Source: an uncultured Carboxylicivirga sp.
Lineage (GTDB): Bacteria; Bacteroidota; Bacteroidia; Bacteroidales; Marinilabiliaceae
Reading direction: 5' to 3'
Length of the DNA stretch: 54,254 nucleotides
Assembly: GCA_947491945.1 (NCBI GenBank)
Contig: CANLLN010000030.1
Coordinates: forward strand, 1 to 54,254
In this document: positions 1 through 54,254 of the stretch, piece after piece
Layout: each line of letters opens with the position of its first letter
Numbering within the stretch: position 1 is the stretch's first letter
Translations under genes and position numbers: made by a program
Notes under the pieces: model-generated
Told to the model about the DNA's origin: nothing
Seen by the model: the letters and a program-made list of their open reading frames with translations, nothing else
Databases searched by the model: none

Positions 1-26
1 GAAGTGGGAGAGTAGGTCGCCGCCTT
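1..26 (+). rRNA. 3' end of 5S rRNA (partial)
   Basis: The first ~25 bases (gtgggagagtaggtcgccgc) match the conserved 3' end of Bacteroidota 5S rRNA and are followed at once by a T run and a terminator hairpin. The rest of the gene, and presumably the rRNA operon, lies to the left of the window. Confidence 0.85.
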
Positions 27-35
27 TTTTTAGAG

Positions 36-70
36 AAACCTCTTATTCAGAAATGAGTAAGAGGTTTTTT
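36..70 (+). terminator. Terminator of the rRNA operon
   Basis: Stem aaacctctta (36-45) pairs with taagaggttt (58-67), with further pairing inside the loop, and ends in a T run. It directly follows the 5S rRNA end. Confidence 0.8.
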
Positions 71-244
71 GCGTTTAATATGTTTTGCATTCACGTGCGA
101 GGGGTGCGTTAGAAACTGGGTTTTTCCATAATGTGTAGGAGGTGGATAAATGTGTTTAGTCGGTAATGATTTGTTCGCTTTTATAGTCAATGTGTGCTTA
201 AGTGCTTAAAGCTTCGTATTTTGGCACCAAAATATACTACGATT

Positions 245-2551
245 ATGAAAATACGAATAGGATTTATTGTTATGGGTGTCGCAATGGCACTAGGGTTGTC
301 TGCGTGCTGCACAGCGCACACTAGCTCTCCAAAAGTCATGGATCCGCTTGACTATGTCAATCCCTTGATGGGTACGGACTCGGAATTTGCCCTGTCTAAT
401 GGTAATACCTACCCGGCTATTGCAACGCCCTGGGGGATGAATTTCTGGACGCCGCAAACCAATAAAATGGGCGATGGATGGGGTTATCAGTACGATGCCC
501 ATAAAATAAGGGGGATTAAGCAAACGCATCAGCCCAGTCCCTGGATTAATGACTATGCTGCTTTTAGTCTGATGGCTTTGACTGGTGAACTTAAGTTCAA
601 AGAAGAGGAAAGGCAGAGTTGGTTTTCTCACAAGGCAGAAACTGTTAAGCCACATTATTATCAGGTTTATTTAGCTGATTATGACGTTAATGTAGAGGTA
701 AGCCCTACTGAGCGCGCTGCACAGTTTCGTTTTACATTTCCTGAGAATGATGAAAGCTATGTGCTTGTGGATGGATTCCATCAGGGATCTTACGTAAAAG
801 TATTTCCTGATGAGCAGAAAGTCATAGGGTATTGTCGAAATAATTCCGGAGGTGTACCCGATAACTTCCACAATTATTTTGTGATTGAATTTGATAAGCC
901 CTTTGAGGCTGTTCAGACATGGAATAAAGAGACGCTAACAGATGCCAATGAGGCAGAGGGTTATCATGTGGGTGCTGTGCTTCGTTTTAAAACATCTAAA
1001 GGAGAGCAAGTACATGCTAAGGTAGCTTCATCATTCATAAGCCCTGATCAGGCACAACTTAATCTGAATCGTGAAATTGGAGATGACGATTTTGAAACAA
1101 CGCGCGATAAAGCTTATACTGCATGGCGAACGGAGTTAGATAAAATTCGCGTGGAAGGTGGAACCATCGATCAGCAGCGTATATTTTACTCCACCTTGTA
1201 TCGTGTACTGCTTTTCCCACGGAAGTTTTATGAATTCGATAGCGATAACAAAGTCGTGCATTACAGTCCGTATAATGGCGAGGTATTACCAGGATATATG
1301 TTCACAGATAACGGATTTTGGGACACTTTTAGAGCTGTTTTTCCTTTCTTTACCGTAATGTATCCCGAGCTCAATAACCATATTATGGAAGGGCTGGTTA
1401 ACACGTATAAGGAAAGTGGTTGGTTGCCTGAATGGGCCAGCCCGGGGCATAGGGGCTGTATGATTGGCTCTAACTCGGCGGTAAATATTGCAGATGCCTA
1501 CTTAAAAGGAATGCGTGATTATGATATTGAGACCTTGTACAAAGCCATCCTTAAAAATACCGAGGGGTATATGGAGGAGGTTACTTCTGTAGGGCGTTAC
1601 GGTGCAAGCTACTACAATGAGTTGGGTTATGTTCCTTATGACGTGGGTATTCATGAAAATGCTGCACGTACCCTTGAATATGCTTTTGCCGATTATAATA
1701 TTTATAAGTTGGCTAAAGCACTGGGTAAACCCCAGAAGGAAATTGATTTATTTGCTAAACGCGCACAAAACTACAGAAATTTGTTTTGCCCTGATAATAA
1801 GTTGATGCGCGGTAAAAATGCCGATGGCAGTTTTCAGGAGCCTTTCAGTGAGTTTAAGTGGGGTGGTGCCTTTACCGAAGGCAATAGCTGGCATTATACC
1901 TGGTCGGTTTTTCATGATATTGAAGGGCTGAAACAACTCATGGGTGGTAACGATGGTTTTATTCAACAGTTGGATAAAGTGTTTGAATTGCCACCAGTGT
2001 TTGATGATTCATACTATGGCTTTCCAATTCACGAGATACGGGAGATGCAGATTATGAATATGGGACAATATGCCCATGGTAATCAGCCAATACAGCACAT
2101 GACCTATTTATATAACTATGCAGGGCAGCCATGGAAAACGCAGTATCGTGTGCGTCAGGTAATGGATAAGCTTTATACCCCGCATCCTGATGGTTATTGC
2201 GGTGATGAAGATAATGGTCAGACATCAGCCTGGTACGTATTTAGTGCCATGGGCTTTTATCCGGTATGCCCGGGACAGGATATGTATGTATTCGGAAGTC
2301 CTGTATTTGATAAGGTAACACTTAGCCTGCCCAATGGTAAGGAGCTGGTAATTAACAGTAATAATAATGGCAAAGAAAATGTGTATGTTCAGAGCCTTAA
2401 GGTAAATAATACCTCTTGGGATAAAAACTACATTGGCCATCATGAATTGCTAGAAGGTGGAACGTGGACCTTTGAAATGGGTTCTCAGCCGAATAAAAAA
2501 AGAGGCGTATCACCAAGCAGTTATCCGCCATCCATGAGTACGGAAGAGTAA
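245..2551 (+). CDS. GH92 alpha-mannosidase lipoprotein
   Basis: Exo-acting alpha-mannosidase of glycoside hydrolase family 92, predicted to be a lipoprotein in the periplasm or on the cell surface. The reading frame extends to a GTG at 194, but the ATG at 245 starts a clear signal peptide with lipobox LSAC (Cys near residue 19), so 245 was chosen (768 aa). Family hallmarks are visible: FTEGNSWHYTW with E545, and GDEDNGQTSAWYVFSAMGFY with D654 and D656. This Glu plus Asp-x-Asp set matches the catalytic acid and base region of characterised Ca-dependent GH92 enzymes. GH92 enzymes usually cleave alpha-1,2/1,3 mannose from N-glycans or mannans. It stands alone, with no SusC/D pair next to it, so the exact substrate is unknown. 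Confidence 0.93.
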   Translation: MKIRIGFIVMGVAMALGLSACCTAHTSSPKVMDPLDYVNPLMGTDSEFALSNGNTYPAIATPWGMNFWTPQTNKMGDGWGYQYDAHKIRGIKQTHQPSPWINDYAAFSLMALTGELKFKEEERQSWFSHKAETVKPHYYQVYLADYDVNVEVSPTERAAQFRFTFPENDESYVLVDGFHQGSYVKVFPDEQKVIGYCRNNSGGVPDNFHNYFVIEFDKPFEAVQTWNKETLTDANEAEGYHVGAVLRFKTSKGEQVHAKVASSFISPDQAQLNLNREIGDDDFETTRDKAYTAWRTELDKIRVEGGTIDQQRIFYSTLYRVLLFPRKFYEFDSDNKVVHYSPYNGEVLPGYMFTDNGFWDTFRAVFPFFTVMYPELNNHIMEGLVNTYKESGWLPEWASPGHRGCMIGSNSAVNIADAYLKGMRDYDIETLYKAILKNTEGYMEEVTSVGRYGASYYNELGYVPYDVGIHENAARTLEYAFADYNIYKLAKALGKPQKEIDLFAKRAQNYRNLFCPDNKLMRGKNADGSFQEPFSEFKWGGAFTEGNSWHYTWSVFHDIEGLKQLMGGNDGFIQQLDKVFELPPVFDDSYYGFPIHEIREMQIMNMGQYAHGNQPIQHMTYLYNYAGQPWKTQYRVRQVMDKLYTPHPDGYCGDEDNGQTSAWYVFSAMGFYPVCPGQDMYVFGSPVFDKVTLSLPNGKELVINSNNNGKENVYVQSLKVNNTSWDKNYIGHHELLEGGTWTFEMGSQPNKKRGVSPSSYPPSMSTEE

Positions 2552-2556
2552 AATAT

Positions 2557-2588
2557 AAATGGGGTTGATCGTCTGATCAGCCCCATTT
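2557..2588. terminator. Bidirectional terminator between convergent genes
   Basis: A 14-bp stem (2557-2570 with 2575-2588, one G-T pair, loop gtct) with an A-rich left flank and T-rich right flank lies between the GH92 stop and the nitroreductase stop. It can serve both strands. Confidence 0.75.
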
Positions 2589-2592
2589 CATA

Positions 2593-3222
2593 TTATAATT
2601 TAATTACCAATTCATCTAACGACTTGCGCACTTTGGGCAGGTGTTGATATTTATCATCCACTGAGCGAAAACCAACAGCTGCTAATACTACTGAGCGTAA
2701 TCCTTTCGAAGGTAGATCCAGCAGCTCATCAAAGGCTTGTTTATCGAAGCCTTCCATGGGGCAGGTATCAATGCCTTCGCTGGCACAGGCCACCATCAGT
2801 TGTCCCAAAGCAATATAGGCTTGCTTGGCCGCCCATAAGCCGGCTTCCTCAGGACTCATGCGCTTGATGCTTCCTTTCATCATCGCTTCATATTCACCCA
2901 GAGCTTCCACAGGCACCTGACGTACCTTTGCAATCCGATCAATAAATCGATCTACCTCTTCGACCGATAGATTGGTATTAACAGTAAAAAGTATCAAGTG
3001 CGAGGCATCCGTAATTTGTGGTTGTTCCCAGGCTGCTTTTTTTAGTTTTTGTCGAAGTTCATCACTCTCAATCACGACCAGAGAAAAGGGTTGAAGACCA
3101 TAAGATGATGGAGCTAAATTGGTGGCTTCCAGAATGAAGTTAAGCTGTTCTTCCGATAATTTTTTATTGGTATCGAAGTGCTTGGTGGCATAGCGCCAGT
3201 TGAGTGTATCAATTATATTCAT
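2593..3222 (-). CDS. Nitroreductase family protein (NfsB-like)
   Basis: FMN-dependent NAD(P)H oxidoreductase of the nitroreductase family, 209 aa, cytoplasmic. The N-terminus MNIIDTLNWRYATKHFD is the typical opening of Bacteroidota NfsB-like proteins, so the ATG at 3222 is preferred over the upstream Met codons at 3228 and 3249. LAPSSYGLQPF (FMN-contacting loop) and the C-terminal LPKVRKSLDELV fit the family. The physiological substrate cannot be told. It lies 155 bp downstream of the Lrp/AsnC gene on the same strand and may be partly co-transcribed with it. Confidence 0.88.
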   Translation of the reverse strand: MNIIDTLNWRYATKHFDTNKKLSEEQLNFILEATNLAPSSYGLQPFSLVVIESDELRQKLKKAAWEQPQITDASHLILFTVNTNLSVEEVDRFIDRIAKVRQVPVEALGEYEAMMKGSIKRMSPEEAGLWAAKQAYIALGQLMVACASEGIDTCPMEGFDKQAFDELLDLPSKGLRSVVLAAVGFRSVDDKYQHLPKVRKSLDELVIKL

Positions 3223-3377
3223 TTGCATCAATGTGTTTCGTTTTAACAATCATTCAAGCGTATTGATGTTATTAGTTCAATTGCTCAAATGCATTTCTTA
3301 TATGAAGAAACACCAAAAGCCTACTTTTGTTTCTGATGACTATTAATGCGTTTTTATGAATTAATACATGCAGGTAT

Positions 3378-3869
3378 TTAAGTATCCAGATGCAGCGCTG
3401 TGCCTGTTTTAATTTCACGCATTACAAAATAGCTTTGCACATTGCCCACATGATCTACCACTGCTAGTTTATTGTAGATAAAGTTGTGGTAAGTTTCCAT
3501 GTTTTTGGTGATGACTTTTAGTGTATAGTCGAACATGCCGGCTATATGATGGCATTCTATTACCTCGGGCAACTTTGCAATGGCTGCTTCAAATTGCCCG
3601 ATCACTTCGTGGGAATGCTGTTTGAGTGAAACGTGGCAGAAGGCAATCAACTCCTTGCCAATTTTTTCACGGTTAATAATGGCAACGTACTTTTCTATTA
3701 CACCGGTTCGCTCCAGTCGTTTGATACGCTCAAATACGGGTGTGGTTGATAAATTTAAGTGATGTGCCAGTTGCTTGGTTGTCATCTTTGCATTTTGCTG
3801 CAATAGTCCTAGTAGCTTCTTGTCGGTGGCGTCCAGGTTGATGGGAGAATATTTTTCTGATTGTGACAT
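3378..3869 (-). CDS. Lrp/AsnC family transcriptional regulator
   Basis: A 163-aa regulator with an N-terminal winged HTH (about residues 10-70: LDATDKKLLGLLQQNAKMTT, then KQLAHHLNLSTTPVFERIKR) and a C-terminal RAM ligand-binding domain. Lrp/AsnC proteins act as octamers that wrap DNA and respond to amino acids. It is divergent from a sulfur-amino-acid PLP lyase gene with a 124-bp gap. This resembles the regulator-lyase pairing of MdeR and methionine gamma-lyase in Pseudomonas, so a role as a local methionine-responsive regulator is likely but inferred. Confidence 0.9.
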   Translation of the reverse strand: MSQSEKYSPINLDATDKKLLGLLQQNAKMTTKQLAHHLNLSTTPVFERIKRLERTGVIEKYVAIINREKIGKELIAFCHVSLKQHSHEVIGQFEAAIAKLPEVIECHHIAGMFDYTLKVITKNMETYHNFIYNKLAVVDHVGNVQSYFVMREIKTGTALHLDT

Positions 3870-3910
3870 ATTTAGCTGAATGTAAAGTAATAAAAAACTA
3901 TTATTATATC

Positions 3911-3951
3911 TGTATGTGGAATATACGACTAATATACGTTTTGTATGTGGT
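3911..3951. promoter_or_regulatory. Candidate Lrp-type operator array
   Basis: The divergent gap holds two direct copies of tgtatgtgg (3911-3919 and 3942-3950, 31 bp apart) and two of aatatacg (3920-3927 and 3931-3938, 11 bp apart). These create GTAT/ATAC inverted pairs. Spacing near one and three helical turns suits cooperative binding by an Lrp octamer. This is inference from pattern only. Confidence 0.4.
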
Positions 3952-3970
3952 TAAATAAACTGCTTTCTGC

Positions 3971-3978
3971 TAAATTTG
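3971..3978 (+). promoter_or_regulatory. Candidate -7 box of the PLP lyase gene
   Basis: taaatttg fits the Bacteroidota -7 consensus TAnnTTTG, but no TTTG lies 19-20 bp upstream, and the 5' leader would be only about 10 nt. A weak call. Confidence 0.25.
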
Positions 3979-3993
3979 TTAAAAAATATTTCG

Positions 3994-5271
3994 ATGATGA
4001 AGAAGCAGATGAAACCACAAAGCCTGATGATGTCGCATGGTTACGATGCGCACGCTCATCAGGGGGCCGTCAAGAGCCCAATTTATCAGACTTCTACTTA
4101 CTGTTTTAACTCGGCAGAAGAGGGTAAAGCATTCTTTGAGCTGGCCTATGGCTTACGCGATAAAGAGGAAGGTGAGGAAATGGGCATGATTTATTCTCGT
4201 CTTGATCATCCAAATATGAATATTCTAGAGAAGCGCCTTGCGCTGTGGGACAATACCGAAGCAGGAGCCTTCTTCTCCAGTGGTATGGCAGCCATCTCTA
4301 CCACTGTGTTTACCTTTGTTAAGCCCGGTGATTTGCTGTTGTATTCCGGGCCTGTGTATGGGGGTACCGATCATTTTTTCAACCATGTATTGCCAGCATT
4401 TAATATTGATGTGATCAGCTTTGTGAAGGGCGAAGAAGAAGATGTGATCATCGAGCGTGTTGAAAGGTCCTATCCGGGACGTAAGCCTGCCATGGTTTAT
4501 GTGGAGACACCGGGCAACCCTACCAACTCAATTATTGATATTGAAATGGTATCGCGTGTGGCAAAGTACTTCAGCAATGCAGACAAAAAATGCCTTTTCG
4601 CAGTGGATAACACCTTTCTTGGGCCTGTTTTTCAACATCCCTTGCAATTTGGTGCTGACATTGTTATTTATTCCGCCACTAAGTTTATTGGTGGTCATAG
4701 TGATGTAATAGCGGGTGCCGTTACTGGACCGGCAGCCTATATTAGCCCAATTAAAGGAATGCGTACTTTCTTTGGAAGTCAGCTAGATCCCAATTCATGC
4801 TGGCTGCTACAGCGCAGTTTGGAGACCATTAAGGTACGCATGGAAGAGCAGAGCCGCAGTGCAGCTATTATAGCAGATTATCTGAAGAATCACCCCATGG
4901 TGGCAAAAATGCATTACCTGGGTATGCTGGATGATGAACCTGGCTTAAAAGCGATTTTTGGTCGTCAGTGTTTGTCTGCCGGCTCCATGATTGCTTTTGA
5001 TATTGTGGGGGGCGAAAAAGAAGCATTCTTGTTTTTAAATAACTTAAAATTATTTAAATTAGCTGTTAGTCTGGGTTCTACAGAGAGCCTGGCGCAGCAT
5101 CCGGCAACGATGACACACGTGGATGTGTCGCCCGAAGATCGGCTGAAACTCGGTATTTCACCGTCTTTGATTAGATTAAGTATAGGGCTAGAAGATCCGC
5201 AGGATCTGATAGAACAGATAGCAAACGCTTTCGAAGTGGTTAAGAAAGCGAGTAATTCAACCATTTGCTAA
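3994..5271 (+). CDS. Methionine gamma-lyase / cystathionine gamma-synthase family PLP enzyme
   Basis: Cys/Met-metabolism PLP-dependent enzyme, 425 aa. The PLP lysine is in SATKFIGGHSDVIAG (K230), and FFSSGMAAISTT, GPVYGGTDHF and VETPGNPTN are family motifs that contact cofactor and substrate. The frame extends to a TTG at 3976, but the ATG at 3994 is more plausible. The acidic insert ELAYGLRDKEEGEEMGMIYS is typical of the Bacteroidota branch annotated as cystathionine gamma-synthase family protein, so lyase and synthase activity cannot be separated by eye. The divergent Lrp regulator favours degradation of methionine or a related amino acid. Confidence 0.85.
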   Translation: MMKKQMKPQSLMMSHGYDAHAHQGAVKSPIYQTSTYCFNSAEEGKAFFELAYGLRDKEEGEEMGMIYSRLDHPNMNILEKRLALWDNTEAGAFFSSGMAAISTTVFTFVKPGDLLLYSGPVYGGTDHFFNHVLPAFNIDVISFVKGEEEDVIIERVERSYPGRKPAMVYVETPGNPTNSIIDIEMVSRVAKYFSNADKKCLFAVDNTFLGPVFQHPLQFGADIVIYSATKFIGGHSDVIAGAVTGPAAYISPIKGMRTFFGSQLDPNSCWLLQRSLETIKVRMEEQSRSAAIIADYLKNHPMVAKMHYLGMLDDEPGLKAIFGRQCLSAGSMIAFDIVGGEKEAFLFLNNLKLFKLAVSLGSTESLAQHPATMTHVDVSPEDRLKLGISPSLIRLSIGLEDPQDLIEQIANAFEVVKKASNSTIC

Positions 5272-5311
5272 CAAGTGGTTTGAATTTGGTTTTTATGGTT
5301 AATGTTTTGCT

Positions 5312-5341
5312 AAGCCGTCCTGTGGTGGGACGGCTTTTTTT
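5312..5341 (+). terminator. Terminator after the PLP lyase gene
   Basis: Stem aagccgtcc (5312-5320) pairs with ggacggctt (5328-5336), followed by a run of seven T. Confidence 0.85.
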
Positions 5342-5772
5342 GAACACCTAAAAGATATAAAGCTCTTTAACTGTGCTATTATTAATATTCAAATTCGTTA
5401 GCGTTAAATGTTATTTTATGCCAAAATTATTAGTGTTCGAGCAATTATGCTTCTATTTGATTTATTAATTATCTACATTCGTTATGGTTTAACCTAAACA
5501 GCCGCTTCCCTTGCTTATATTCTTTCTAAACAGATGAAGGAGAAAAGGTAAAAAAAACTATATTTGATTTTCTAAAATATTGTGAATGTGTAATCTCTTA
5601 GCTTTTTGTCCGTGAGATATGCAGTGTAGACTTGTAAAATGGCTGCCTTTTAAGCTTTATTAAGAGACTTGCTTTTGTTGCATAGTAACACAAATACGCC
5701 TTTTCGCGTAACAATTCAACACAATGGTGCACTTATTTGTCTATTGTGTATTATTATTCTGTAATGGGGAGT
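5342..5772. other. AT-rich spacer before the V-ATPase operon
   Basis: About 430 bp with no supportable gene or RNA. One good -7 match, tatatttg, lies at 5559-5566 without a convincing -33 box; if it is used, the operon would have a leader of about 240 nt. Confidence 0.4.
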
Positions 5773-5793
5773 CAGCTAAAATAATTTTAGCTG
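5773..5793 (+). promoter_or_regulatory. Perfect 10-bp palindrome in the V-ATPase leader
   Basis: cagctaaaat (5773-5782) and attttagctg (5784-5793) are perfect inverted copies around a single A, ending 17 nt before the ATG of the first V-ATPase gene. The outer bases extend the stem by one G-T and one G-C pair. It could be an operator dimer site or an mRNA hairpin near the start codon. It lacks a T run, so it is not a typical terminator. Confidence 0.5.
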
Positions 5794-5810
5794 GCTTTAA
5801 AATATAAATT

Positions 5811-7586
5811 ATGAACGATATCAATAAAAAGAGGACAGGAAGCCTTATTTCCATCCAGGATTCGTTGGTGAAGGCCCGTTTCTTCGATGATGTGGTAATG
5901 GGGGAAACTGCCGAGATTGCTGTTGATGGGAAGTTTCTTCAGGCAGAAGTTTTGCAGATACAACCTGATCCGAAGAATGCCGAGGCCGGTATTGTGGAAA
6001 TGCAGGTTTTTGAAGATCTGACCGGTGCTAAAATTGGTGATGAAGTGGTGTTTAAAGGCACACCATTATCGGTGTTGCTCGGACCTGGTTTGTTAACCAG
6101 TGTTTGGGACGGACTTCAAAATCCCTTGTATAAACTAAGCGAAGAAGATGCTTATCTGAAACCCGGTATGCAGGCGCCATCTTTGGATGAGGAGGCCTTA
6201 TGGGACTTTACACCTAGCGTTAAGGTGGGCGATGCGCTGACTGGCGGTGATGTGATTGGATCGGTACCTGAGGGTAAGGTTGATCACAAAATTTTGGTGC
6301 CCTTTAGCTTTGGTCCTTGCAAGGTAGAAAGCATTATTGAGAAAAGTACAGTGAACATCACACAGCAGGTGGCAGTGGTGATTGACGAGTTGGGTAATAA
6401 GCATGAACTTAAGTTGGCCTTCCGTCAACCGGTAAAATCACCGATTCCGTTTAAAGAACGTGCCATACCCACAAAACCTATTTCTACGGGTACACGTGTA
6501 ATTGACCTGTTGGCGCCGGTAGGATACGGTGGTACCGTGGGTAACCCCGGACCTTTTGGTGCAGGTAAAACAGTATTGCAGCACTCGCTGTGTAAATATG
6601 CCGTGGCCGATATTATTATTATGGCTGCCTGTGGTGAGCGTGCTGGCGAGGCGGTAGAGGTATTTAAAGAATTTGCCGAGCTGGAAGACCCCACAACGGG
6701 TGAGTCACTCATGAACCGCATGTGTATTTTCGGTAATACCAGTTCTATGCCGGTAGCAGCGCGTGAAGCATCTGTATTTATTGCCTTAACAGTAGGTGAA
6801 TATTATCGCTATCAGGGTAAAAAAGTAGTGATGCTGGCCGATTCAACATCACGTTGGGCACAGGCCTTACGCGAGCGTAGCGGTCGTCAGGGAGATATTC
6901 CCGGACCGGAAGCTTTTCCAATGGATATACCCGATCAGATCAAAGGGATGTACCAACGTGCCGGTGATGATTTAGGAACTGGAGGGTCATTAACCTTTAT
7001 TGGAACTGTATCGCCAGCAGGTGGTAACTTCCAGGAGCCGGTAACTCAGGCTACGATGGATGCCACGGGGGGTTTCTGGGGCTTGTCACAGGATCGTGCC
7101 GATGCGAAAAAATATCCGGCCATCGATCCTTTGGTATATACTACTTCTGTGTATGATGGTTTTGTGTCGTGGAAAGATCGTCAGAAGATGATTCAGACAC
7201 TTAATGATGCCAACGATATTGATCAAACGATTAGTACTATCGGACTAAAGAAAGTACCGGTAGCTAATTATGTGCAGTTTCAGAAAGGGCTGACCATTGA
7301 TTTCTGTGTGATGCAGCAGGACGCCTTCGATAAGGTGGATGCCTGTACACGTCCAGAGCGTTTGGCCGTCATCAATCAAGCCGTTCAGAACCTGATCGAC
7401 AGCGATATTGCTTTTGAGGCCAATGATATGGATGATGAGCAACTGAAAGAGATGATTAAACACAAGTTTGATGAATTGCGTCAGTGGTGGAAAGATTGGA
7501 ACTATGCGGCTAAAACCGACGAAGAATTAGCCAAGCTACCCAATGCAGTTGATAAATTTATTTTACAGGAGGAATACGCCGTATGA
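5811..7586 (+). CDS. atpA: V-type ATPase catalytic subunit A
   Basis: Catalytic nucleotide-binding subunit of a V/A-type rotary ATPase, 591 aa, cytoplasmic V1 head. The Walker A motif GPFGAGKT (residues 247-254, K253) and a typical A-subunit non-homologous insert at about 110-190 are visible. ERAGE and LADSTSRWAQALRE follow in the usual order. It is the first gene of a seven-gene operon. Its last codons overlap the start of subunit B by 4 bp (ATGA), which suggests translational coupling and equal stoichiometry. In Chlamydia and most Bacteroidota the operon starts with subunit E, so A as the first gene is unusual. Confidence 0.97.
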   Translation: MNDINKKRTGSLISIQDSLVKARFFDDVVMGETAEIAVDGKFLQAEVLQIQPDPKNAEAGIVEMQVFEDLTGAKIGDEVVFKGTPLSVLLGPGLLTSVWDGLQNPLYKLSEEDAYLKPGMQAPSLDEEALWDFTPSVKVGDALTGGDVIGSVPEGKVDHKILVPFSFGPCKVESIIEKSTVNITQQVAVVIDELGNKHELKLAFRQPVKSPIPFKERAIPTKPISTGTRVIDLLAPVGYGGTVGNPGPFGAGKTVLQHSLCKYAVADIIIMAACGERAGEAVEVFKEFAELEDPTTGESLMNRMCIFGNTSSMPVAAREASVFIALTVGEYYRYQGKKVVMLADSTSRWAQALRERSGRQGDIPGPEAFPMDIPDQIKGMYQRAGDDLGTGGSLTFIGTVSPAGGNFQEPVTQATMDATGGFWGLSQDRADAKKYPAIDPLVYTTSVYDGFVSWKDRQKMIQTLNDANDIDQTISTIGLKKVPVANYVQFQKGLTIDFCVMQQDAFDKVDACTRPERLAVINQAVQNLIDSDIAFEANDMDDEQLKEMIKHKFDELRQWWKDWNYAAKTDEELAKLPNAVDKFILQEEYAV

Positions 7587-8893
7587 TCAGGAAAGAAATA
7601 AATAAAATAAGCGAAGTAGGTAAGGCCCTCATCTCTGTAGAAGGCAATCCGGGCGTTGCACTTAATCATGTGGTGGAGCTACTGGAGGCCGACTCAGGAC
7701 AGAGCCTGTCCTTTGCCAAAGCCATTAATATTACCGAAGACTCAACACGTTTTCAGGTGTTTAACGGTACTACCGGATTAAGTACACGTACTAAAATACG
7801 GATGCATGAGCTACCACTCACAGCGGGTTTTTCCAATAAGATGCTGGGTCGTAGCTTCGATGGATCGGGCGAAGTGGCCGATGGTGGCCCTGAAGTCATT
7901 TTTGAAAAACAATTGTCAACACGTTTAGACACGCTTAATCCTACCGTGCGTAACGTACCTAAGCAGGCGTTGTGGACCGGTATTCCTATGATTGATGTGT
8001 TTAATACCCTGGTGAAATCGCAGAAAATTCCAATTTTTGCTGGTCCTACTGAACCCTACAACCGCTTGTTGTCTCAGATTGCTCAGGGTGCCCAGGCTGA
8101 TGTGATTATCTTTGCCGGTATAGGTCTTAAGTTTGACGAGTATCAGTATTTTAAAGAGCAATTATCGCAGTCGGGTAACATCGATAAAACCATTATGTTT
8201 ACGCACCTGGCCGGTGACTCACAGATTAAGGGACTGATGCTGCCGGATGTGGCACTGAGTGTGGCCCGTGAGTTTGGCGATCAGGGAAAAGATGTGTTGG
8301 TACTGCTTACCGATATGACAAACTGGTCGAACATCCTGCGTAATGTGGCCAACTATCAGGATATGATTCCTTCGCTGCAAGGTTATCCGGGTTCTTTGTA
8401 CTCCGAGTTGGCGAAGCGTTACGAGGTGGCTGCCGATATTGAAGGGGCAGGCTCTATCACCATTATTGGTGCTACCACGCTGGAGTCATTGGAAGATCCA
8501 GTGCCCGATAACACCGGTTATATTACCGAAGGTCAGTTTTTCCTCGAAAATGGTAAGCTGAAATTGGCTCGTTCACTATCACGCTTGAAGCAAGGGGTGA
8601 ATGGTAAAACCCGTAATGATCACCGTGCTATTATGACGGCGATGGCCTCCTTGTTAGCAGATGCGGAGAAAGCCTACGAGGCTTCTGAGGTAGGAGCTGC
8701 CAATGACCCTTACTCGCAGAAACTATTGCGTTACCGTACCGATTTTATCGACAATATTGAAGAGCCTTTTGGTGAGCCAATTGAGTTAGAAGCTGCCTTG
8801 GATAGGTGTTGGTCCATCCTTAAGCGCCACTTTGATCCAACCGAAACGGGTCTCAGTAAAAAACTGATTGAAGAGTATTGGGATAAGAACTAA
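7583..8893 (+). CDS. atpB: V-type ATPase subunit B
   Basis: Non-catalytic regulatory subunit of the V1 hexamer, 436 aa. The site matching the Walker A of subunit A reads IPIFAGPTEPYNRLLSQIAQ, lacking GKT as expected for B. VLVLLTDMTNWSNILRNVAN is a B-subunit signature. The 4-bp overlap with subunit A fixes the start. Confidence 0.97.
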   Translation: MIRKEINKISEVGKALISVEGNPGVALNHVVELLEADSGQSLSFAKAINITEDSTRFQVFNGTTGLSTRTKIRMHELPLTAGFSNKMLGRSFDGSGEVADGGPEVIFEKQLSTRLDTLNPTVRNVPKQALWTGIPMIDVFNTLVKSQKIPIFAGPTEPYNRLLSQIAQGAQADVIIFAGIGLKFDEYQYFKEQLSQSGNIDKTIMFTHLAGDSQIKGLMLPDVALSVAREFGDQGKDVLVLLTDMTNWSNILRNVANYQDMIPSLQGYPGSLYSELAKRYEVAADIEGAGSITIIGATTLESLEDPVPDNTGYITEGQFFLENGKLKLARSLSRLKQGVNGKTRNDHRAIMTAMASLLADAEKAYEASEVGAANDPYSQKLLRYRTDFIDNIEEPFGEPIELEAALDRCWSILKRHFDPTETGLSKKLIEEYWDKN

Positions 8894-8915
8894 TCGGTTA
8901 TTTATTATTTTAAAA

Positions 8916-9530
8916 ATGAAAGAAATGCACGATAATAAAGAAAATCTTGAAAAGATAGTTTCGAAGCTGAAAGCGCAGGGCATTGATGCAGGCGAGGCTG
9001 AAAAGCAGCGCATTATTGAGGAGGCTAAGAAACAGGCAGAGCAAATTATCGCTGATGCTGAGGCGCAGAAGCTTTCCGTTGTAAATGCTGCCAATGCTAA
9101 AGCCAAGCAGGCCGAAGAAAATGCACAGACTGCCATTAAGCAGGCCGCCCGTGATATGATTGAAGCTACCAAGGTGGCTGTTCTGAAATATATGGAGTCT
9201 ATTTTTGGTGGACTTACCGGTAGTTTATTCTCTCAGGAGCAGTATTTACAGGAGTTAACCAAAGCGGTGGTTGCTTCCATAAAAGGTGAAAAGGTGGTCT
9301 CGGTGTCGGCGGATACCCTTAAAGCTATGGAGGCCTTCATTGTAAGTGAAGGCTTGAAGGCCGAGGTGGAGTTGAAGCCGCTGACCAACAGTGATGCTAA
9401 AATTGTAGTGCAGTCAAAAGCAAATAAAGGCGTGCAGTTTGTATTGAGCGATGAGGATATACAACAGGCCATGTTTACGTTGTTAAATAAGGATTTGGTT
9501 GCGCGTATAACCAAAAGCCAGGAGGACTAA
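8916..9530 (+). CDS. atpE: V-type ATPase subunit E
   Basis: Peripheral-stalk subunit, 204 aa from the ATG at 8916. The open frame reaches back into subunit B, but those residues (KSIGIRTNRLFII) are not E-like. Residues ~10-85 are a long Ala/Lys/Glu-rich coiled coil (EEAKKQAEQIIADAEAQKLS), followed by the globular C-terminal domain that contacts the V1 head. It follows subunit B by 22 bp. No separate subunit G or F is visible in the operon, as in the Chlamydia-type enzyme. Confidence 0.9.
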   Translation: MKEMHDNKENLEKIVSKLKAQGIDAGEAEKQRIIEEAKKQAEQIIADAEAQKLSVVNAANAKAKQAEENAQTAIKQAARDMIEATKVAVLKYMESIFGGLTGSLFSQEQYLQELTKAVVASIKGEKVVSVSADTLKAMEAFIVSEGLKAEVELKPLTNSDAKIVVQSKANKGVQFVLSDEDIQQAMFTLLNKDLVARITKSQED

Positions 9531-9531
9531 T

Positions 9532-10035
9532 ATGTCGAACTTGGTTTATTTAATGAGTAGCTTGCCGTCGTTGAGTTTTGGACAGGTACCACCCATTACC
9601 ATGGATGAGTTCACCCACGATGCCAAGAATCAATTATCGGCCAGGCACTTCAAAAAATTGGAAGCGGTAGATGCCTACCAGATGCCCGATGCGGGTGGTA
9701 AGCATGCTTTGCAGCGCTTTAGCAGACTGATTAACAAGATGCAGGAAGATATCTCGGAGATTAGGACTGCCCGCGTGCACAAGCGCACGCCGGGTTTGGC
9801 GCATCTGCCCCGAACGGTCATCACTGCCAATCCATTGGAGCGCGAAAAGCTGATTATGCGATGGCAATGGGAAGAACTGGATACCATACAAGCTGGCGAA
9901 ATGTTCACCTTAACGGATGTGATGGTTTATAAATTGCGTTTGCAAATTTTAAACCGTATGAACTCATTCGATGCAGAAAAGGGTTCGCAGGTATTGGCAT
10001 CGGTTGTTAACCCGCCTAAAAAGAAGGAGGAGTAA
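9532..10035 (+). CDS. DUF2764 protein, likely C-like V-ATPase subunit
   Basis: A 167-aa protein whose N-terminus LVYLMSSLPSLSFGQVPP matches DUF2764, a family found next to subunit E in V-ATPase operons of Chlamydiae, spirochaetes and Bacteroidota. It is thought to be the divergent counterpart of subunit C (central stalk to rotor connection); that role is inferred from context. It starts one base after the E stop and overlaps the subunit D start by one base. The purine-rich aaggagg at its end (10024-10030) is an unusually good Shine-Dalgarno site for the next gene. Confidence 0.82.
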   Translation: MSNLVYLMSSLPSLSFGQVPPITMDEFTHDAKNQLSARHFKKLEAVDAYQMPDAGGKHALQRFSRLINKMQEDISEIRTARVHKRTPGLAHLPRTVITANPLEREKLIMRWQWEELDTIQAGEMFTLTDVMVYKLRLQILNRMNSFDAEKGSQVLASVVNPPKKKEE

Positions 10036-10643
10036 TGGCAGGAGTAAAAATAAAATATACAAAGACAGAGCGTGCTCGTCAGAAGAAAATTCTGAAGGTG
10101 TCAATGCGTATGTTGCCTTTGTTCGAGGCCATGGAGAAATCTCTTATGTCAACAATTAACACTATTGCTGAACGTATTGAGGAGATCCGGCAGGTTATCG
10201 AACAGAACAATCAGGCAGCTCGACCGTGGGTGGCTGTTATGAGCGATTCAAAGGTAGATATTAAGTCGTTTATATCGGTTAATAAAGTCATTACCAAGCA
10301 CGTTGATGTGGCCGGTGTGCGGGTTAATCAGTACGATAGTGTTGATTTTAATGTAGAGCCAGTGCAGTACGATACGCCGTTGTGGGTGGATGAGGCCATT
10401 GATTTGATGAAGGAGCAATTGCAGCTGATGGCAGAAATTGATTGTCTTCAGGAGCAGATACTTTTGCTCGAAGAGGAATTGCTGGATGTGCGCGCTCGTA
10501 TCAAGCTGTTTGAAAACCGACGTATCCCCAATGCAAAAACGGCGATACGCAAAATCGGTCAGAAGCTGCAGGATGATGAGCGCTTGACCATTGCTACGGC
10601 TAAAGTTGTTAAAACCAGTCAAAAGGAAGGAGTGATGGTATGA
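10035..10643 (+). CDS. atpD: V-type ATPase subunit D
   Basis: Central rotor shaft subunit, 202 aa. Two long alpha-helical segments (residues ~5-60 and ~125-200) form the antiparallel coiled coil, with a short globular part between. The start ATG shares its A with the stop of the DUF2764 gene and follows aaggagg by 4 nt. The 3' end overlaps subunit I by 4 bp. Confidence 0.93.
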   Translation: MAGVKIKYTKTERARQKKILKVSMRMLPLFEAMEKSLMSTINTIAERIEEIRQVIEQNNQAARPWVAVMSDSKVDIKSFISVNKVITKHVDVAGVRVNQYDSVDFNVEPVQYDTPLWVDEAIDLMKEQLQLMAEIDCLQEQILLLEEELLDVRARIKLFENRRIPNAKTAIRKIGQKLQDDERLTIATAKVVKTSQKEGVMV

Positions 10644-12460
10644 TTAAGAAAATGAAAAAGCTATTGCTTTTCATGACGAATCCTGTCAACGATATGGATG
10701 AGGATTTAACCGTGCTCGGACAATTGGGATTGATGCATATTTCACCTTTTCAGCCGGCTAAAGACGATTCCATTGATCGTGTGCAGGAGCGCATTGAGCA
10801 GATGGAGCGTGCCATTGACATATTGGAGGCGCATGAAGGTCAGGGGGCTGATGCACAGGCTCGGGTGAGTGACTATGCCGGTGAGGAAAGGGGTGAAATT
10901 GCCTTTCTGGAAAAGATATTGGATACCAATGTACACAATGCTGAACTGAAGCTGCAAATAGACGAGCTGACTAACGAGAAGCAGTGGTTTGAAGCGTGGG
11001 GATTGGTGGCAATTGATGATGTAAGGGCGCTTCATGATAAAGGGGTATTTGTACGTCTTTATGAAGTGGCCGATAAGGATTTGAAAAATATCCGTACTAA
11101 TGAAAATGTGCTTATTGCGGGACGGTCTAATGGAGTTAATCAGGTAGTGCTTATCTCTGAAGATAAGGATGCTACCCTGAATTATCATCCGGTGGAATTT
11201 CCCAAGCGATCGCTCAAGCAAGTTGAGCAGACTTTGTCTGAAAAGGAAGCTGAGCTAAGCAAAGGTAAGCAATTCCTAGGGCAACTGAGTGCACAAAAGG
11301 AACTGTTGAAGGAAGCTCTGGTTGAAAGAAAGCGTCGCTTGAAAGTGCGTTTGGTGCAGTACGGAGGCGTTTCTTTTTATGGTAAGTTACGCTGCTGGGA
11401 AGGTTTTGTGCCCGAAGATCAGGTGAGTCATATAACCGATGCTGCCGAAGAAAACGGTTGGGGTTATATGGTGAAAGATCCTCGACCCGATGAATATGAG
11501 CAGGTGCCTACTTTACTGGAAAATCCGGGATGGACCCACAAGATAAAGCCGGTGATGAACTTTATGGGACTGGTGCCGGGCTACGACGAGATTGATGTAT
11601 CGAAAGTATTTTTGATATTCTTTACCTTTTTTACCGGTATTCTTGTTGGTGATGCAGGCTATGGTCTTATCTTCTTTGCCCTTACCCTGCTTGTTCATTG
11701 GAAACAAGGATTTACCAAGCAGATTGAGTTTGGTTTGATGTATACCTTGTCAGCCTCTATTATGACCTGGGGTGTGCTTACCGGTACCTATTTTGGTGTT
11801 GAAGCCATTGCCAATATTCCGTTTTTAAAGCAACTGCAGGTGCAACAGCTAGCGAGTTTTGGTGGCGATAACCTGAAGATTCAACAGTTTATGTTCCTGA
11901 TTGGAGCAGTGCATTTAAGCATTGGTCATCTGCAAAAAGGTTGGAAATATATGAACAGTGTTATACCCGTGGCTCAGCTGGGTTGGGTATCTATCGTGTG
12001 GGGACTTTACTTCCTGGTGAATCAAATGGTGTTAGGAATAGAAGGACCCGTATTCATGCCTTGGATGTTTATCGGAGGTGCCGTGTTGGTGGCCTTGTTT
12101 TCAACTCCGGGACAACCCTTGTTCAAAGGAATGCTATCATCACTGGGTAACCTGCCGTTGAATGTTATTAACGGTTTCTCCGACGTTATTTCCTACATTC
12201 GCCTGTATGCCGTGGGTTTATCAACGGTATTAATGGCTACTAGCTTTAATGATATGGCCATTGGCGAGGGCATAACCACTTTGGCATCGGGCATTGGAGC
12301 CGTTATCATTCTGGTGTTGGGGCATGCCTTAAATATGACTTTGGCAGCCATGGCCGTATTGGTGCATGGTGTACGACTGAATATGTTGGAGTATGCAGGC
12401 CATGCAAGTGTAGAATTTTCGGGAAGCGAATACAACCCTTTTAAATTAAAAAATAAGTAA
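10640..12460 (+). CDS. atpI: V-type ATPase subunit I (a-subunit)
   Basis: Membrane stator subunit forming the ion half-channels with the K ring, 606 aa. The N-terminal half (~1-320) is cytoplasmic with coiled coils. The C-terminal half has about seven membrane segments, beginning VFLIFFTFFTGILVGDAGYG. SDVISYIRLYAVGLST carries the conserved arginine that faces the rotor carboxylate. ATGA overlap with subunit D couples translation. Confidence 0.95.
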   Translation: MIKKMKKLLLFMTNPVNDMDEDLTVLGQLGLMHISPFQPAKDDSIDRVQERIEQMERAIDILEAHEGQGADAQARVSDYAGEERGEIAFLEKILDTNVHNAELKLQIDELTNEKQWFEAWGLVAIDDVRALHDKGVFVRLYEVADKDLKNIRTNENVLIAGRSNGVNQVVLISEDKDATLNYHPVEFPKRSLKQVEQTLSEKEAELSKGKQFLGQLSAQKELLKEALVERKRRLKVRLVQYGGVSFYGKLRCWEGFVPEDQVSHITDAAEENGWGYMVKDPRPDEYEQVPTLLENPGWTHKIKPVMNFMGLVPGYDEIDVSKVFLIFFTFFTGILVGDAGYGLIFFALTLLVHWKQGFTKQIEFGLMYTLSASIMTWGVLTGTYFGVEAIANIPFLKQLQVQQLASFGGDNLKIQQFMFLIGAVHLSIGHLQKGWKYMNSVIPVAQLGWVSIVWGLYFLVNQMVLGIEGPVFMPWMFIGGAVLVALFSTPGQPLFKGMLSSLGNLPLNVINGFSDVISYIRLYAVGLSTVLMATSFNDMAIGEGITTLASGIGAVIILVLGHALNMTLAAMAVLVHGVRLNMLEYAGHASVEFSGSEYNPFKLKNK

Positions 12461-12481
12461 AATCTAATAAATTTACATACA

Positions 12482-12940
12482 ATGACTTTATTAACAGCAG
12501 TAAATGGATTTGGTGGCCACGCCATCGCTTTAGGAATCGCAGGAGTAGGTTCAGCAATAGGAACAGGAATTGCCGCCATGGGTGCCATGGGTCTTTGGAA
12601 GCAGTCGATTAAGGATAAGAAGAAGTTGCCAGCACTAGCACTGGCCATGGTGGGTATGCCCCTTTCTCAGGTGATTTATGGTATGATTTTCATGAACGCT
12701 TTAATTGGTGCTAACCTAAATCCTGACAGCTATACCAACCAGATGGTTTTTGCCCTGTTTGTGGGTATTGCCATTGCTGCCTCGGCCATTATGCAGGGAC
12801 GTGCCGGTGCTGCCGCTTGTTCTAACTTAGCCGTAGACGACAAGCAGGGTGCAGGTATGTACATTGCTGCCATGGGTGTTATCGAAACCGTTGCCCTGTT
12901 GGCCATGGTATTTGGTATGGGAGCTATCCCTGCTGCATAA
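12482..12940 (+). CDS. atpK: V-type ATPase proteolipid subunit K
   Basis: Rotor-ring proteolipid, 152 aa, two fused hairpins (four membrane helices). Only the second hairpin carries the ion-binding carboxylate (E135 in MGVIETVALL), the usual state of pump-type V-ATPases. Aligned by eye with Enterococcus hirae NtpK, the Na+ ligands are kept: S62 and Q63 (PLSQVIYG, for T64 and Q65), Y66 (Y68), Q105 in IMQGRAGAA (Q110) and E135 (E139). This suggests Na+ coupling, inferred from residues only. It is the last gene of the operon and is followed by a terminator. Confidence 0.95.
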   Translation: MTLLTAVNGFGGHAIALGIAGVGSAIGTGIAAMGAMGLWKQSIKDKKKLPALALAMVGMPLSQVIYGMIFMNALIGANLNPDSYTNQMVFALFVGIAIAASAIMQGRAGAAACSNLAVDDKQGAGMYIAAMGVIETVALLAMVFGMGAIPAA

Positions 12941-12970
12941 GGGTATATTTACAAGTAGTAAAATATTATA

Positions 12971-13002
12971 AGAGTTGGCTATCTTTGCCAGCTCTTTTTT
13001 TA
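12971..13002 (+). terminator. Terminator of the V-ATPase operon
   Basis: Stem agagttggc (12971-12979) with gccagctct (12987-12995), one G-T pair, followed by seven T. Confidence 0.85.
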
Positions 13003-13061
13003 TAAATAAGGTTTTTAGTCAGTCACGCCTGCCTACTGCCTTCTAACGTAGTAACTGTTAT

Positions 13062-13421
13062 ATGAATTTAACCGGTCATTGGCATTTTTTTGAGCAATTT
13101 GAAGCAGGTTTTGATATGGGCTATGCACTCCTTAAGCAGGTGAAGCAGAAGGTGACTGGAACCCTTATTTATCGTGAGTATATTTATGGTGAAGGCTCTT
13201 TTTTGATTGAAATTGATGTGATGGGCGATGTGGTGGATGACCGACTTATGTTGCAGGGGCAGCGTTATGAAATTCTGGAGTCCGCCGAAGATATTATTTA
13301 TTGCCTTGATGATCGCATTGCCGAGTTATCCAATCCTAACCGTATAGAAGGCCATAGTGTGGATGATCAGAATTTAGAAGGACGCTTTCTTTTGCGTCGC
13401 GTTGGTAGCGATCCGATGTAG
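13062..13421 (+). CDS. Small conserved-looking protein of unknown function
   Basis: A 119-aa soluble protein with no signal peptide or membrane segment. It opens MNLTGHWHFFEQFEAGFDMG and alternates hydrophobic and polar residues (GTLIYREYIYGEGSFLIEID), which suggests a beta-rich, lipocalin-like small barrel. I do not recognise the family. It sits 60 bp after the V-ATPase terminator and 297 bp before the UspA gene, so it is probably a single-gene unit. Coding potential looks real from codon use and the lack of repeats. Confidence 0.65.
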   Translation: MNLTGHWHFFEQFEAGFDMGYALLKQVKQKVTGTLIYREYIYGEGSFLIEIDVMGDVVDDRLMLQGQRYEILESAEDIIYCLDDRIAELSNPNRIEGHSVDDQNLEGRFLLRRVGSDPM

Positions 13422-13718
13422 CGTCTACGCTGTAAGCTTTTTGATACTTTTTATAAATCCTCCCTTAGGGCTAAAAAGGGTTTCGTTTAATTGACTAGTG
13501 CTTTATTTTAATTGACAAGCAACATATTATCATAGATTAAAAATCAAACATTATTCCTAAAATTTTCGTATAATAACATAGAGTTGGTCGCTCTTTGTGG
13601 TTGTGTATTTCTGATGCAAAACCACGAGTTGCTTTTCCGAAAAGGTTCGTTAATGACTCTACCTACGGCAACCTCTGCCGGTGCTGCAAGAAAAAGCTAA
13701 ATTCCTAAAAAAAGAGAG
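13422..13718. other. Spacer before the universal stress gene
   Basis: About 300 bp, AT-rich, without an open frame that can be supported. No promoter with both consensus boxes was found. Confidence 0.4.
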
Positions 13719-14531
13719 ATGAAACGGATATTATTGTTAACCGATTTCTCTGACACTGCCAGGAATGCCGCCATGTACGCCCTTAAAATGTTTGAAAACG
13801 AAAAGGTGTATTTCGACCTGCTGAATGCTTATGATCTTGAGTTTAGCGGCAGCCCCTATATTATGCAAGTGAAAGATGAATTGGCTGAAGAGAGTCTCAG
13901 AGGCCTCAAGAATGAATTGTCACTTTTGCACCGTCGTTTTCCCGATGCACGTGTTGAACTAGCCTCGCGCTTTGGTTCTTTGCTTGATGTTGTGCAGAGC
14001 GAAATTCTGGATTTTAAGCCGGAGCTGATAGTCATTGGTTGTCGGGGTGAAACAGCATTGGAGAATTTTCTGCTGGGTAGCAATGCCTACGAAGTGGTGA
14101 AGAACATTAATTCAGCCATTTTGGTAGTACCCAAATATGCCAAATTTAAAAAGCCGGATAAGATTGTCTTTGCAACCGACCTTCGGGACTTTAAAGTGGA
14201 TGAAGTGGTGGAGCCTCTGCGTGATTTAGCCAAGTATTTTAAGGCAGAGCTGATGTTTGTGAATGTGATGGAGGAGGACTATGTGAATCGCTTGGAGGCA
14301 GAGAGTAAAATCGCAGCCCATTTCGATGACATTGACCTGTCCTTTAACTTTATTGAAGGTGAGGATGTGTGTAACGGTATCTTAAAATTTATGGAGGAAA
14401 AAGATGCTGATATGGTTACCCTGGTGCGCCATAACGAGTCGTTCTTCGAGCGCCTGTTCCGACCCAGTGTGACCCGTAAAATGGTTTTACATCCTGAGCA
14501 TCCCATGCTTATTTTACACGATGCGAAATAA
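13719..14531 (+). CDS. Universal stress protein, two UspA domains
   Basis: A 270-aa tandem UspA protein, cytoplasmic. Domain 1 (~1-145) starts MKRILLLTDFSDTARNA and ends with a complete ATP-binding motif of the G-x2-G-x9-GS type (GCRGETALENFLLGS). Domain 2 (~150-270) keeps the fold (KIVFATDLRDF, MVTLVRHNESFFERLF) but lacks the full motif, so probably only one domain binds ATP. UspA proteins support survival under stress; the partner is unknown. It is a single-gene unit ending in a strong bidirectional terminator. Confidence 0.9.
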   Translation: MKRILLLTDFSDTARNAAMYALKMFENEKVYFDLLNAYDLEFSGSPYIMQVKDELAEESLRGLKNELSLLHRRFPDARVELASRFGSLLDVVQSEILDFKPELIVIGCRGETALENFLLGSNAYEVVKNINSAILVVPKYAKFKKPDKIVFATDLRDFKVDEVVEPLRDLAKYFKAELMFVNVMEEDYVNRLEAESKIAAHFDDIDLSFNFIEGEDVCNGILKFMEEKDADMVTLVRHNESFFERLFRPSVTRKMVLHPEHPMLILHDAK

Positions 14532-14560
14532 AAAAAGCGGCCTGAGCCGCTTTTTTTTTA
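14531..14560. terminator. Bidirectional terminator (UspA / POT genes)
   Basis: aaaaaagcggc (14531-14541) pairs with gccgctttttt over a ctga loop. A and T runs on both sides serve the convergent genes. Confidence 0.85.
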
Positions 14561-14574
14561 TTTGGTTTCTCAAG

Positions 14575-16119
14575 TTACTTTGAAACTCGTTCTAACCATT
14601 TTAGCATAAATAACATTGTAAGCATAGAAATAACGCATACCACTACAAAAATTGACCAAGTGGCCCAAAGTGGAATGCTTTCATAGAAAATAGCACCAAT
14701 AAATAATAAACCATTTCCTAAGGCTGTAGCACCAAGCCATCCGCCTTGCATTAAACCTTGCAGGTGTGGTGGTGCAACTTTTGATACAAAAGAAATACCC
14801 ATTGGACTAATAAATAGTTCTGCGATTGTCAGGATAAAATAGGTGCCGATTAATAACATGGGCGTCACTCGCTCAGTATTACCTAGTGCAATACCGCCTT
14901 CGCTTGGACTAATAGTTTCAAATAATGGCAATCCGAATGATCCTATCATCATTACTACAAAGCCTAAAGCTGATATGGCCATACCAATCGCAATCTTTTT
15001 AGGTGTTGACGGCTCCAAACCTTTGGCTCTTAACCAACCAAACAGACCCACAACAATTGGAGATAAAAACACAACGAAAAATGGGTTCATCACCTGAAAG
15101 ATCTCTGCTCCTTCGAACGAAATGCCTAATATCTTAAAAGAAATTACGCTTAAGTCGGTATAGTCGCGTGCAAAGTAGGTCAAAGTCAATCCATTTTGAT
15201 GGAAAGAAAACCAGAAGAAAATAACAACGCCAAACACAGCAAATAAGGCATACATTCTCTGTCTAATTTCTGCTGCTTCCATTTTTACTTCCTCTTTTGT
15301 AAATTCGTTTGCAGATGAATTAGCACTCTTGGGATCCGGGTAGGTTCTTTTGTTTATTAAAAATATAACCAGCGAAGTAACCATTGCTAAAGCAGCAATA
15401 CCAAAGGCATAGTGAAAACCAGTTGTAAAGACATTTAAATATTTGGTGGAGAAAGCAGCTAAATCGTTAACGACAGTTCCACTGGCTGCATCGGCAAATT
15501 CCTGAAATCGAACAATAGATTCTGAATTGATAGTACCCTCTAGATAGCTATGGCAATACTCAGGCAAACTACTGTTATATAAGAAATTATTTTTGCTTAG
15601 CCACCAGTTGCGTACACCAATAGCAGCAAGGGGGGCAAAAATGGCACCTACATTAATAAAGGCATAAAAAAGTACGAAACCTGAGTCTCTCATTTTTTTA
15701 TAGTCGGGGTGGTCATACATTTGTCCAACCAATGCCTGTAAGTTACCTTTAAATAATCCGGTACCAAACGCATAAAGAAATAATCCGAAACATATTATCC
15801 CCAAGGATACTGTTACATTAGCAACGGGGGTTACTGTTGGATAAGCAATAAATACCGCTCCAACTACTTTCATAACCAAACCCGATGTGATGGTGCCTTT
15901 ATAGTTTCCTGTTTTATCCGCAATAATACCTCCCACTAAGGCAAGTATATAAAGCAAAAAATAAAATACAGAATATATAATTCCTGCATCTGTTCCTGTC
16001 ATGTTATATTTGGCCTGTAAAAACAGCACCAAAATTGCCATCATGGTATAAAAACCAAACCGCTCGCCCATATTGGACAAGGAGGCTGAAATTAATCCTT
16101 TAGGATGTCCTTTAAACAT
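14575..16119 (-). CDS. POT/PTR family proton-coupled peptide transporter
   Basis: Proton-dependent oligopeptide transporter, 514 aa, inner membrane, about 12-14 helices. The N-terminus KGLISASLSNMGERFGFYTM holds the POT motif (ExxERFxYY, here with F and T replacing the two tyrosines). ALVGGIIADKTGNYK is the MFS loop 2-3 motif. FFWFSFHQNGLTLTYFA is typical of Bacteroidota di/tripeptide transporters. It has its own promoter with exact consensus spacing. Confidence 0.92.
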   Translation of the reverse strand: MFKGHPKGLISASLSNMGERFGFYTMMAILVLFLQAKYNMTGTDAGIIYSVFYFLLYILALVGGIIADKTGNYKGTITSGLVMKVVGAVFIAYPTVTPVANVTVSLGIICFGLFLYAFGTGLFKGNLQALVGQMYDHPDYKKMRDSGFVLFYAFINVGAIFAPLAAIGVRNWWLSKNNFLYNSSLPEYCHSYLEGTINSESIVRFQEFADAASGTVVNDLAAFSTKYLNVFTTGFHYAFGIAALAMVTSLVIFLINKRTYPDPKSANSSANEFTKEEVKMEAAEIRQRMYALFAVFGVVIFFWFSFHQNGLTLTYFARDYTDLSVISFKILGISFEGAEIFQVMNPFFVVFLSPIVVGLFGWLRAKGLEPSTPKKIAIGMAISALGFVVMMIGSFGLPLFETISPSEGGIALGNTERVTPMLLIGTYFILTIAELFISPMGISFVSKVAPPHLQGLMQGGWLGATALGNGLLFIGAIFYESIPLWATWSIFVVVCVISMLTMLFMLKWLERVSK

Positions 16120-16159
16120 ATCTATTTAATTTATAATTAGTTGTTAAATCAAAGCGAAA

Positions 16160-16190
16160 CAAATATATATTTTTTTGAAGCACTTACAAA
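16160..16190 (-). promoter_or_regulatory. Promoter of the POT transporter gene
   Basis: On the minus strand TTTG (16187-16190) is followed after exactly 19 bp by tatatttg (16160-16167), a full match to the Bacteroidota consensus TTTG-N19-TAnnTTTG. The predicted leader is about 35 nt. Confidence 0.75.
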
Positions 16191-16343
16191 TCGTAAGAGT
16201 CATGCTCTGTGATAGTTGTCGTGTAATTGGGTGATTGTTAGAAAAGTAAAGTGTTTAAATATTCAAAAATAATTGAACAAACACTTCAAACCATTATAAG
16301 CGCTTATCGGCTTTAAAAACTGTTATCTCAATCAAAAACTTTT

Positions 16344-16351
16344 TACATTTG
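16344..16351 (+). promoter_or_regulatory. Candidate -7 box of the nnr gene
   Basis: tacatttg fits TAnnTTTG. The position 19 bp upstream reads tgtt, only a partial -33 match. The leader would be about 120 nt. The remainder of the 16120-16477 gap holds nothing else recognisable. Confidence 0.35.
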
Positions 16352-16477
16352 CTTATGCCGGTTATAGATAGCTTCCTAATGAGCTCATAATTTAGGGTGC
16401 TTACTTCTGTAAAATCCTTTGGGCTGTGTTTCGGCTTGATGATTCGGTGTTAGTACAACCTTAAATGCTAGGATAAG

Positions 16478-17989
16478 ATGAAGATATTTCCTGTTTCGCA
16501 AATTGCCAATATCGATCGATATACCATAGCGCATGAACCCATTGCTGCCATTGACCTGATGGAACGTGCTGCCCAGGCTTTTTATCGTCGTTTTGTGGCT
16601 ATATATCCTCATGGCGACGTAAGTGTTTTGGTAGGCCCGGGCAATAATGGTGGCGATGCCCTCGTGGTAGCCCGTCTTTTGCTGCTTGATGGTCGTCGGG
16701 TGCAGGTATTTCTTATGAGCGATTCAGTAATGCTGGGTGATGAGGCAGCGCTTAATCTGAAGCGCCTGCGAAAAATACAAGATGATGTGCAAGTGTTGAT
16801 CTCAGTGGATCAGTTTGATCGGATAGATTCGCAGGATATTGTGGTGGATGGTTTATTTGGCTCGGGCCTTAACCGCCCCTTGAAAGGTTTGTATAAGCAG
16901 CTGGTGCAATATATCAATACAGCTGATAATGCGGTGGTGAGCATCGATGTGCCCTCGGGTTTGTTTGGCGAGGATAATCCCACCAATGATATGGAGGGGA
17001 TTGTGAAAGCAGATCTTACCATTAGTTTTCAGTTTCCCAAGCTGGCCTTTCTCTTGCCCGAAAATGAAGCGTATGTCGGGCAATGGCAGGTGGTGGATAT
17101 TGGGCTTCATCCACACATTATTCAGCAGAGTGTCACGGGTTTTTCATTAAGTGAATCGCACGATGTGAAGATCTTACTAAAGAAACACAGTCGCTTCTCA
17201 CACAAGGGATGTTTTGGACATGCCCTGTTGTTAGCTGGTAACTACGGTAAGATGGGAGCCGCGGTGCTGGCATCCAAAGCCTGTTTGAAGGCCGGCGTTG
17301 GGCTGCTGACAACCCATGTGCCGCGCCTGGGATATCCCATTATTCAAACCGCGGTGCCCGAGGCAATGGCCAGTATCGATCGCTCCGATATATTGCTCTC
17401 CGAGTTTCCACAATTAGATGCTTACGCCGCCTTGGCTATTGGTCCGGGCATTGGCACTAAGCCCAATACATTTGGTGCGCTGCGTGCTCTACTGCAAAGG
17501 CTTCAGGGTAAACCCATTGTACTCGATGCTGATGCCCTGAATATGCTGGCTGCTCATCCCTATCTTTGGGAGTCGGTACCGGATAATGCCATTCTAACAC
17601 CTCACCCTGGTGAGTTCGATCGCCTGGCGGGTAAAAGCACCAATGCCTACGACAGGTTGCAAAAAGCGGTAAGACTGGCAAAAGAAAAAAGCGTGATATT
17701 GGTGCTGAAGGGTGCCTATACTGCTGTTATTGCTGCCGATGGGCATTGTTATTTTAATGCAAGTGGTAACTATGGGATGGCTACGGCTGGGAGTGGCGAT
17801 GTTCTTACAGGTATGCTGCTTGCTTTGTTAGCACAGGGTTATCTGCCTTTAGAGGCGGCAAGACTGGGTGTTTATCTTCATGGGTTGGCTGCTGATCTTC
17901 TATTAGGTCAATCGGCAGAGGAAGCCATTGTTGCCAGCGATATTATTTCAAACATCGGCAGCGCCTATAAGCATCTTAAAAATGAGTAG
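16478..17989 (+). CDS. nnr: Bifunctional NAD(P)H-hydrate epimerase / dehydratase
   Basis: Metabolite-repair enzyme for damaged NAD(P)HX, 503 aa, cytoplasmic. The N-terminal YjeF domain (~1-215) is the epimerase, with GPGNNGGDALVVARLL at residues 53-68. The C-terminal ribokinase-like domain (~230-500) is the ADP- or ATP-dependent dehydratase, with TPHPGEFDRL and AGSGDVLTG (residues 437-445, D441 catalytic). The fused two-domain form and length fit the family. The stop codon abuts an inverted-repeat element. Confidence 0.95.
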   Translation: MKIFPVSQIANIDRYTIAHEPIAAIDLMERAAQAFYRRFVAIYPHGDVSVLVGPGNNGGDALVVARLLLLDGRRVQVFLMSDSVMLGDEAALNLKRLRKIQDDVQVLISVDQFDRIDSQDIVVDGLFGSGLNRPLKGLYKQLVQYINTADNAVVSIDVPSGLFGEDNPTNDMEGIVKADLTISFQFPKLAFLLPENEAYVGQWQVVDIGLHPHIIQQSVTGFSLSESHDVKILLKKHSRFSHKGCFGHALLLAGNYGKMGAAVLASKACLKAGVGLLTTHVPRLGYPIIQTAVPEAMASIDRSDILLSEFPQLDAYAALAIGPGIGTKPNTFGALRALLQRLQGKPIVLDADALNMLAAHPYLWESVPDNAILTPHPGEFDRLAGKSTNAYDRLQKAVRLAKEKSVILVLKGAYTAVIAADGHCYFNASGNYGMATAGSGDVLTGMLLALLAQGYLPLEAARLGVYLHGLAADLLLGQSAEEAIVASDIISNIGSAYKHLKNE

Positions 17990-17991
17990 GT

Positions 17992-18116
17992 GACAAGCTC
18001 CAAGCTGACAATTACCATCTTGGCTTTTAATTTTTTTCGTTTACCTTTGGTGTCCCTCGTCTTGTGTGAAAAAAAAGGCGATAAATATGTCGGACTTTTC
18101 AGCTTGTGGAGCCTTG
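17992..18116. repeat. Interspersed inverted repeat (AAGCTCCAAGCTGA type)
   Basis: gacaagctccaagctga (17992-18008) recurs in inverted, slightly bulged form as tcagcttgtggagccttg (18099-18116). The element begins just 2 bp after the nnr stop codon and encloses an AT-rich core. It is a different family from the palindromes at 32-33 kb. Confidence 0.5.
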
Positions 18117-18157
18117 CTACTTGGTAAAAGTTCGTGTAAATCAGAAAAAAATATTGG

Positions 18158-19264
18158 ATGATGAAGAAATTACTTTTATCACTTGGAGTTGTTACTGCTC
18201 TTTCCTCATGTGCAGTCGAACAAAGTATTCCTTCAAAAGTACATGTGCAAAAGGTGGCCAATCTGAGCAATGCTACCAATAATGTTTTGTTATACAGTTT
18301 GCCAACCACCGCTATCCGTGTTAACGTGGAGGTAGAGAAGGTGATCAGTCGCGTGGGGCCATTCTACCGATATTCACAAAAGATGCTGAATATTAGTGAT
18401 GTGGTGACCGAAGATAAAGTATCGTGGAAGATCAAATCAGTGAATATTGAAACCTATGGTGTTCCTGATGAAACAAAACAATTTGCCATTTCTTACGCCG
18501 GCGATAATGTGGCACCTTTTCTAAATCTTACGCCATCCGGTATTCTTTACGGTGTAAACAGTGATATGGTGATGGATCAGGACTACCTGCGTGATTTTAC
18601 TGCTGAGCAACTACCGGTACTCGAGGATGTTAATTTCAATGCTGTGGCCATGATTGAGAAGCAGCTGACCAAAACATCCACAGCGGCCATGGCAGAAGAA
18701 ACAGCCAATTATATCTACAAAATACGCAAGCGTCGTTTTAAAATACTGGCCAGCGATTATGAGCAGTTGCCTCCCGATGGTCAATCCTATGAAGTAATGG
18801 TACGTGAGTTAAACCAATTGGAGCGTGATCACCTTGAGCTGTTCACTGGTAAGACCGAACGTTTTACAAATACATACACTTTTGATGTTGTGCCTGATCA
18901 ATTGAGTGCCAATAACGATGTGTTATTTCGTTTCTCAGCGGTGAGTGGAGTTGTAGATAAGATGGATGTGAGTGGTGCACCTGTATATTTTGAACTGGAA
19001 GCCGAAGAGACTGCGTCATTGCCTGCTGCCCCTGCTGCGGATGTTAAAAATACGCCACAGCCCGGTCTGTTTTATTGCAAGCCCGGAAAAGCCACGGTTA
19101 AAATCATCGATAAAAATAAGCTGATTAAGGAAAAGACAGTTTATTTGGCACAGTACGGACAGCTGTTGTCCATGCCGGCGGAAGTGCTGCAACAGAACAA
19201 TGTGTCAATCCGTCTTCATCCGGCTACTGGTGCTCTGCAAGGCATTGATAAAACCAAAAACTAA
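18158..19264 (+). CDS. DUF4831 family lipoprotein
   Basis: A 368-aa predicted lipoprotein: MKKLLLSLGVVTALSSCAVE gives a signal peptide with lipobox LSSC. The block LLYSLPTTAIRVNVEVEK to GPFYRYSQKMLN and the later GILYGVNSD are typical of DUF4831, a family confined to Bacteroidota. Function is unknown. Two in-frame ATGs (18158, 18161) are equally possible starts. It lies 27 bp before pepD on the same strand and is probably co-transcribed with it. Confidence 0.8.
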   Translation: MMKKLLLSLGVVTALSSCAVEQSIPSKVHVQKVANLSNATNNVLLYSLPTTAIRVNVEVEKVISRVGPFYRYSQKMLNISDVVTEDKVSWKIKSVNIETYGVPDETKQFAISYAGDNVAPFLNLTPSGILYGVNSDMVMDQDYLRDFTAEQLPVLEDVNFNAVAMIEKQLTKTSTAAMAEETANYIYKIRKRRFKILASDYEQLPPDGQSYEVMVRELNQLERDHLELFTGKTERFTNTYTFDVVPDQLSANNDVLFRFSAVSGVVDKMDVSGAPVYFELEAEETASLPAAPAADVKNTPQPGLFYCKPGKATVKIIDKNKLIKEKTVYLAQYGQLLSMPAEVLQQNNVSIRLHPATGALQGIDKTKN

Positions 19265-19291
19265 AGAATTCCTCACTATAAATATTAAGTT

Positions 19292-20758
19292 ATGAATAAC
19301 GAAATAGCGAAGCTATCACCGCAGGGACTGTGGGAGAGCTTTTATAAATTAACTCAAATTCCCCGACCATCAAAAAAAGAAGGCAAGGCCATCGATTTTA
19401 TGGAGGAATTTGGTAAATCACTTGGTTTAGAAACCATTCGTGATGAGGTGGGTAACATCATCATCCGCAAGCCGGCCACCCCGGGTTACGAAGATCGCAT
19501 GGGTGTTGTTTTGCAGAGCCATATTGATATGGTACCACAAAAAAACAGCGATAAAGAGCATAACTTTGAGACGGATCCTATTGAGACTTATATTGAAGAG
19601 GGCTGGGTAACTGCCAATGGAACCACCTTGGGTGCTGATAATGGTATTGGGGTTGCTGCTGCCATGGCAGTGCTGCAAGCCACCGACCTGGAGCATGGTC
19701 CGGTAGAGGCCTTAATCACGATGGATGAGGAGGCTGGAATGACCGGTGCCAATGGTCTTAAGCCAGGCATTCTCAAAGGTGATATTTTGTTGAACATGGA
19801 TTCTGAAGACGAAGGTGAGCTTTATGTAGGTTGTGCCGGTGGTTCCGATGCGAATATTAAGTTTACTTACACCGATGCAGAAGTGCCTGCCGATTCGGTG
19901 GCCTTCAAGCTGTCGCTCATTGGCCTCAAGGGTGGACACTCCGGCATGGACATTGTACTGGGGCGGGGTAATGCCAATAAACTGATGTTTCGCTTCCTGA
20001 AATTTGCAGTGGCCAACGATGAGGCACGCCTGGCATCCATCGATGGGGGCAGTCTGCGCAACGCCATCCCGCGCGAAGCTTTCGCTGTGGTAACGGTTCC
20101 TCAAGCCAATGCCGATGATTTTATTGATAGTTTGGAAGAGTATGAAGACATATACAAAGCCGAGTTCGGAAGCGTGGAACCCGACCTGTCATTTACTGCC
20201 GAGAAGGTGGATTTGCCAAGCAGCTTGATTGACGAAGTGACTCAGGACGACCTTATTAATGGAGTGATCGCTGCGCCCAACGGTGTAATGCGTATGAGTA
20301 CCGACATGGAAGGCCTGGTGGAGACATCGACCAACCTTGCCATTGTTAAGTCGGGCAATGGCATTATCGAAGTTAAGTGTTTAATGCGCAGCTCGGTTAA
20401 TACGGCTATTGAAGCATTGGAGTCGAAGATGGAAAGTGTTTTCCGTCTGGCTGGTGCCGAAGTGAATTTTGGGGGTCAGTATCCGGGCTGGAAGCCTAAT
20501 ATGGAGTCGCCTATCCTGAAGACCATGCAGGATGTTTATAATAAGAAATGGGGAAAGATACCCCAGATTAAGGCCATTCATGCCGGTTTGGAATGTGGTA
20601 TTTTGGGTAGTGCTTATCCGAATTGGGATATGATTTCCTTTGGGCCTACCATCCGTTTCCCACACTCGCCCGATGAGAAGGTGAATATTGAAACGGTTCA
20701 GAAATTCTGGGATTATCTGGTTGAGACGCTAAGGAATATTCCTGTTAAAAATAATTGA
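19292..20758 (+). CDS. pepD: Aminoacyl-histidine dipeptidase (PepD, M20 family)
   Basis: Zinc-dependent Xaa-His dipeptidase of the M20C group, 488 aa, cytoplasmic. Metal-site motifs are in order: LQSHIDMVPQ (His, Asp), TLGADNGIGVAAAMA (bridging Asp), MDEEAGMTGA (catalytic and metal Glu), LLNMDSEDEG and the late SFGPTIRFPHSPDE (His). The lid domain lies between about residues 205 and 385. The following MFS gene may supply its substrates. Confidence 0.95.
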   Translation: MNNEIAKLSPQGLWESFYKLTQIPRPSKKEGKAIDFMEEFGKSLGLETIRDEVGNIIIRKPATPGYEDRMGVVLQSHIDMVPQKNSDKEHNFETDPIETYIEEGWVTANGTTLGADNGIGVAAAMAVLQATDLEHGPVEALITMDEEAGMTGANGLKPGILKGDILLNMDSEDEGELYVGCAGGSDANIKFTYTDAEVPADSVAFKLSLIGLKGGHSGMDIVLGRGNANKLMFRFLKFAVANDEARLASIDGGSLRNAIPREAFAVVTVPQANADDFIDSLEEYEDIYKAEFGSVEPDLSFTAEKVDLPSSLIDEVTQDDLINGVIAAPNGVMRMSTDMEGLVETSTNLAIVKSGNGIIEVKCLMRSSVNTAIEALESKMESVFRLAGAEVNFGGQYPGWKPNMESPILKTMQDVYNKKWGKIPQIKAIHAGLECGILGSAYPNWDMISFGPTIRFPHSPDEKVNIETVQKFWDYLVETLRNIPVKNN

Positions 20759-20820
20759 TAGATATATGAATAGCTGCAATTCTTTTGTGGCTATTTTTTT
20801 TAATATTAAACACAAAGTAA

Positions 20821-22209
20821 ATGACAGAGCAAATGAAGCGCGTTCTTCGGGATTCAAAGAGCGCGAGATGGACCGCACTTGTAATATTATCTTTTACAAT
20901 GTTTGCAGGTTACATGTTTACGGAGGTTATATCTCCGATGAAACCCATTCTTGAAAGAACCTATGGTTGGAAAAGTGCCGATTTCGGTGTTGTAACAAGT
21001 GCCTATGGCCTTTTTAATGTATTCCTGCTGATGTTGGTATTTGTAGGGATACTGCTTGATAAGTTTGGTATTCGGTTTAGCACCATTGCTTCGGGTGCCT
21101 TAATGATCATTGGGGGTTTTATTAAATGGTTTGCTTTTAAAGGCGGCTTTAGTACTACCGAAGAGATTAACGTACTTTGGTTATGGAACATTAAGGAGCA
21201 GGTGTTCTTTGCGGGCTTAGGCTTTGCTATTTTTGGTGTGGGTGTTGAGTATGCCGGTATTACCGTGTCAAAGGCAGTGGTAAAATGGTTTAAAGGGAAA
21301 GAAATGGCACTTGCCATGGGCATGCAGGTAGCAATTGCGCGTATCGGTTCTTTCGCTCCTCTGGCTTTTGGCGCCTTACTTGCCGACTCCTACGGTGTGC
21401 CTTTTACGGTTTTAATGGTAGTTGTTTTCCTGGTTATTGGCTTAATTGGCTTTTTCTACTATAACTATATGGATAAAAAGCTGGATAACCAACTTGGCGA
21501 AACCGAGGATTTGATGAGTGAAGAGGATAAATTTAAAATCAGCGACCTGAGTGTTATTTTGGGCAATAAGGGATTTTGGTTGATCGCGCTTTTGTGTGTT
21601 TTGTTTTATTCTGCTGTTTTCCCATTTTATAAATATGGACCAGACTTAATGGTTAATAAATTTGGTGTATCTGAAAAGTGGGCCGGTCTTTTGCCTAGTT
21701 TGGTACCTTTCGGAACTATGTTTTTAACACCCTTCTTCGGGAGTATCTATGATAAGAAGGGTAAGGGTGCTACCTTGATGATTTTAGGTTCATTGCTGTT
21801 GATTGTGGTGCACACCATTTTTTATCTGCCGTTTTTAAGCAATGTAGTTATCGCTTTTTTCAATGTTCTAATTTTGGGAATCGCCTTTTCGCTTGTGCCA
21901 TCGGCCATGTGGCCTTCCGTGCCTAAAATAATTCCTGAAAAGCAATTGGGTAGTGCTTATGCTTTAATATTCTGGATTCAGAATTTTGGTTTGTGGGGCA
22001 TTCCTTTGTTAGTGGGTATTGTGCTTGATAAAACAAACCCGGGTGTGGCCGAAGCTAAGGCAGGCGGCCAGGATGTGGTTTATAATTATGCAAGCACATG
22101 GCTTATTTTTGTCTCATTAACGTTTGTGGCTTTGCTGGTGGCTTTACTTATTAAGCGTGAGGATAAATTAAAAGGCTACGGCCTTGAACGACCTAACATT
22201 ACTGATTAG
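20821..22209 (+). CDS. MFS transporter, possibly dipeptide uptake
   Basis: Major facilitator transporter, 462 aa, about 12 membrane helices. The loop 2-3 motif appears as VGILLDKFGIRFS, and the second half has GSIYDKKGKGAT. The arrangement and the N-terminus SARWTALVILSFTMFAGYMF resemble the branch containing eukaryotic MFSD1, which carries dipeptides. Together with the pepD gene 62 bp upstream, this suggests small-peptide import, an inference from context. The central loop (~215-245) is charged and cytoplasmic. Confidence 0.8.
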   Translation: MTEQMKRVLRDSKSARWTALVILSFTMFAGYMFTEVISPMKPILERTYGWKSADFGVVTSAYGLFNVFLLMLVFVGILLDKFGIRFSTIASGALMIIGGFIKWFAFKGGFSTTEEINVLWLWNIKEQVFFAGLGFAIFGVGVEYAGITVSKAVVKWFKGKEMALAMGMQVAIARIGSFAPLAFGALLADSYGVPFTVLMVVVFLVIGLIGFFYYNYMDKKLDNQLGETEDLMSEEDKFKISDLSVILGNKGFWLIALLCVLFYSAVFPFYKYGPDLMVNKFGVSEKWAGLLPSLVPFGTMFLTPFFGSIYDKKGKGATLMILGSLLLIVVHTIFYLPFLSNVVIAFFNVLILGIAFSLVPSAMWPSVPKIIPEKQLGSAYALIFWIQNFGLWGIPLLVGIVLDKTNPGVAEAKAGGQDVVYNYASTWLIFVSLTFVALLVALLIKREDKLKGYGLERPNITD

Positions 22210-22299
22210 GTAAATTTATTGTCAGGTAGTTATTCATATGGATTATCAACATGATACACTAAATGTGTAATGAGTGCTATCGCATACAAATGTATAACG

Positions 22300-22330
22300 A
22301 ACAGTCATCCTGCGGGTGGCTGTTTTTTTT
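22300..22330 (+). terminator. Terminator after the MFS gene
   Basis: Stem acagtcatcc (22301-22310) pairs with ggtggctgt-type bases up to 22323, with G-T pairs and a short loop, then eight T. Confidence 0.8.
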
Positions 22331-22476
22331 ACGTCAGATGGTATTGTTTTGTTGATCCTTTGGAAACAAGGAATCGGTTTCTTAAGTAGCTGGAAACATG
22401 ATTATCGCCTCGGAAAAGATGGATTAATACAAGGATCATTACTAAATTTTTAAAGCTTCAGAAACTATGAAGATGA

Positions 22477-22510
22477 TAAAAAAAGAGGCCAATCGTTTGA
22501 AAGGCCTCTC
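22477..22510 (-). terminator. Terminator of the purine permease operon
   Basis: agaggcc (22484-22490) pairs with ggcctct (22503-22509). The A run at 22477-22484 gives a U run on the minus-strand transcript. Confidence 0.75.
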
Positions 22511-22534
22511 TTTAATTTATCTCTTGTTGAAGAT

Positions 22535-23836
22535 TTACATGAAAATAAACTTCATAATAAACAACACTGCGAGCACGTAGCAAACAATGGATACCTCCTT
22601 GAGTCTACCGGTAAGTAATTTCAGCAGTACATATGATAAGATACCAAACACAATACCTTCGGCAATGGAGAAGGTGAGGGGCATCATAATAAGCGTGAAG
22701 AAGGCAGGAATTGATTCGGTAAAATCATCCAGATCCAGATTTTGAATAGGCGTCATCATCATTACTCCTACCAATACTAACGCCGGTGCGGTAGCGGCAG
22801 CAGGAATCATTAGGAATAAGGGTGATAAAAACAAGGCCAGGATGAAGAGTACCGCAGTTGTTAAGGCGGTTAATCCTGTGCGTCCTCCCTCGGCTACCCC
22901 TGATGCCGACTCCACATAAGTAGTAACCGTTGAAGTACCCAGTGCAGCACCTACAGTAGTACCCAGAGAATCGGCCATCAGTGCCTGCTTCACATTGGGG
23001 ATGCGACCGTCTTCGCCTATCATCTTCGCTTTAGTAGAAACACCAATTAATGTGCCTACTGTGTCAAACATATCCACAAAAAGGAAAGTGAAAAGTACGG
23101 TTATCATGGTGAAGATACCTTCTGCCGATTTAACCCACTCCCACTCGAATTGCCAGGCAATGGATGAAATAGAAGGTACTGAGAAATCAAAGTGCGGCAT
23201 CTGTGTTACCTGCAGCGGAATACCCACCAGCGTAGTTAGAACCATACCAATAAGCAGAGCGCCTTTTACTTTTAGCGCCAGCAGTACACCGGTAATTACA
23301 ATCCCGCCAAGTGCCAATAATACGGCTGCACTTTTCATATCGCCCAAATGCACGTAAGTGGCTTCGTGTGATACGATGATGCCAGCGTTCTTCATGCCGA
23401 TAAAAGCAATGAAGAGACCGATACCAACCGAAATGGCATTTTTAATACTCCCGGGAATGGCATTGATGATTAACTCGCGGATATTGAAAACCGTCATCAA
23501 GATAAAGATGATACCTTCCAGAAATACCGCCGTTAAGGCAAATTGCCATGACATGCCCATACCGATGCACACGCCAAAGGCGAAAAAAGCGTTTAGTCCC
23601 ATACCGGGAGCCAGCGCAAAGGGTAGCTTTGCCCATAGCGCCATTACCAGTGTTCCCACTGCAGCCGATACGGCAGTAGCCGTAAAAAGCGCGCCTTTAT
23701 CCATGCCGGTAGCCGAAAGGATATCGGGGTTAACCGCCAGGATGTATGCCATTGTCATAAATGTAGTGATACCCGCTACAATCTCGGTTTTGACAGTGGT
23801 ATTATTCTTTTGTAATTGAAAAAACTTTTCTAACAT
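22535..23836 (-). CDS. NCS2/AzgA-type purine permease
   Basis: Nucleobase:cation symporter of the AzgA/PbuG (GhxP-like) branch, 433 aa, inner membrane. N-terminal TEIVAGITTFMTMAYILAVN and LPFALAPGMGLNAFFAF are signatures of hypoxanthine/guanine/adenine permeases. VDMFDTVGTLIGV and ALGTSTVTTYVESASGVAEG form the substrate-binding re-entrant region. It lies 26 bp downstream of a DUF5020 outer-membrane-type gene, and the two probably form one operon. Confidence 0.92.
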   Translation of the reverse strand: MLEKFFQLQKNNTTVKTEIVAGITTFMTMAYILAVNPDILSATGMDKGALFTATAVSAAVGTLVMALWAKLPFALAPGMGLNAFFAFGVCIGMGMSWQFALTAVFLEGIIFILMTVFNIRELIINAIPGSIKNAISVGIGLFIAFIGMKNAGIIVSHEATYVHLGDMKSAAVLLALGGIVITGVLLALKVKGALLIGMVLTTLVGIPLQVTQMPHFDFSVPSISSIAWQFEWEWVKSAEGIFTMITVLFTFLFVDMFDTVGTLIGVSTKAKMIGEDGRIPNVKQALMADSLGTTVGAALGTSTVTTYVESASGVAEGGRTGLTALTTAVLFILALFLSPLFLMIPAAATAPALVLVGVMMMTPIQNLDLDDFTESIPAFFTLIMMPLTFSIAEGIVFGILSYVLLKLLTGRLKEVSIVCYVLAVLFIMKFIFM

Positions 23837-23862
23837 GATAAAACTATTTAAATGTCATTTCA

Positions 23863-24555
23863 TTAGAATGTCCACTTGGCACCAAGCGTTGGGCAAACTA
23901 AGGACCCGTTTTTCACAAAGTTATTGCTAATTTCTACTTCGCCACCCACTGAAAAGTTTTGGCAGGCATTGTACCAGATTTGAGGCTCGGCAAGAAATAC
24001 GTATTCGCCACCAAAAGAATCCTGACGCCAGAAATCAGCAAATCCTACTACAGACAGCTTGCGCTCAAAAAAGTGAAGACCAAAAACCGCAGTGATCTGA
24101 AAACCGGTTAGGTTATCACCGTTGATTTTACCGTCCTTAATCTGTTTCAGGTTGGCCGATACAGTTAATAGCTTAGAATAGTCAGCGTTGTTGAAGGTAT
24201 ACTGACCACCGATTAACCAGGCATTGTTAATGGGGAAGTTAAAGCCATCGCCAATACCAACACCACCGTTGTATTCGATGCGGGGCTCAAATTTCTGTGT
24301 CTCATTCCATTTGAAGCTACGAGCAATCTCCCAATAGGCAAGTGATACACCATTGTCAACGCCGCGCGAGTCGTTGCTATAGTCCAGGTCAACAAAGAAA
24401 AAAGTGCTACCGTAGTTGTCTGGTTTAAACATTTCCAGTGTAGTAGTTACCATCTTACGATCCTTGCCGAAGTCGTAGTGTAGTTGCAGGTTCTGTGCGC
24501 TGGCGCTGAGGCTTAACCCCAAAATAGCCATCAACGAAAATACAATTCTTTTCAT
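23863..24555 (-). CDS. DUF5020 family, Tsx-like outer-membrane protein
   Basis: A 230-aa protein with a clear signal peptide (MKRIVFSLMAILGLSLSASA, cleavage before QNLQ) and alternating aromatic/polar strands ending in TF, the pattern of an outer-membrane beta barrel. The family resembles Tsx nucleoside channels. It precedes the purine permease in the same transcript, so a nucleoside/nucleobase pore is likely; this is inference from fold type and context. Confidence 0.78.
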   Translation of the reverse strand: MKRIVFSLMAILGLSLSASAQNLQLHYDFGKDRKMVTTTLEMFKPDNYGSTFFFVDLDYSNDSRGVDNGVSLAYWEIARSFKWNETQKFEPRIEYNGGVGIGDGFNFPINNAWLIGGQYTFNNADYSKLLTVSANLKQIKDGKINGDNLTGFQITAVFGLHFFERKLSVVGFADFWRQDSFGGEYVFLAEPQIWYNACQNFSVGGEVEISNNFVKNGSLVCPTLGAKWTF

Positions 24556-24600
24556 GAATGATCTTTAATAATTAGTTTATAACTTTAGTTTTTGATGGCG

Positions 24601-24608
24601 CAAAAGTA
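24601..24608 (-). promoter_or_regulatory. Candidate -7 box of the DUF5020-permease operon
   Basis: On the minus strand tacttttg fits TAnnTTTG, about 45 nt before the start codon. No convincing -33 box. Confidence 0.4.
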
Positions 24609-24726
24609 AGTAAATTATAAATGTCATTAAAGAATAATTTCTGCAACGGTGTAATTAGGAGCTAATTTGTAGTGAGTAAGGCAAAAAGTCAAAAAACTGC
24701 ATGGCATCTATTTAAGGGCTTTGTCA

Positions 24727-24758
24727 TTTGTTTTTCACTCTCTCAAAATCTATATTTG
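24727..24758 (+). promoter_or_regulatory. Promoter of ileS
   Basis: TTTG (24727-24730), 20-bp spacer, then tatatttg (24751-24758): both boxes of the Bacteroidota promoter. The leader to the ATG at 24794 is about 30 nt, too short for a T-box. Confidence 0.75.
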
Positions 24759-24793
24759 TACACTTTTTTAAATTAAGGGTAAAAATTGTATTA

Positions 24794-27700
24794 ATGAGCG
24801 CAAAATTTCCGGTATATAAAGGATTAGACTTGTCCCAGATAAACAAAGATGTTTTAAAGACCTGGGAAGAGAACGGAGCATTCGAGAAGAGTATTACGAC
24901 CCGCGAAGGGAAGCCTACATTCGTGTTTTACGAGGGACCGCCTTCTGCCAATGGTATTCCGGGAATCCACCATGTGATGGCGCGCACCATTAAAGATGTT
25001 TTTTGCCGTTATAAAACGCAGCAGGGTTTTCTGGTGAAACGTAAGGCTGGTTGGGATACACATGGTTTACCGGTTGAGTTGGGTGTTGAGAAAGCCTTGG
25101 GTATTACCAAAGAAGATATTGGTAAAAGCATCTCGGTAGCCGAGTATAATGAGGCGTGCCGTAAAGATGTAATGAAATATACCGATTTGTGGGAAGATTT
25201 AACCCACAAAATGGGCTATTGGGTCGATATGGACGACCCCTATATTACTTATGACAACCGTTACATTGAAACCTTGTGGTGGCTACTGAAGGAGTTGTAT
25301 AAGAAAGGTATGTTGTATAAAGGATATACCATACAGCCCTATTCGCCTGCGGCCGGTACAGGTTTGAGTACTCACGAGCTCAATCAGCCCGGTTGTTATC
25401 GCGATGTGAAAGATACAACCTGTACTGCGCAGTTTAAGATAGTGCGTGATGCAGCTTCGGAGAAGCTATTTGAGGGCGATGAAGATCTCAGCTTCCTGGC
25501 GTGGACAACTACGCCCTGGACACTGCCTTCGAATACTGCGCTGGCCGTTGGTCCAAAAATAGAATATGTCAAAGTAAAATCGTATAACCCCTATACGGGA
25601 GTACCTGTTTCGGTGATTGTGGCCAAGTCGCTGGTGAATAATTATTTCAATCCGAAAAATGCTGAGCTGGATTTTGATGCTTATCAGCCCGGGGATAAGA
25701 AGATTCCTTTTACTGTTGTGGCTGAGTATGTGGGTACTGATTTGGAGGGAGTGCGTTACGAGCAGTTGATGCCTTGGGTGAAGCCTGATGGTGATGCCTT
25801 CCGGGTGATATTGGGTGATTACGTAACCACCGAAGATGGTACAGGTATTGTGCATATTGCGCCTACTTTTGGTGCTGATGATGATCGTGTTGCCAAGGCT
25901 GCCGGCATTGCGCCGCTCATCCTTATCGATAAGGAAGGAAAGCGTCAGCCCATGGTGGATAAGACTGGTAAGTTTTTTCGTATCGAAGATTTGGATGCTG
26001 AGTTTGTTTCTCAGTTTGTTAATAAAGAGGCTTACCGTGAGTATGCCGGGCGTTTTGTAAAAAATGCCTACGATGCTTCATTGGGTGAGGATGCACCTAC
26101 GCTTGATGTGGACCTTTCGGTCATGTTGAAGAAGGAGAACAAAGCCTTCCGTGTAGAGAAGCATGAACATAACTACCCGCATTGCTGGCGTACAGACAAG
26201 CCGGTGTTGTATTATCCACTGGATAGCTGGTTTATTAAAACCACGGCGGTGCGTGACCGTATGATCGAATTGAACAAGACCATTAACTGGAAACCCGGCT
26301 CAACGGGCACCGGTCGCTTTGGTAAGTGGCTCGAAAATCTGGTGGATTGGAACCTGAGTCGTTCGCGTTATTGGGGTACGCCGCTGCCCATCTGGAAAAG
26401 CGAAGATGGAACGGAAGAAAAATGCATTGGCTCGGTAGAAGAGCTGATGAACGAGATAAATAAGGCTGTAGATGCCGGCTTGATGGAGAAAAATCCATTT
26501 GAAGGCTTCGAGGTAGGTAATAACTCAAAGGATAACTATGAGAAGATCGACCTGCATCGTCATCATGTGGATGACATTATCCTGGTGTCTGACAGTGGGC
26601 AAGCCATGAAGCGTGAGTCTGACTTGATTGATGTGTGGTTCGATTCAGGTGCTATGCCCTACGCGCAAATGCACTATCCGTTTGAAAATAAAGAAGGTTT
26701 CGACCAGATTTATCCGGCCGACTTTATTGCTGAGGGTGTCGATCAAACGCGTGGCTGGTTCTTTACCTTACATGCTATTGCTACCATGTTGTTCGATTCG
26801 GTAGCCTTCAAAAATATTATATCCAACGGTTTGGTGTTGGATAAGAAGGGTAATAAAATGTCGAAGCGCCTGGGTAATGGTGTTGATCCTTTTGAGGTGA
26901 TTGAGAAATATGGTTCCGACCCCTTGCGTTGGTATATGATTACCAATTCTCAGCCCTGGGATAACCTGAAGTTTGACATTGCCGGGGTGGATGAGGTGAA
27001 GCGTAAGTTCTTTGGTACGCTATACAATACCTATTCTTTCTTTGCACTGTATGCTAATATCGATGGTTTTACCGGTAAGGAAGCTCAGATTCCCGTGCCC
27101 CAGCGGGCTGAGATTGATCGTTGGGTGATGTCTCTGCTAAACTCTTTGGTGAAAGAGGTGAGTGATGCCTATGAAAATTATGAGCCGACGCGTGCCGGGC
27201 GCGCCATACAAGAGTTTGTGATCGAGAATCTTAGTAACTGGTATGTGCGTTTGAATCGCAAGCGTTTTTGGGGAGGTGAGATGAATGAAGATAAGTTGGC
27301 TGCCTACCAGACACTATATGCCTGTTTGGAGACGGTGACGCTTTTGGCATCACCCATTGCGCCTTTCTTCTGCGATCGTCTCTTCGTTGACCTTAACAAA
27401 GTATCGGGTAGGCATAGCGATGTGTCCGTTCACCTGGCTAAATTCCCGACCAGCAACGAACAGTTGATCGACAGTGCTCTTGAAGAGCGTATGGAATATG
27501 CTCAGTCCATTTCATCCATGGTGCTGGGCTTGCGTCGTAAGGTGAACCTGAAAGTTCGACAGCCGCTAAATAAAATTATGATTCCGATATTGGATGAGGC
27601 TTTCGAGCATCAGTTGGAAGCGATAAAGGATTTAGTGCTTGCCGAGGTGAATGTGAAGGAAATGGAGTTTCTGAAAGATGCCACGGGTGTGCTGGTGAAG

Positions 27701-28225
27701 AAGATTAAGCCCAACTTTAAAACCCTTGGTCCTAAGCATGGTAAAAATATGAAAGCAATTTCAGGTGTAATAAATGCGATGGGTCAGGAAGAAATTGCTA
27801 TCTTCGAAAAAGAAGCGGCATATACACTGAATGTCAACGGAGAGGCAGTGGTGCTGACGCTTGAGGATGTAGAGATTATGTCGGAGGATATCCCGGGTTG
27901 GTTGGTTGCCAATGAGGGTAAAATAACCGTGGCCCTGGATATTAATGTGAGTGATGCGCTTCGTGAAGAAGGAATAGCTCGTGAGTTTGTTAATCGCATT
28001 CAGAATTTGCGTAAAGACTCAGGCTTTGATGTGACAGATAAAATTAAGCTGCGTATTCAAAGACACGAAGCGATTAATGCAGCGGTAGAAAAACATGCCG
28101 AATACATAGGAGCTCAGACCCTGGCTGTGGAAGTGGATCTGGTGGAGCAATGTGAGAAGGAAGGAGTTACTATCGTTGATATTGATGATGAAATAAGTAC
28201 CGCTTTGCATATTGAAAAAGCATAA
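24794..28225 (+). CDS. ileS: Isoleucyl-tRNA synthetase
   Basis: Charges tRNA-Ile; class Ia synthetase, 1143 aa, cytoplasmic. The ATG at 24794 was chosen over an in-frame upstream codon at 24728 because MSAKFPVYKGLDLSQINKDV is the conserved N-terminus and the promoter lies between. The HIGH-type motif reads GIHH (57-60) and the second signature is KMSKR (688-692). The editing domain (~200-400) includes AWTTTPWTLPSNTALAVGP. The anticodon-binding domain fills the C-terminal third. Length fits the long Bacteroidota/eukaryote-like IleS class. It is followed by a dksA-like gene and lspA. Confidence 0.97.
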   Translation: MSAKFPVYKGLDLSQINKDVLKTWEENGAFEKSITTREGKPTFVFYEGPPSANGIPGIHHVMARTIKDVFCRYKTQQGFLVKRKAGWDTHGLPVELGVEKALGITKEDIGKSISVAEYNEACRKDVMKYTDLWEDLTHKMGYWVDMDDPYITYDNRYIETLWWLLKELYKKGMLYKGYTIQPYSPAAGTGLSTHELNQPGCYRDVKDTTCTAQFKIVRDAASEKLFEGDEDLSFLAWTTTPWTLPSNTALAVGPKIEYVKVKSYNPYTGVPVSVIVAKSLVNNYFNPKNAELDFDAYQPGDKKIPFTVVAEYVGTDLEGVRYEQLMPWVKPDGDAFRVILGDYVTTEDGTGIVHIAPTFGADDDRVAKAAGIAPLILIDKEGKRQPMVDKTGKFFRIEDLDAEFVSQFVNKEAYREYAGRFVKNAYDASLGEDAPTLDVDLSVMLKKENKAFRVEKHEHNYPHCWRTDKPVLYYPLDSWFIKTTAVRDRMIELNKTINWKPGSTGTGRFGKWLENLVDWNLSRSRYWGTPLPIWKSEDGTEEKCIGSVEELMNEINKAVDAGLMEKNPFEGFEVGNNSKDNYEKIDLHRHHVDDIILVSDSGQAMKRESDLIDVWFDSGAMPYAQMHYPFENKEGFDQIYPADFIAEGVDQTRGWFFTLHAIATMLFDSVAFKNIISNGLVLDKKGNKMSKRLGNGVDPFEVIEKYGSDPLRWYMITNSQPWDNLKFDIAGVDEVKRKFFGTLYNTYSFFALYANIDGFTGKEAQIPVPQRAEIDRWVMSLLNSLVKEVSDAYENYEPTRAGRAIQEFVIENLSNWYVRLNRKRFWGGEMNEDKLAAYQTLYACLETVTLLASPIAPFFCDRLFVDLNKVSGRHSDVSVHLAKFPTSNEQLIDSALEERMEYAQSISSMVLGLRRKVNLKVRQPLNKIMIPILDEAFEHQLEAIKDLVLAEVNVKEMEFLKDATGVLVKKIKPNFKTLGPKHGKNMKAISGVINAMGQEEIAIFEKEAAYTLNVNGEAVVLTLEDVEIMSEDIPGWLVANEGKITVALDINVSDALREEGIAREFVNRIQNLRKDSGFDVTDKIKLRIQRHEAINAAVEKHAEYIGAQTLAVEVDLVEQCEKEGVTIVDIDDEISTALHIEKA

Positions 28226-28257
28226 GCGCCCTATATGATAACTTAAACTTAGTCGTT

Positions 28258-28635
28258 ATGGCTGAAAAAACCCGTTACTCAGATGAAGAGCTTCAGGAAT
28301 TCAAAGAGATTATTCTGAAGAAACTCGATAAGGCCAAAAAAGATTATGAACTACTGCGCAATACCATTACTCACCAGGATGGTAACGATACGCAGGATAC
28401 GTCTCCCACTTTCAAAGTATTGGAGGAGGGAGCGGCGGTTCTGTCAAAAGAAGAGGCCGGTAAGCTGGCACAGCGCCAGCAGAAATTTATACAACACCTG
28501 TCGGCAGCGCTTGTACGCATTGAAAATAAGACCTACGGTCTTTGTCGTGTAACGGGTAAGTTGATACCCAAAGAGCGCCTAAAGGCAGTGCCACATGCTA
28601 CTTTGAGTGTTGAAGCCAAGCAGGGACAAAAATAA
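28258..28635 (+). CDS. TraR/DksA family protein with degenerate zinc finger
   Basis: A 125-aa protein with an N-terminal coiled coil (~5-85) and a C-terminal zinc-finger-like segment YGLCRVTGKLIPKERLKAVP. Only one cysteine of the four-Cys finger remains, the usual state in Bacteroidota relatives. It may act on RNA polymerase through the secondary channel as DksA does, but that is family-based inference. It sits 32 bp after ileS. Confidence 0.85.
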   Translation: MAEKTRYSDEELQEFKEIILKKLDKAKKDYELLRNTITHQDGNDTQDTSPTFKVLEEGAAVLSKEEAGKLAQRQQKFIQHLSAALVRIENKTYGLCRVTGKLIPKERLKAVPHATLSVEAKQGQK

Positions 28636-28672
28636 TTCCCCTGTCGTCTAAGAAATAAATAATCAGCTCACT

Positions 28673-28706
28673 TGACCAATGGACTATACGATACTTCCAT
28701 TGGTCA
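28673..28706 (+). promoter_or_regulatory. Intergenic hairpin between dksA-like gene and lspA
   Basis: tgaccaatgg (28673-28682) and ccattggtca (28697-28706) form a 10-bp stem with one extra A-T pair and a 12-nt loop, followed by tttg rather than a long T run. It may be a weak terminator or processing site inside the operon. Confidence 0.45.
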
Positions 28707-28801
28707 TTTGTGCGTTAAATACACCTATGTTTACCCTATTTCTGGTGAGTGTCCTGAAGGGGTTGGTATCGGTGCAGTAAGTAAATTTTTAATAATCAGA
28801 T

Positions 28802-29437
28802 ATGTCCGTACTAAAGAAGTCTGTTCTTTTAATTGCTCTTGTTCTCATTGTTGATCAGGTTGTTAAGTTTTATATCAAAACGCAAATGATGTTGGGGGAT
28901 GAAATTCCTGTTTTCGGACAGTGGTTCATCATTCATTTTGTGGAAAACCCCGGCATGGCCTTCGGTATGCAGCTAGGCGGTAAATTCGGAAAGGTGTTTC
29001 TGAGTATTTTTCGCATCGTGGCCATAGGAGGCATTGGCTGGTACATGGTGAAGCTGCATCGGAAGCAGGCTCCCAAGGGTTTGATTTACTGTGTGGCTCT
29101 GGTGCTGGCCGGTGCGCTGGGTAATGTAATTGACAGTACTTTTTATGGTTTAATTTTCGATAAGGGAATGGTGTATGATGGGGAACTTGGACGTTGGTTT
29201 GGGTATGCCGGGCAGGCCGTTTTAAGCACCGATGGGTATGCCCCTGTATTCCAGGGTTGCGTGGTAGATATGCTGCACTTTCGCTTGTTTGAGGGCTATT
29301 ATCCCGGATGGTTTCCTTTTGTAGGAGGTGATAAGTTTGAGTTTTTCCGTCCCGTATTTAACATTGCCGATTCCGCCATTACCATTGGTATTTTGAGCAT
29401 CCTGCTCTTTCAAAAACGTTTTTTAACAGAACACTGA
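28802..29437 (+). CDS. lspA: Lipoprotein signal peptidase II
   Basis: Aspartyl membrane peptidase that removes signal peptides from prolipoproteins, 211 aa, with four membrane helices. Catalytic aspartates are D111 (GNVIDS) and D190 (FNIADSA). DQVVKFYIKT and FVENPGMAFGM are family motifs. A 35-45 residue insert after the first catalytic Asp (LIFDKGMVYDGELGRWFGYA) makes it longer than the ~160-aa E. coli enzyme and is common in Bacteroidota. The ileS-dksA-lspA order is typical for the phylum. Confidence 0.95.
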   Translation: MSVLKKSVLLIALVLIVDQVVKFYIKTQMMLGDEIPVFGQWFIIHFVENPGMAFGMQLGGKFGKVFLSIFRIVAIGGIGWYMVKLHRKQAPKGLIYCVALVLAGALGNVIDSTFYGLIFDKGMVYDGELGRWFGYAGQAVLSTDGYAPVFQGCVVDMLHFRLFEGYYPGWFPFVGGDKFEFFRPVFNIADSAITIGILSILLFQKRFLTEH

Positions 29438-29637
29438 AGCCCTTGGTGTAATAGGCCTGCAAGTAGTTGATGGCGTTTCATTCCTAAAATTTGTGGCCTT
29501 ATTATGTTTTTAAGCGCTTTTATACATAACTTCGCGGCGACTTTTTCGTAGCAAAGAGTAGCCAAAACGTATGTTTTGCTATTTCATATTAACTTGCTGT
29601 TTCCGCTTGTGCCCTCGTGCATAGATGGGAGTCAGGA

Positions 29638-29648
29638 AGCGGTAGCGT
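29638..29648 (+). promoter_or_regulatory. ops-like element before the exporter gene
   Basis: agcggtagcgt differs at one position from the enterobacterial ops/JUMPstart core ggcggtagcgt that recruits RfaH, and lies 8 nt before the first gene of the polysaccharide locus. No RfaH/UpxY gene is in the window, and the match could be chance. Confidence 0.25.
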
Positions 29649-29656
29649 ATCAAAAA

Positions 29657-32119
29657 ATGACTATGAATAATTATAAAGTACAGTTTAATAGGTGTTTGCA
29701 GAAAGTATTACTCTTTACTTTCTACAGTATTGTAATCAGTTTATGCAGCAGTAACGAATTAGTTGCACAAAATGTAAATCCCAACGCTGTTGATGTTAAA
29801 TCGGTAAATGTCGATGATTTAAGCGATGCTCAGGTTTTGCGTATGGTGCAGGAGATGGAGAAGCGTGGCTTAAGTGAACAGCAGGCAATTGCCCTGGCAC
29901 AGGCCCGGGGCATGAGTAGTGCACAGATAGCAAAGCTGCGGCAGCGAATTGCTGCTGTTAAAATAAGCGGAGGGAGTGCAGATAAAGCAATGGGAAGCAC
30001 ACAGCAAGGAGGCTTGGTGGGGGGAGAAACTTCTATAAAAGAACCGATTGATTCAGCGGAGGTGGATCAGCGCATTTTTGGTTTTTCCTTTTTTAACAAT
30101 GAGAACCTTACTTTCGAGCCTAATGTAAATATACCGGTACCACCCTCTTATGTGCTGGGTGCCGGCGATGAAGTGTTAATCGACGTATGGGGAGCTTCAC
30201 AACAGAGCTATCAACTGATGGTGGATAAAAATGGTAGCATCAATATACCTAATGTTGGTCCAGTGCAAGTAGGCGGACTCACTCAGAATGCAGCTCAAAA
30301 GCGTGTGTTCAATAAATTGATTAGCATCTATAGCGATCTTAAATCATCGCAGCCACGAACCTTTGCTTCCATTAATATTGGAGCCGTTAAATCTATTAAA
30401 GTAAATGTGATAGGTGAAGTGTTTGTGCCAGGTACCTATACATTACCGGGTACAGCGTCAGCTTTCAATGCTTTATACTTGTCCGGAGGGCCCAATAGAG
30501 AGGGGTCATTCCGCAATATACAAGTCATTCGTAATGGTAAAGTCTTGCAAACACTTGATGTTTATGCCTATCTACTGCGGGGGAAGGCTGATGTTAATAT
30601 ATCCCTTAGTGATGGTGATGTGTTAATGGTGCCTACCTATGAAAAAAGAGTTAAGGTAGGTGGTGAACTTAAGCGAAATGGCATTTTCGAAGCTCGTGGT
30701 GATGAGAGTGTGGCTGATATGATAGAATATGCGGGTGGTTTCACGGAAAAGGCTTATACACATCGTGTGGAGCTGTATCGTACTACTTCCCGCGAGCGTG
30801 CCTTTAGGGATGTGCTCAGTGAGGATTTTGATAATCTCGTTCTTCAAGGAGGTGACAGTATCTTTGTGGGGCCTATTCTGGAGCGTTTCGCCAACAAGGT
30901 TAGTATTGAAGGGGCTGTTTACAGGTCTGGTAACTATGAGTTAACAGAAGGTCTGAGCTTGCAGCAATTGATTGAACGTGCCGACGGAGTACGTGAAGAT
31001 GTGTTCCTAAGCCGAGGATTGGTAACCCGACTGATGGATGACTTGTCACTGCAAAATATTCCCTTTGATGTACAGGCTGTGCTCCGTGGAGAGCGTGATA
31101 TTTCTCTGCAGCGTGAAGATGTTGTCACCATTTCTTCTATTAATGATATGCGTGAGATACAAACTGTTGAAATATTAGGAGAGGTGCAGTATCCCGGTGA
31201 GTTTGATTTTCAAGAGGATATGACGCTATCAGATCTTGTATTTAAGGCAGGGGGATTTAAAGAATCGGCCTCTCAAGCCTATATTGAAGTGTCGCGCCGC
31301 TTATCTTATGAAGAGGCGCAAAAAAATAACGACAAGATAGCCCATGTTTATCAGTTTTCTGTTGATCGTAATTTGACGATGAATGGTGAAGATGCCCAGT
31401 TTGTAATTCAACCCTTCGATCAGATTTTTGTACGTCGCTCACCGGGCTTTGAAGAAAAGGCCGTTGTTCGCGTGTTGGGCGAGGTAAATTATGCAGGTGA
31501 CTTTAGCCTGACTTCGAAGAAAGAACGCGTCTCAACAATGATCCAAAGGGCGGGAGGTCTATCACCTGATGCCTACCCTAAAGGAGCCATGTTAACTCGT
31601 AAAACAAAGGTGTCGCAAAAAGTAAAACGCTTGCGAGAGCAATTGATGAAGACTGATACTACCTTAGTGTTTTCCGATTTGGGTTTTGAGGTAGTTAGTA
31701 TAGATCTGGAGAAAATACTTAAGAACCCTGGGTCAAAAGCAGATATTTACCTTCAAAATGGTGATGAACTGGTGATTCCGCGTGAGCTTCAGACGGTCAG
31801 CGTTGACGGTAGTGTGCTTAATCCGCTTTCTGTATCCTATGTTAAAGGTCAAAAAATGAAACACTACATTCAACAGGGTGGTGGCTTCGATGACCGTGCC
31901 AAAAAGCGTAAGGTCTATGTGATTTATCCCAATGGAGCAGCGTCATCTACTAAAAACTTCCTTTTCTTTCGCAAGTACCCAAAAGTACTGCCTGGATCTG
32001 AGGTTGTGGTGCCGCAGAAGCCCGATAAGGAGCCCGTTCCAGCAACAGCCTGGATTGCTATGGCCAGTGCATTGGCGTCCCTTTCGCTAACCATTGTAAC
32101 TTTGGTTGATCGGCTTTAG
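29657..32119 (+). CDS. Polysaccharide export protein with six SLBB domains
   Basis: Wza-type outer-membrane/periplasmic export protein, 820 aa. A signal peptide ends near LVAQ|NVNP. Residues ~35-85 contain an acidic helical segment (SDAQVLRMVQEMEKRGLSEQ). The Poly_export domain follows (PPSYVLGAGDEVLIDVWGAS). Then come six SLBB repeats, beginning VNVIGEVFVPGTY, VKVGGELKRNGIF, VSIEGAVYRSGNY, VEILGEVQYPGEF, VRVLGEVNYAGDF and VSVDGSVLNPLSV. The protein ends in a membrane helix (WIAMASALASLSLTIVTLV). Two ATGs (29657, 29663) are possible starts. It heads the polysaccharide locus. Confidence 0.92.
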   Translation: MTMNNYKVQFNRCLQKVLLFTFYSIVISLCSSNELVAQNVNPNAVDVKSVNVDDLSDAQVLRMVQEMEKRGLSEQQAIALAQARGMSSAQIAKLRQRIAAVKISGGSADKAMGSTQQGGLVGGETSIKEPIDSAEVDQRIFGFSFFNNENLTFEPNVNIPVPPSYVLGAGDEVLIDVWGASQQSYQLMVDKNGSINIPNVGPVQVGGLTQNAAQKRVFNKLISIYSDLKSSQPRTFASINIGAVKSIKVNVIGEVFVPGTYTLPGTASAFNALYLSGGPNREGSFRNIQVIRNGKVLQTLDVYAYLLRGKADVNISLSDGDVLMVPTYEKRVKVGGELKRNGIFEARGDESVADMIEYAGGFTEKAYTHRVELYRTTSRERAFRDVLSEDFDNLVLQGGDSIFVGPILERFANKVSIEGAVYRSGNYELTEGLSLQQLIERADGVREDVFLSRGLVTRLMDDLSLQNIPFDVQAVLRGERDISLQREDVVTISSINDMREIQTVEILGEVQYPGEFDFQEDMTLSDLVFKAGGFKESASQAYIEVSRRLSYEEAQKNNDKIAHVYQFSVDRNLTMNGEDAQFVIQPFDQIFVRRSPGFEEKAVVRVLGEVNYAGDFSLTSKKERVSTMIQRAGGLSPDAYPKGAMLTRKTKVSQKVKRLREQLMKTDTTLVFSDLGFEVVSIDLEKILKNPGSKADIYLQNGDELVIPRELQTVSVDGSVLNPLSVSYVKGQKMKHYIQQGGGFDDRAKKRKVYVIYPNGAASSTKNFLFFRKYPKVLPGSEVVVPQKPDKEPVPATAWIAMASALASLSLTIVTLVDRL

Positions 32120-32139
32120 TAGAAAAAGTGGAAAATTAT

Positions 32140-32410
32140 TACCGCAGATAAGGAATGTGAAACAATTCAGTTGTTTATGCATCCGTGAACATCTGCGTTA
32201 ATCCGCGGACAAAGAGAAAAAAAGAATAGTATCCACAGATTAACACAGATGATAAATAGCTGCCCTATTTATTTCTAATCCGTGAAAATCTGCGCCAATC
32301 TGCGGACAAAAAAAGAAAGGGATCCATAGATATGCACAGATTTCCACAGATGAAAATAGCTTTGCTATTTATTTTTAATCCGTGTGAATCAGTGTTTATC
32401 TGCGGACAAC
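32140..32410. repeat. Palindromic repeat block 1 (three units)
   Basis: Units at 32140-32213, 32231-32310 and 32321-32410. Each has a left arm built on CACAGATTaaCACAGAT, an apical mini-hairpin, and a right arm ATCCGTGnnnATCTGCGnnAATC ending TGCGGACAAA, which is nearly the reverse complement of the left arm. Apical stems differ between units: aacaa/ttgtt in the first, aaatag/ctattt types in the others. Confidence 0.85.
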
Positions 32411-32436
32411 GAATATAATAACTGATGTAGGTGGAA

Positions 32437-32814
32437 ATGACACTCTTACCTGATAAAGAAAAGACCTATAAGATTATAGGATGTTGCATGGAGGTGCATA
32501 CCGTGTTAGGAGGCGGTATGTTAGAAGCTATTTATCAGGAAGCTTTAGGTATTGAGTTGGAATTAAAGGGAATTTCATTTCAACGAGAAAAAGAACTAAG
32601 AGTTAATTATAAGGGAGTTCGACTTAATAAAACGTATAAAGCAGACTACATTTGTTATGATGAGATTATTTTAGAGTTAAAAGCTGTTTCAGAATTAACA
32701 GACGAACACTTGGCACAAGTGATAAATTATTTAAAGATAACAGGGAAGAAACTGGCACTCCTGGTTAATTTTGGAAATGAGTCATTGGAATATAAGCGAG
32801 TGATTAACTCATGA
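32437..32814 (+). CDS. GxxExxY family protein
   Basis: A 125-aa protein (the frame also allows a GTG at 32431) with the family motif GMLEAIY and the segment KADYICYDEIILELKA. The Asp followed by E-x-K resembles the PD-(D/E)xK nuclease core. The function of the family is not established. The gene is embedded in the palindromic repeats: three units end 26 bp before it, and its TGA stop is immediately followed by a lone right arm. Base composition is more AT-rich than the wec genes. Nuclease activity or action on the repeats is a hypothesis. Confidence 0.85.
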   Translation: MTLLPDKEKTYKIIGCCMEVHTVLGGGMLEAIYQEALGIELELKGISFQREKELRVNYKGVRLNKTYKADYICYDEIILELKAVSELTDEHLAQVINYLKITGKKLALLVNFGNESLEYKRVINS

Positions 32815-32849
32815 TATCTGCGTTAATCCGTGCTAATCTGCGGACAAAG
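32815..32849. repeat. Solitary right arm of the palindromic repeat
   Basis: tatctgcgttaatccgtg followed by ctaatctgcggacaaa: a right arm without left arm or apical stem, starting on the base after the GxxExxY stop codon. Confidence 0.8.
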
Positions 32850-32862
32850 AGGAAAAAATGGC

Positions 32863-33350
32863 GATCCACAGATTAACACAGATTCTCACAGATGATAAAT
32901 AGCTGCGCTATTTATTTTTATGATCCGTGTTAATCAGCGTGCATTAGCGGACAAAGAAATAGGAAAAAGTGATCCACAGATTACACAGATTACACAGATT
33001 CTCACAGATGATAAATAGCTCTGCTATTTATTTTTATGATCCGTGTTAATCAACGTGCATCTGCGGACAAAGAGAGAAGGAATAGGATTTACAGATTTAC
33101 GCAGAAAAATAGCCTTGCTGTTTTATTTTATCGTGAAACAAAACGTTTGTTTACATCTGCGTTAATCCGTGCTAATCTGCGGACAAAAAAATAAGCCACA
33201 GATCACACAGATGATAAATAGCTATGCTATTTATTTTTTAATCCGCGCCAATCTGCGGACAGATAAATAAACCACAGATTGCACAGATTATTATAGAAAG
33301 AACTAGTTTTGCAACTTGTTTTTTTAATCCGTGTCAATTCGTGGACAAAG
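32863..33350. repeat. Palindromic repeat block 2 (five units)
   Basis: Units at 32863-32955, 32971-33071, 33086-33187, 33195-33263 and 33271-33350. Apical stems: aaatagc/gctattt in the first two and fourth, aaatagc/gctgttt in the third (G-T pairs), and aactag/cttgtt in the last. The third also holds an extra aaacaaa/tttgttt hairpin. The last unit ends 46 bp before the wzz start codon. Confidence 0.85.
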
Positions 33351-33396
33351 AGAAATTATAAACTATTCATCTGAGGGAAATATAACAGTACACTTA

Positions 33397-34503
33397 ATGA
33401 ATACAGAAAATACAAACGAAAACCTGCAAATCATCAAGGACGATGAAATCGATCTCATCGCCCTCATTAAAACGATTTGGCAAGGACGGAAAACCATTTA
33501 TTACAGTATCTGCATAGCCTTGTTCGTTGGCTTGATCATTGCCTTTACAAGTCCTTCAAAGTACGCAGCTTCCTGTACCTTAATTCCCTCGGAAGAGAAA
33601 CGAGGTGGTAACATGGGTAACTTAGGAGCCTTGGCGGGTATGGCGGGTATTAACCTGGGTTCCATGATGGGTGGTACTTCCGGGATTCCTGCCGAAATCT
33701 ATCCCCAGGTGGTGAATTCCTATCCCTTCAAAAAGGAGATGATTCATCAGCAGTTTCATTTCGAAGATTATGCGGAGCCTATTTCTCTATACGATTATGT
33801 ACTGGCCGATACGATTCCTACGTTGGGAAGTCAAATCGCCAAATACACTATTCGTTTGCCCTGGACAATTAAGGATGCTTTGTTGTTTAAAGAAGAACCT
33901 GCGCAGCAGGCTGATTATGGCGTTTTAAATCTGACTGAAGAGGAAGTAATGGCCATTGATGCACTGGAGGAAGTGATTGTGGTGGAAGTGGATCAGAAGA
34001 CGGGTTTAATTACCGTGTCGTCAGAAGTTGGTGAGCCTATCTTTGTGGCACAGTTGGTGCAAAAAGCGGTTGAGTTGCTGCAAGACTATGTGATTCAATA
34101 TAGGACTAAGCAGGCGCGTGAACATTTGGCCTTTGTACAGGATCAGTACAATTCAAAGAAAGCCGAATATGAAACCGCCCAGGCAGCCTATTTCGATTAC
34201 AAGGATCAGCACCGTAATATGGTAACAGAACGTGTCAACCTTGAATTTCAGCGCCTGAGTGATCAATACGACATGGCCTCAACTGTGTTTAAAGGCCTGG
34301 CGCAGCAATTAGAACAGGCGAAGATTGCCGTCAACGAGCAAACACCGGCTTTTACCATACTGGAGCCTGCCAAAGTCCCCATTGAAAAGAGTGCACCGAA
34401 GAAGAAGATTATCTTAGTAGTGAGTATTTTCTTAGGAGGCTTTATTGGCTTGGGCGTTATATTCGGGCGATTGGTTTGGAATAATATTAAGGCTAACTTT
34501 TAA
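33397..34503 (+). CDS. wzz: Chain-length determinant (Wzz) family protein
   Basis: Polysaccharide co-polymerase, 368 aa, inner membrane. N-terminal TM1 (TIYYSICIALFVGLIIAF, ~29-46), a large periplasmic domain with coiled coil at ~235-305, and C-terminal TM2 (IILVVSIFLGGFIGLGVIF). No cytoplasmic kinase domain follows, so it is the Wzz type without BY-kinase. The glycine/methionine-rich GGNMGNLGALAGMAGINLG resembles Bacteroidota homologs. The ATG at 33397 was chosen because upstream codons lie in repeat DNA. Confidence 0.9.
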   Translation: MNTENTNENLQIIKDDEIDLIALIKTIWQGRKTIYYSICIALFVGLIIAFTSPSKYAASCTLIPSEEKRGGNMGNLGALAGMAGINLGSMMGGTSGIPAEIYPQVVNSYPFKKEMIHQQFHFEDYAEPISLYDYVLADTIPTLGSQIAKYTIRLPWTIKDALLFKEEPAQQADYGVLNLTEEEVMAIDALEEVIVVEVDQKTGLITVSSEVGEPIFVAQLVQKAVELLQDYVIQYRTKQAREHLAFVQDQYNSKKAEYETAQAAYFDYKDQHRNMVTERVNLEFQRLSDQYDMASTVFKGLAQQLEQAKIAVNEQTPAFTILEPAKVPIEKSAPKKKIILVVSIFLGGFIGLGVIFGRLVWNNIKANF

Positions 34504-34545
34504 TATTACAACATTTAAATTCGCGTACAGCAAAAAAGAAAAGTA

Positions 34546-34652
34546 TCTGCAGATTTAACAGTACCTGTCCCGCAATGGCGGGATTCACGCAGAAAAATAT
34601 TGCTGGACTATTTTTTAAATCTGTGATAATCTGTGCAAATCCGCGGACAAAG
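34546..34652. repeat. Palindromic repeat unit with a nested small palindrome
   Basis: Same family as the units at 32-33 kb, between wzz and wecB. Its left arm is split by about 21 bp (34562-34582) holding tcccgc-aatg-gcggga, an independent GC-rich hairpin. The right arm is aatctgtgataatctgtgca followed by aatccgcggacaaag. Confidence 0.75.
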
Positions 34653-34731
34653 GAAATGATAAAATGATCTGTTTATTTAGCGTGATGAGCTTAAGAACTA
34701 AGCGCTAATAACTACATACTAACAGTTAATC

Positions 34732-35850
34732 ATGAAAAAGATATTACTCGTATTCGGAACACGGCCTGAGGCCATTAAGATGGCTCCGGTAGTGAAAGCC
34801 TTTCAGGCAGAGAAAGAGAAATTTGAGACCAAGGTGTGCGTAACGGCGCAGCATCGTGAGATGTTGGATCAGGTATTGTCGTTTTTTGGAATCAAGCCCG
34901 ATTACGACCTCAATCTGATGAAACCCAATCAGAACCTGTACTCGCTTACCGGTGATATCATCAATGGAATGAAACCGGTATTAGAAGAATTCAAACCTGA
35001 TGTAGTTTTAGTGCATGGCGATACCACTACCTCTACAGCAGCAGCATTGGCCGCTTTCTACAGTGGAGCCAGAGTGGGGCATGTGGAAGCAGGCTTACGA
35101 ACCTATAACAAACGCGCTCCTTTCCCTGAAGAATTAAACCGTCAGTTGACAGGGCGGATGGCTGATTACCATTTTGCACCGACAGCGCAGTCAAAGGCGA
35201 ATCTATTGAGTGAGAATACCTCTGAGGAAAGTATCCTGGTTACGGGTAATACCGTTATTGATGCCTTGTTGAAATCTGTGGAATTGGTTAATAGCATTCA
35301 GGATAATCCGGAAATTAACAGCTTGAAAGAAATTGTTGATCCGGCTGAAAAGCTCGTTTTGGTGACCGGGCACCGACGCGAAAATCATGGGCAGGGTTTC
35401 CTGAATATATGTGCAGCTTTAAAGCAGATTGCTGAGGAACGCAACGTGCAGGTAATTTATCCCGTGCATTTGAATCCTAATGTGCAAAAGCCGGTTTATG
35501 AAATTTTGGGTGATAATCCCAATATCCAACTCATTAAGCCCTTACCTTACGAAGCCTTTATTTGGCTGATGGATAAAGCCCATTTGATTGTAACGGACAG
35601 TGGTGGTGTACAGGAGGAAGCACCTAGCCTGGGTAAACCCGTGTTGGTGATGCGCGATACCACTGAGCGTCCCGAGGCCGTGGAAGCAGGCACCGTTATC
35701 CTGGTTGGTACCGATAAAGATAAGATCGTATCCGAGGCCACAGATTTATTAACGAATACTGAACGTTACGAGCAAATGAGTCAACTCCATAATCCCTATG
35801 GAGATGGCAAGGCAGCACAACGCATCGCAGATTTTTTAAAAGAGAATTAA
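34732..35850 (+). CDS. wecB: UDP-N-acetylglucosamine 2-epimerase (non-hydrolysing)
   Basis: Converts UDP-GlcNAc to UDP-ManNAc, 372 aa, cytoplasmic GT-B-fold enzyme. Motifs: [16 protein letters not shown] (N-terminal), [34 protein letters not shown], and [20 protein letters not shown] with [10 protein letters not shown] at the UDP site. It works directly before WecC in UDP-ManNAcA synthesis. Confidence 0.97.
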
Positions 35851-35859
35851 ACTTAATCT

Positions 35860-35910
35860 TACTCATCGGATGACTAGTTTACCAGTCATTAAATAGTCAT
35901 CCGATGAGTA
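35860..35910. promoter_or_regulatory. Long perfect inverted repeat between wecB and wecC
   Basis: tactcatcggatgacta (35860-35876) and its exact reverse complement (35894-35910), a 17-bp stem with a 17-nt loop. No T run follows, so it is not a standard terminator; it could limit read-through, stabilise mRNA ends or be a repeat remnant. Confidence 0.65.
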
Positions 35911-35939
35911 TTACACAGGATTATTGAAAAATAACGACA

Positions 35940-37151
35940 ATGACAAAGAATATCACCGTATCAACATTAGGGCTTGGCTATATCGGTTTGCCAACCAGTG
36001 CACTGGTAGCCTCAAACGGTATTAAAGTAAATGGCATGGATGTGAACCCCAAGGTGGTGGAGACCATCAATCGGGGCGAAATCCATATTGTGGAACCGGA
36101 CTTAAACAGTTATGTGGCGGAAGCGGTGGATAAGGGTTTCCTAAAAGCAGCTACTACCGTTCAGCCTGCCGAAGTTTATTTGGTGGTTGTTCCCACCCCC
36201 TTTAAAGGTAATCATGAGCCTGATATTTCCTTTGTGGAGGCGGCCACAAAGAATATTATTCCTTTGTTAAAGGAAGGTGATTTGTACATCATTGAATCTA
36301 CTTCGCCGGTGGGGACTACAGAAAAGATGGCTCAACTTATCTTTTCCCAACGCCCTGAGTTGGAAGGTGAGATCTATTTGGCATATTGTCCGGAACGTGT
36401 TTTACCGGGCAATGTTATGTACGAATTGGTTCAGAATGACCGGGTGATTGGTGGTGTTGACCAAGCAAGTACACAAAAAGCCATCGAATTTTATTCTTTG
36501 TTTGTTAAAGGGCAGTTACACGCCACTAATGCCCGCACTGCAGAGATGTGCAAACTCACTGAAAATTCCAGCCGCGATGTGCAGATAGCCTTTGCCAATG
36601 AGTTGTCTTTGATCTGCGATAAGGCCGGCATTAATGTGTGGGAGTTGATTGAACTGGCCAATAAGCACCCGCGTGTTAATATTCTGCAACCCGGTTGTGG
36701 AGTAGGCGGTCACTGTATTGCCGTGGATCCCTACTTTATTGTTTCTGATTACCCGCGCGAAGCACAGATGATTGGTAAAGCACGTGAAACCAATAACTAC
36801 AAATCTTTCTGGGTGGCCGAGAAGATTCAAAATACTAAATTGGAGTTTGAACTCAAACATGGACGTAAACCATCTATCGCCATTATGGGGCTGGCTTTTA
36901 AACCTAATATCGACGACTTACGCGAATCACCGGCTAAATACATTGCACAAAAAGTACTGCAAAGTGCCAATGATGAGGACATCTACTTTGTAGAACCCAA
37001 TATTAAGGAGCATCAGGTGTTTAAGTTAACTGACTATAAGGTTGCTTTAGAGAAAGCTGATATTGTTGCGTTTTTGGTGGCGCATGATGAATTTAAAAAG
37101 CTCGATTTGGAGAATGATAAAGTGGTATTGGATTTTTGTGGCGTTGTTTAG
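35940..37151 (+). CDS. wecC: UDP-N-acetyl-D-mannosamine dehydrogenase
   Basis: NAD-dependent four-electron oxidation of UDP-ManNAc to UDP-ManNAcA, 403 aa. Rossmann start STLGLGYIGLPTSALVASNG. The catalytic cysteine is in LQPGCGVGGHCIAVDPYF (the GGHC cysteine). IMGLAFKPNIDDLRESPA begins the C-terminal UDP-binding domain. Neighbouring wecB supplies the substrate. Confidence 0.96.
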   Translation: MTKNITVSTLGLGYIGLPTSALVASNGIKVNGMDVNPKVVETINRGEIHIVEPDLNSYVAEAVDKGFLKAATTVQPAEVYLVVVPTPFKGNHEPDISFVEAATKNIIPLLKEGDLYIIESTSPVGTTEKMAQLIFSQRPELEGEIYLAYCPERVLPGNVMYELVQNDRVIGGVDQASTQKAIEFYSLFVKGQLHATNARTAEMCKLTENSSRDVQIAFANELSLICDKAGINVWELIELANKHPRVNILQPGCGVGGHCIAVDPYFIVSDYPREAQMIGKARETNNYKSFWVAEKIQNTKLEFELKHGRKPSIAIMGLAFKPNIDDLRESPAKYIAQKVLQSANDEDIYFVEPNIKEHQVFKLTDYKVALEKADIVAFLVAHDEFKKLDLENDKVVLDFCGVV

Positions 37152-37153
37152 TA

Positions 37154-38515
37154 ATGCGTGAATTATTTAAGAAAGCAATTATTTATGGAGTAGGAAATAT
37201 TGGTTCTAAACTAATAATGTTCATCCTTGTTCCTTTATATACGCACTATCTTTCGACAGAAGATTTAGGAGTATATGACCTAATATGGACATCTATTAAT
37301 TTATCTGTTCCAATATTCACAATGCAATTACATGAAGCTGCCTTTAGGTGGTTAATTGAGGGGTATAGGGATAAAAGGGAAGTTGTAATTTCAAATTCAG
37401 CATTGGGAATTGTATTATTTTTTACACTTACACTGTTTGTATCATTCATTGTCTTATCATTAATTCAGTATAGGCTTAGTCTAAATATCTATTTGCTTAG
37501 TTTCTTACTTACTATGGCAATGTGCGTCTATAATTTTATGATGCAGATTACTAGAGCTATAGGTTATTCTGTACTATATGCATTATCTGGTTTTGCGATG
37601 ACATTAGTGTTGTTGGTTTGTAATCTCATAATCATACAAACAAGTAGAATGCAAATCGAAATGATTTTGTTATGCAACGTAATAGCTTATTTTTGCATTA
37701 GTATATTTTTGTGCTTCAAACTTAGAGTTTGGAATTACTTCAAATGGAAATATTTGTCTATTAAGGTTTTAAAGGATATGGTAATATACTCAAGTCCTTT
37801 AGTGCCTAATACTATCAGTTGGTGGTTTATAAATTCTTCATCAAAATTTTTTTTGTTTCACTTTTATGGTAGCTCTGTTAATGGGATTTATGCTGTAACT
37901 ACAAAATTTTCTACAATATTATTTCTTTTTAATGGGATTTTTAATTTGGCATGGCAAGAATACCATATCAGCAAAAGATTCGATGATTCACAGTTTTCTA
38001 GGATATTTAACACCTACGTTTTTTTTGAATGCCTTGTAGTTGCTTTAATTATTGTATGGATAAAACCATTGATTAAAGTAGTCGTAGATGAAACATATTA
38101 TGAATCATCTAAATACGTACCTATTCTTTTAATAGGAGTATGTTTTCAAGCGTTTTCTGCATTTATGGGTGCAAATTTTATGAAAAATAGACAAACTTCG
38201 ATAATAATGAAATCTTCCTTACTATCAGGATTAATTTCAGTTGCTAGCTGTTCTATTTTAATTCCATTTTTTGGTATGTGGGGGGCCGGAATATCAACAT
38301 TGCTTGGAATGTTAGTGTTGTTTATATACAGACTTCAATATGTTCTAAAAAATGTTACTTTTGAGCTTGATACGAAAGTATTAATCGCTTCAATAATCAG
38401 TGTTTCAATTGCGATGTTAACTTTTTATGGTAGTTTCAATATAAATGTATTGGCTACATTTATTCCAATTTTATTTTTAAGTTATTTTATTATTTCGAAA
38501 AACAAACTAACATGA
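37154..38515 (+). CDS. wzx: Wzx-type polysaccharide flippase
   Basis: Lipid-linked oligosaccharide flippase of the MATE/PST superfamily, 453 aa, 12-14 membrane segments. MRELFKKAIIYGVGNIGSKL and VPLYTHYLSTEDLGVYDL are typical of the N-terminal region. The ATG at 37154, 2 bp after the wecC stop, was chosen. A sharp rise in A+T starts here and lasts to about 44.4 kb. The end overlaps the next gene by 4 bp (ATGA). Confidence 0.9.
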   Translation: MRELFKKAIIYGVGNIGSKLIMFILVPLYTHYLSTEDLGVYDLIWTSINLSVPIFTMQLHEAAFRWLIEGYRDKREVVISNSALGIVLFFTLTLFVSFIVLSLIQYRLSLNIYLLSFLLTMAMCVYNFMMQITRAIGYSVLYALSGFAMTLVLLVCNLIIIQTSRMQIEMILLCNVIAYFCISIFLCFKLRVWNYFKWKYLSIKVLKDMVIYSSPLVPNTISWWFINSSSKFFLFHFYGSSVNGIYAVTTKFSTILFLFNGIFNLAWQEYHISKRFDDSQFSRIFNTYVFFECLVVALIIVWIKPLIKVVVDETYYESSKYVPILLIGVCFQAFSAFMGANFMKNRQTSIIMKSSLLSGLISVASCSILIPFFGMWGAGISTLLGMLVLFIYRLQYVLKNVTFELDTKVLIASIISVSIAMLTFYGSFNINVLATFIPILFLSYFIISKNKLT

Positions 38516-39555
38516 AGTACGGTCTATATACATATTCCGATTACAAAGGATATTTAAACATTGGCGATCATATACAAAGTATTGCAGCTAGACAGTATTA
38601 TCCACATACTGACGTTTTTATTGAGAAAGAAAATATTTCAGCTTATGATGGTGAAGATACAAAGATGATTTTAAATGGCTGGTATATAAGAAAGCCTGAA
38701 TCTTGGCCACCAAATCCTTGTATTAAACCATTATTAACCTCAATTCATATTAATTCTAATGCTGCAAATAAGTTTTTATCGAATAAAAACACTGTAGATT
38801 ATTTAAAGAGGAATGGTCCTGTAGGCTGTAGAGATATGTATACTAAAAAAGTACTCGAAGATAAGGGGGTTGAAGCATATTATTCTAGTTGTTTGACATT
38901 AACTTTGAATAAAACAATTAAGAAGACAAAGAATACAGATGAAGTACTAATCGTAGATCCCGCTTTAAGGCCGCCAAAAGAGACTCCTTTATTAGTTTTA
39001 AAATTAGTTTGTAAAGGGGTTATATTTTACTGGCTTAATGCAGGGTTCAGGAGAAATTTCAAAAAGCAACATAAAGGTTATTTCTATTTTAAAGGAATCA
39101 AAGGTCTTATAAAAAAATATTTTCAAATTGGTGCATTATCTAAATGTATAAGTAAAAATATTTTATTAGAGGCAAAATATATAAAGCACTCTTTTCATAA
39201 GTCTTTATTAGAAACTGATGAGGAAAGATTTAGTTATGCTAATGATTTATTGCAACGTTATGCAAATGCAAAATTAATTATAACATCTAGGATTCATTGT
39301 GCATTACCAGCTACTAGTTTGGGTACTCCTGTTGTTTTTATAGATGTTGGATACAGGAACTTTTCTGATTCTGGAAGGATTTCTTCAATGAATAAATTTT
39401 TCAATAATATTCGAATCAGTCCAGAGGGGATCTCTAACGATTTTGGATTAGATGGAAATTTCATATCTTCTAAAGACGAGATTAAGACAAAAAGTGAGCA
39501 TGTGAAATTCAGTAATAAGCTTAAACAACAATGTGAAGAATTCATTAAAAGTTAA
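38512..39555 (+). CDS. Polysaccharide pyruvyl transferase family protein
   Basis: A 347-aa cytoplasmic protein. The C-terminal signature ITSRIHCALPATSLGTPVVF and the N-terminal NIGDHIQSIAARQY match the pyruvyl transferase family (GT-B-like, uses phosphoenolpyruvate to ketalise sugars). Many members have uncertain substrates, so pyruvylation of the repeat unit is plausible, not shown. Translationally coupled to wzx. Confidence 0.82.
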   Translation: MKYGLYTYSDYKGYLNIGDHIQSIAARQYYPHTDVFIEKENISAYDGEDTKMILNGWYIRKPESWPPNPCIKPLLTSIHINSNAANKFLSNKNTVDYLKRNGPVGCRDMYTKKVLEDKGVEAYYSSCLTLTLNKTIKKTKNTDEVLIVDPALRPPKETPLLVLKLVCKGVIFYWLNAGFRRNFKKQHKGYFYFKGIKGLIKKYFQIGALSKCISKNILLEAKYIKHSFHKSLLETDEERFSYANDLLQRYANAKLIITSRIHCALPATSLGTPVVFIDVGYRNFSDSGRISSMNKFFNNIRISPEGISNDFGLDGNFISSKDEIKTKSEHVKFSNKLKQQCEEFIKS

Positions 39556-39899
39556 GGATATCAGATATTAATTTCAGTGATGCTTTTTTAGACTCTACAA
39601 ATTAAGATTGTAGTTAATACTCTTATAGTTTATTTCTCCCTGTATTGAAAGATTGGGTTAGGTTGTAATTGCTAATTTATGATTTAACGAGGGGTGACTT
39701 ATTTGATAATTCCGAGTGTGTCAGATAATTTTTTGTATCAATACACTCTAATCCAATATGGAGATTGATATTGATAGAAAAAAAGATAGAGGTTGTTAGA
39801 TTAAGTTAAAAGCTAATCATGTTGTCTGTAAAAATCAAGTGCTAATAATGGCCATAAAGTATTGTGCGATAGTAGTTGTCTTGAAAAGTATATGATATA
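39556..39899. other. AT-rich spacer inside the polysaccharide core
   Basis: 344 bp with stops in all frames and no similarity I can recognise. The surrounding genes are otherwise tightly packed, so this may be a decayed gene. Confidence 0.35.
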
Positions 39900-41135
39900 A
39901 TGGATTTAAAGATAAATATTGGGGCTGCAAATATTCTCCCTTTGATATTAATAATTGTAGGTGAGTGTATAACGCCTGTTTCTAATTTAGTTGGCGTTAT
40001 TTTTAAAAATATCTCGATATTGCTTGCATTGGTTATAATTATTTTCTCGAAGCAGAAACATAGCAATGTAGTCCTTTTTTATATACTTAATATTTTTCTA
40101 ATTACCGGAGTGATAATATCTTTTAGTTTACCTGCAGCCTTAATTTCTTACTATAAATATCTTTTTCCATTTATATTTCTTTATTATGGGTATACAATAA
40201 AAGATTCCAATAAATTAATATCAGTTCTATTTGTCTTTTCAATCATTAATAACCTTTCTCAGGTTGGTATTTATATTTTATGGTTATTGGGGTACAGCCT
40301 ATGGTTTTTTAATGTAACTGATAGTGGAATAGCTTACTCTAATTCATTTATGGGTGTACTACGTGGAACTGGTTTGTTGGTTTTTTTTGGGGCTTATGGA
40401 TTTTTTAATCTAGTTGTTTTCTTTATTGCTTATTTTTACAATTCAAACTCAAAACTTAGAAAATGGGCATTAGTTTTATCTTTGCTAGGAGTTATCTTTA
40501 GCTTTTCAATGAAGGCTTATGTTGTGTTTATCCTATTATTGATTCTTTTTTATAAAAATAGAAAAATAATTTTCACAACATTTCTGAGTATCTCTATAAT
40601 TCTAGCACTTTTCTTCGTTAGTGTATTTGAGGAGTTTTCAAATCAAATTATGCTTCGCCTGATGTTGTACATTGTCGATGGAGACTCTGTTAGGGCAGAG
40701 TCTTACCGCGTTATGTTTAATGAAGTGGCGAATCTAAACTTTGTTGGACAAGGATTAGGAGCATTTGGAGGAGCTGAGTCAAGGGCTTTTAATTCACCAT
40801 TTTATAATGAAGTTAACTTTAATTGGTTTAGTACGCCACATTTGGCTACCACTGACACATATTATCCTCATTTATTTGTAGAAGTTGGTCTCATTGGTGC
40901 CATTTTTTATCTCATGGTTCTTTGTTTACCGCTGCTAACGAAAATTCATTTAATGAAGAAAAATAGTGTAAAAGTAGTTTGTGCTATATATATAGCCATT
41001 CTATTTGATAGTTTGTGGTCATTTGGACTTAATAATTTGATATATGCTAGCTTGTCGTTAACTTTTATATATCCAATACTAAGATGTAAATATTTTGATA
41101 ATGATAAACGCGATCTATATATACAGGATAGCTAA
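39900..41135 (+). CDS. wzy: Wzy-type polysaccharide polymerase
   Basis: Integral membrane protein, 411 aa, about 11-12 helices, with a periplasmic loop (~270-325) between late helices (GQGLGAFGGAESRAFNSPF, then HLATTDTYYPHLFVEVG). This matches O-antigen polymerase architecture and position in the locus; sequence identity in this family is always low. Its 3' end overlaps the acetyltransferase gene by 35 bp. Confidence 0.8.
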   Translation: MDLKINIGAANILPLILIIVGECITPVSNLVGVIFKNISILLALVIIIFSKQKHSNVVLFYILNIFLITGVIISFSLPAALISYYKYLFPFIFLYYGYTIKDSNKLISVLFVFSIINNLSQVGIYILWLLGYSLWFFNVTDSGIAYSNSFMGVLRGTGLLVFFGAYGFFNLVVFFIAYFYNSNSKLRKWALVLSLLGVIFSFSMKAYVVFILLLILFYKNRKIIFTTFLSISIILALFFVSVFEEFSNQIMLRLMLYIVDGDSVRAESYRVMFNEVANLNFVGQGLGAFGGAESRAFNSPFYNEVNFNWFSTPHLATTDTYYPHLFVEVGLIGAIFYLMVLCLPLLTKIHLMKKNSVKVVCAIYIAILFDSLWSFGLNNLIYASLSLTFIYPILRCKYFDNDKRDLYIQDS

Positions 41136-41523
41136 CTTGCTCTATAGATATAAAGTACCTTTAATACCAAGTTTTCTAAAATTAGTTATTTTTTTAGTTT
41201 ACAATAGTAGTATTCCGTACCAATGTACAATAGGAAAAGGAACACGATTAGGATATGGTGGTATTGGTGTTGTGATTCATAAAAGAGCAATCATAGGGAA
41301 CCACGTAATGATTGGCACGAATGTAACTATTGGAGGTAAATCTGGTCATTATGATGTGCCGAAAATTGGAAATAATGTATATATATCAACTGGTGCAGCT
41401 GTGTTAGGGCCTATTGTTATTGAGGATAATGCTGTGATAGGTGCCAATGCAGTAGTTATATGTGATGTTGTAAAAGATGCTGTAGTTGGAGGTGTACCAG
41501 CCAAAGAATTAAAGACTAAATAA
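41101..41523 (+). CDS. Serine-acetyltransferase-like LbH acyltransferase
   Basis: A 140-aa left-handed beta-helix protein: hexapeptide repeats run from about residue 40 to the end (IGKGTRLGYGGIGVVIHKRA, IIGNHVMIGTNVTIGG, VIEDNAVIGANAVV). The end GGVPAKELK is typical of sugar or serine O-acetyltransferases in capsule loci. It probably acetylates a sugar of the repeat unit using acetyl-CoA. The ATG at 41101 was preferred to a TTG at 41095; both lie inside wzy. Confidence 0.85.
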   Translation: MINAIYIYRIANLLYRYKVPLIPSFLKLVIFLVYNSSIPYQCTIGKGTRLGYGGIGVVIHKRAIIGNHVMIGTNVTIGGKSGHYDVPKIGNNVYISTGAAVLGPIVIEDNAVIGANAVVICDVVKDAVVGGVPAKELKTK

Positions 41524-41533
41524 TAGATGAAGT

Positions 41534-42616
41534 ATGGATTTAAATAAAGTACTATTCATTGGGCCTTACCATAGTAAGGCTAAGGGAGGAGTAAATTCAG
41601 TTCTTTGTACATACCAAAAGTTTATAACAGGATTTTCATGTGTTTCTACCTTTCCTTTTTATTATAAATTAGTAAACTATTTATTATCTCCCTTTATTTT
41701 GGTACACACCATCTTTAGTGCAATTTTTTCCACTAGGAAAATTATTCATATACATGGGGCCTCATATGGCTCTTTTTTTAGGAAATATATTATCTATAAA
41801 TTTGTTAGCGTATTTAGCAATAAAAAGATAGTATATCATATACATGGTGCAAATTTTGAATTATTTTCCAATAAAGCAAGCTATTTTACAAGAATTTGCC
41901 TGAAAGATTTTATTGAGAATGTTGACCAGATTATTTGCTTATCTGAGTCATGGAAAAATTACTTTACTCAAACTTATAATATTAAGCGAATTGCTGTAGT
42001 AAATAATATTGTTCCAAAACCTAATATTATAGAAAAGCAACCTACAAATAATGAATTTGTCAAATTCTTGTTTCTAGGACGAATTGGAGATAGAAAGGGG
42101 GTGTTTGATTTAATAGAGTCAATTGCTAAACATCGGGATTATCTTAACGGCAATTTTAAATTGTTTATTGGTGGGGATGGTGAAATTCAAAGACTCCAGA
42201 GAGAGATAAAAGAGAGAGAGATTTCCGATTTGGTTGAGTATGTAGGTTGGGTTGATGGAAGAAAGAAAGAGCATTTATTGAATAACTCGGATGTGTATAT
42301 TTTACCTTCATATAATGAAGGCTTGCCTATTTCTATATTAGAAGCAATGTCATATGGATTACCAATTATTTCAACAACTGTTGGAGGGATTCCTGAAGTT
42401 ATTAAAGGAAATGGCTTTGTTATTGAGCCTGGTAATCAAGAAATGCTTTTTAGGTGCATAAAACAAATGATAGAAGTAGATAGGCATGAGTATTCTTATT
42501 GCTCAAAAGGATTGATACGGTCCTTTTATCCTGAGAATGTAATTTCTCAATTAAGTAAAATTTATATCGAGTTATTGTATTCTGATAGGACTAAAAATAA
42601 ATCTTGCTCAAAGTAA
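41534..42616 (+). CDS. Glycosyltransferase family 4
   Basis: A 360-aa GT-B retaining glycosyltransferase. FLFLGRIGDRKGVFDLIES opens the C-terminal nucleotide-sugar domain. SYNEGLPISILEAMSYGLPI is the E-x7-E signature, followed by TTVGGIPEVI. It is expected to add one sugar to the lipid-linked repeat unit; donor and acceptor are unknown. Confidence 0.92.
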   Translation: MDLNKVLFIGPYHSKAKGGVNSVLCTYQKFITGFSCVSTFPFYYKLVNYLLSPFILVHTIFSAIFSTRKIIHIHGASYGSFFRKYIIYKFVSVFSNKKIVYHIHGANFELFSNKASYFTRICLKDFIENVDQIICLSESWKNYFTQTYNIKRIAVVNNIVPKPNIIEKQPTNNEFVKFLFLGRIGDRKGVFDLIESIAKHRDYLNGNFKLFIGGDGEIQRLQREIKEREISDLVEYVGWVDGRKKEHLLNNSDVYILPSYNEGLPISILEAMSYGLPIISTTVGGIPEVIKGNGFVIEPGNQEMLFRCIKQMIEVDRHEYSYCSKGLIRSFYPENVISQLSKIYIELLYSDRTKNKSCSK

Positions 42617-43090
42617 ATTTTTTAAATTAGCAGCCTGTTGGACTTTAGGCAATTTTAGGTTTTTCTCTCGTCACCCTTATTCGAGACATGAGCATAGATA
42701 TGCGATTCTTATTACCTTAACTAGTTAAGGCCGATTCATTGCTAGAGTAGTTTGAAAGTACTTTAAGGTTTTGATTGTTTAGAGTGTGAGGTTTGTTTTC
42801 TTAATTTATACTATCGTCAAAGTCTCCAAAAGAAAAGTATTTGGTAGTTGTCATTTGTGATGAGCAGGGAAGTGTATTACTTCAGTCAGAATATTCAGCT
42901 TTACCTATTTGGAGTTTAAAATAGGATATAATTGTACTCGATGAGAAATGTAACCAAAATGAATTATTTGAGATCAGGACGAAGTTTTCATGGGAGAAAG
43001 GTATCTTAAAGCTCATAGGTGTATGTATCGTTTTTGAGAGGTTGCAATACAGTGTATTATAGTCATAGAAGTGTAAGTAAAAGAAGAGTA
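42617..43090. other. AT-rich spacer, possible decayed gene
   Basis: 474 bp with no intact frame. Short open stretches exist in several frames (for example around 42830-42925) but none resembles a family I recognise. It may be a degraded mobile or glycan gene. Confidence 0.35.
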
Positions 43091-44443
43091 ATGAGTATCA
43101 CCAAGTTTAAAATCTCGCTTTTAAATAAATTATCGAAGTGTAATCGTTTTACTGGATTAATTTTTGCTAAGATTAATTTCTCAAATACATTGGTTTATGG
43201 AAATAAGTTTAAAGCTTATAAGAATCAACTTCATGATAAAAGGTGTCTGAATGAAAAGCAGCAGTTTGAGCTTATTAGGCAATTGTTAGATAAAATTGAA
43301 GGACAAGTTGCGTTTTATGAAGATGTTGAATTGGATTCAATTAATTCAATATACGATTTTAAGAAGCGACTCCCCTTAATCGACAAGGATATTGTTCTCA
43401 ATAATTATGACAAGTTCTTAAATAAATCATCCAATGATTACGATGTGTCTACAACAGCTGGTACCTCTGGCAAACCGATGAAAATACGGTTGCCAAAGAA
43501 TAGGTATATCGTAGAGTATGGTACTTTATATCACCACTGGGAAAAAGTGGGTTATAAGTTTCATTTAAGAGGAGTATTGCGTAATCATAAGTTTGAAGGT
43601 AACAAGTGGTGCTTCGTCAATCCAATTACTAAAGAAGTAGTTTTTAATAATTTCGATAGTAGTGACGAGAATTACTATCGCATATATAAAACACTAAAAA
43701 GATATAAGATTAAATTTCTACATGCATACCCTTCGGCAGCTTTTAGTTTTTTTTCTTATCTAAAGAATCAGGGATTTACTTTGCCATCATTAAAGGCTGT
43801 ACTAGCTAGTTCTGAGAATATTTTAGATAATCAACGCTATCTTATAGAAGATATATTTAAGGTTAAATTGATGGGGTTTTACGGACATAGTGAAAAACTT
43901 GTTTTTGCTGCTAATTGTCCTAATAGCAACCTTTATCATGTTGATCAATATTATGGCTTTTTTGAATTGATTGATCAGGATGGCAACGATGTTCTTGAAC
44001 CTGGTGGGGTAGGTGAAATTGTTGGAAGTACCTATTACAATGAAGTTATGCCCCTACTTCGTTATAAAACTGGGGATTTTGCAGAGTATTATGGATCGAA
44101 ATGTCCACATTGTGATTATGAAGGGATCGTATTGTCGAAAATTTTAGGTCGCTGGCAAGGCGATAAAGTGTATAATAAAGACGGCTCTTGGGTAAGCACT
44201 ACAGCCTTGAATCTTCACACTGAAATTTATGATAAAATTGATGGTTTGCAATATCGCCAAGTAGAAAAAGGAAAGTTGGAGGTTATGATTATACCCAATG
44301 AGAAGTTTGATGAAAACGATGAAATGGCACTCAAAGATCATTTTAAAAGTGTTTTGAATAATGATGCTGAAATTGAGGTGAAGAAAGTTAGAGAATTGAT
44401 TAAACATAAAAATGGAAAGTTTCAATTATTACTCAGGAAATAA
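43091..44443 (+). CDS. CapK-like adenylate-forming enzyme (phenylacetate-CoA ligase family)
   Basis: A 450-aa protein of the PaaK/CapK branch of AMP-binding enzymes. The phosphate-binding loop is STTAGTSGKPMKIR. GFYGHSEKLVFAA, MPLLRYKTGDFAEY and the two-cysteine turn CPHCDYEG follow in family order. Such proteins occur in many capsule loci, where they may activate an acid for attachment to a sugar; the substrate is unknown. An upstream in-frame codon at 43019 gives a non-homologous extension, so the ATG at 43091 was chosen. It overlaps the next gene by 32 bp. Confidence 0.85.
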   Translation: MSITKFKISLLNKLSKCNRFTGLIFAKINFSNTLVYGNKFKAYKNQLHDKRCLNEKQQFELIRQLLDKIEGQVAFYEDVELDSINSIYDFKKRLPLIDKDIVLNNYDKFLNKSSNDYDVSTTAGTSGKPMKIRLPKNRYIVEYGTLYHHWEKVGYKFHLRGVLRNHKFEGNKWCFVNPITKEVVFNNFDSSDENYYRIYKTLKRYKIKFLHAYPSAAFSFFSYLKNQGFTLPSLKAVLASSENILDNQRYLIEDIFKVKLMGFYGHSEKLVFAANCPNSNLYHVDQYYGFFELIDQDGNDVLEPGGVGEIVGSTYYNEVMPLLRYKTGDFAEYYGSKCPHCDYEGIVLSKILGRWQGDKVYNKDGSWVSTTALNLHTEIYDKIDGLQYRQVEKGKLEVMIIPNEKFDENDEMALKDHFKSVLNNDAEIEVKKVRELIKHKNGKFQLLLRK

Positions 44444-45602
44444 TTTCAAAATTACTTTTTTGAAACTTGAGAATTATGTTTCTCAAGAGAATTTTAAGGG
44501 CTGGGATCCCTACGATGGATTAAATAGCAAGCTTTTTCAGTTACTGCCATTTAAGAAATATCGTTTCTGTAAATTGGCCTGGATTCAACTTTTCAAGCGA
44601 AGTTCATTGAATTACAGAAAAGTTACCGGAGTACCTAAAGAATATAACCCTAAAGCGTTGGGATTATTTTTATCAGCTGAATGTAAGAATTTTGAACGAG
44701 AAAAAAAGAGCCAATCAAGTGAGAGAATTGATTTTCTTGTCAAGAAGATATTAGATTTGAAATCAAGCGGGTTTAGCGGTTCATGCTGGGGCTATAATTT
44801 TGATTGGCAAGCGCGTGCTTTTTTTCAACCAGAAGGTACACCTACAGTTGTGGCAACCTCTTTTATCGCCAATGCACTTTTAGATGTCTACGATTTATTT
44901 AAGGATCCAAAGCTTTTAGCTGAAGCTCGTTCGGCTTGCGATTTTGTTCTTAATGACTTAAATCGAACGCATTTGTCTGATGGTACTTTCTGTTTTTCTT
45001 ATTCACCATTAGATAAAACGCAGGTTTATAATGCATCTCTACTAGGTAGCAGACTCTTGGCAAGGGTATATTCATATACGAAGGAAGAAATTTTAAGAGA
45101 AACAGCTGAGGGGAGTGTTAAATACTGCGTAAAAGCTCAAGAGAAAGATGGTTCGTGGGCTTATGGTACCTTGCCGTTTCACCAATGGGTCGATAATTTT
45201 CATACCGGGTATAATTTAGAGTGTCTTACAGATTACCAAAAGTATACAGGTGATACACAGTTTGAAGGTGTTATTCAAAAAGGCTTAGACTATTATTTAA
45301 AAAACTTCTTTACTGAGGAAGGGATACCAAAGTATTACAACAATAAAGTTTACCCAATTGATATTCACGCTCCTGCTCAATTGGTGGCTACCTTATTTAA
45401 GTTAGGTAAACTCAAGGAGGAGAAAGTTTTAGTAGAAAGGGTTTTAAATTGGACGGTTGAAAATATGTTTGACACCTCAAAAGGGTATTTTTATTTCCAG
45501 AAGAAGAAATACTTTACTTCCAAGATTCCTTACATGCGATGGGCACAAGCATGGATGTATTATGCATTATCATTTTACTTATATGAATTTAGAGAAAAAT
45601 AG
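44412..45602 (+). CDS. VpsJ-like alpha/alpha-toroid polysaccharide protein
   Basis: A 396-aa protein with repeated helical hairpins (TSFIANALLDVYDLFKDPKL, VYNASLLGSRLLARVYSYT, HTGYNLECLTDYQKYTGD), the look of an (alpha/alpha)6 toroid as in VpsJ of Vibrio and some epimerases or lyases. There is no signal peptide. It overlaps CapK at its start and the WecG-type gene at its end, so the three are translationally linked. The activity is unknown; modification of a sugar intermediate is a guess. Confidence 0.7.
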   Translation: MESFNYYSGNNFKITFLKLENYVSQENFKGWDPYDGLNSKLFQLLPFKKYRFCKLAWIQLFKRSSLNYRKVTGVPKEYNPKALGLFLSAECKNFEREKKSQSSERIDFLVKKILDLKSSGFSGSCWGYNFDWQARAFFQPEGTPTVVATSFIANALLDVYDLFKDPKLLAEARSACDFVLNDLNRTHLSDGTFCFSYSPLDKTQVYNASLLGSRLLARVYSYTKEEILRETAEGSVKYCVKAQEKDGSWAYGTLPFHQWVDNFHTGYNLECLTDYQKYTGDTQFEGVIQKGLDYYLKNFFTEEGIPKYYNNKVYPIDIHAPAQLVATLFKLGKLKEEKVLVERVLNWTVENMFDTSKGYFYFQKKKYFTSKIPYMRWAQAWMYYALSFYLYEFREK

Positions 45603-46344
45603 AATTACAGATGTTAATCTGTTCTCTATTCCTATTGCAGCAGTTACAATGCAACAAACAGTTGCACGGATTGCCGCTGCAATAGAAACGAATACAGAAC
45701 TTCAGCATGTAGTGGTTAATGCCGGAAAGATTGTGGCCATGCAAACTGATGCTGAATTACGCGATTCGGTATTGGATGCCGATTTAATTAATGCCGATGG
45801 TCAGGCTGTGGTATGGGCATCAAAGATTTTGGGGCAACCTTTGCCCGAACGTGTGGCAGGTATTGATCTGATGCTGAACCTGGTAAAGATGGCTCATGAA
45901 AAGGGCTTAAAGTGTTATTTTCTGGGTGCTAAAGAAGAGGTTGTTAAAAAGGTAATTGATGTTTTTTCTAAGACATACTCACCTGATGTTGTTGCAGGTT
46001 ATCGCAATGGTTATTTTAAAGGGGAAGACGAAGAACAAATAGCTAGGGATATTGCAGCAAGCGGTGCGCAACTATTGTTTGTGGCCATCTCCTCACCTAA
46101 AAAGGAAATCTTCGTCAATAAGTATAAATCCATTATGAAGGTGCCTTTTGTAATGGGAGTTGGGGGAAGTTTTGACGTGGTAGCAGGTGTTACCAAACGA
46201 GCGCCGTTGTGGATGCAAAAAGTAGGTTTGGAATGGTTTTATCGTTTTGCCCAAGAGCCAAAGCGTATGTGGAAGCGCTATTTGGTGGGTAACTCCAAAT
46301 TTATATGGCTGGTTCTTAAGGAACGATTTAAAAAGAACAGGTAA
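45583..46344 (+). CDS. WecG/TagA/CpsF family glycosyltransferase
   Basis: A 253-aa GT26 enzyme. Motifs VVNAGKIVAMQTDAELRDSV and INADGQAVVWASKILGQPLP are diagnostic. LFVAISSPKKEIFVNKY and GVGGSFDVVAGVTKRAP follow. Family members transfer ManNAc or ManNAcA to a lipid-linked acceptor, which fits wecB/wecC upstream. The ATG at 45583 is inside the end of the previous gene; base composition returns to the less AT-rich value of the left part here. Confidence 0.92.
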   Translation: MNLEKNRITDVNLFSIPIAAVTMQQTVARIAAAIETNTELQHVVVNAGKIVAMQTDAELRDSVLDADLINADGQAVVWASKILGQPLPERVAGIDLMLNLVKMAHEKGLKCYFLGAKEEVVKKVIDVFSKTYSPDVVAGYRNGYFKGEDEEQIARDIAASGAQLLFVAISSPKKEIFVNKYKSIMKVPFVMGVGGSFDVVAGVTKRAPLWMQKVGLEWFYRFAQEPKRMWKRYLVGNSKFIWLVLKERFKKNR

Positions 46345-46347
46345 ATA

Positions 46348-47561
46348 ATGCTAAATAAGATACTTTTTAAGGATAGAGGAGCTTCCCTGATAATGGGAAT
46401 GCTCCTTTTGTTTTTTATAAGTGATGCTTTAAATGTCATACTGTCGCACACCAACTATTTTGCTACTTTTCCCATAAGCGCTCACATTAAGCTCTCTGCC
46501 ATTACCAAGGGAATGGCTATGGTATGCATTGTGTCTTACTTTTTGTGGTATAAGAAATATCTCCCACATATAGGGCTTACATTACTTTTGGTTAGTTTTT
46601 TTGCTTTGGTAGGCATTAACTTCAGTGATAATACACACCTTTTTACTTGGTTAATTCGCCTCTTTAAGCTGGCCTTGCCTTTTGTCCTGTACTACTTTAT
46701 AAAGGATCGATCTATTCCACAACGCTCTTATGTCTTTAAGCTATTCGCAGGCTTAATCCTTCTTCAATGCATAACGGTGATAGCAGCCTTTATATTCGAT
46801 TGGCCGGTATTTTTAACTTATGGAAGTCACCGTTTCGGTTATTCAGGTTTTTTAATAGCTCAAAACGAAGCCAACTTTTTTTATGTGATTGCTTTTGTTT
46901 TTTTATGGGCACAGTATAATAACACAGGACATAAGCTCTATGTGTTTTCACTGGTAACGCTACTACTGGCTTCTGCTTTGTTGGGGGCGAAGGCCATTTT
47001 ATCTTATATGCCTCCGCGGCTATTTACTTTGTTTTTACTCAAAAGCGAATTAATAAATGGCGTTTGTTAGGTGGAGTGCTCTTGGCTGGAGGACTGTTAA
47101 TGTATGGGCTGTATACAATGGGTGTTTTTGACTTTTATCGTACTTTTTTACAAGAGGCCGATTTGCTAACGATGATTACTTCGTTTAGAAACCTTTTAAT
47201 ACTGGAGCGCTTACCCGCCGTATTTGAGAATTGGAGTTGGTATAATTATTTGTTTGGCGGTGTTAATCCGGCTACGAGCTTCGTGGAGATGGATATGATA
47301 GATATGTTTACCTATGGTGGGATTGTTGGTTCCGGTATTTATTACTGGGTTCTATTTAAGACGCTGTTTAAGTTTAAAATGAATAATTATTTGGGTTGGT
47401 TCTTGGTGAGTCAGTATTTTATTATTGGGGGTTTGGCAGGTCATGTATTTGCCAGTGGTATTAATGCAATTTATTTGGCTTTAACGTGCTATTATTTGCA
47501 GGGTGCAGCGACCAGGGAACAAGATTCAGTTATCTGGAAGCAGGTGAGAGGTGGGATATGA
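46348..47561 (+). pseudogene. O-antigen polymerase/ligase family gene split by a frameshift
   Basis: Two adjoining frames (46348-47070, 240 aa; 47064-47561, 165 aa) make one multi-pass protein of about 404 aa. The first frame is Wzy/WaaL-like up to SALLGAKAIL (46970-47000). Thereafter the sequence makes sense in another frame (YASAAIYFVFTQKRINKWR, ~47005-47065), continuing into LLGGVLLAGGLLMYG. Loss of one base near 47000-47008 explains this. RFGYSGFLIAQNEANFFY is the typical periplasmic-loop motif. The last residues QVRGGI are encoded by GTGAG repeat DNA. Confidence 0.8.
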
Positions 47562-47892
47562 GTGGTGAGATGTGAGTAATGAGACTGATGGACAATCTTT
47601 ACAATCCACTCAATCTTATTTCAATCACTTTAATCTCCTCAATCTTTCAGGTTCACGCAAAGAACGCAAAGTGTTTTAGCGCCAAGACCGCAAAGAATTT
47701 GGATTGTGTGGACACGAGAATGTCGAAGTACTTTATTCTTTATCAATCTCCTCGATCTTTAATTTCATGCAAAGGACGTAAGGTCGTAGAGAAAAGAATG
47801 AAGCGAAGAGAGGTGAGTTTTCTCCGGTCTTCGATCGCCTCAAACAGCGAAGCTGTTCATCCGTGAACATCTGCGCCAATCAGCGGACAAAA
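47562..47892. repeat. Repeat cluster A
   Basis: In order: GTGAG-rich stretch (47543-47582, overlapping the gene end), TCAATCT-type array (~47590-47648), CGCAAAG block (~47651-47745: cgcaaagaacgcaaagtg, then agcgccaagaccgcaaag), an ATGCAAAGGACG block (~47766-47815), and a palindrome half-unit (47842-47892) with apical aacagc/gctgtt. Open frames across this stretch (47579-47866, 47863-48069) are only translated repeats. Confidence 0.8.
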
Positions 47893-48056
47893 GAAATAGC
47901 AGATAGAAGGACACAGATTGAGTTGATTAGCACATCATGTATTTTCTGTGCATACCAGTTTCCCGATTTCTCAATTTTCCAATTCATAAGTTTTCCAATA
48001 AACTCATTAACTGATAAACTATTCAACTTTATAAAGAATTTCCGTATCTTAGCCTT

Positions 48057-48518
48057 ATGCGTTTTATAAGCATCGTCATATTATTCGTGTTGAGTATGTC
48101 GATTTCTTTATCACAAGAGAAAGAGGTGGTGATTCCGTATACTCAGGCCGACCGTGATCGAATGGTCCGGGTGGAAACACGTCTGGATAATGTCGAGAAG
48201 AGTCTGGATGATTTACGTGTTGAAGTAAGAGAGAGCCAGGCAGCACTGCGTAAAGAAATGCAGGAAGGTCAGGCGGAGCTGCGTAATATGATCGCGGGTT
48301 TGATTTATTCCATCTTTGGCTTGATCGGTGTGTTGATTGCGCTGGTTATTTGGGATCGGCGTACGGCTATTAAGCCGGTATCATCTGCCTTGGATATGGA
48401 GAAGCAACGTGTCAGTGAAGAGATTCGTTTTCGTAAACGGGTTGTGAAGGCCCTGAAGGAAGCTGCCGAGAAGGATAATAACATACGAGAAGCCTTGAAG
48501 CATGCGGGGTTGTTGTAG
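48057..48518 (+). CDS. Duplicated small membrane/coiled-coil protein, copy 1
   Basis: A 153-aa protein with a signal peptide or N-terminal TM (MRFISIVILFVLSMSISLSQ), a heptad-like coiled coil (~30-85: RVETRLDNVEKSLDDLRVEV), one TM (IAGLIYSIFGLIGVLIALVI) and a charged cytoplasmic-type tail. I recall similar orphan proteins with the IPYTQADRDR start and WDRRTA after the TM in Bacteroidota; the function is unknown. Copy 2, 1003 bp downstream, is almost identical. Confidence 0.75.
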   Translation: MRFISIVILFVLSMSISLSQEKEVVIPYTQADRDRMVRVETRLDNVEKSLDDLRVEVRESQAALRKEMQEGQAELRNMIAGLIYSIFGLIGVLIALVIWDRRTAIKPVSSALDMEKQRVSEEIRFRKRVVKALKEAAEKDNNIREALKHAGLL

Positions 48519-48891
48519 TAGTTTATTGAGAGGTGAGAGGTGAACAGTGAGTAATGAGACTGATTTGAAATCTAGTAAATCTTTACAATCCACTCAATCT
48601 CATCAATCTTATTTCAATCATTTCAATCTCCTCAATCTTTCGGTTCACGCAAAGAGCGCAAAGTATTTTAGCGCCAAGAACGCAAAGAAATTGGATCGTG
48701 GAGACACGAGAATGGCGAAGTCCTTTATTCTTTATCAATCTTATTTCAATCTCCTCGATCTTTAATTTCATGCAAAGGACGTAAGGTCGTAGAGAAAAGA
48801 ATGAAGCGAAGAGAGGTGAGAGGTGAGTTTTCAATCCCCTCAAACAGCGAAGCTGCTCATCTGTGAACATCTGCGTCAATCTGCGGACAAA
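48519..48891. repeat. Repeat cluster B
   Basis: Same modules in the same order as cluster A: GTGAG stretch (~48530-48560), TCAATCT array (~48585-48645), CGCAAAG block (~48648-48745), ATGCAAAGGACG block (~48770-48825) and a palindrome half-unit (48841-48891). Confidence 0.8.
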
Positions 48892-49059
48892 AGAAGTAGG
48901 AAGGGGATGAGACAGATTTACATAGCTTGTCTTTTCAGTTAACAATTAACCAATTCCCCAGTTCCTTAATTTATCAGTTCATCGTCTCACCGCTTCACCA
49001 ATAAACTTATCAACGGATAAACTATTCAACTTTATACAGAATTTCCGTACCTTAGCCTT

Positions 49060-49521
49060 ATGCGTTTTATAAGCATCGTCATATTATTCGTGTTGAGTAT
49101 GTCGATTTCTTTTTCACAAGAGAAAGAGGTGGTGATTCCGTATACTCAGGCCGACCGTGATCGAATGGTTCGGGTGGAAACACGTCTGGATAATGTCGAG
49201 AAGAGTCTGGATGATTTACGTGTTGAAGTAAGAGAGGGCCAGGCAGCACTGCGTAAAGAAATGCAGGAAGGTCAGGCGGAGCTGCGTAATATGATCGCGG
49301 GTTTGATTTATTCCATCTTTGGCTTGATCGGTGTGTTGATTGCGCTGGTTATTTGGGATCGGCGTACGGCTATTAAGCCGGTATCATCTGCCTTGGATAT
49401 GGAGAAGCAACGTGTCAGTGAAGAGATTCGTTTTCGTAAACGGGTTGTGAAGGCCCTGAAGGAAGCTGCCGAGAAGGATAATAATATACGAGAAGCCTTG
49501 AAGCATGCGGGGTTGTTGTAG
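49060..49521 (+). CDS. Duplicated small membrane/coiled-coil protein, copy 2
   Basis: A 153-aa copy differing from copy 1 at two residues (L19 to F; S60 to G, in EVREGQAAL), with near-identical DNA. Same architecture: signal segment, coiled coil, single TM, charged tail. The few differences show recent duplication or gene conversion. Both copies start only a few bases after a shared -7-like box (tatcttag / taccttag), so transcripts may be nearly leaderless. Confidence 0.75.
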   Translation: MRFISIVILFVLSMSISFSQEKEVVIPYTQADRDRMVRVETRLDNVEKSLDDLRVEVREGQAALRKEMQEGQAELRNMIAGLIYSIFGLIGVLIALVIWDRRTAIKPVSSALDMEKQRVSEEIRFRKRVVKALKEAAEKDNNIREALKHAGLL

Positions 49522-49834
49522 TAGTTTATTGAGAGGTGAGAGGTGAACAGTGAGTAAAGAGGCTGATGGACAATCTTGTCAATCTTTACAATCCACTCAA
49601 TTTCACTTCAATCTTATTTCAATCACTTTAATCTCCGATCAATCCCTTGGTTCACGCAAAGAACGCAAAGTATTTTAGCGCTAAGGGCGCAAAGAATTTG
49701 GATCGTGGAGACACGAGAATGGCGAAGTCCTTTATTCTTTATCAACCCCCTCAATCTTTTCAATCTCATCAATCTTTCTTCAATCCTTTCAATCTCAGTC
49801 AATCTACCTCAATACCCATCATCTCATCAAGCAA
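49522..49834. repeat. Repeat cluster C, unit lacking its gene
   Basis: GTGAG stretch (49531-49560), TCAATCT array (~49575-49640), CGCAAAG block (~49650-49745), then a second long TCAATCT array (~49750-49830) with mostly 9-11-bp periodicity. The ATGCAAAGGACG block and palindrome half-unit of clusters A and B are missing. Confidence 0.75.
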
Positions 49835-49872
49835 TAAACTTCTCAACTTTACAAATAAATTCTGTATCTTGC
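49835..49872 (+). promoter_or_regulatory. Putative gmd promoter, shared with the duplicated genes
   Basis: tcaactttacaaataaattc followed by tgtatcttgc matches the box before both 153-aa genes (48022-48052 and 49025-49055, tcaactttata and gtatcttagc). It is a relaxed TAnnTTTG type. The leader to gmd would be about 50 nt. Confidence 0.4.
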
Positions 49873-49930
49873 TTTAAAAAGGAGTATTTCAGATAATATT
49901 TTTATATTTCGATATATAAACTAATCTATA

Positions 49931-51046
49931 ATGTCTAAAGTAGCACTCATCACCGGTATCACCGGTCAGGACGGCGCGTATCTTGCCGAATTTTTATTGA
50001 AAAAAGGATACGTGGTTCATGGTATCAAACGTCGTTCATCTTTGTTTAACACCGATCGTATCGACCATTTGTATCAGGATCCGCATGTGGAGAACCGTAA
50101 CCTGATTTTGCACTATGGTGACCTGACCGATTCCATGAACCTGACCCGTATCATTCAGGAGGTGCAGCCCGATGAAATTTATAACCTGGCGGCCATGAGC
50201 CATGTGAAGGTAAGTTTTGACACGCCAGAATACACGGCCAATGCGGATGGTCTTGGTACTTTGCGTATCCTTGAAGCTATTCGTTTGTTGGGCCTAAGTG
50301 AGAAGACGCGCGTGTATCAGGCTTCTACATCCGAGTTGTATGGTTTAGTGCAGGAAGTACCACAAAAAGAGACCACCCCTTTCTACCCACGATCACCATA
50401 CGCGGTGGCCAAGATGTACGCGTATTGGATTACCGTGAACTATCGTGAGGCTTATAACATGTTTGCCTGCAACGGTATTTTATTTAACCACGAGAGTCCG
50501 CTGCGTGGGGAGACCTTTGTTACGCGTAAGATTACCCGTGCGGTATCGAAGATTGCTTTGGGTATGCAGGATTGCCTGTACCTGGGTAACATGGATGCGA
50601 AACGTGACTGGGGCCATGCCAAGGATTATATCAAAGCCATGTGGTTAATTCTGCAGCAGGATCAGGCTGAGGACTATGTGATTGCCACTGGTGTAACTAC
50701 GACTGTTCGCGACTTTGTGAAGATGGCCTTTGGCGAAGTAGGCATTGAGTTGGAATTTAAAGGTAAGGATGAAGCCGAAGTGGGCGTGGTTAAAGCCTGC
50801 TCTAATCCTGATTATCAGGTAGCTGTTGGTACCGAAGTGGTGAAAGTAGACCCGCGTTACTATCGTCCAACGGAGGTAGAGTTGCTAATTGGTGATCCAA
50901 CTAAATCAAAAGAAAAACTAGGCTGGGAGCCTGAGTACGATCTGGCTGGCCTGGTAAAAGACATGATGGAATCGGATGTAAAACTGATGAAGAAAGATCG
51001 TTACCTGAAAGAAGGTGGGTACGAGGTTCTCAACTATTTCGAATAA
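49931..51046 (+). CDS. gmd: GDP-mannose 4,6-dehydratase
   Basis: Converts GDP-mannose to GDP-4-keto-6-deoxymannose, 371 aa, short-chain dehydrogenase fold with bound NADP. Motifs: [15 protein letters not shown] (Rossmann), ASTSELYG (catalytic Ser/Thr and Glu), [12 protein letters not shown] (Tyr-x3-Lys), [17 protein letters not shown]. It feeds fcl, the next true biosynthetic gene. Confidence 0.97.
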
Positions 51047-51065
51047 CATAGAGAAGATAAAACAA

Positions 51066-51500
51066 GAGAAGTGAGCGGTGAGAAATGAGTGTGATTATGG
51101 GACAAATAAATAGTTTCAGAGATTTAATTGTTTATCAGAAAGCGTATCATATTTCTATGAAGATTTTTGTTCTGACAAAAACATTTCCCAAGGAAGAAAG
51201 ATATTCACTAGTCGATCAGGTTCGACGCTCATCCCGCTCTATTTGTGCTAATTTGTCGGAAGCTTGGGCAAAAAGAAGATATGAGAAAGTCTTCATAAAT
51301 AGGTTAACTGATTGTTTAGGTGAAGAGTTTGAGACTGAAACTTGGTTGAAGTATTCTGTCGATTGTAAATACATTACGGAAGAAGACTATGTCATATTAA
51401 TGAATGAATATGAAGAAGTAAGAAAAATGCTTATTTCAATGATTAAGAGCCCGGGAAAATTCTGCAAGTAAGATGTCTCATCTCTCAATTCTCACCTCTC
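51066..51500. mobile_element. Candidate repeat-flanked four-helix-bundle element, copy 1
   Basis: GTGAG-rich arm at 51066-51089 and its inverted counterpart at 51477-51500 match at 19 of 24 positions when one is reverse-complemented. They enclose the four-helix-bundle gene exactly. It sits between gmd and fcl, which are otherwise a compact pair in many genomes. That it is mobile is a hypothesis. Confidence 0.45.
51097..51471 (+). CDS. Four-helix-bundle protein (23S rRNA-IVP / S23 family)
   Basis: A 124-aa all-helical protein. INSFRDLIVYQKAYHISMKI, YSLVDQVRRSSRSICANLSE and AWAKRRYEKVFINRLTDCLG are the classic blocks of the family found in 23S rRNA intervening sequences and, in a related branch, as Avd of diversity-generating retroelements. 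Members form pentamers that bind nucleic acid; a general function is not known. The ATG at 51097 was chosen by comparison with the second copy (MAQINSFRDL). Confidence 0.9.
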   Translation: MGQINSFRDLIVYQKAYHISMKIFVLTKTFPKEERYSLVDQVRRSSRSICANLSEAWAKRRYEKVFINRLTDCLGEEFETETWLKYSVDCKYITEEDYVILMNEYEEVRKMLISMIKSPGKFCK

Positions 51501-51519
51501 AAATCTATAATCATCAATT

Positions 51520-52617
51520 ATGAATAAAGATTCAAAGATATATGTTGCCGGCCACAAAGGATTAGTCGGCTCGGCACTATGGAAGACATTACAAAATAAA
51601 GGCTATTCAAATTTACTTGGGCGAAGTATCGACGAGCTGAACCTGATGGATGCCCTGGCGGTTGATAAATTCTTTAGTGAAGAAAAACCGGAGTATGTGA
51701 TTCTGGCAGCGGCTAAAGTGGGTGGTATAGTGGCCAATAATACCTACCGGGGTCAGTTTATTTACGAGAACCTGATGATTCAGAATAACGTGATTCATAC
51801 AGCGTACAAACACGGTGTGAAGAAGTTATTGTTCCTGGGTTCCACCTGTATCTATCCGAAAGAGGCACCACAGCCCATGTCGGAGGAGTGCTTGTTGACC
51901 TCACCCCTGGAGTACACCAATGAGCCTTATGCCATTGCCAAGATTGCGGGCATCAAGATGTGTGAGTCGTACAACCTACAGTATGGCACTAACTTTATTT
52001 CGGTGATGCCTACTAACTTGTATGGTCCCAACGACAATTTCGACCTGGAGAAGTCGCATGTGTTGCCGGCTTTGGTGCGTAAGAATCATTTGGGCAAATG
52101 CTTGCAAAACAATGACTGGACCGCCTTGCGTGCCGATTTGGATAAAAACCCCATCGAAGGCATCAATGGCAATCATTCCGAAGAAGAGATATTGTCAATC
52201 CTTGACAAGTACGGCATTCGTTTAATTAGTGAAGATTCGTCCAATTCACGTGTATCGATAGAGATATGGGGAACGGGCAAACCCATGCGCGAATTCCTGT
52301 GGTCGGAAGAGATGGCAGCAGCCTGTGTGTATGTGATGGAAAATGTTGATTTTAAAGATACCTATCAGGCAGGTGCCGCTGAGGTACGCAATACACACAT
52401 TAACATTGGTACGGGTAAGGAGATATCTATCCGTAGTTTGGCTGAGACCATCAAGGAAAAGGTAGATTTTGAAGGCGAATTGGTGTTTAATACCGATAAG
52501 CCGGATGGTACCATGCGTAAGTTAACCGATCCGTCCAAGATCCATGATTTGGGTTGGCACCATCATATTGATATCGAAGAAGGGATTGAGAAGATGTATC
52601 AGTGGTATACGAAGTAG
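51520..52617 (+). CDS. fcl: GDP-L-fucose synthase
   Basis: NADPH-dependent 3,5-epimerase/4-reductase making GDP-L-fucose, 365 aa. Motifs: VAGHKGLVGSALW (Rossmann), GSTCIYPKEAPQPM (catalytic Ser/Cys), NEPYAIAKIAGIKM (Tyr-x3-Lys). It is ~45 aa longer than the E. coli enzyme because of an insert at ~185-250 (WTALRADLDKNPIEGINGNH), common in Bacteroidota. It uses the product of gmd. Confidence 0.96.
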   Translation: MNKDSKIYVAGHKGLVGSALWKTLQNKGYSNLLGRSIDELNLMDALAVDKFFSEEKPEYVILAAAKVGGIVANNTYRGQFIYENLMIQNNVIHTAYKHGVKKLLFLGSTCIYPKEAPQPMSEECLLTSPLEYTNEPYAIAKIAGIKMCESYNLQYGTNFISVMPTNLYGPNDNFDLEKSHVLPALVRKNHLGKCLQNNDWTALRADLDKNPIEGINGNHSEEEILSILDKYGIRLISEDSSNSRVSIEIWGTGKPMREFLWSEEMAAACVYVMENVDFKDTYQAGAAEVRNTHINIGTGKEISIRSLAETIKEKVDFEGELVFNTDKPDGTMRKLTDPSKIHDLGWHHHIDIEEGIEKMYQWYTK

Positions 52618-53057
52618 AGGTGAGCGTTGAGCGTTGAGAATTGAGTAATCTGGGAAATTATGGCACAGATAAATAGTTTCAGAGATTTAATAGTATGTCA
52701 GAAGGCTTATGCAGTTTCGATGGAAATTTTTCTGTTGACGAAGCGTTTTCCTAAAGAAGAAAGGTATTCCTTAGTAGATCAAATTCGACGTTCATCTAGA
52801 TCAATATGTGCTAATTTGGCTGAAGCCTGGGCTAAAAGAAGATATGAAAAAGTATTTATAAACAAGCTAACGGACTGCCTCGGCTAGGAATTTGAAACGG
52901 AGACGTGGTTAAATTACTCCTTGAACTGTGGGTATATAAAAGACGAAGATTATAAAGAATTACTAATGAACTATGAAGAAGTCAGAAAGATGCTGATCTC
53001 AATGCTCAGGCACTCTGAGAAATTTTGCATTTAGGTTTTCTCATTTCTCGAATTACT
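52618..53057. mobile_element. Candidate repeat-flanked four-helix-bundle element, copy 2
   Basis: GTGAG-type repeats (52619-52645: aggtgagcgttgagcgttga) precede the broken four-helix-bundle gene, and the inverted form (tctcatttctcgaatta, 53038-53054) follows it, reaching the manC start codon. Same arrangement as the copy between gmd and fcl. Confidence 0.4.
52660..53034 (+). pseudogene. Four-helix-bundle protein, broken by an in-frame stop
   Basis: Colinear with the copy at 51097 over its full 124 codons (MAQINSFRDLIVCQKAYAVS to SMLRHSEKFCI), but a TAG at 52885-52887 replaces a Glu codon in LGEEFETETW. The rest of the frame stays open to a TAG at 53032-53034. At DNA level the copies are well diverged, mostly at third positions, so they did not arise by a very recent duplication. 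Confidence 0.85.
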
Positions 53058-54107
53058 ATGAACAACAACTACCTAATCATTATGGCCGGGGGCATCGGTT
53101 CGCGCTTCTGGCCCATGAGTACGCCCGATACGCCCAAGCAGTTCCTGGATATCCTGGGAACGGGACAGACGATGATTCAGCAAACCATCGGGCGACTGGA
53201 TGGCATTGTGCCCTTCGAAAATGTGTACATCGTTACCGGTAAGCGTTACCGCGACCTTGTAAAGGAGCAACTGCCCGATATCCGCGAGGAACAGATACTG
53301 ATGGAGCCATGCATGCGCAATACGGCACCCTGTATTGCCTACGCCTGTTATAAGATACAGCAGAAGAATCCGGCGGCGAATATTGTGGTCGCACCTTCTG
53401 ATCACCTGATCACCGATGAGGCAACCTTCCGTTCCGTCATTGCTGAAGGACTTGATTTTGTAGCTTCCAATGAGGTGCTTCTGACCTTAGGTATAAAGCC
53501 ACATCGTCCGGAGACGGGTTATGGTTATATACAGTCAGGGATCGGGCAAGGTGGTCCGTTCTTGAAAGTGGAGGCTTTTAAAGAGAAACCCGATCGACAG
53601 ACGGCTGAGCAGTACCTGGCAGAAGGTCATTATTTTTGGAATGCCGGCATCTTCCTGTGGTCGGCACAATCAATCATAAAAGCTTTTGAACAGTATTTAC
53701 CTGAAGTCGCGGCAATCTTTGAGCAAGGGAAGAAAAAATATTACTCCGATGAGGAACAGGCTTTTATCGACGAGTATTTTCCTCAGTGTGAGAATATATC
53801 CATCGACTACGGTATAATGGAGCATGCGGATAATATCTACACCAAGCCGGCCAGTTTTGGTTGGTCAGATTTGGGTACCTGGGGCAGTCTGTGGGAGAAA
53901 CGCAGTCGTGATGAACAGGGCAACAGTGTGGTAGGCGATGCCGTGAAGATCTATGACTGTAGTAATAATATCATTACCGTACCTGATGGGCGTAAGGTAG
54001 TGCTACAGGGACTGAATGATTACATTGTAACGGAAGCCAATGATGTTTTTATGGTGTGTAAAAAAGAAGATGAACAAAGTATCAAGGTGTTTCAGAAGGA
54101 TAGTTGA
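53058..54107 (+). CDS. manC: Mannose-1-phosphate guanylyltransferase
   Basis: Makes GDP-mannose from mannose-1-phosphate and GTP, 349 aa. The N-terminus IIMAGGIGSRFWPMSTPDTP is the nucleotidyltransferase signature, and KPHRPETGYGYIQ, FKEKPDRQTAEQYL and FWNAGIFLWSA follow. It lacks the C-terminal phosphomannose isomerase domain of long ManC proteins. It supplies gmd. The start at 53058 follows the pseudogene stop by 23 bp; the upstream in-frame codon at 53025 overlaps the pseudogene. Confidence 0.96.
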   Translation: MNNNYLIIMAGGIGSRFWPMSTPDTPKQFLDILGTGQTMIQQTIGRLDGIVPFENVYIVTGKRYRDLVKEQLPDIREEQILMEPCMRNTAPCIAYACYKIQQKNPAANIVVAPSDHLITDEATFRSVIAEGLDFVASNEVLLTLGIKPHRPETGYGYIQSGIGQGGPFLKVEAFKEKPDRQTAEQYLAEGHYFWNAGIFLWSAQSIIKAFEQYLPEVAAIFEQGKKKYYSDEEQAFIDEYFPQCENISIDYGIMEHADNIYTKPASFGWSDLGTWGSLWEKRSRDEQGNSVVGDAVKIYDCSNNIITVPDGRKVVLQGLNDYIVTEANDVFMVCKKEDEQSIKVFQKDS

Positions 54108-54142
54108 TGAAAAGAAGCTTGTAAAGTCTTCAAAAGGAATAG

Positions 54143-54177
54143 GAAAGGTAGCATTCTCGCGATGCTACCTTTCTTTT
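54143..54177 (+). terminator. Terminator after manC
   Basis: gaaaggtagcat (54143-54154) pairs perfectly with atgctacctttc (54162-54173), loop tctcgcg, followed by tttt. Confidence 0.85.
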
Positions 54178-54216
54178 GGCACTTTCAGAAGTGATACTTA
54201 TGAAGAACAATATATG

Positions 54217-54249
54217 AGGTTAATCTTTGTTGATTAGCCTTTTTGTTTT
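54217..54249 (+). terminator. Second hairpin terminator at the window end
   Basis: aggttaatc (54217-54225) pairs with gattagcct (54232-54240), one G-T pair, followed by ttttgttttt. It may back up the manC terminator or end an unseen unit. Confidence 0.65.
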
Positions 54250-54254
54250 TCATA

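Follow-up and report, generated by a model that had tools for sequence, protein, structure and literature searches.

The hairpin array at 32140-33352 of the window (the whole stretch of 54,254 nucleotides analyzed here) is probably a local expansion of a single-gene element, in which a PD-(D/E)XK protein recognizes inverted arms made of short tandem words. We infer that such elements move because junctions occur both filled and empty, the catalytic residues are kept across phyla, and the words are specific to families. The cluster apparently belongs to a widespread, undescribed kind of small inserted DNA element, and the change of the word with the protein suggests that each protein reads the arms flanking its gene and moves them. 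No account of these elements was found in the literature outside subscription papers, at the level of titles and the opening parts of abstracts, or in the accessible parts of PMC5524665 and PMC10910872. No function for the GxxExxY family, to which the protein belongs, was found in the literature so covered; the name occurs there as that of a gene beside a reverse transcriptase and as an entry in a virus gene list.

A palindromic array around a single gene

As the original prediction had stated, the array consists of eight full palindromic units and a half unit, all in a single orientation, around its only gene; the half unit is a right half. The units, about 65-100 nt long, are built of repeated words, which are CACAGAT in the left arm and ATCTGCG or ATCCGTG in the right arm. 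A covariance model (A2) was built from six of them, namely U2 (32233-32306; 87.6 bits; apical stem AAATAG/CTATTT), U3 (32323-32406; 88.6 bits), U5 (32865-32951; 97.8 bits), U6 (32973-33067; 97.8 bits; four left words), U8 (33195-33259; 72.5 bits), and U9 (33271-33345; 55.1 bits). The model found these six again and, more weakly, the units outside its build, which are U7 (33088-33183; 36.9 bits), carrying both apical stem types, and U1 (32142-32209; 25.8 bits in R1), with a stem of the GAAACAA/TTGTTT type. The right half unit immediately 3' of the stop codon of the gene (32816-32847) is weak by the model (13.1 bits, E 0.68). A further unit, overlooked in the predicted list, was detected at 34569-34647 in the interval between a Wzz-domain gene and a UDP-GlcNAc 2-epimerase gene (model match at 34578-34647, 28.7 bits, E 7.8e-5, with pattern matches). 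The two half units that had been listed at 47.8 and 48.8 kb reach only E 0.22 (47847-47887; AACAGC/GCTGTT stem; 15.0 bits) and E 0.07 (48847-48887, in the second copy of a duplication at 47.5-49.5 kb; 17.0 bits). All units and half units are assigned to the minus strand. The duplication itself (47540-49530, 1 kb) contains nearly identical genes at 48057-48518 and 49060-49521, which sit in arrays of GGTGAGA, CAATCTC, and CGCAAAGA words beside the half hairpin units and have no Pfam match and a weak holin-like match in PHROG.

The full units fold end to end, as had been proposed, better than shuffled sequence, least so U1 and U7. On the minus strand, none of 200 shuffles matched six of the eight units, while two matched U7 and 19 matched U1; the corresponding plus-strand numbers were nine for U1, two for U5, and zero for U2, U3, U6, U7, U8, and U9. 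Fold z values were -8.1 for U2 on the minus strand, -5.6 for U3, and -6.9 for U6, and those of U1 were -1.4 (minus) and -1.9 (plus). The right half unit alone folds no better than chance (58 of 200 shuffles were as good). Six of the eight units are lower in energy on the minus strand, strongly so U2 (-35.1 versus -19.7 kcal/mol on the plus strand), U5, U6, and U8, because the pairing of CACAGAT with ATCTGCG gives G.U on the minus strand and A.C on the plus strand; the reverse holds for U1 and U7.

The apical stems had been thought to covary, but none of 24 base pairs is altered on both sides in the six aligned units. The stem differences are swapped modules of the GAAATAGC/GCTATTTC and GAAACAAC/GTTGTTTC types, not compensatory substitutions, a reading that was rejected, and in relatives both types co-occur in single units. 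When the whole genome (216 contigs, 4.9 Mb) was scanned with the model, all 10 matches with E <= 0.001 among the 150 scored of 1640 candidates lay within the array, so that the proposed covariance search recovered the array units and no genome-wide spread. A looser word-pair pattern matched 34 times in the genome, against zero for its backwards control; 23 of these matches are in the contig of the window and 11 elsewhere, including a different repeat at C3:132 kb. At that place (L087/L088, G000:C3:132155-132612), GTCCGCAGATT words are mixed with CCACGGGTT...AACCCGTGG and CCCCGAAAGGGG hairpins in several tandem copies. Rfam gave no match in the window.

The GxxExxY protein

The gene in the array (32431-32814, plus strand) encodes a nuclease-like protein of 127 aa, which matches TIGR04256 with E 5.6e-43 and 146 bits (curated cut-off 35) and PF13366 (PDDEXK_3) with E 3.2e-40 and 137.6 bits (cut-off 22). 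It was correctly foreseen to be the sole gene inside the array, and it is also the single GxxExxY match in this genome. The D...ExK pattern that had been noted in it was upheld by an alignment of 32 proteins, the window's and 31 relatives, in which D72, E82, and K84 are invariant, as are G27, G29, E32, Y35, E42, N99, and N113; in the wider GxxExxY set, N99 varies with the class of the arm word. An AF2 model of the protein (pLDDT 92.4) matches PD-(D/E)XK structures, with Cas4 (4ic1, E 6.9e-5) and lambda exonuclease (3slp, E 3e-4) as the best fold matches. T7 endonuclease I cuts branched DNA, and its profile match to GxxExxY is non-significant (E 0.046). From the triad and the predicted fold with its Cas4 and lambda exonuclease matches, the protein is likely to be a nuclease.

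Inverted arms at GxxExxY loci

Across many phyla, inverted arms of tandem CRCNRA-type words enclose or adjoin GxxExxY genes. At 37 loci of named genomes, inverted arms were found in the flanks with the words CACAGATT, CACGAATT, CACGGAA, and CGCGAAAG, and further samples added CACAGAG and CGCAAAG. The arms were scored by the local complementarity of the 150 nt on either side of the gene, and a score of at least 26 was taken to mean strong arms. Such scores were reached by 26 of 37 loci in set A (36 named loci and the window), 21 of 30 in set B (the top-scoring sites among 198 genomes of the phylum), and 19 of 25 in set C (relatives), compared with 7/242, 0/20, and 2/14 of the other ORFs in the same loci. 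In the held-out set D, 22 of the 39 scored loci did so; of control ORFs, nine of 281 did. The held-out loci share genomes in part with the earlier samples, since they were taken from the 198 genomes behind set B and the 99 behind the four-helix-bundle (4HB) set. Left out before counting were L038 (a fragment, set A), L163 (the window again) and L169-L172 (set C), L075 and L076 (4HB fragments), and L370 and L374 (gmd-fcl).

Over 132 loci, a gene's own flanks are complementary at this threshold in 89 cases, against 6.8 expected when right flanks are swapped between loci, and the summed arm score is 4183 against 2367 +/- 50 in 10,000 permutations. This own-flank excess is covariation at the level of the whole arm. 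The other 43 of the 132 loci are without strong arms. In the 89 arm pairs, which had been picked for high score, 1591 of 1978 non-core columns match. G.U-type transitions number 101 for the sense transcript and 102 for the antisense one; there is thus no strand preference among the wobble pairs and no sign of selection acting on the transcript of either strand, and selection on a transcript fold was rejected. The array of the window, unlike this wider arm set, favors the minus strand.

Of 88 arm-bearing GxxExxY loci, 62 have the gene inside a single hairpin, with no palindrome in either flank, and 26 have it among further palindromes; the gene of the window is not placed in a simple single hairpin and sits among units. 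In sets A-C, the gene is co-directional with both neighbors at 52 of 60 scorable loci and opposed to both at one, and among other ORFs of those loci the figures are 123 and eight of 156.

Inverted arms also enclose an unrelated protein family. A 4HB element (51046-51519, plus strand) with GGTGAGA-word arms and an arm score of 26 lies between gmd and fcl in the window, and its gene (51085-51471) encodes a 23S_rRNA_IVP protein (PF05635). A second 4HB gene (23S_rRNA_IVP/TIGR02436) at 52693-53013 carries an in-frame stop. TIGR02436 has eight matches in this genome, and four of the six scored have arms, with other words. Among 4HB loci, 18/36 of the first and 12/20 of the held-out ones reach an arm score of at least 26; inverted word arms thus enclose members of two families that are unrelated to each other, and the words differ between the two. 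Because 4HB elements have the same layout without the nuclease, a nuclease is not required for such arms.

The arm word follows the protein

The arms of GxxExxY loci are inverted arms of tandem 9-10-nt words with the core CRCNRA. Flank autocorrelation is raised at 9-10 nt (0.312 and 0.309; controls 0.287 and 0.268), and that of 4HB flanks is raised at 7 nt (0.349; control 0.271). Nearest-neighbor classification by 4-mers did not convincingly separate GxxExxY from 4HB arms (balanced accuracy 0.65, null maximum 0.69), and therefore a double word, CRCNRA N2-4 CRCNRA on either strand, was used instead. It was picked after inspection of sets A-C, in which it occurs at 30/37, 28/30, and 17/25 loci, and of 36 4HB loci, and it was fixed before the held-out test. 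There, it was found at 33 of 40 GxxExxY loci compared with 26 of 281 control ORFs (p 3.6e-22) and none of 20 4HB loci (p 2e-10), the first 36 4HB loci having also given none. The backwards word occurs at nine of the 40 held-out GxxExxY loci and at five of the 281 controls.

The seventh and last base of the word, T, G, or A, defines a word class, by which 100 of 132 loci were labeled; 24 of the others are without double words, and eight are without a 70% majority. The word class follows the tree of the 132 GxxExxY proteins (treekit 'quick', mixture off), on which the last base changes seven times, compared with a mean of 36.5 and a minimum of 29 in 500 shuffles. Within the one-phylum sets B and D alone the signal is small, with four changes over 55 labels (48 G, seven T) against a shuffled mean of 6.7 and minimum of 5. 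Positions 2 and 5 track the tree more weakly (11 versus 24.0 and 21 versus 32.0), and position 4 hardly does (11 versus 14.8). At residue 13 of the protein, Y or F goes with T-class words, including T-class loci nested among G-class relatives (L044, L233, L269, L270, and L051); Y is found at nine G-class loci as well (L067 and L260 among them), and the link is a lead only.

The 5-mer similarity of the near flanks grows with protein identity among pairs below 60% identity (rho 0.18, null maximum 0.10), and that of flanks 250-400 nt away does not track it (0.05, null maximum 0.12). In 4HB loci, flank similarity does not track the protein (0.143, null maximum 0.26). Since arms that are merely dragged along should lose the near-flank signal at 40-50% protein identity, the GxxExxY protein would appear, from these sequence comparisons, to recognize its own arms. 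Plain co-descent of the arms with the gene could account in part for the co-inheritance of the word. The original idea that GxxExxY proteins recognize the hairpins fits with this word-phylogeny relation and with an arm-gene association that extends far beyond the present genome.

Filled, empty, and decayed junctions

The gene downstream of one tested junction is one that we take, from its sequence, to be scpB. Among eight genomes of one genus, this junction is filled by arm, gene, and arm in four (G054, G100, G026, and G163), lacks them in three, with 11-18 nt between the neighbors, and holds a decayed copy in one. The arms are the exact ends of the extra DNA here: the element starts with ACCACAGAGG directly after the upstream stop codon, and the complementary arm ends it before scpB. 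The filled gaps of 435-528 nt contain the GxxExxY gene and its arms and no space for another gene of usual size. In G038, both outer arm ends are kept and the gene has decayed to a fragment, so the gene can decay with the outer arm ends remaining, as seen in this one genome. Inspection by eye showed no target-site duplication at scpB, where the empty and filled genomes have diverged.

In the genus of the window, the junction between the export gene and the Wzz gene, here called wza-wzc, was compared in 13 genomes. It holds the array with the gene in five (G000, G205, G201, G209, and G206), the array alone in one (G207), and other words in one (G208, 211 bp), and it is short (13-57 bp) in six (G203, G199, G198, G200, G202, and G204); G210 gave no match. 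In G214 (L186, 2138-2835), a pair of NTase_sub_bind (HEPN-like) and nucleotidyltransferase genes occupies wza-wzc, where others carry the GxxExxY array, and adjoins AAGGCTGAGG-type word repeats. This HEPN/MNT pair was considered by eye as a similar element and rejected because its flanks are not complementary (score 14).

For the gmd-fcl junction, 22 of 24 fetched loci were read, with words assigned by eye, and the arms lie near the ends of the extra DNA. The stop and start codons share one nucleotide in G199, G204, G200, and the second copies of G198 and G211. A 4HB element is present in G000 (the window), G207, G208, G206, and G201, and a 23S_rRNA_IVP gene with a low arm score (12) in G224. 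GxxExxY elements occupy the same site with CGCAAAG-type words in G203 and G202 and with GAATT words in G205 and G209, the version in G209 having an in-frame stop; the remaining loci have shorter or other spacers. Within a single genus and at a single site, the two GxxExxY types thus each carry a word of their own.

Occurrence of words and gene

A GxxExxY match is present in 101 of the 198 sampled genomes of the phylum. Triple words number 377 in these and 179 in the 97 genomes without the gene, against 73 and 73 for the backwards control. The correlation between unit number and gene presence, proposed earlier as a check, was thus found in weak form (Mann-Whitney p 0.013; rho 0.20, p 0.004), and at least five triple words occur in 18 of 101 genomes with the gene versus nine of 97 without it (p 0.10). 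Units do not depend strictly on the gene, as word arrays are also found in genomes without a GxxExxY match, such as G158 (34 triple words) and G183 (13). In six stretches fetched from G158, tblastn found neither a GxxExxY nor a 4HB homologue. The one read most closely, L323 (G158:C9:76800-80200), contains about ten repeats of ~131 bp in tandem; each has a half-arm of three words and, by eye, no right arm.

Forty genomes were scanned with the model of the window, 120 candidates being scored in each. The 42 matches fall in 10 genomes, and 30 of them are no more than 1.5 kb from a GxxExxY gene, as the predicted association of units with these genes would have it, but 26 of the 30 represent the orthologous junction. 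At sites non-orthologous to that of the window, four of 12 matches, as counted from the same 42-match set, are that close to the gene, and the remaining four of the 42 make up the gene-less array of G207. GxxExxY is present in all 10 genomes with matches; of 30 genomes that carry the gene, 20 give none, as is expected of a word-specific model.

Discussion

The PD-(D/E)XK protein may bind the words and act on the folded arms, and this action would move or copy the element, with junctions of co-directional genes as the main targets. The fold most likely matters as DNA, in a cruciform or a single-stranded hairpin, because the wobble pairs favor neither strand. Gene-less units with compact apical stems might then be non-autonomous derivatives, multiplied beside the gene via tandem duplication or short-range copying. 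A broader proposal, which we put forward tentatively and hold to be possible rather than probable, is that GxxExxY elements make up a large class, not yet described, of minimal elements resembling transposons. A single PD-(D/E)XK protein would read the tandem words of the inverted arms around its gene and would move the folded arm DNA into operon junctions. Protein and word would co-evolve as a recognition code, with the last base T, G, or A according to subfamily, and 4HB proteins would run a parallel class with 7-nt words, competing for the same junctions.

An alternative at the level of RNA is a passenger like the intervening sequences (IVSs) of 23S rRNA, whose arms fold in the operon transcript and are excised or processed by RNase III, with the protein binding RNA and any mobility proceeding via RNA. 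The layout is that of the Coxiella IVS, in which, according to the accessible part of PMC4990558, a small ORF that may undergo reductive evolution lies inside inverted ends and is excised by RNase III, and 4HB genes, which are of the IVS protein family, occupy the same gmd-fcl junction as GxxExxY genes. The orientation of the gene matches that of its neighbors in 52 of 60 cases, but other ORFs in these loci are mostly co-directional too. Moreover, sense and antisense wobble are equal, six of the eight units in the window fold better when read antisense to the gene, and Rfam has no match, and we regard the RNA passenger as unlikely. It is also quite unlikely that the words are operator sites (iterons) through which GxxExxY autoregulates its transcription, with an incidental inverted layout and no mobility. 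Direct repeats at 9-10 nt, near a helical turn, do flank the gene, and the word does follow the protein; however, complementarity runs through the spacers (1591 of 1978 non-core columns, in arms chosen for high score), arms stand on both sides and form the exact ends of the extra DNA at scpB, and gene-less compact hairpins exist.

The arms could, in principle, be kept complementary by template switching during replication (quasipalindrome correction) together with slippage, without any recognition, the gene being a neutral rider. Tandem words and local arrays might be taken as typical slippage products, the wobble classes are balanced, and word arrays occur without the gene. We nevertheless consider this highly improbable because the core is conserved across phyla and tied to one protein family and is absent from all 56 4HB loci tested though 30 of these have arms, and because the word class is in step with the protein tree; these features call for a selective or recognizing agent.

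Read as a single-gene element whose protein recognizes its arms, the array appears to combine the layout of the 23S rRNA IVS with the logic of REP/RAYT systems, but the tested defining features of both are absent. As in an IVS with an S23/4HB ORF, one small ORF lies between inverted ends. GxxExxY elements, however, are found at junctions of protein genes, not in the 23S rRNA gene (Rfam, as noted, has no match in the window), their PD-(D/E)XK protein is unrelated to S23/4HB, although the element at 51.1 kb does have a 4HB protein, and their arms are tandem words without RNA-strand bias. The accessible part of PMC3733652 describes REP/RAYT systems (REPtrons) and TIRtrons as palindromic units grouped about a gene whose product presumably processes them, and such clustering about a single gene is shared. 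The paper also gives an unpaired GTAG or CGTC tag at one end as a mark of REP units. In contrast, no Y1 tyrosine transposase is present among the direct neighbors, the array gene being PDDEXK_3 and its neighbors export, Wzz, and epimerase genes, and the units of about 65-100 nt have repeated words. The genome-wide spread implied by the original comparison with REP sequences did not hold, all 10 model matches (150 of 1640 candidates scored) lying in one 1.2-kb array.

MITEs and insertion sequences resemble these elements in that inverted ends delimit extra DNA, as in the four filled and three empty genomes at scpB, and in having derivatives with a decayed gene, as in G038. They differ in that the present elements have no known transposase, no target-site duplication seen, and arms of iterated words that change with the protein. 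With T7 endonuclease I and other PD-(D/E)XK nucleases, the protein shares the PD-(D/E)XK core, but the weak T7 profile match is non-significant, and Cas4 and lambda exonuclease are the best fold matches.

The link to the arms provides a candidate substrate for a family matched in about half of the sampled genomes of the phylum (101/198), and with it a widespread type of intergenic repeat can be seen as belonging to small genetic elements. The word code, should it hold, would amount to a naturally occurring set of proteins paired with the DNA (or RNA) that they recognize and would explain small interposed genes in conserved operons.

Searches with the window protein (tblastn) found no GxxExxY match in 50,697 phage records and matches in eight of 72,556 plasmid records. 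Two of the eight plasmid loci reach an arm score of 26 and two have double words, and the locus on a Bacteroides finegoldii plasmid (L339) has near-perfect arms. In Sphingomonas parapaucimobilis (L342, NZ_CP155749.1), GxxExxY lies between fabD and fabG of the fatty-acid operon and is preceded by CGCGAAGG-type words.
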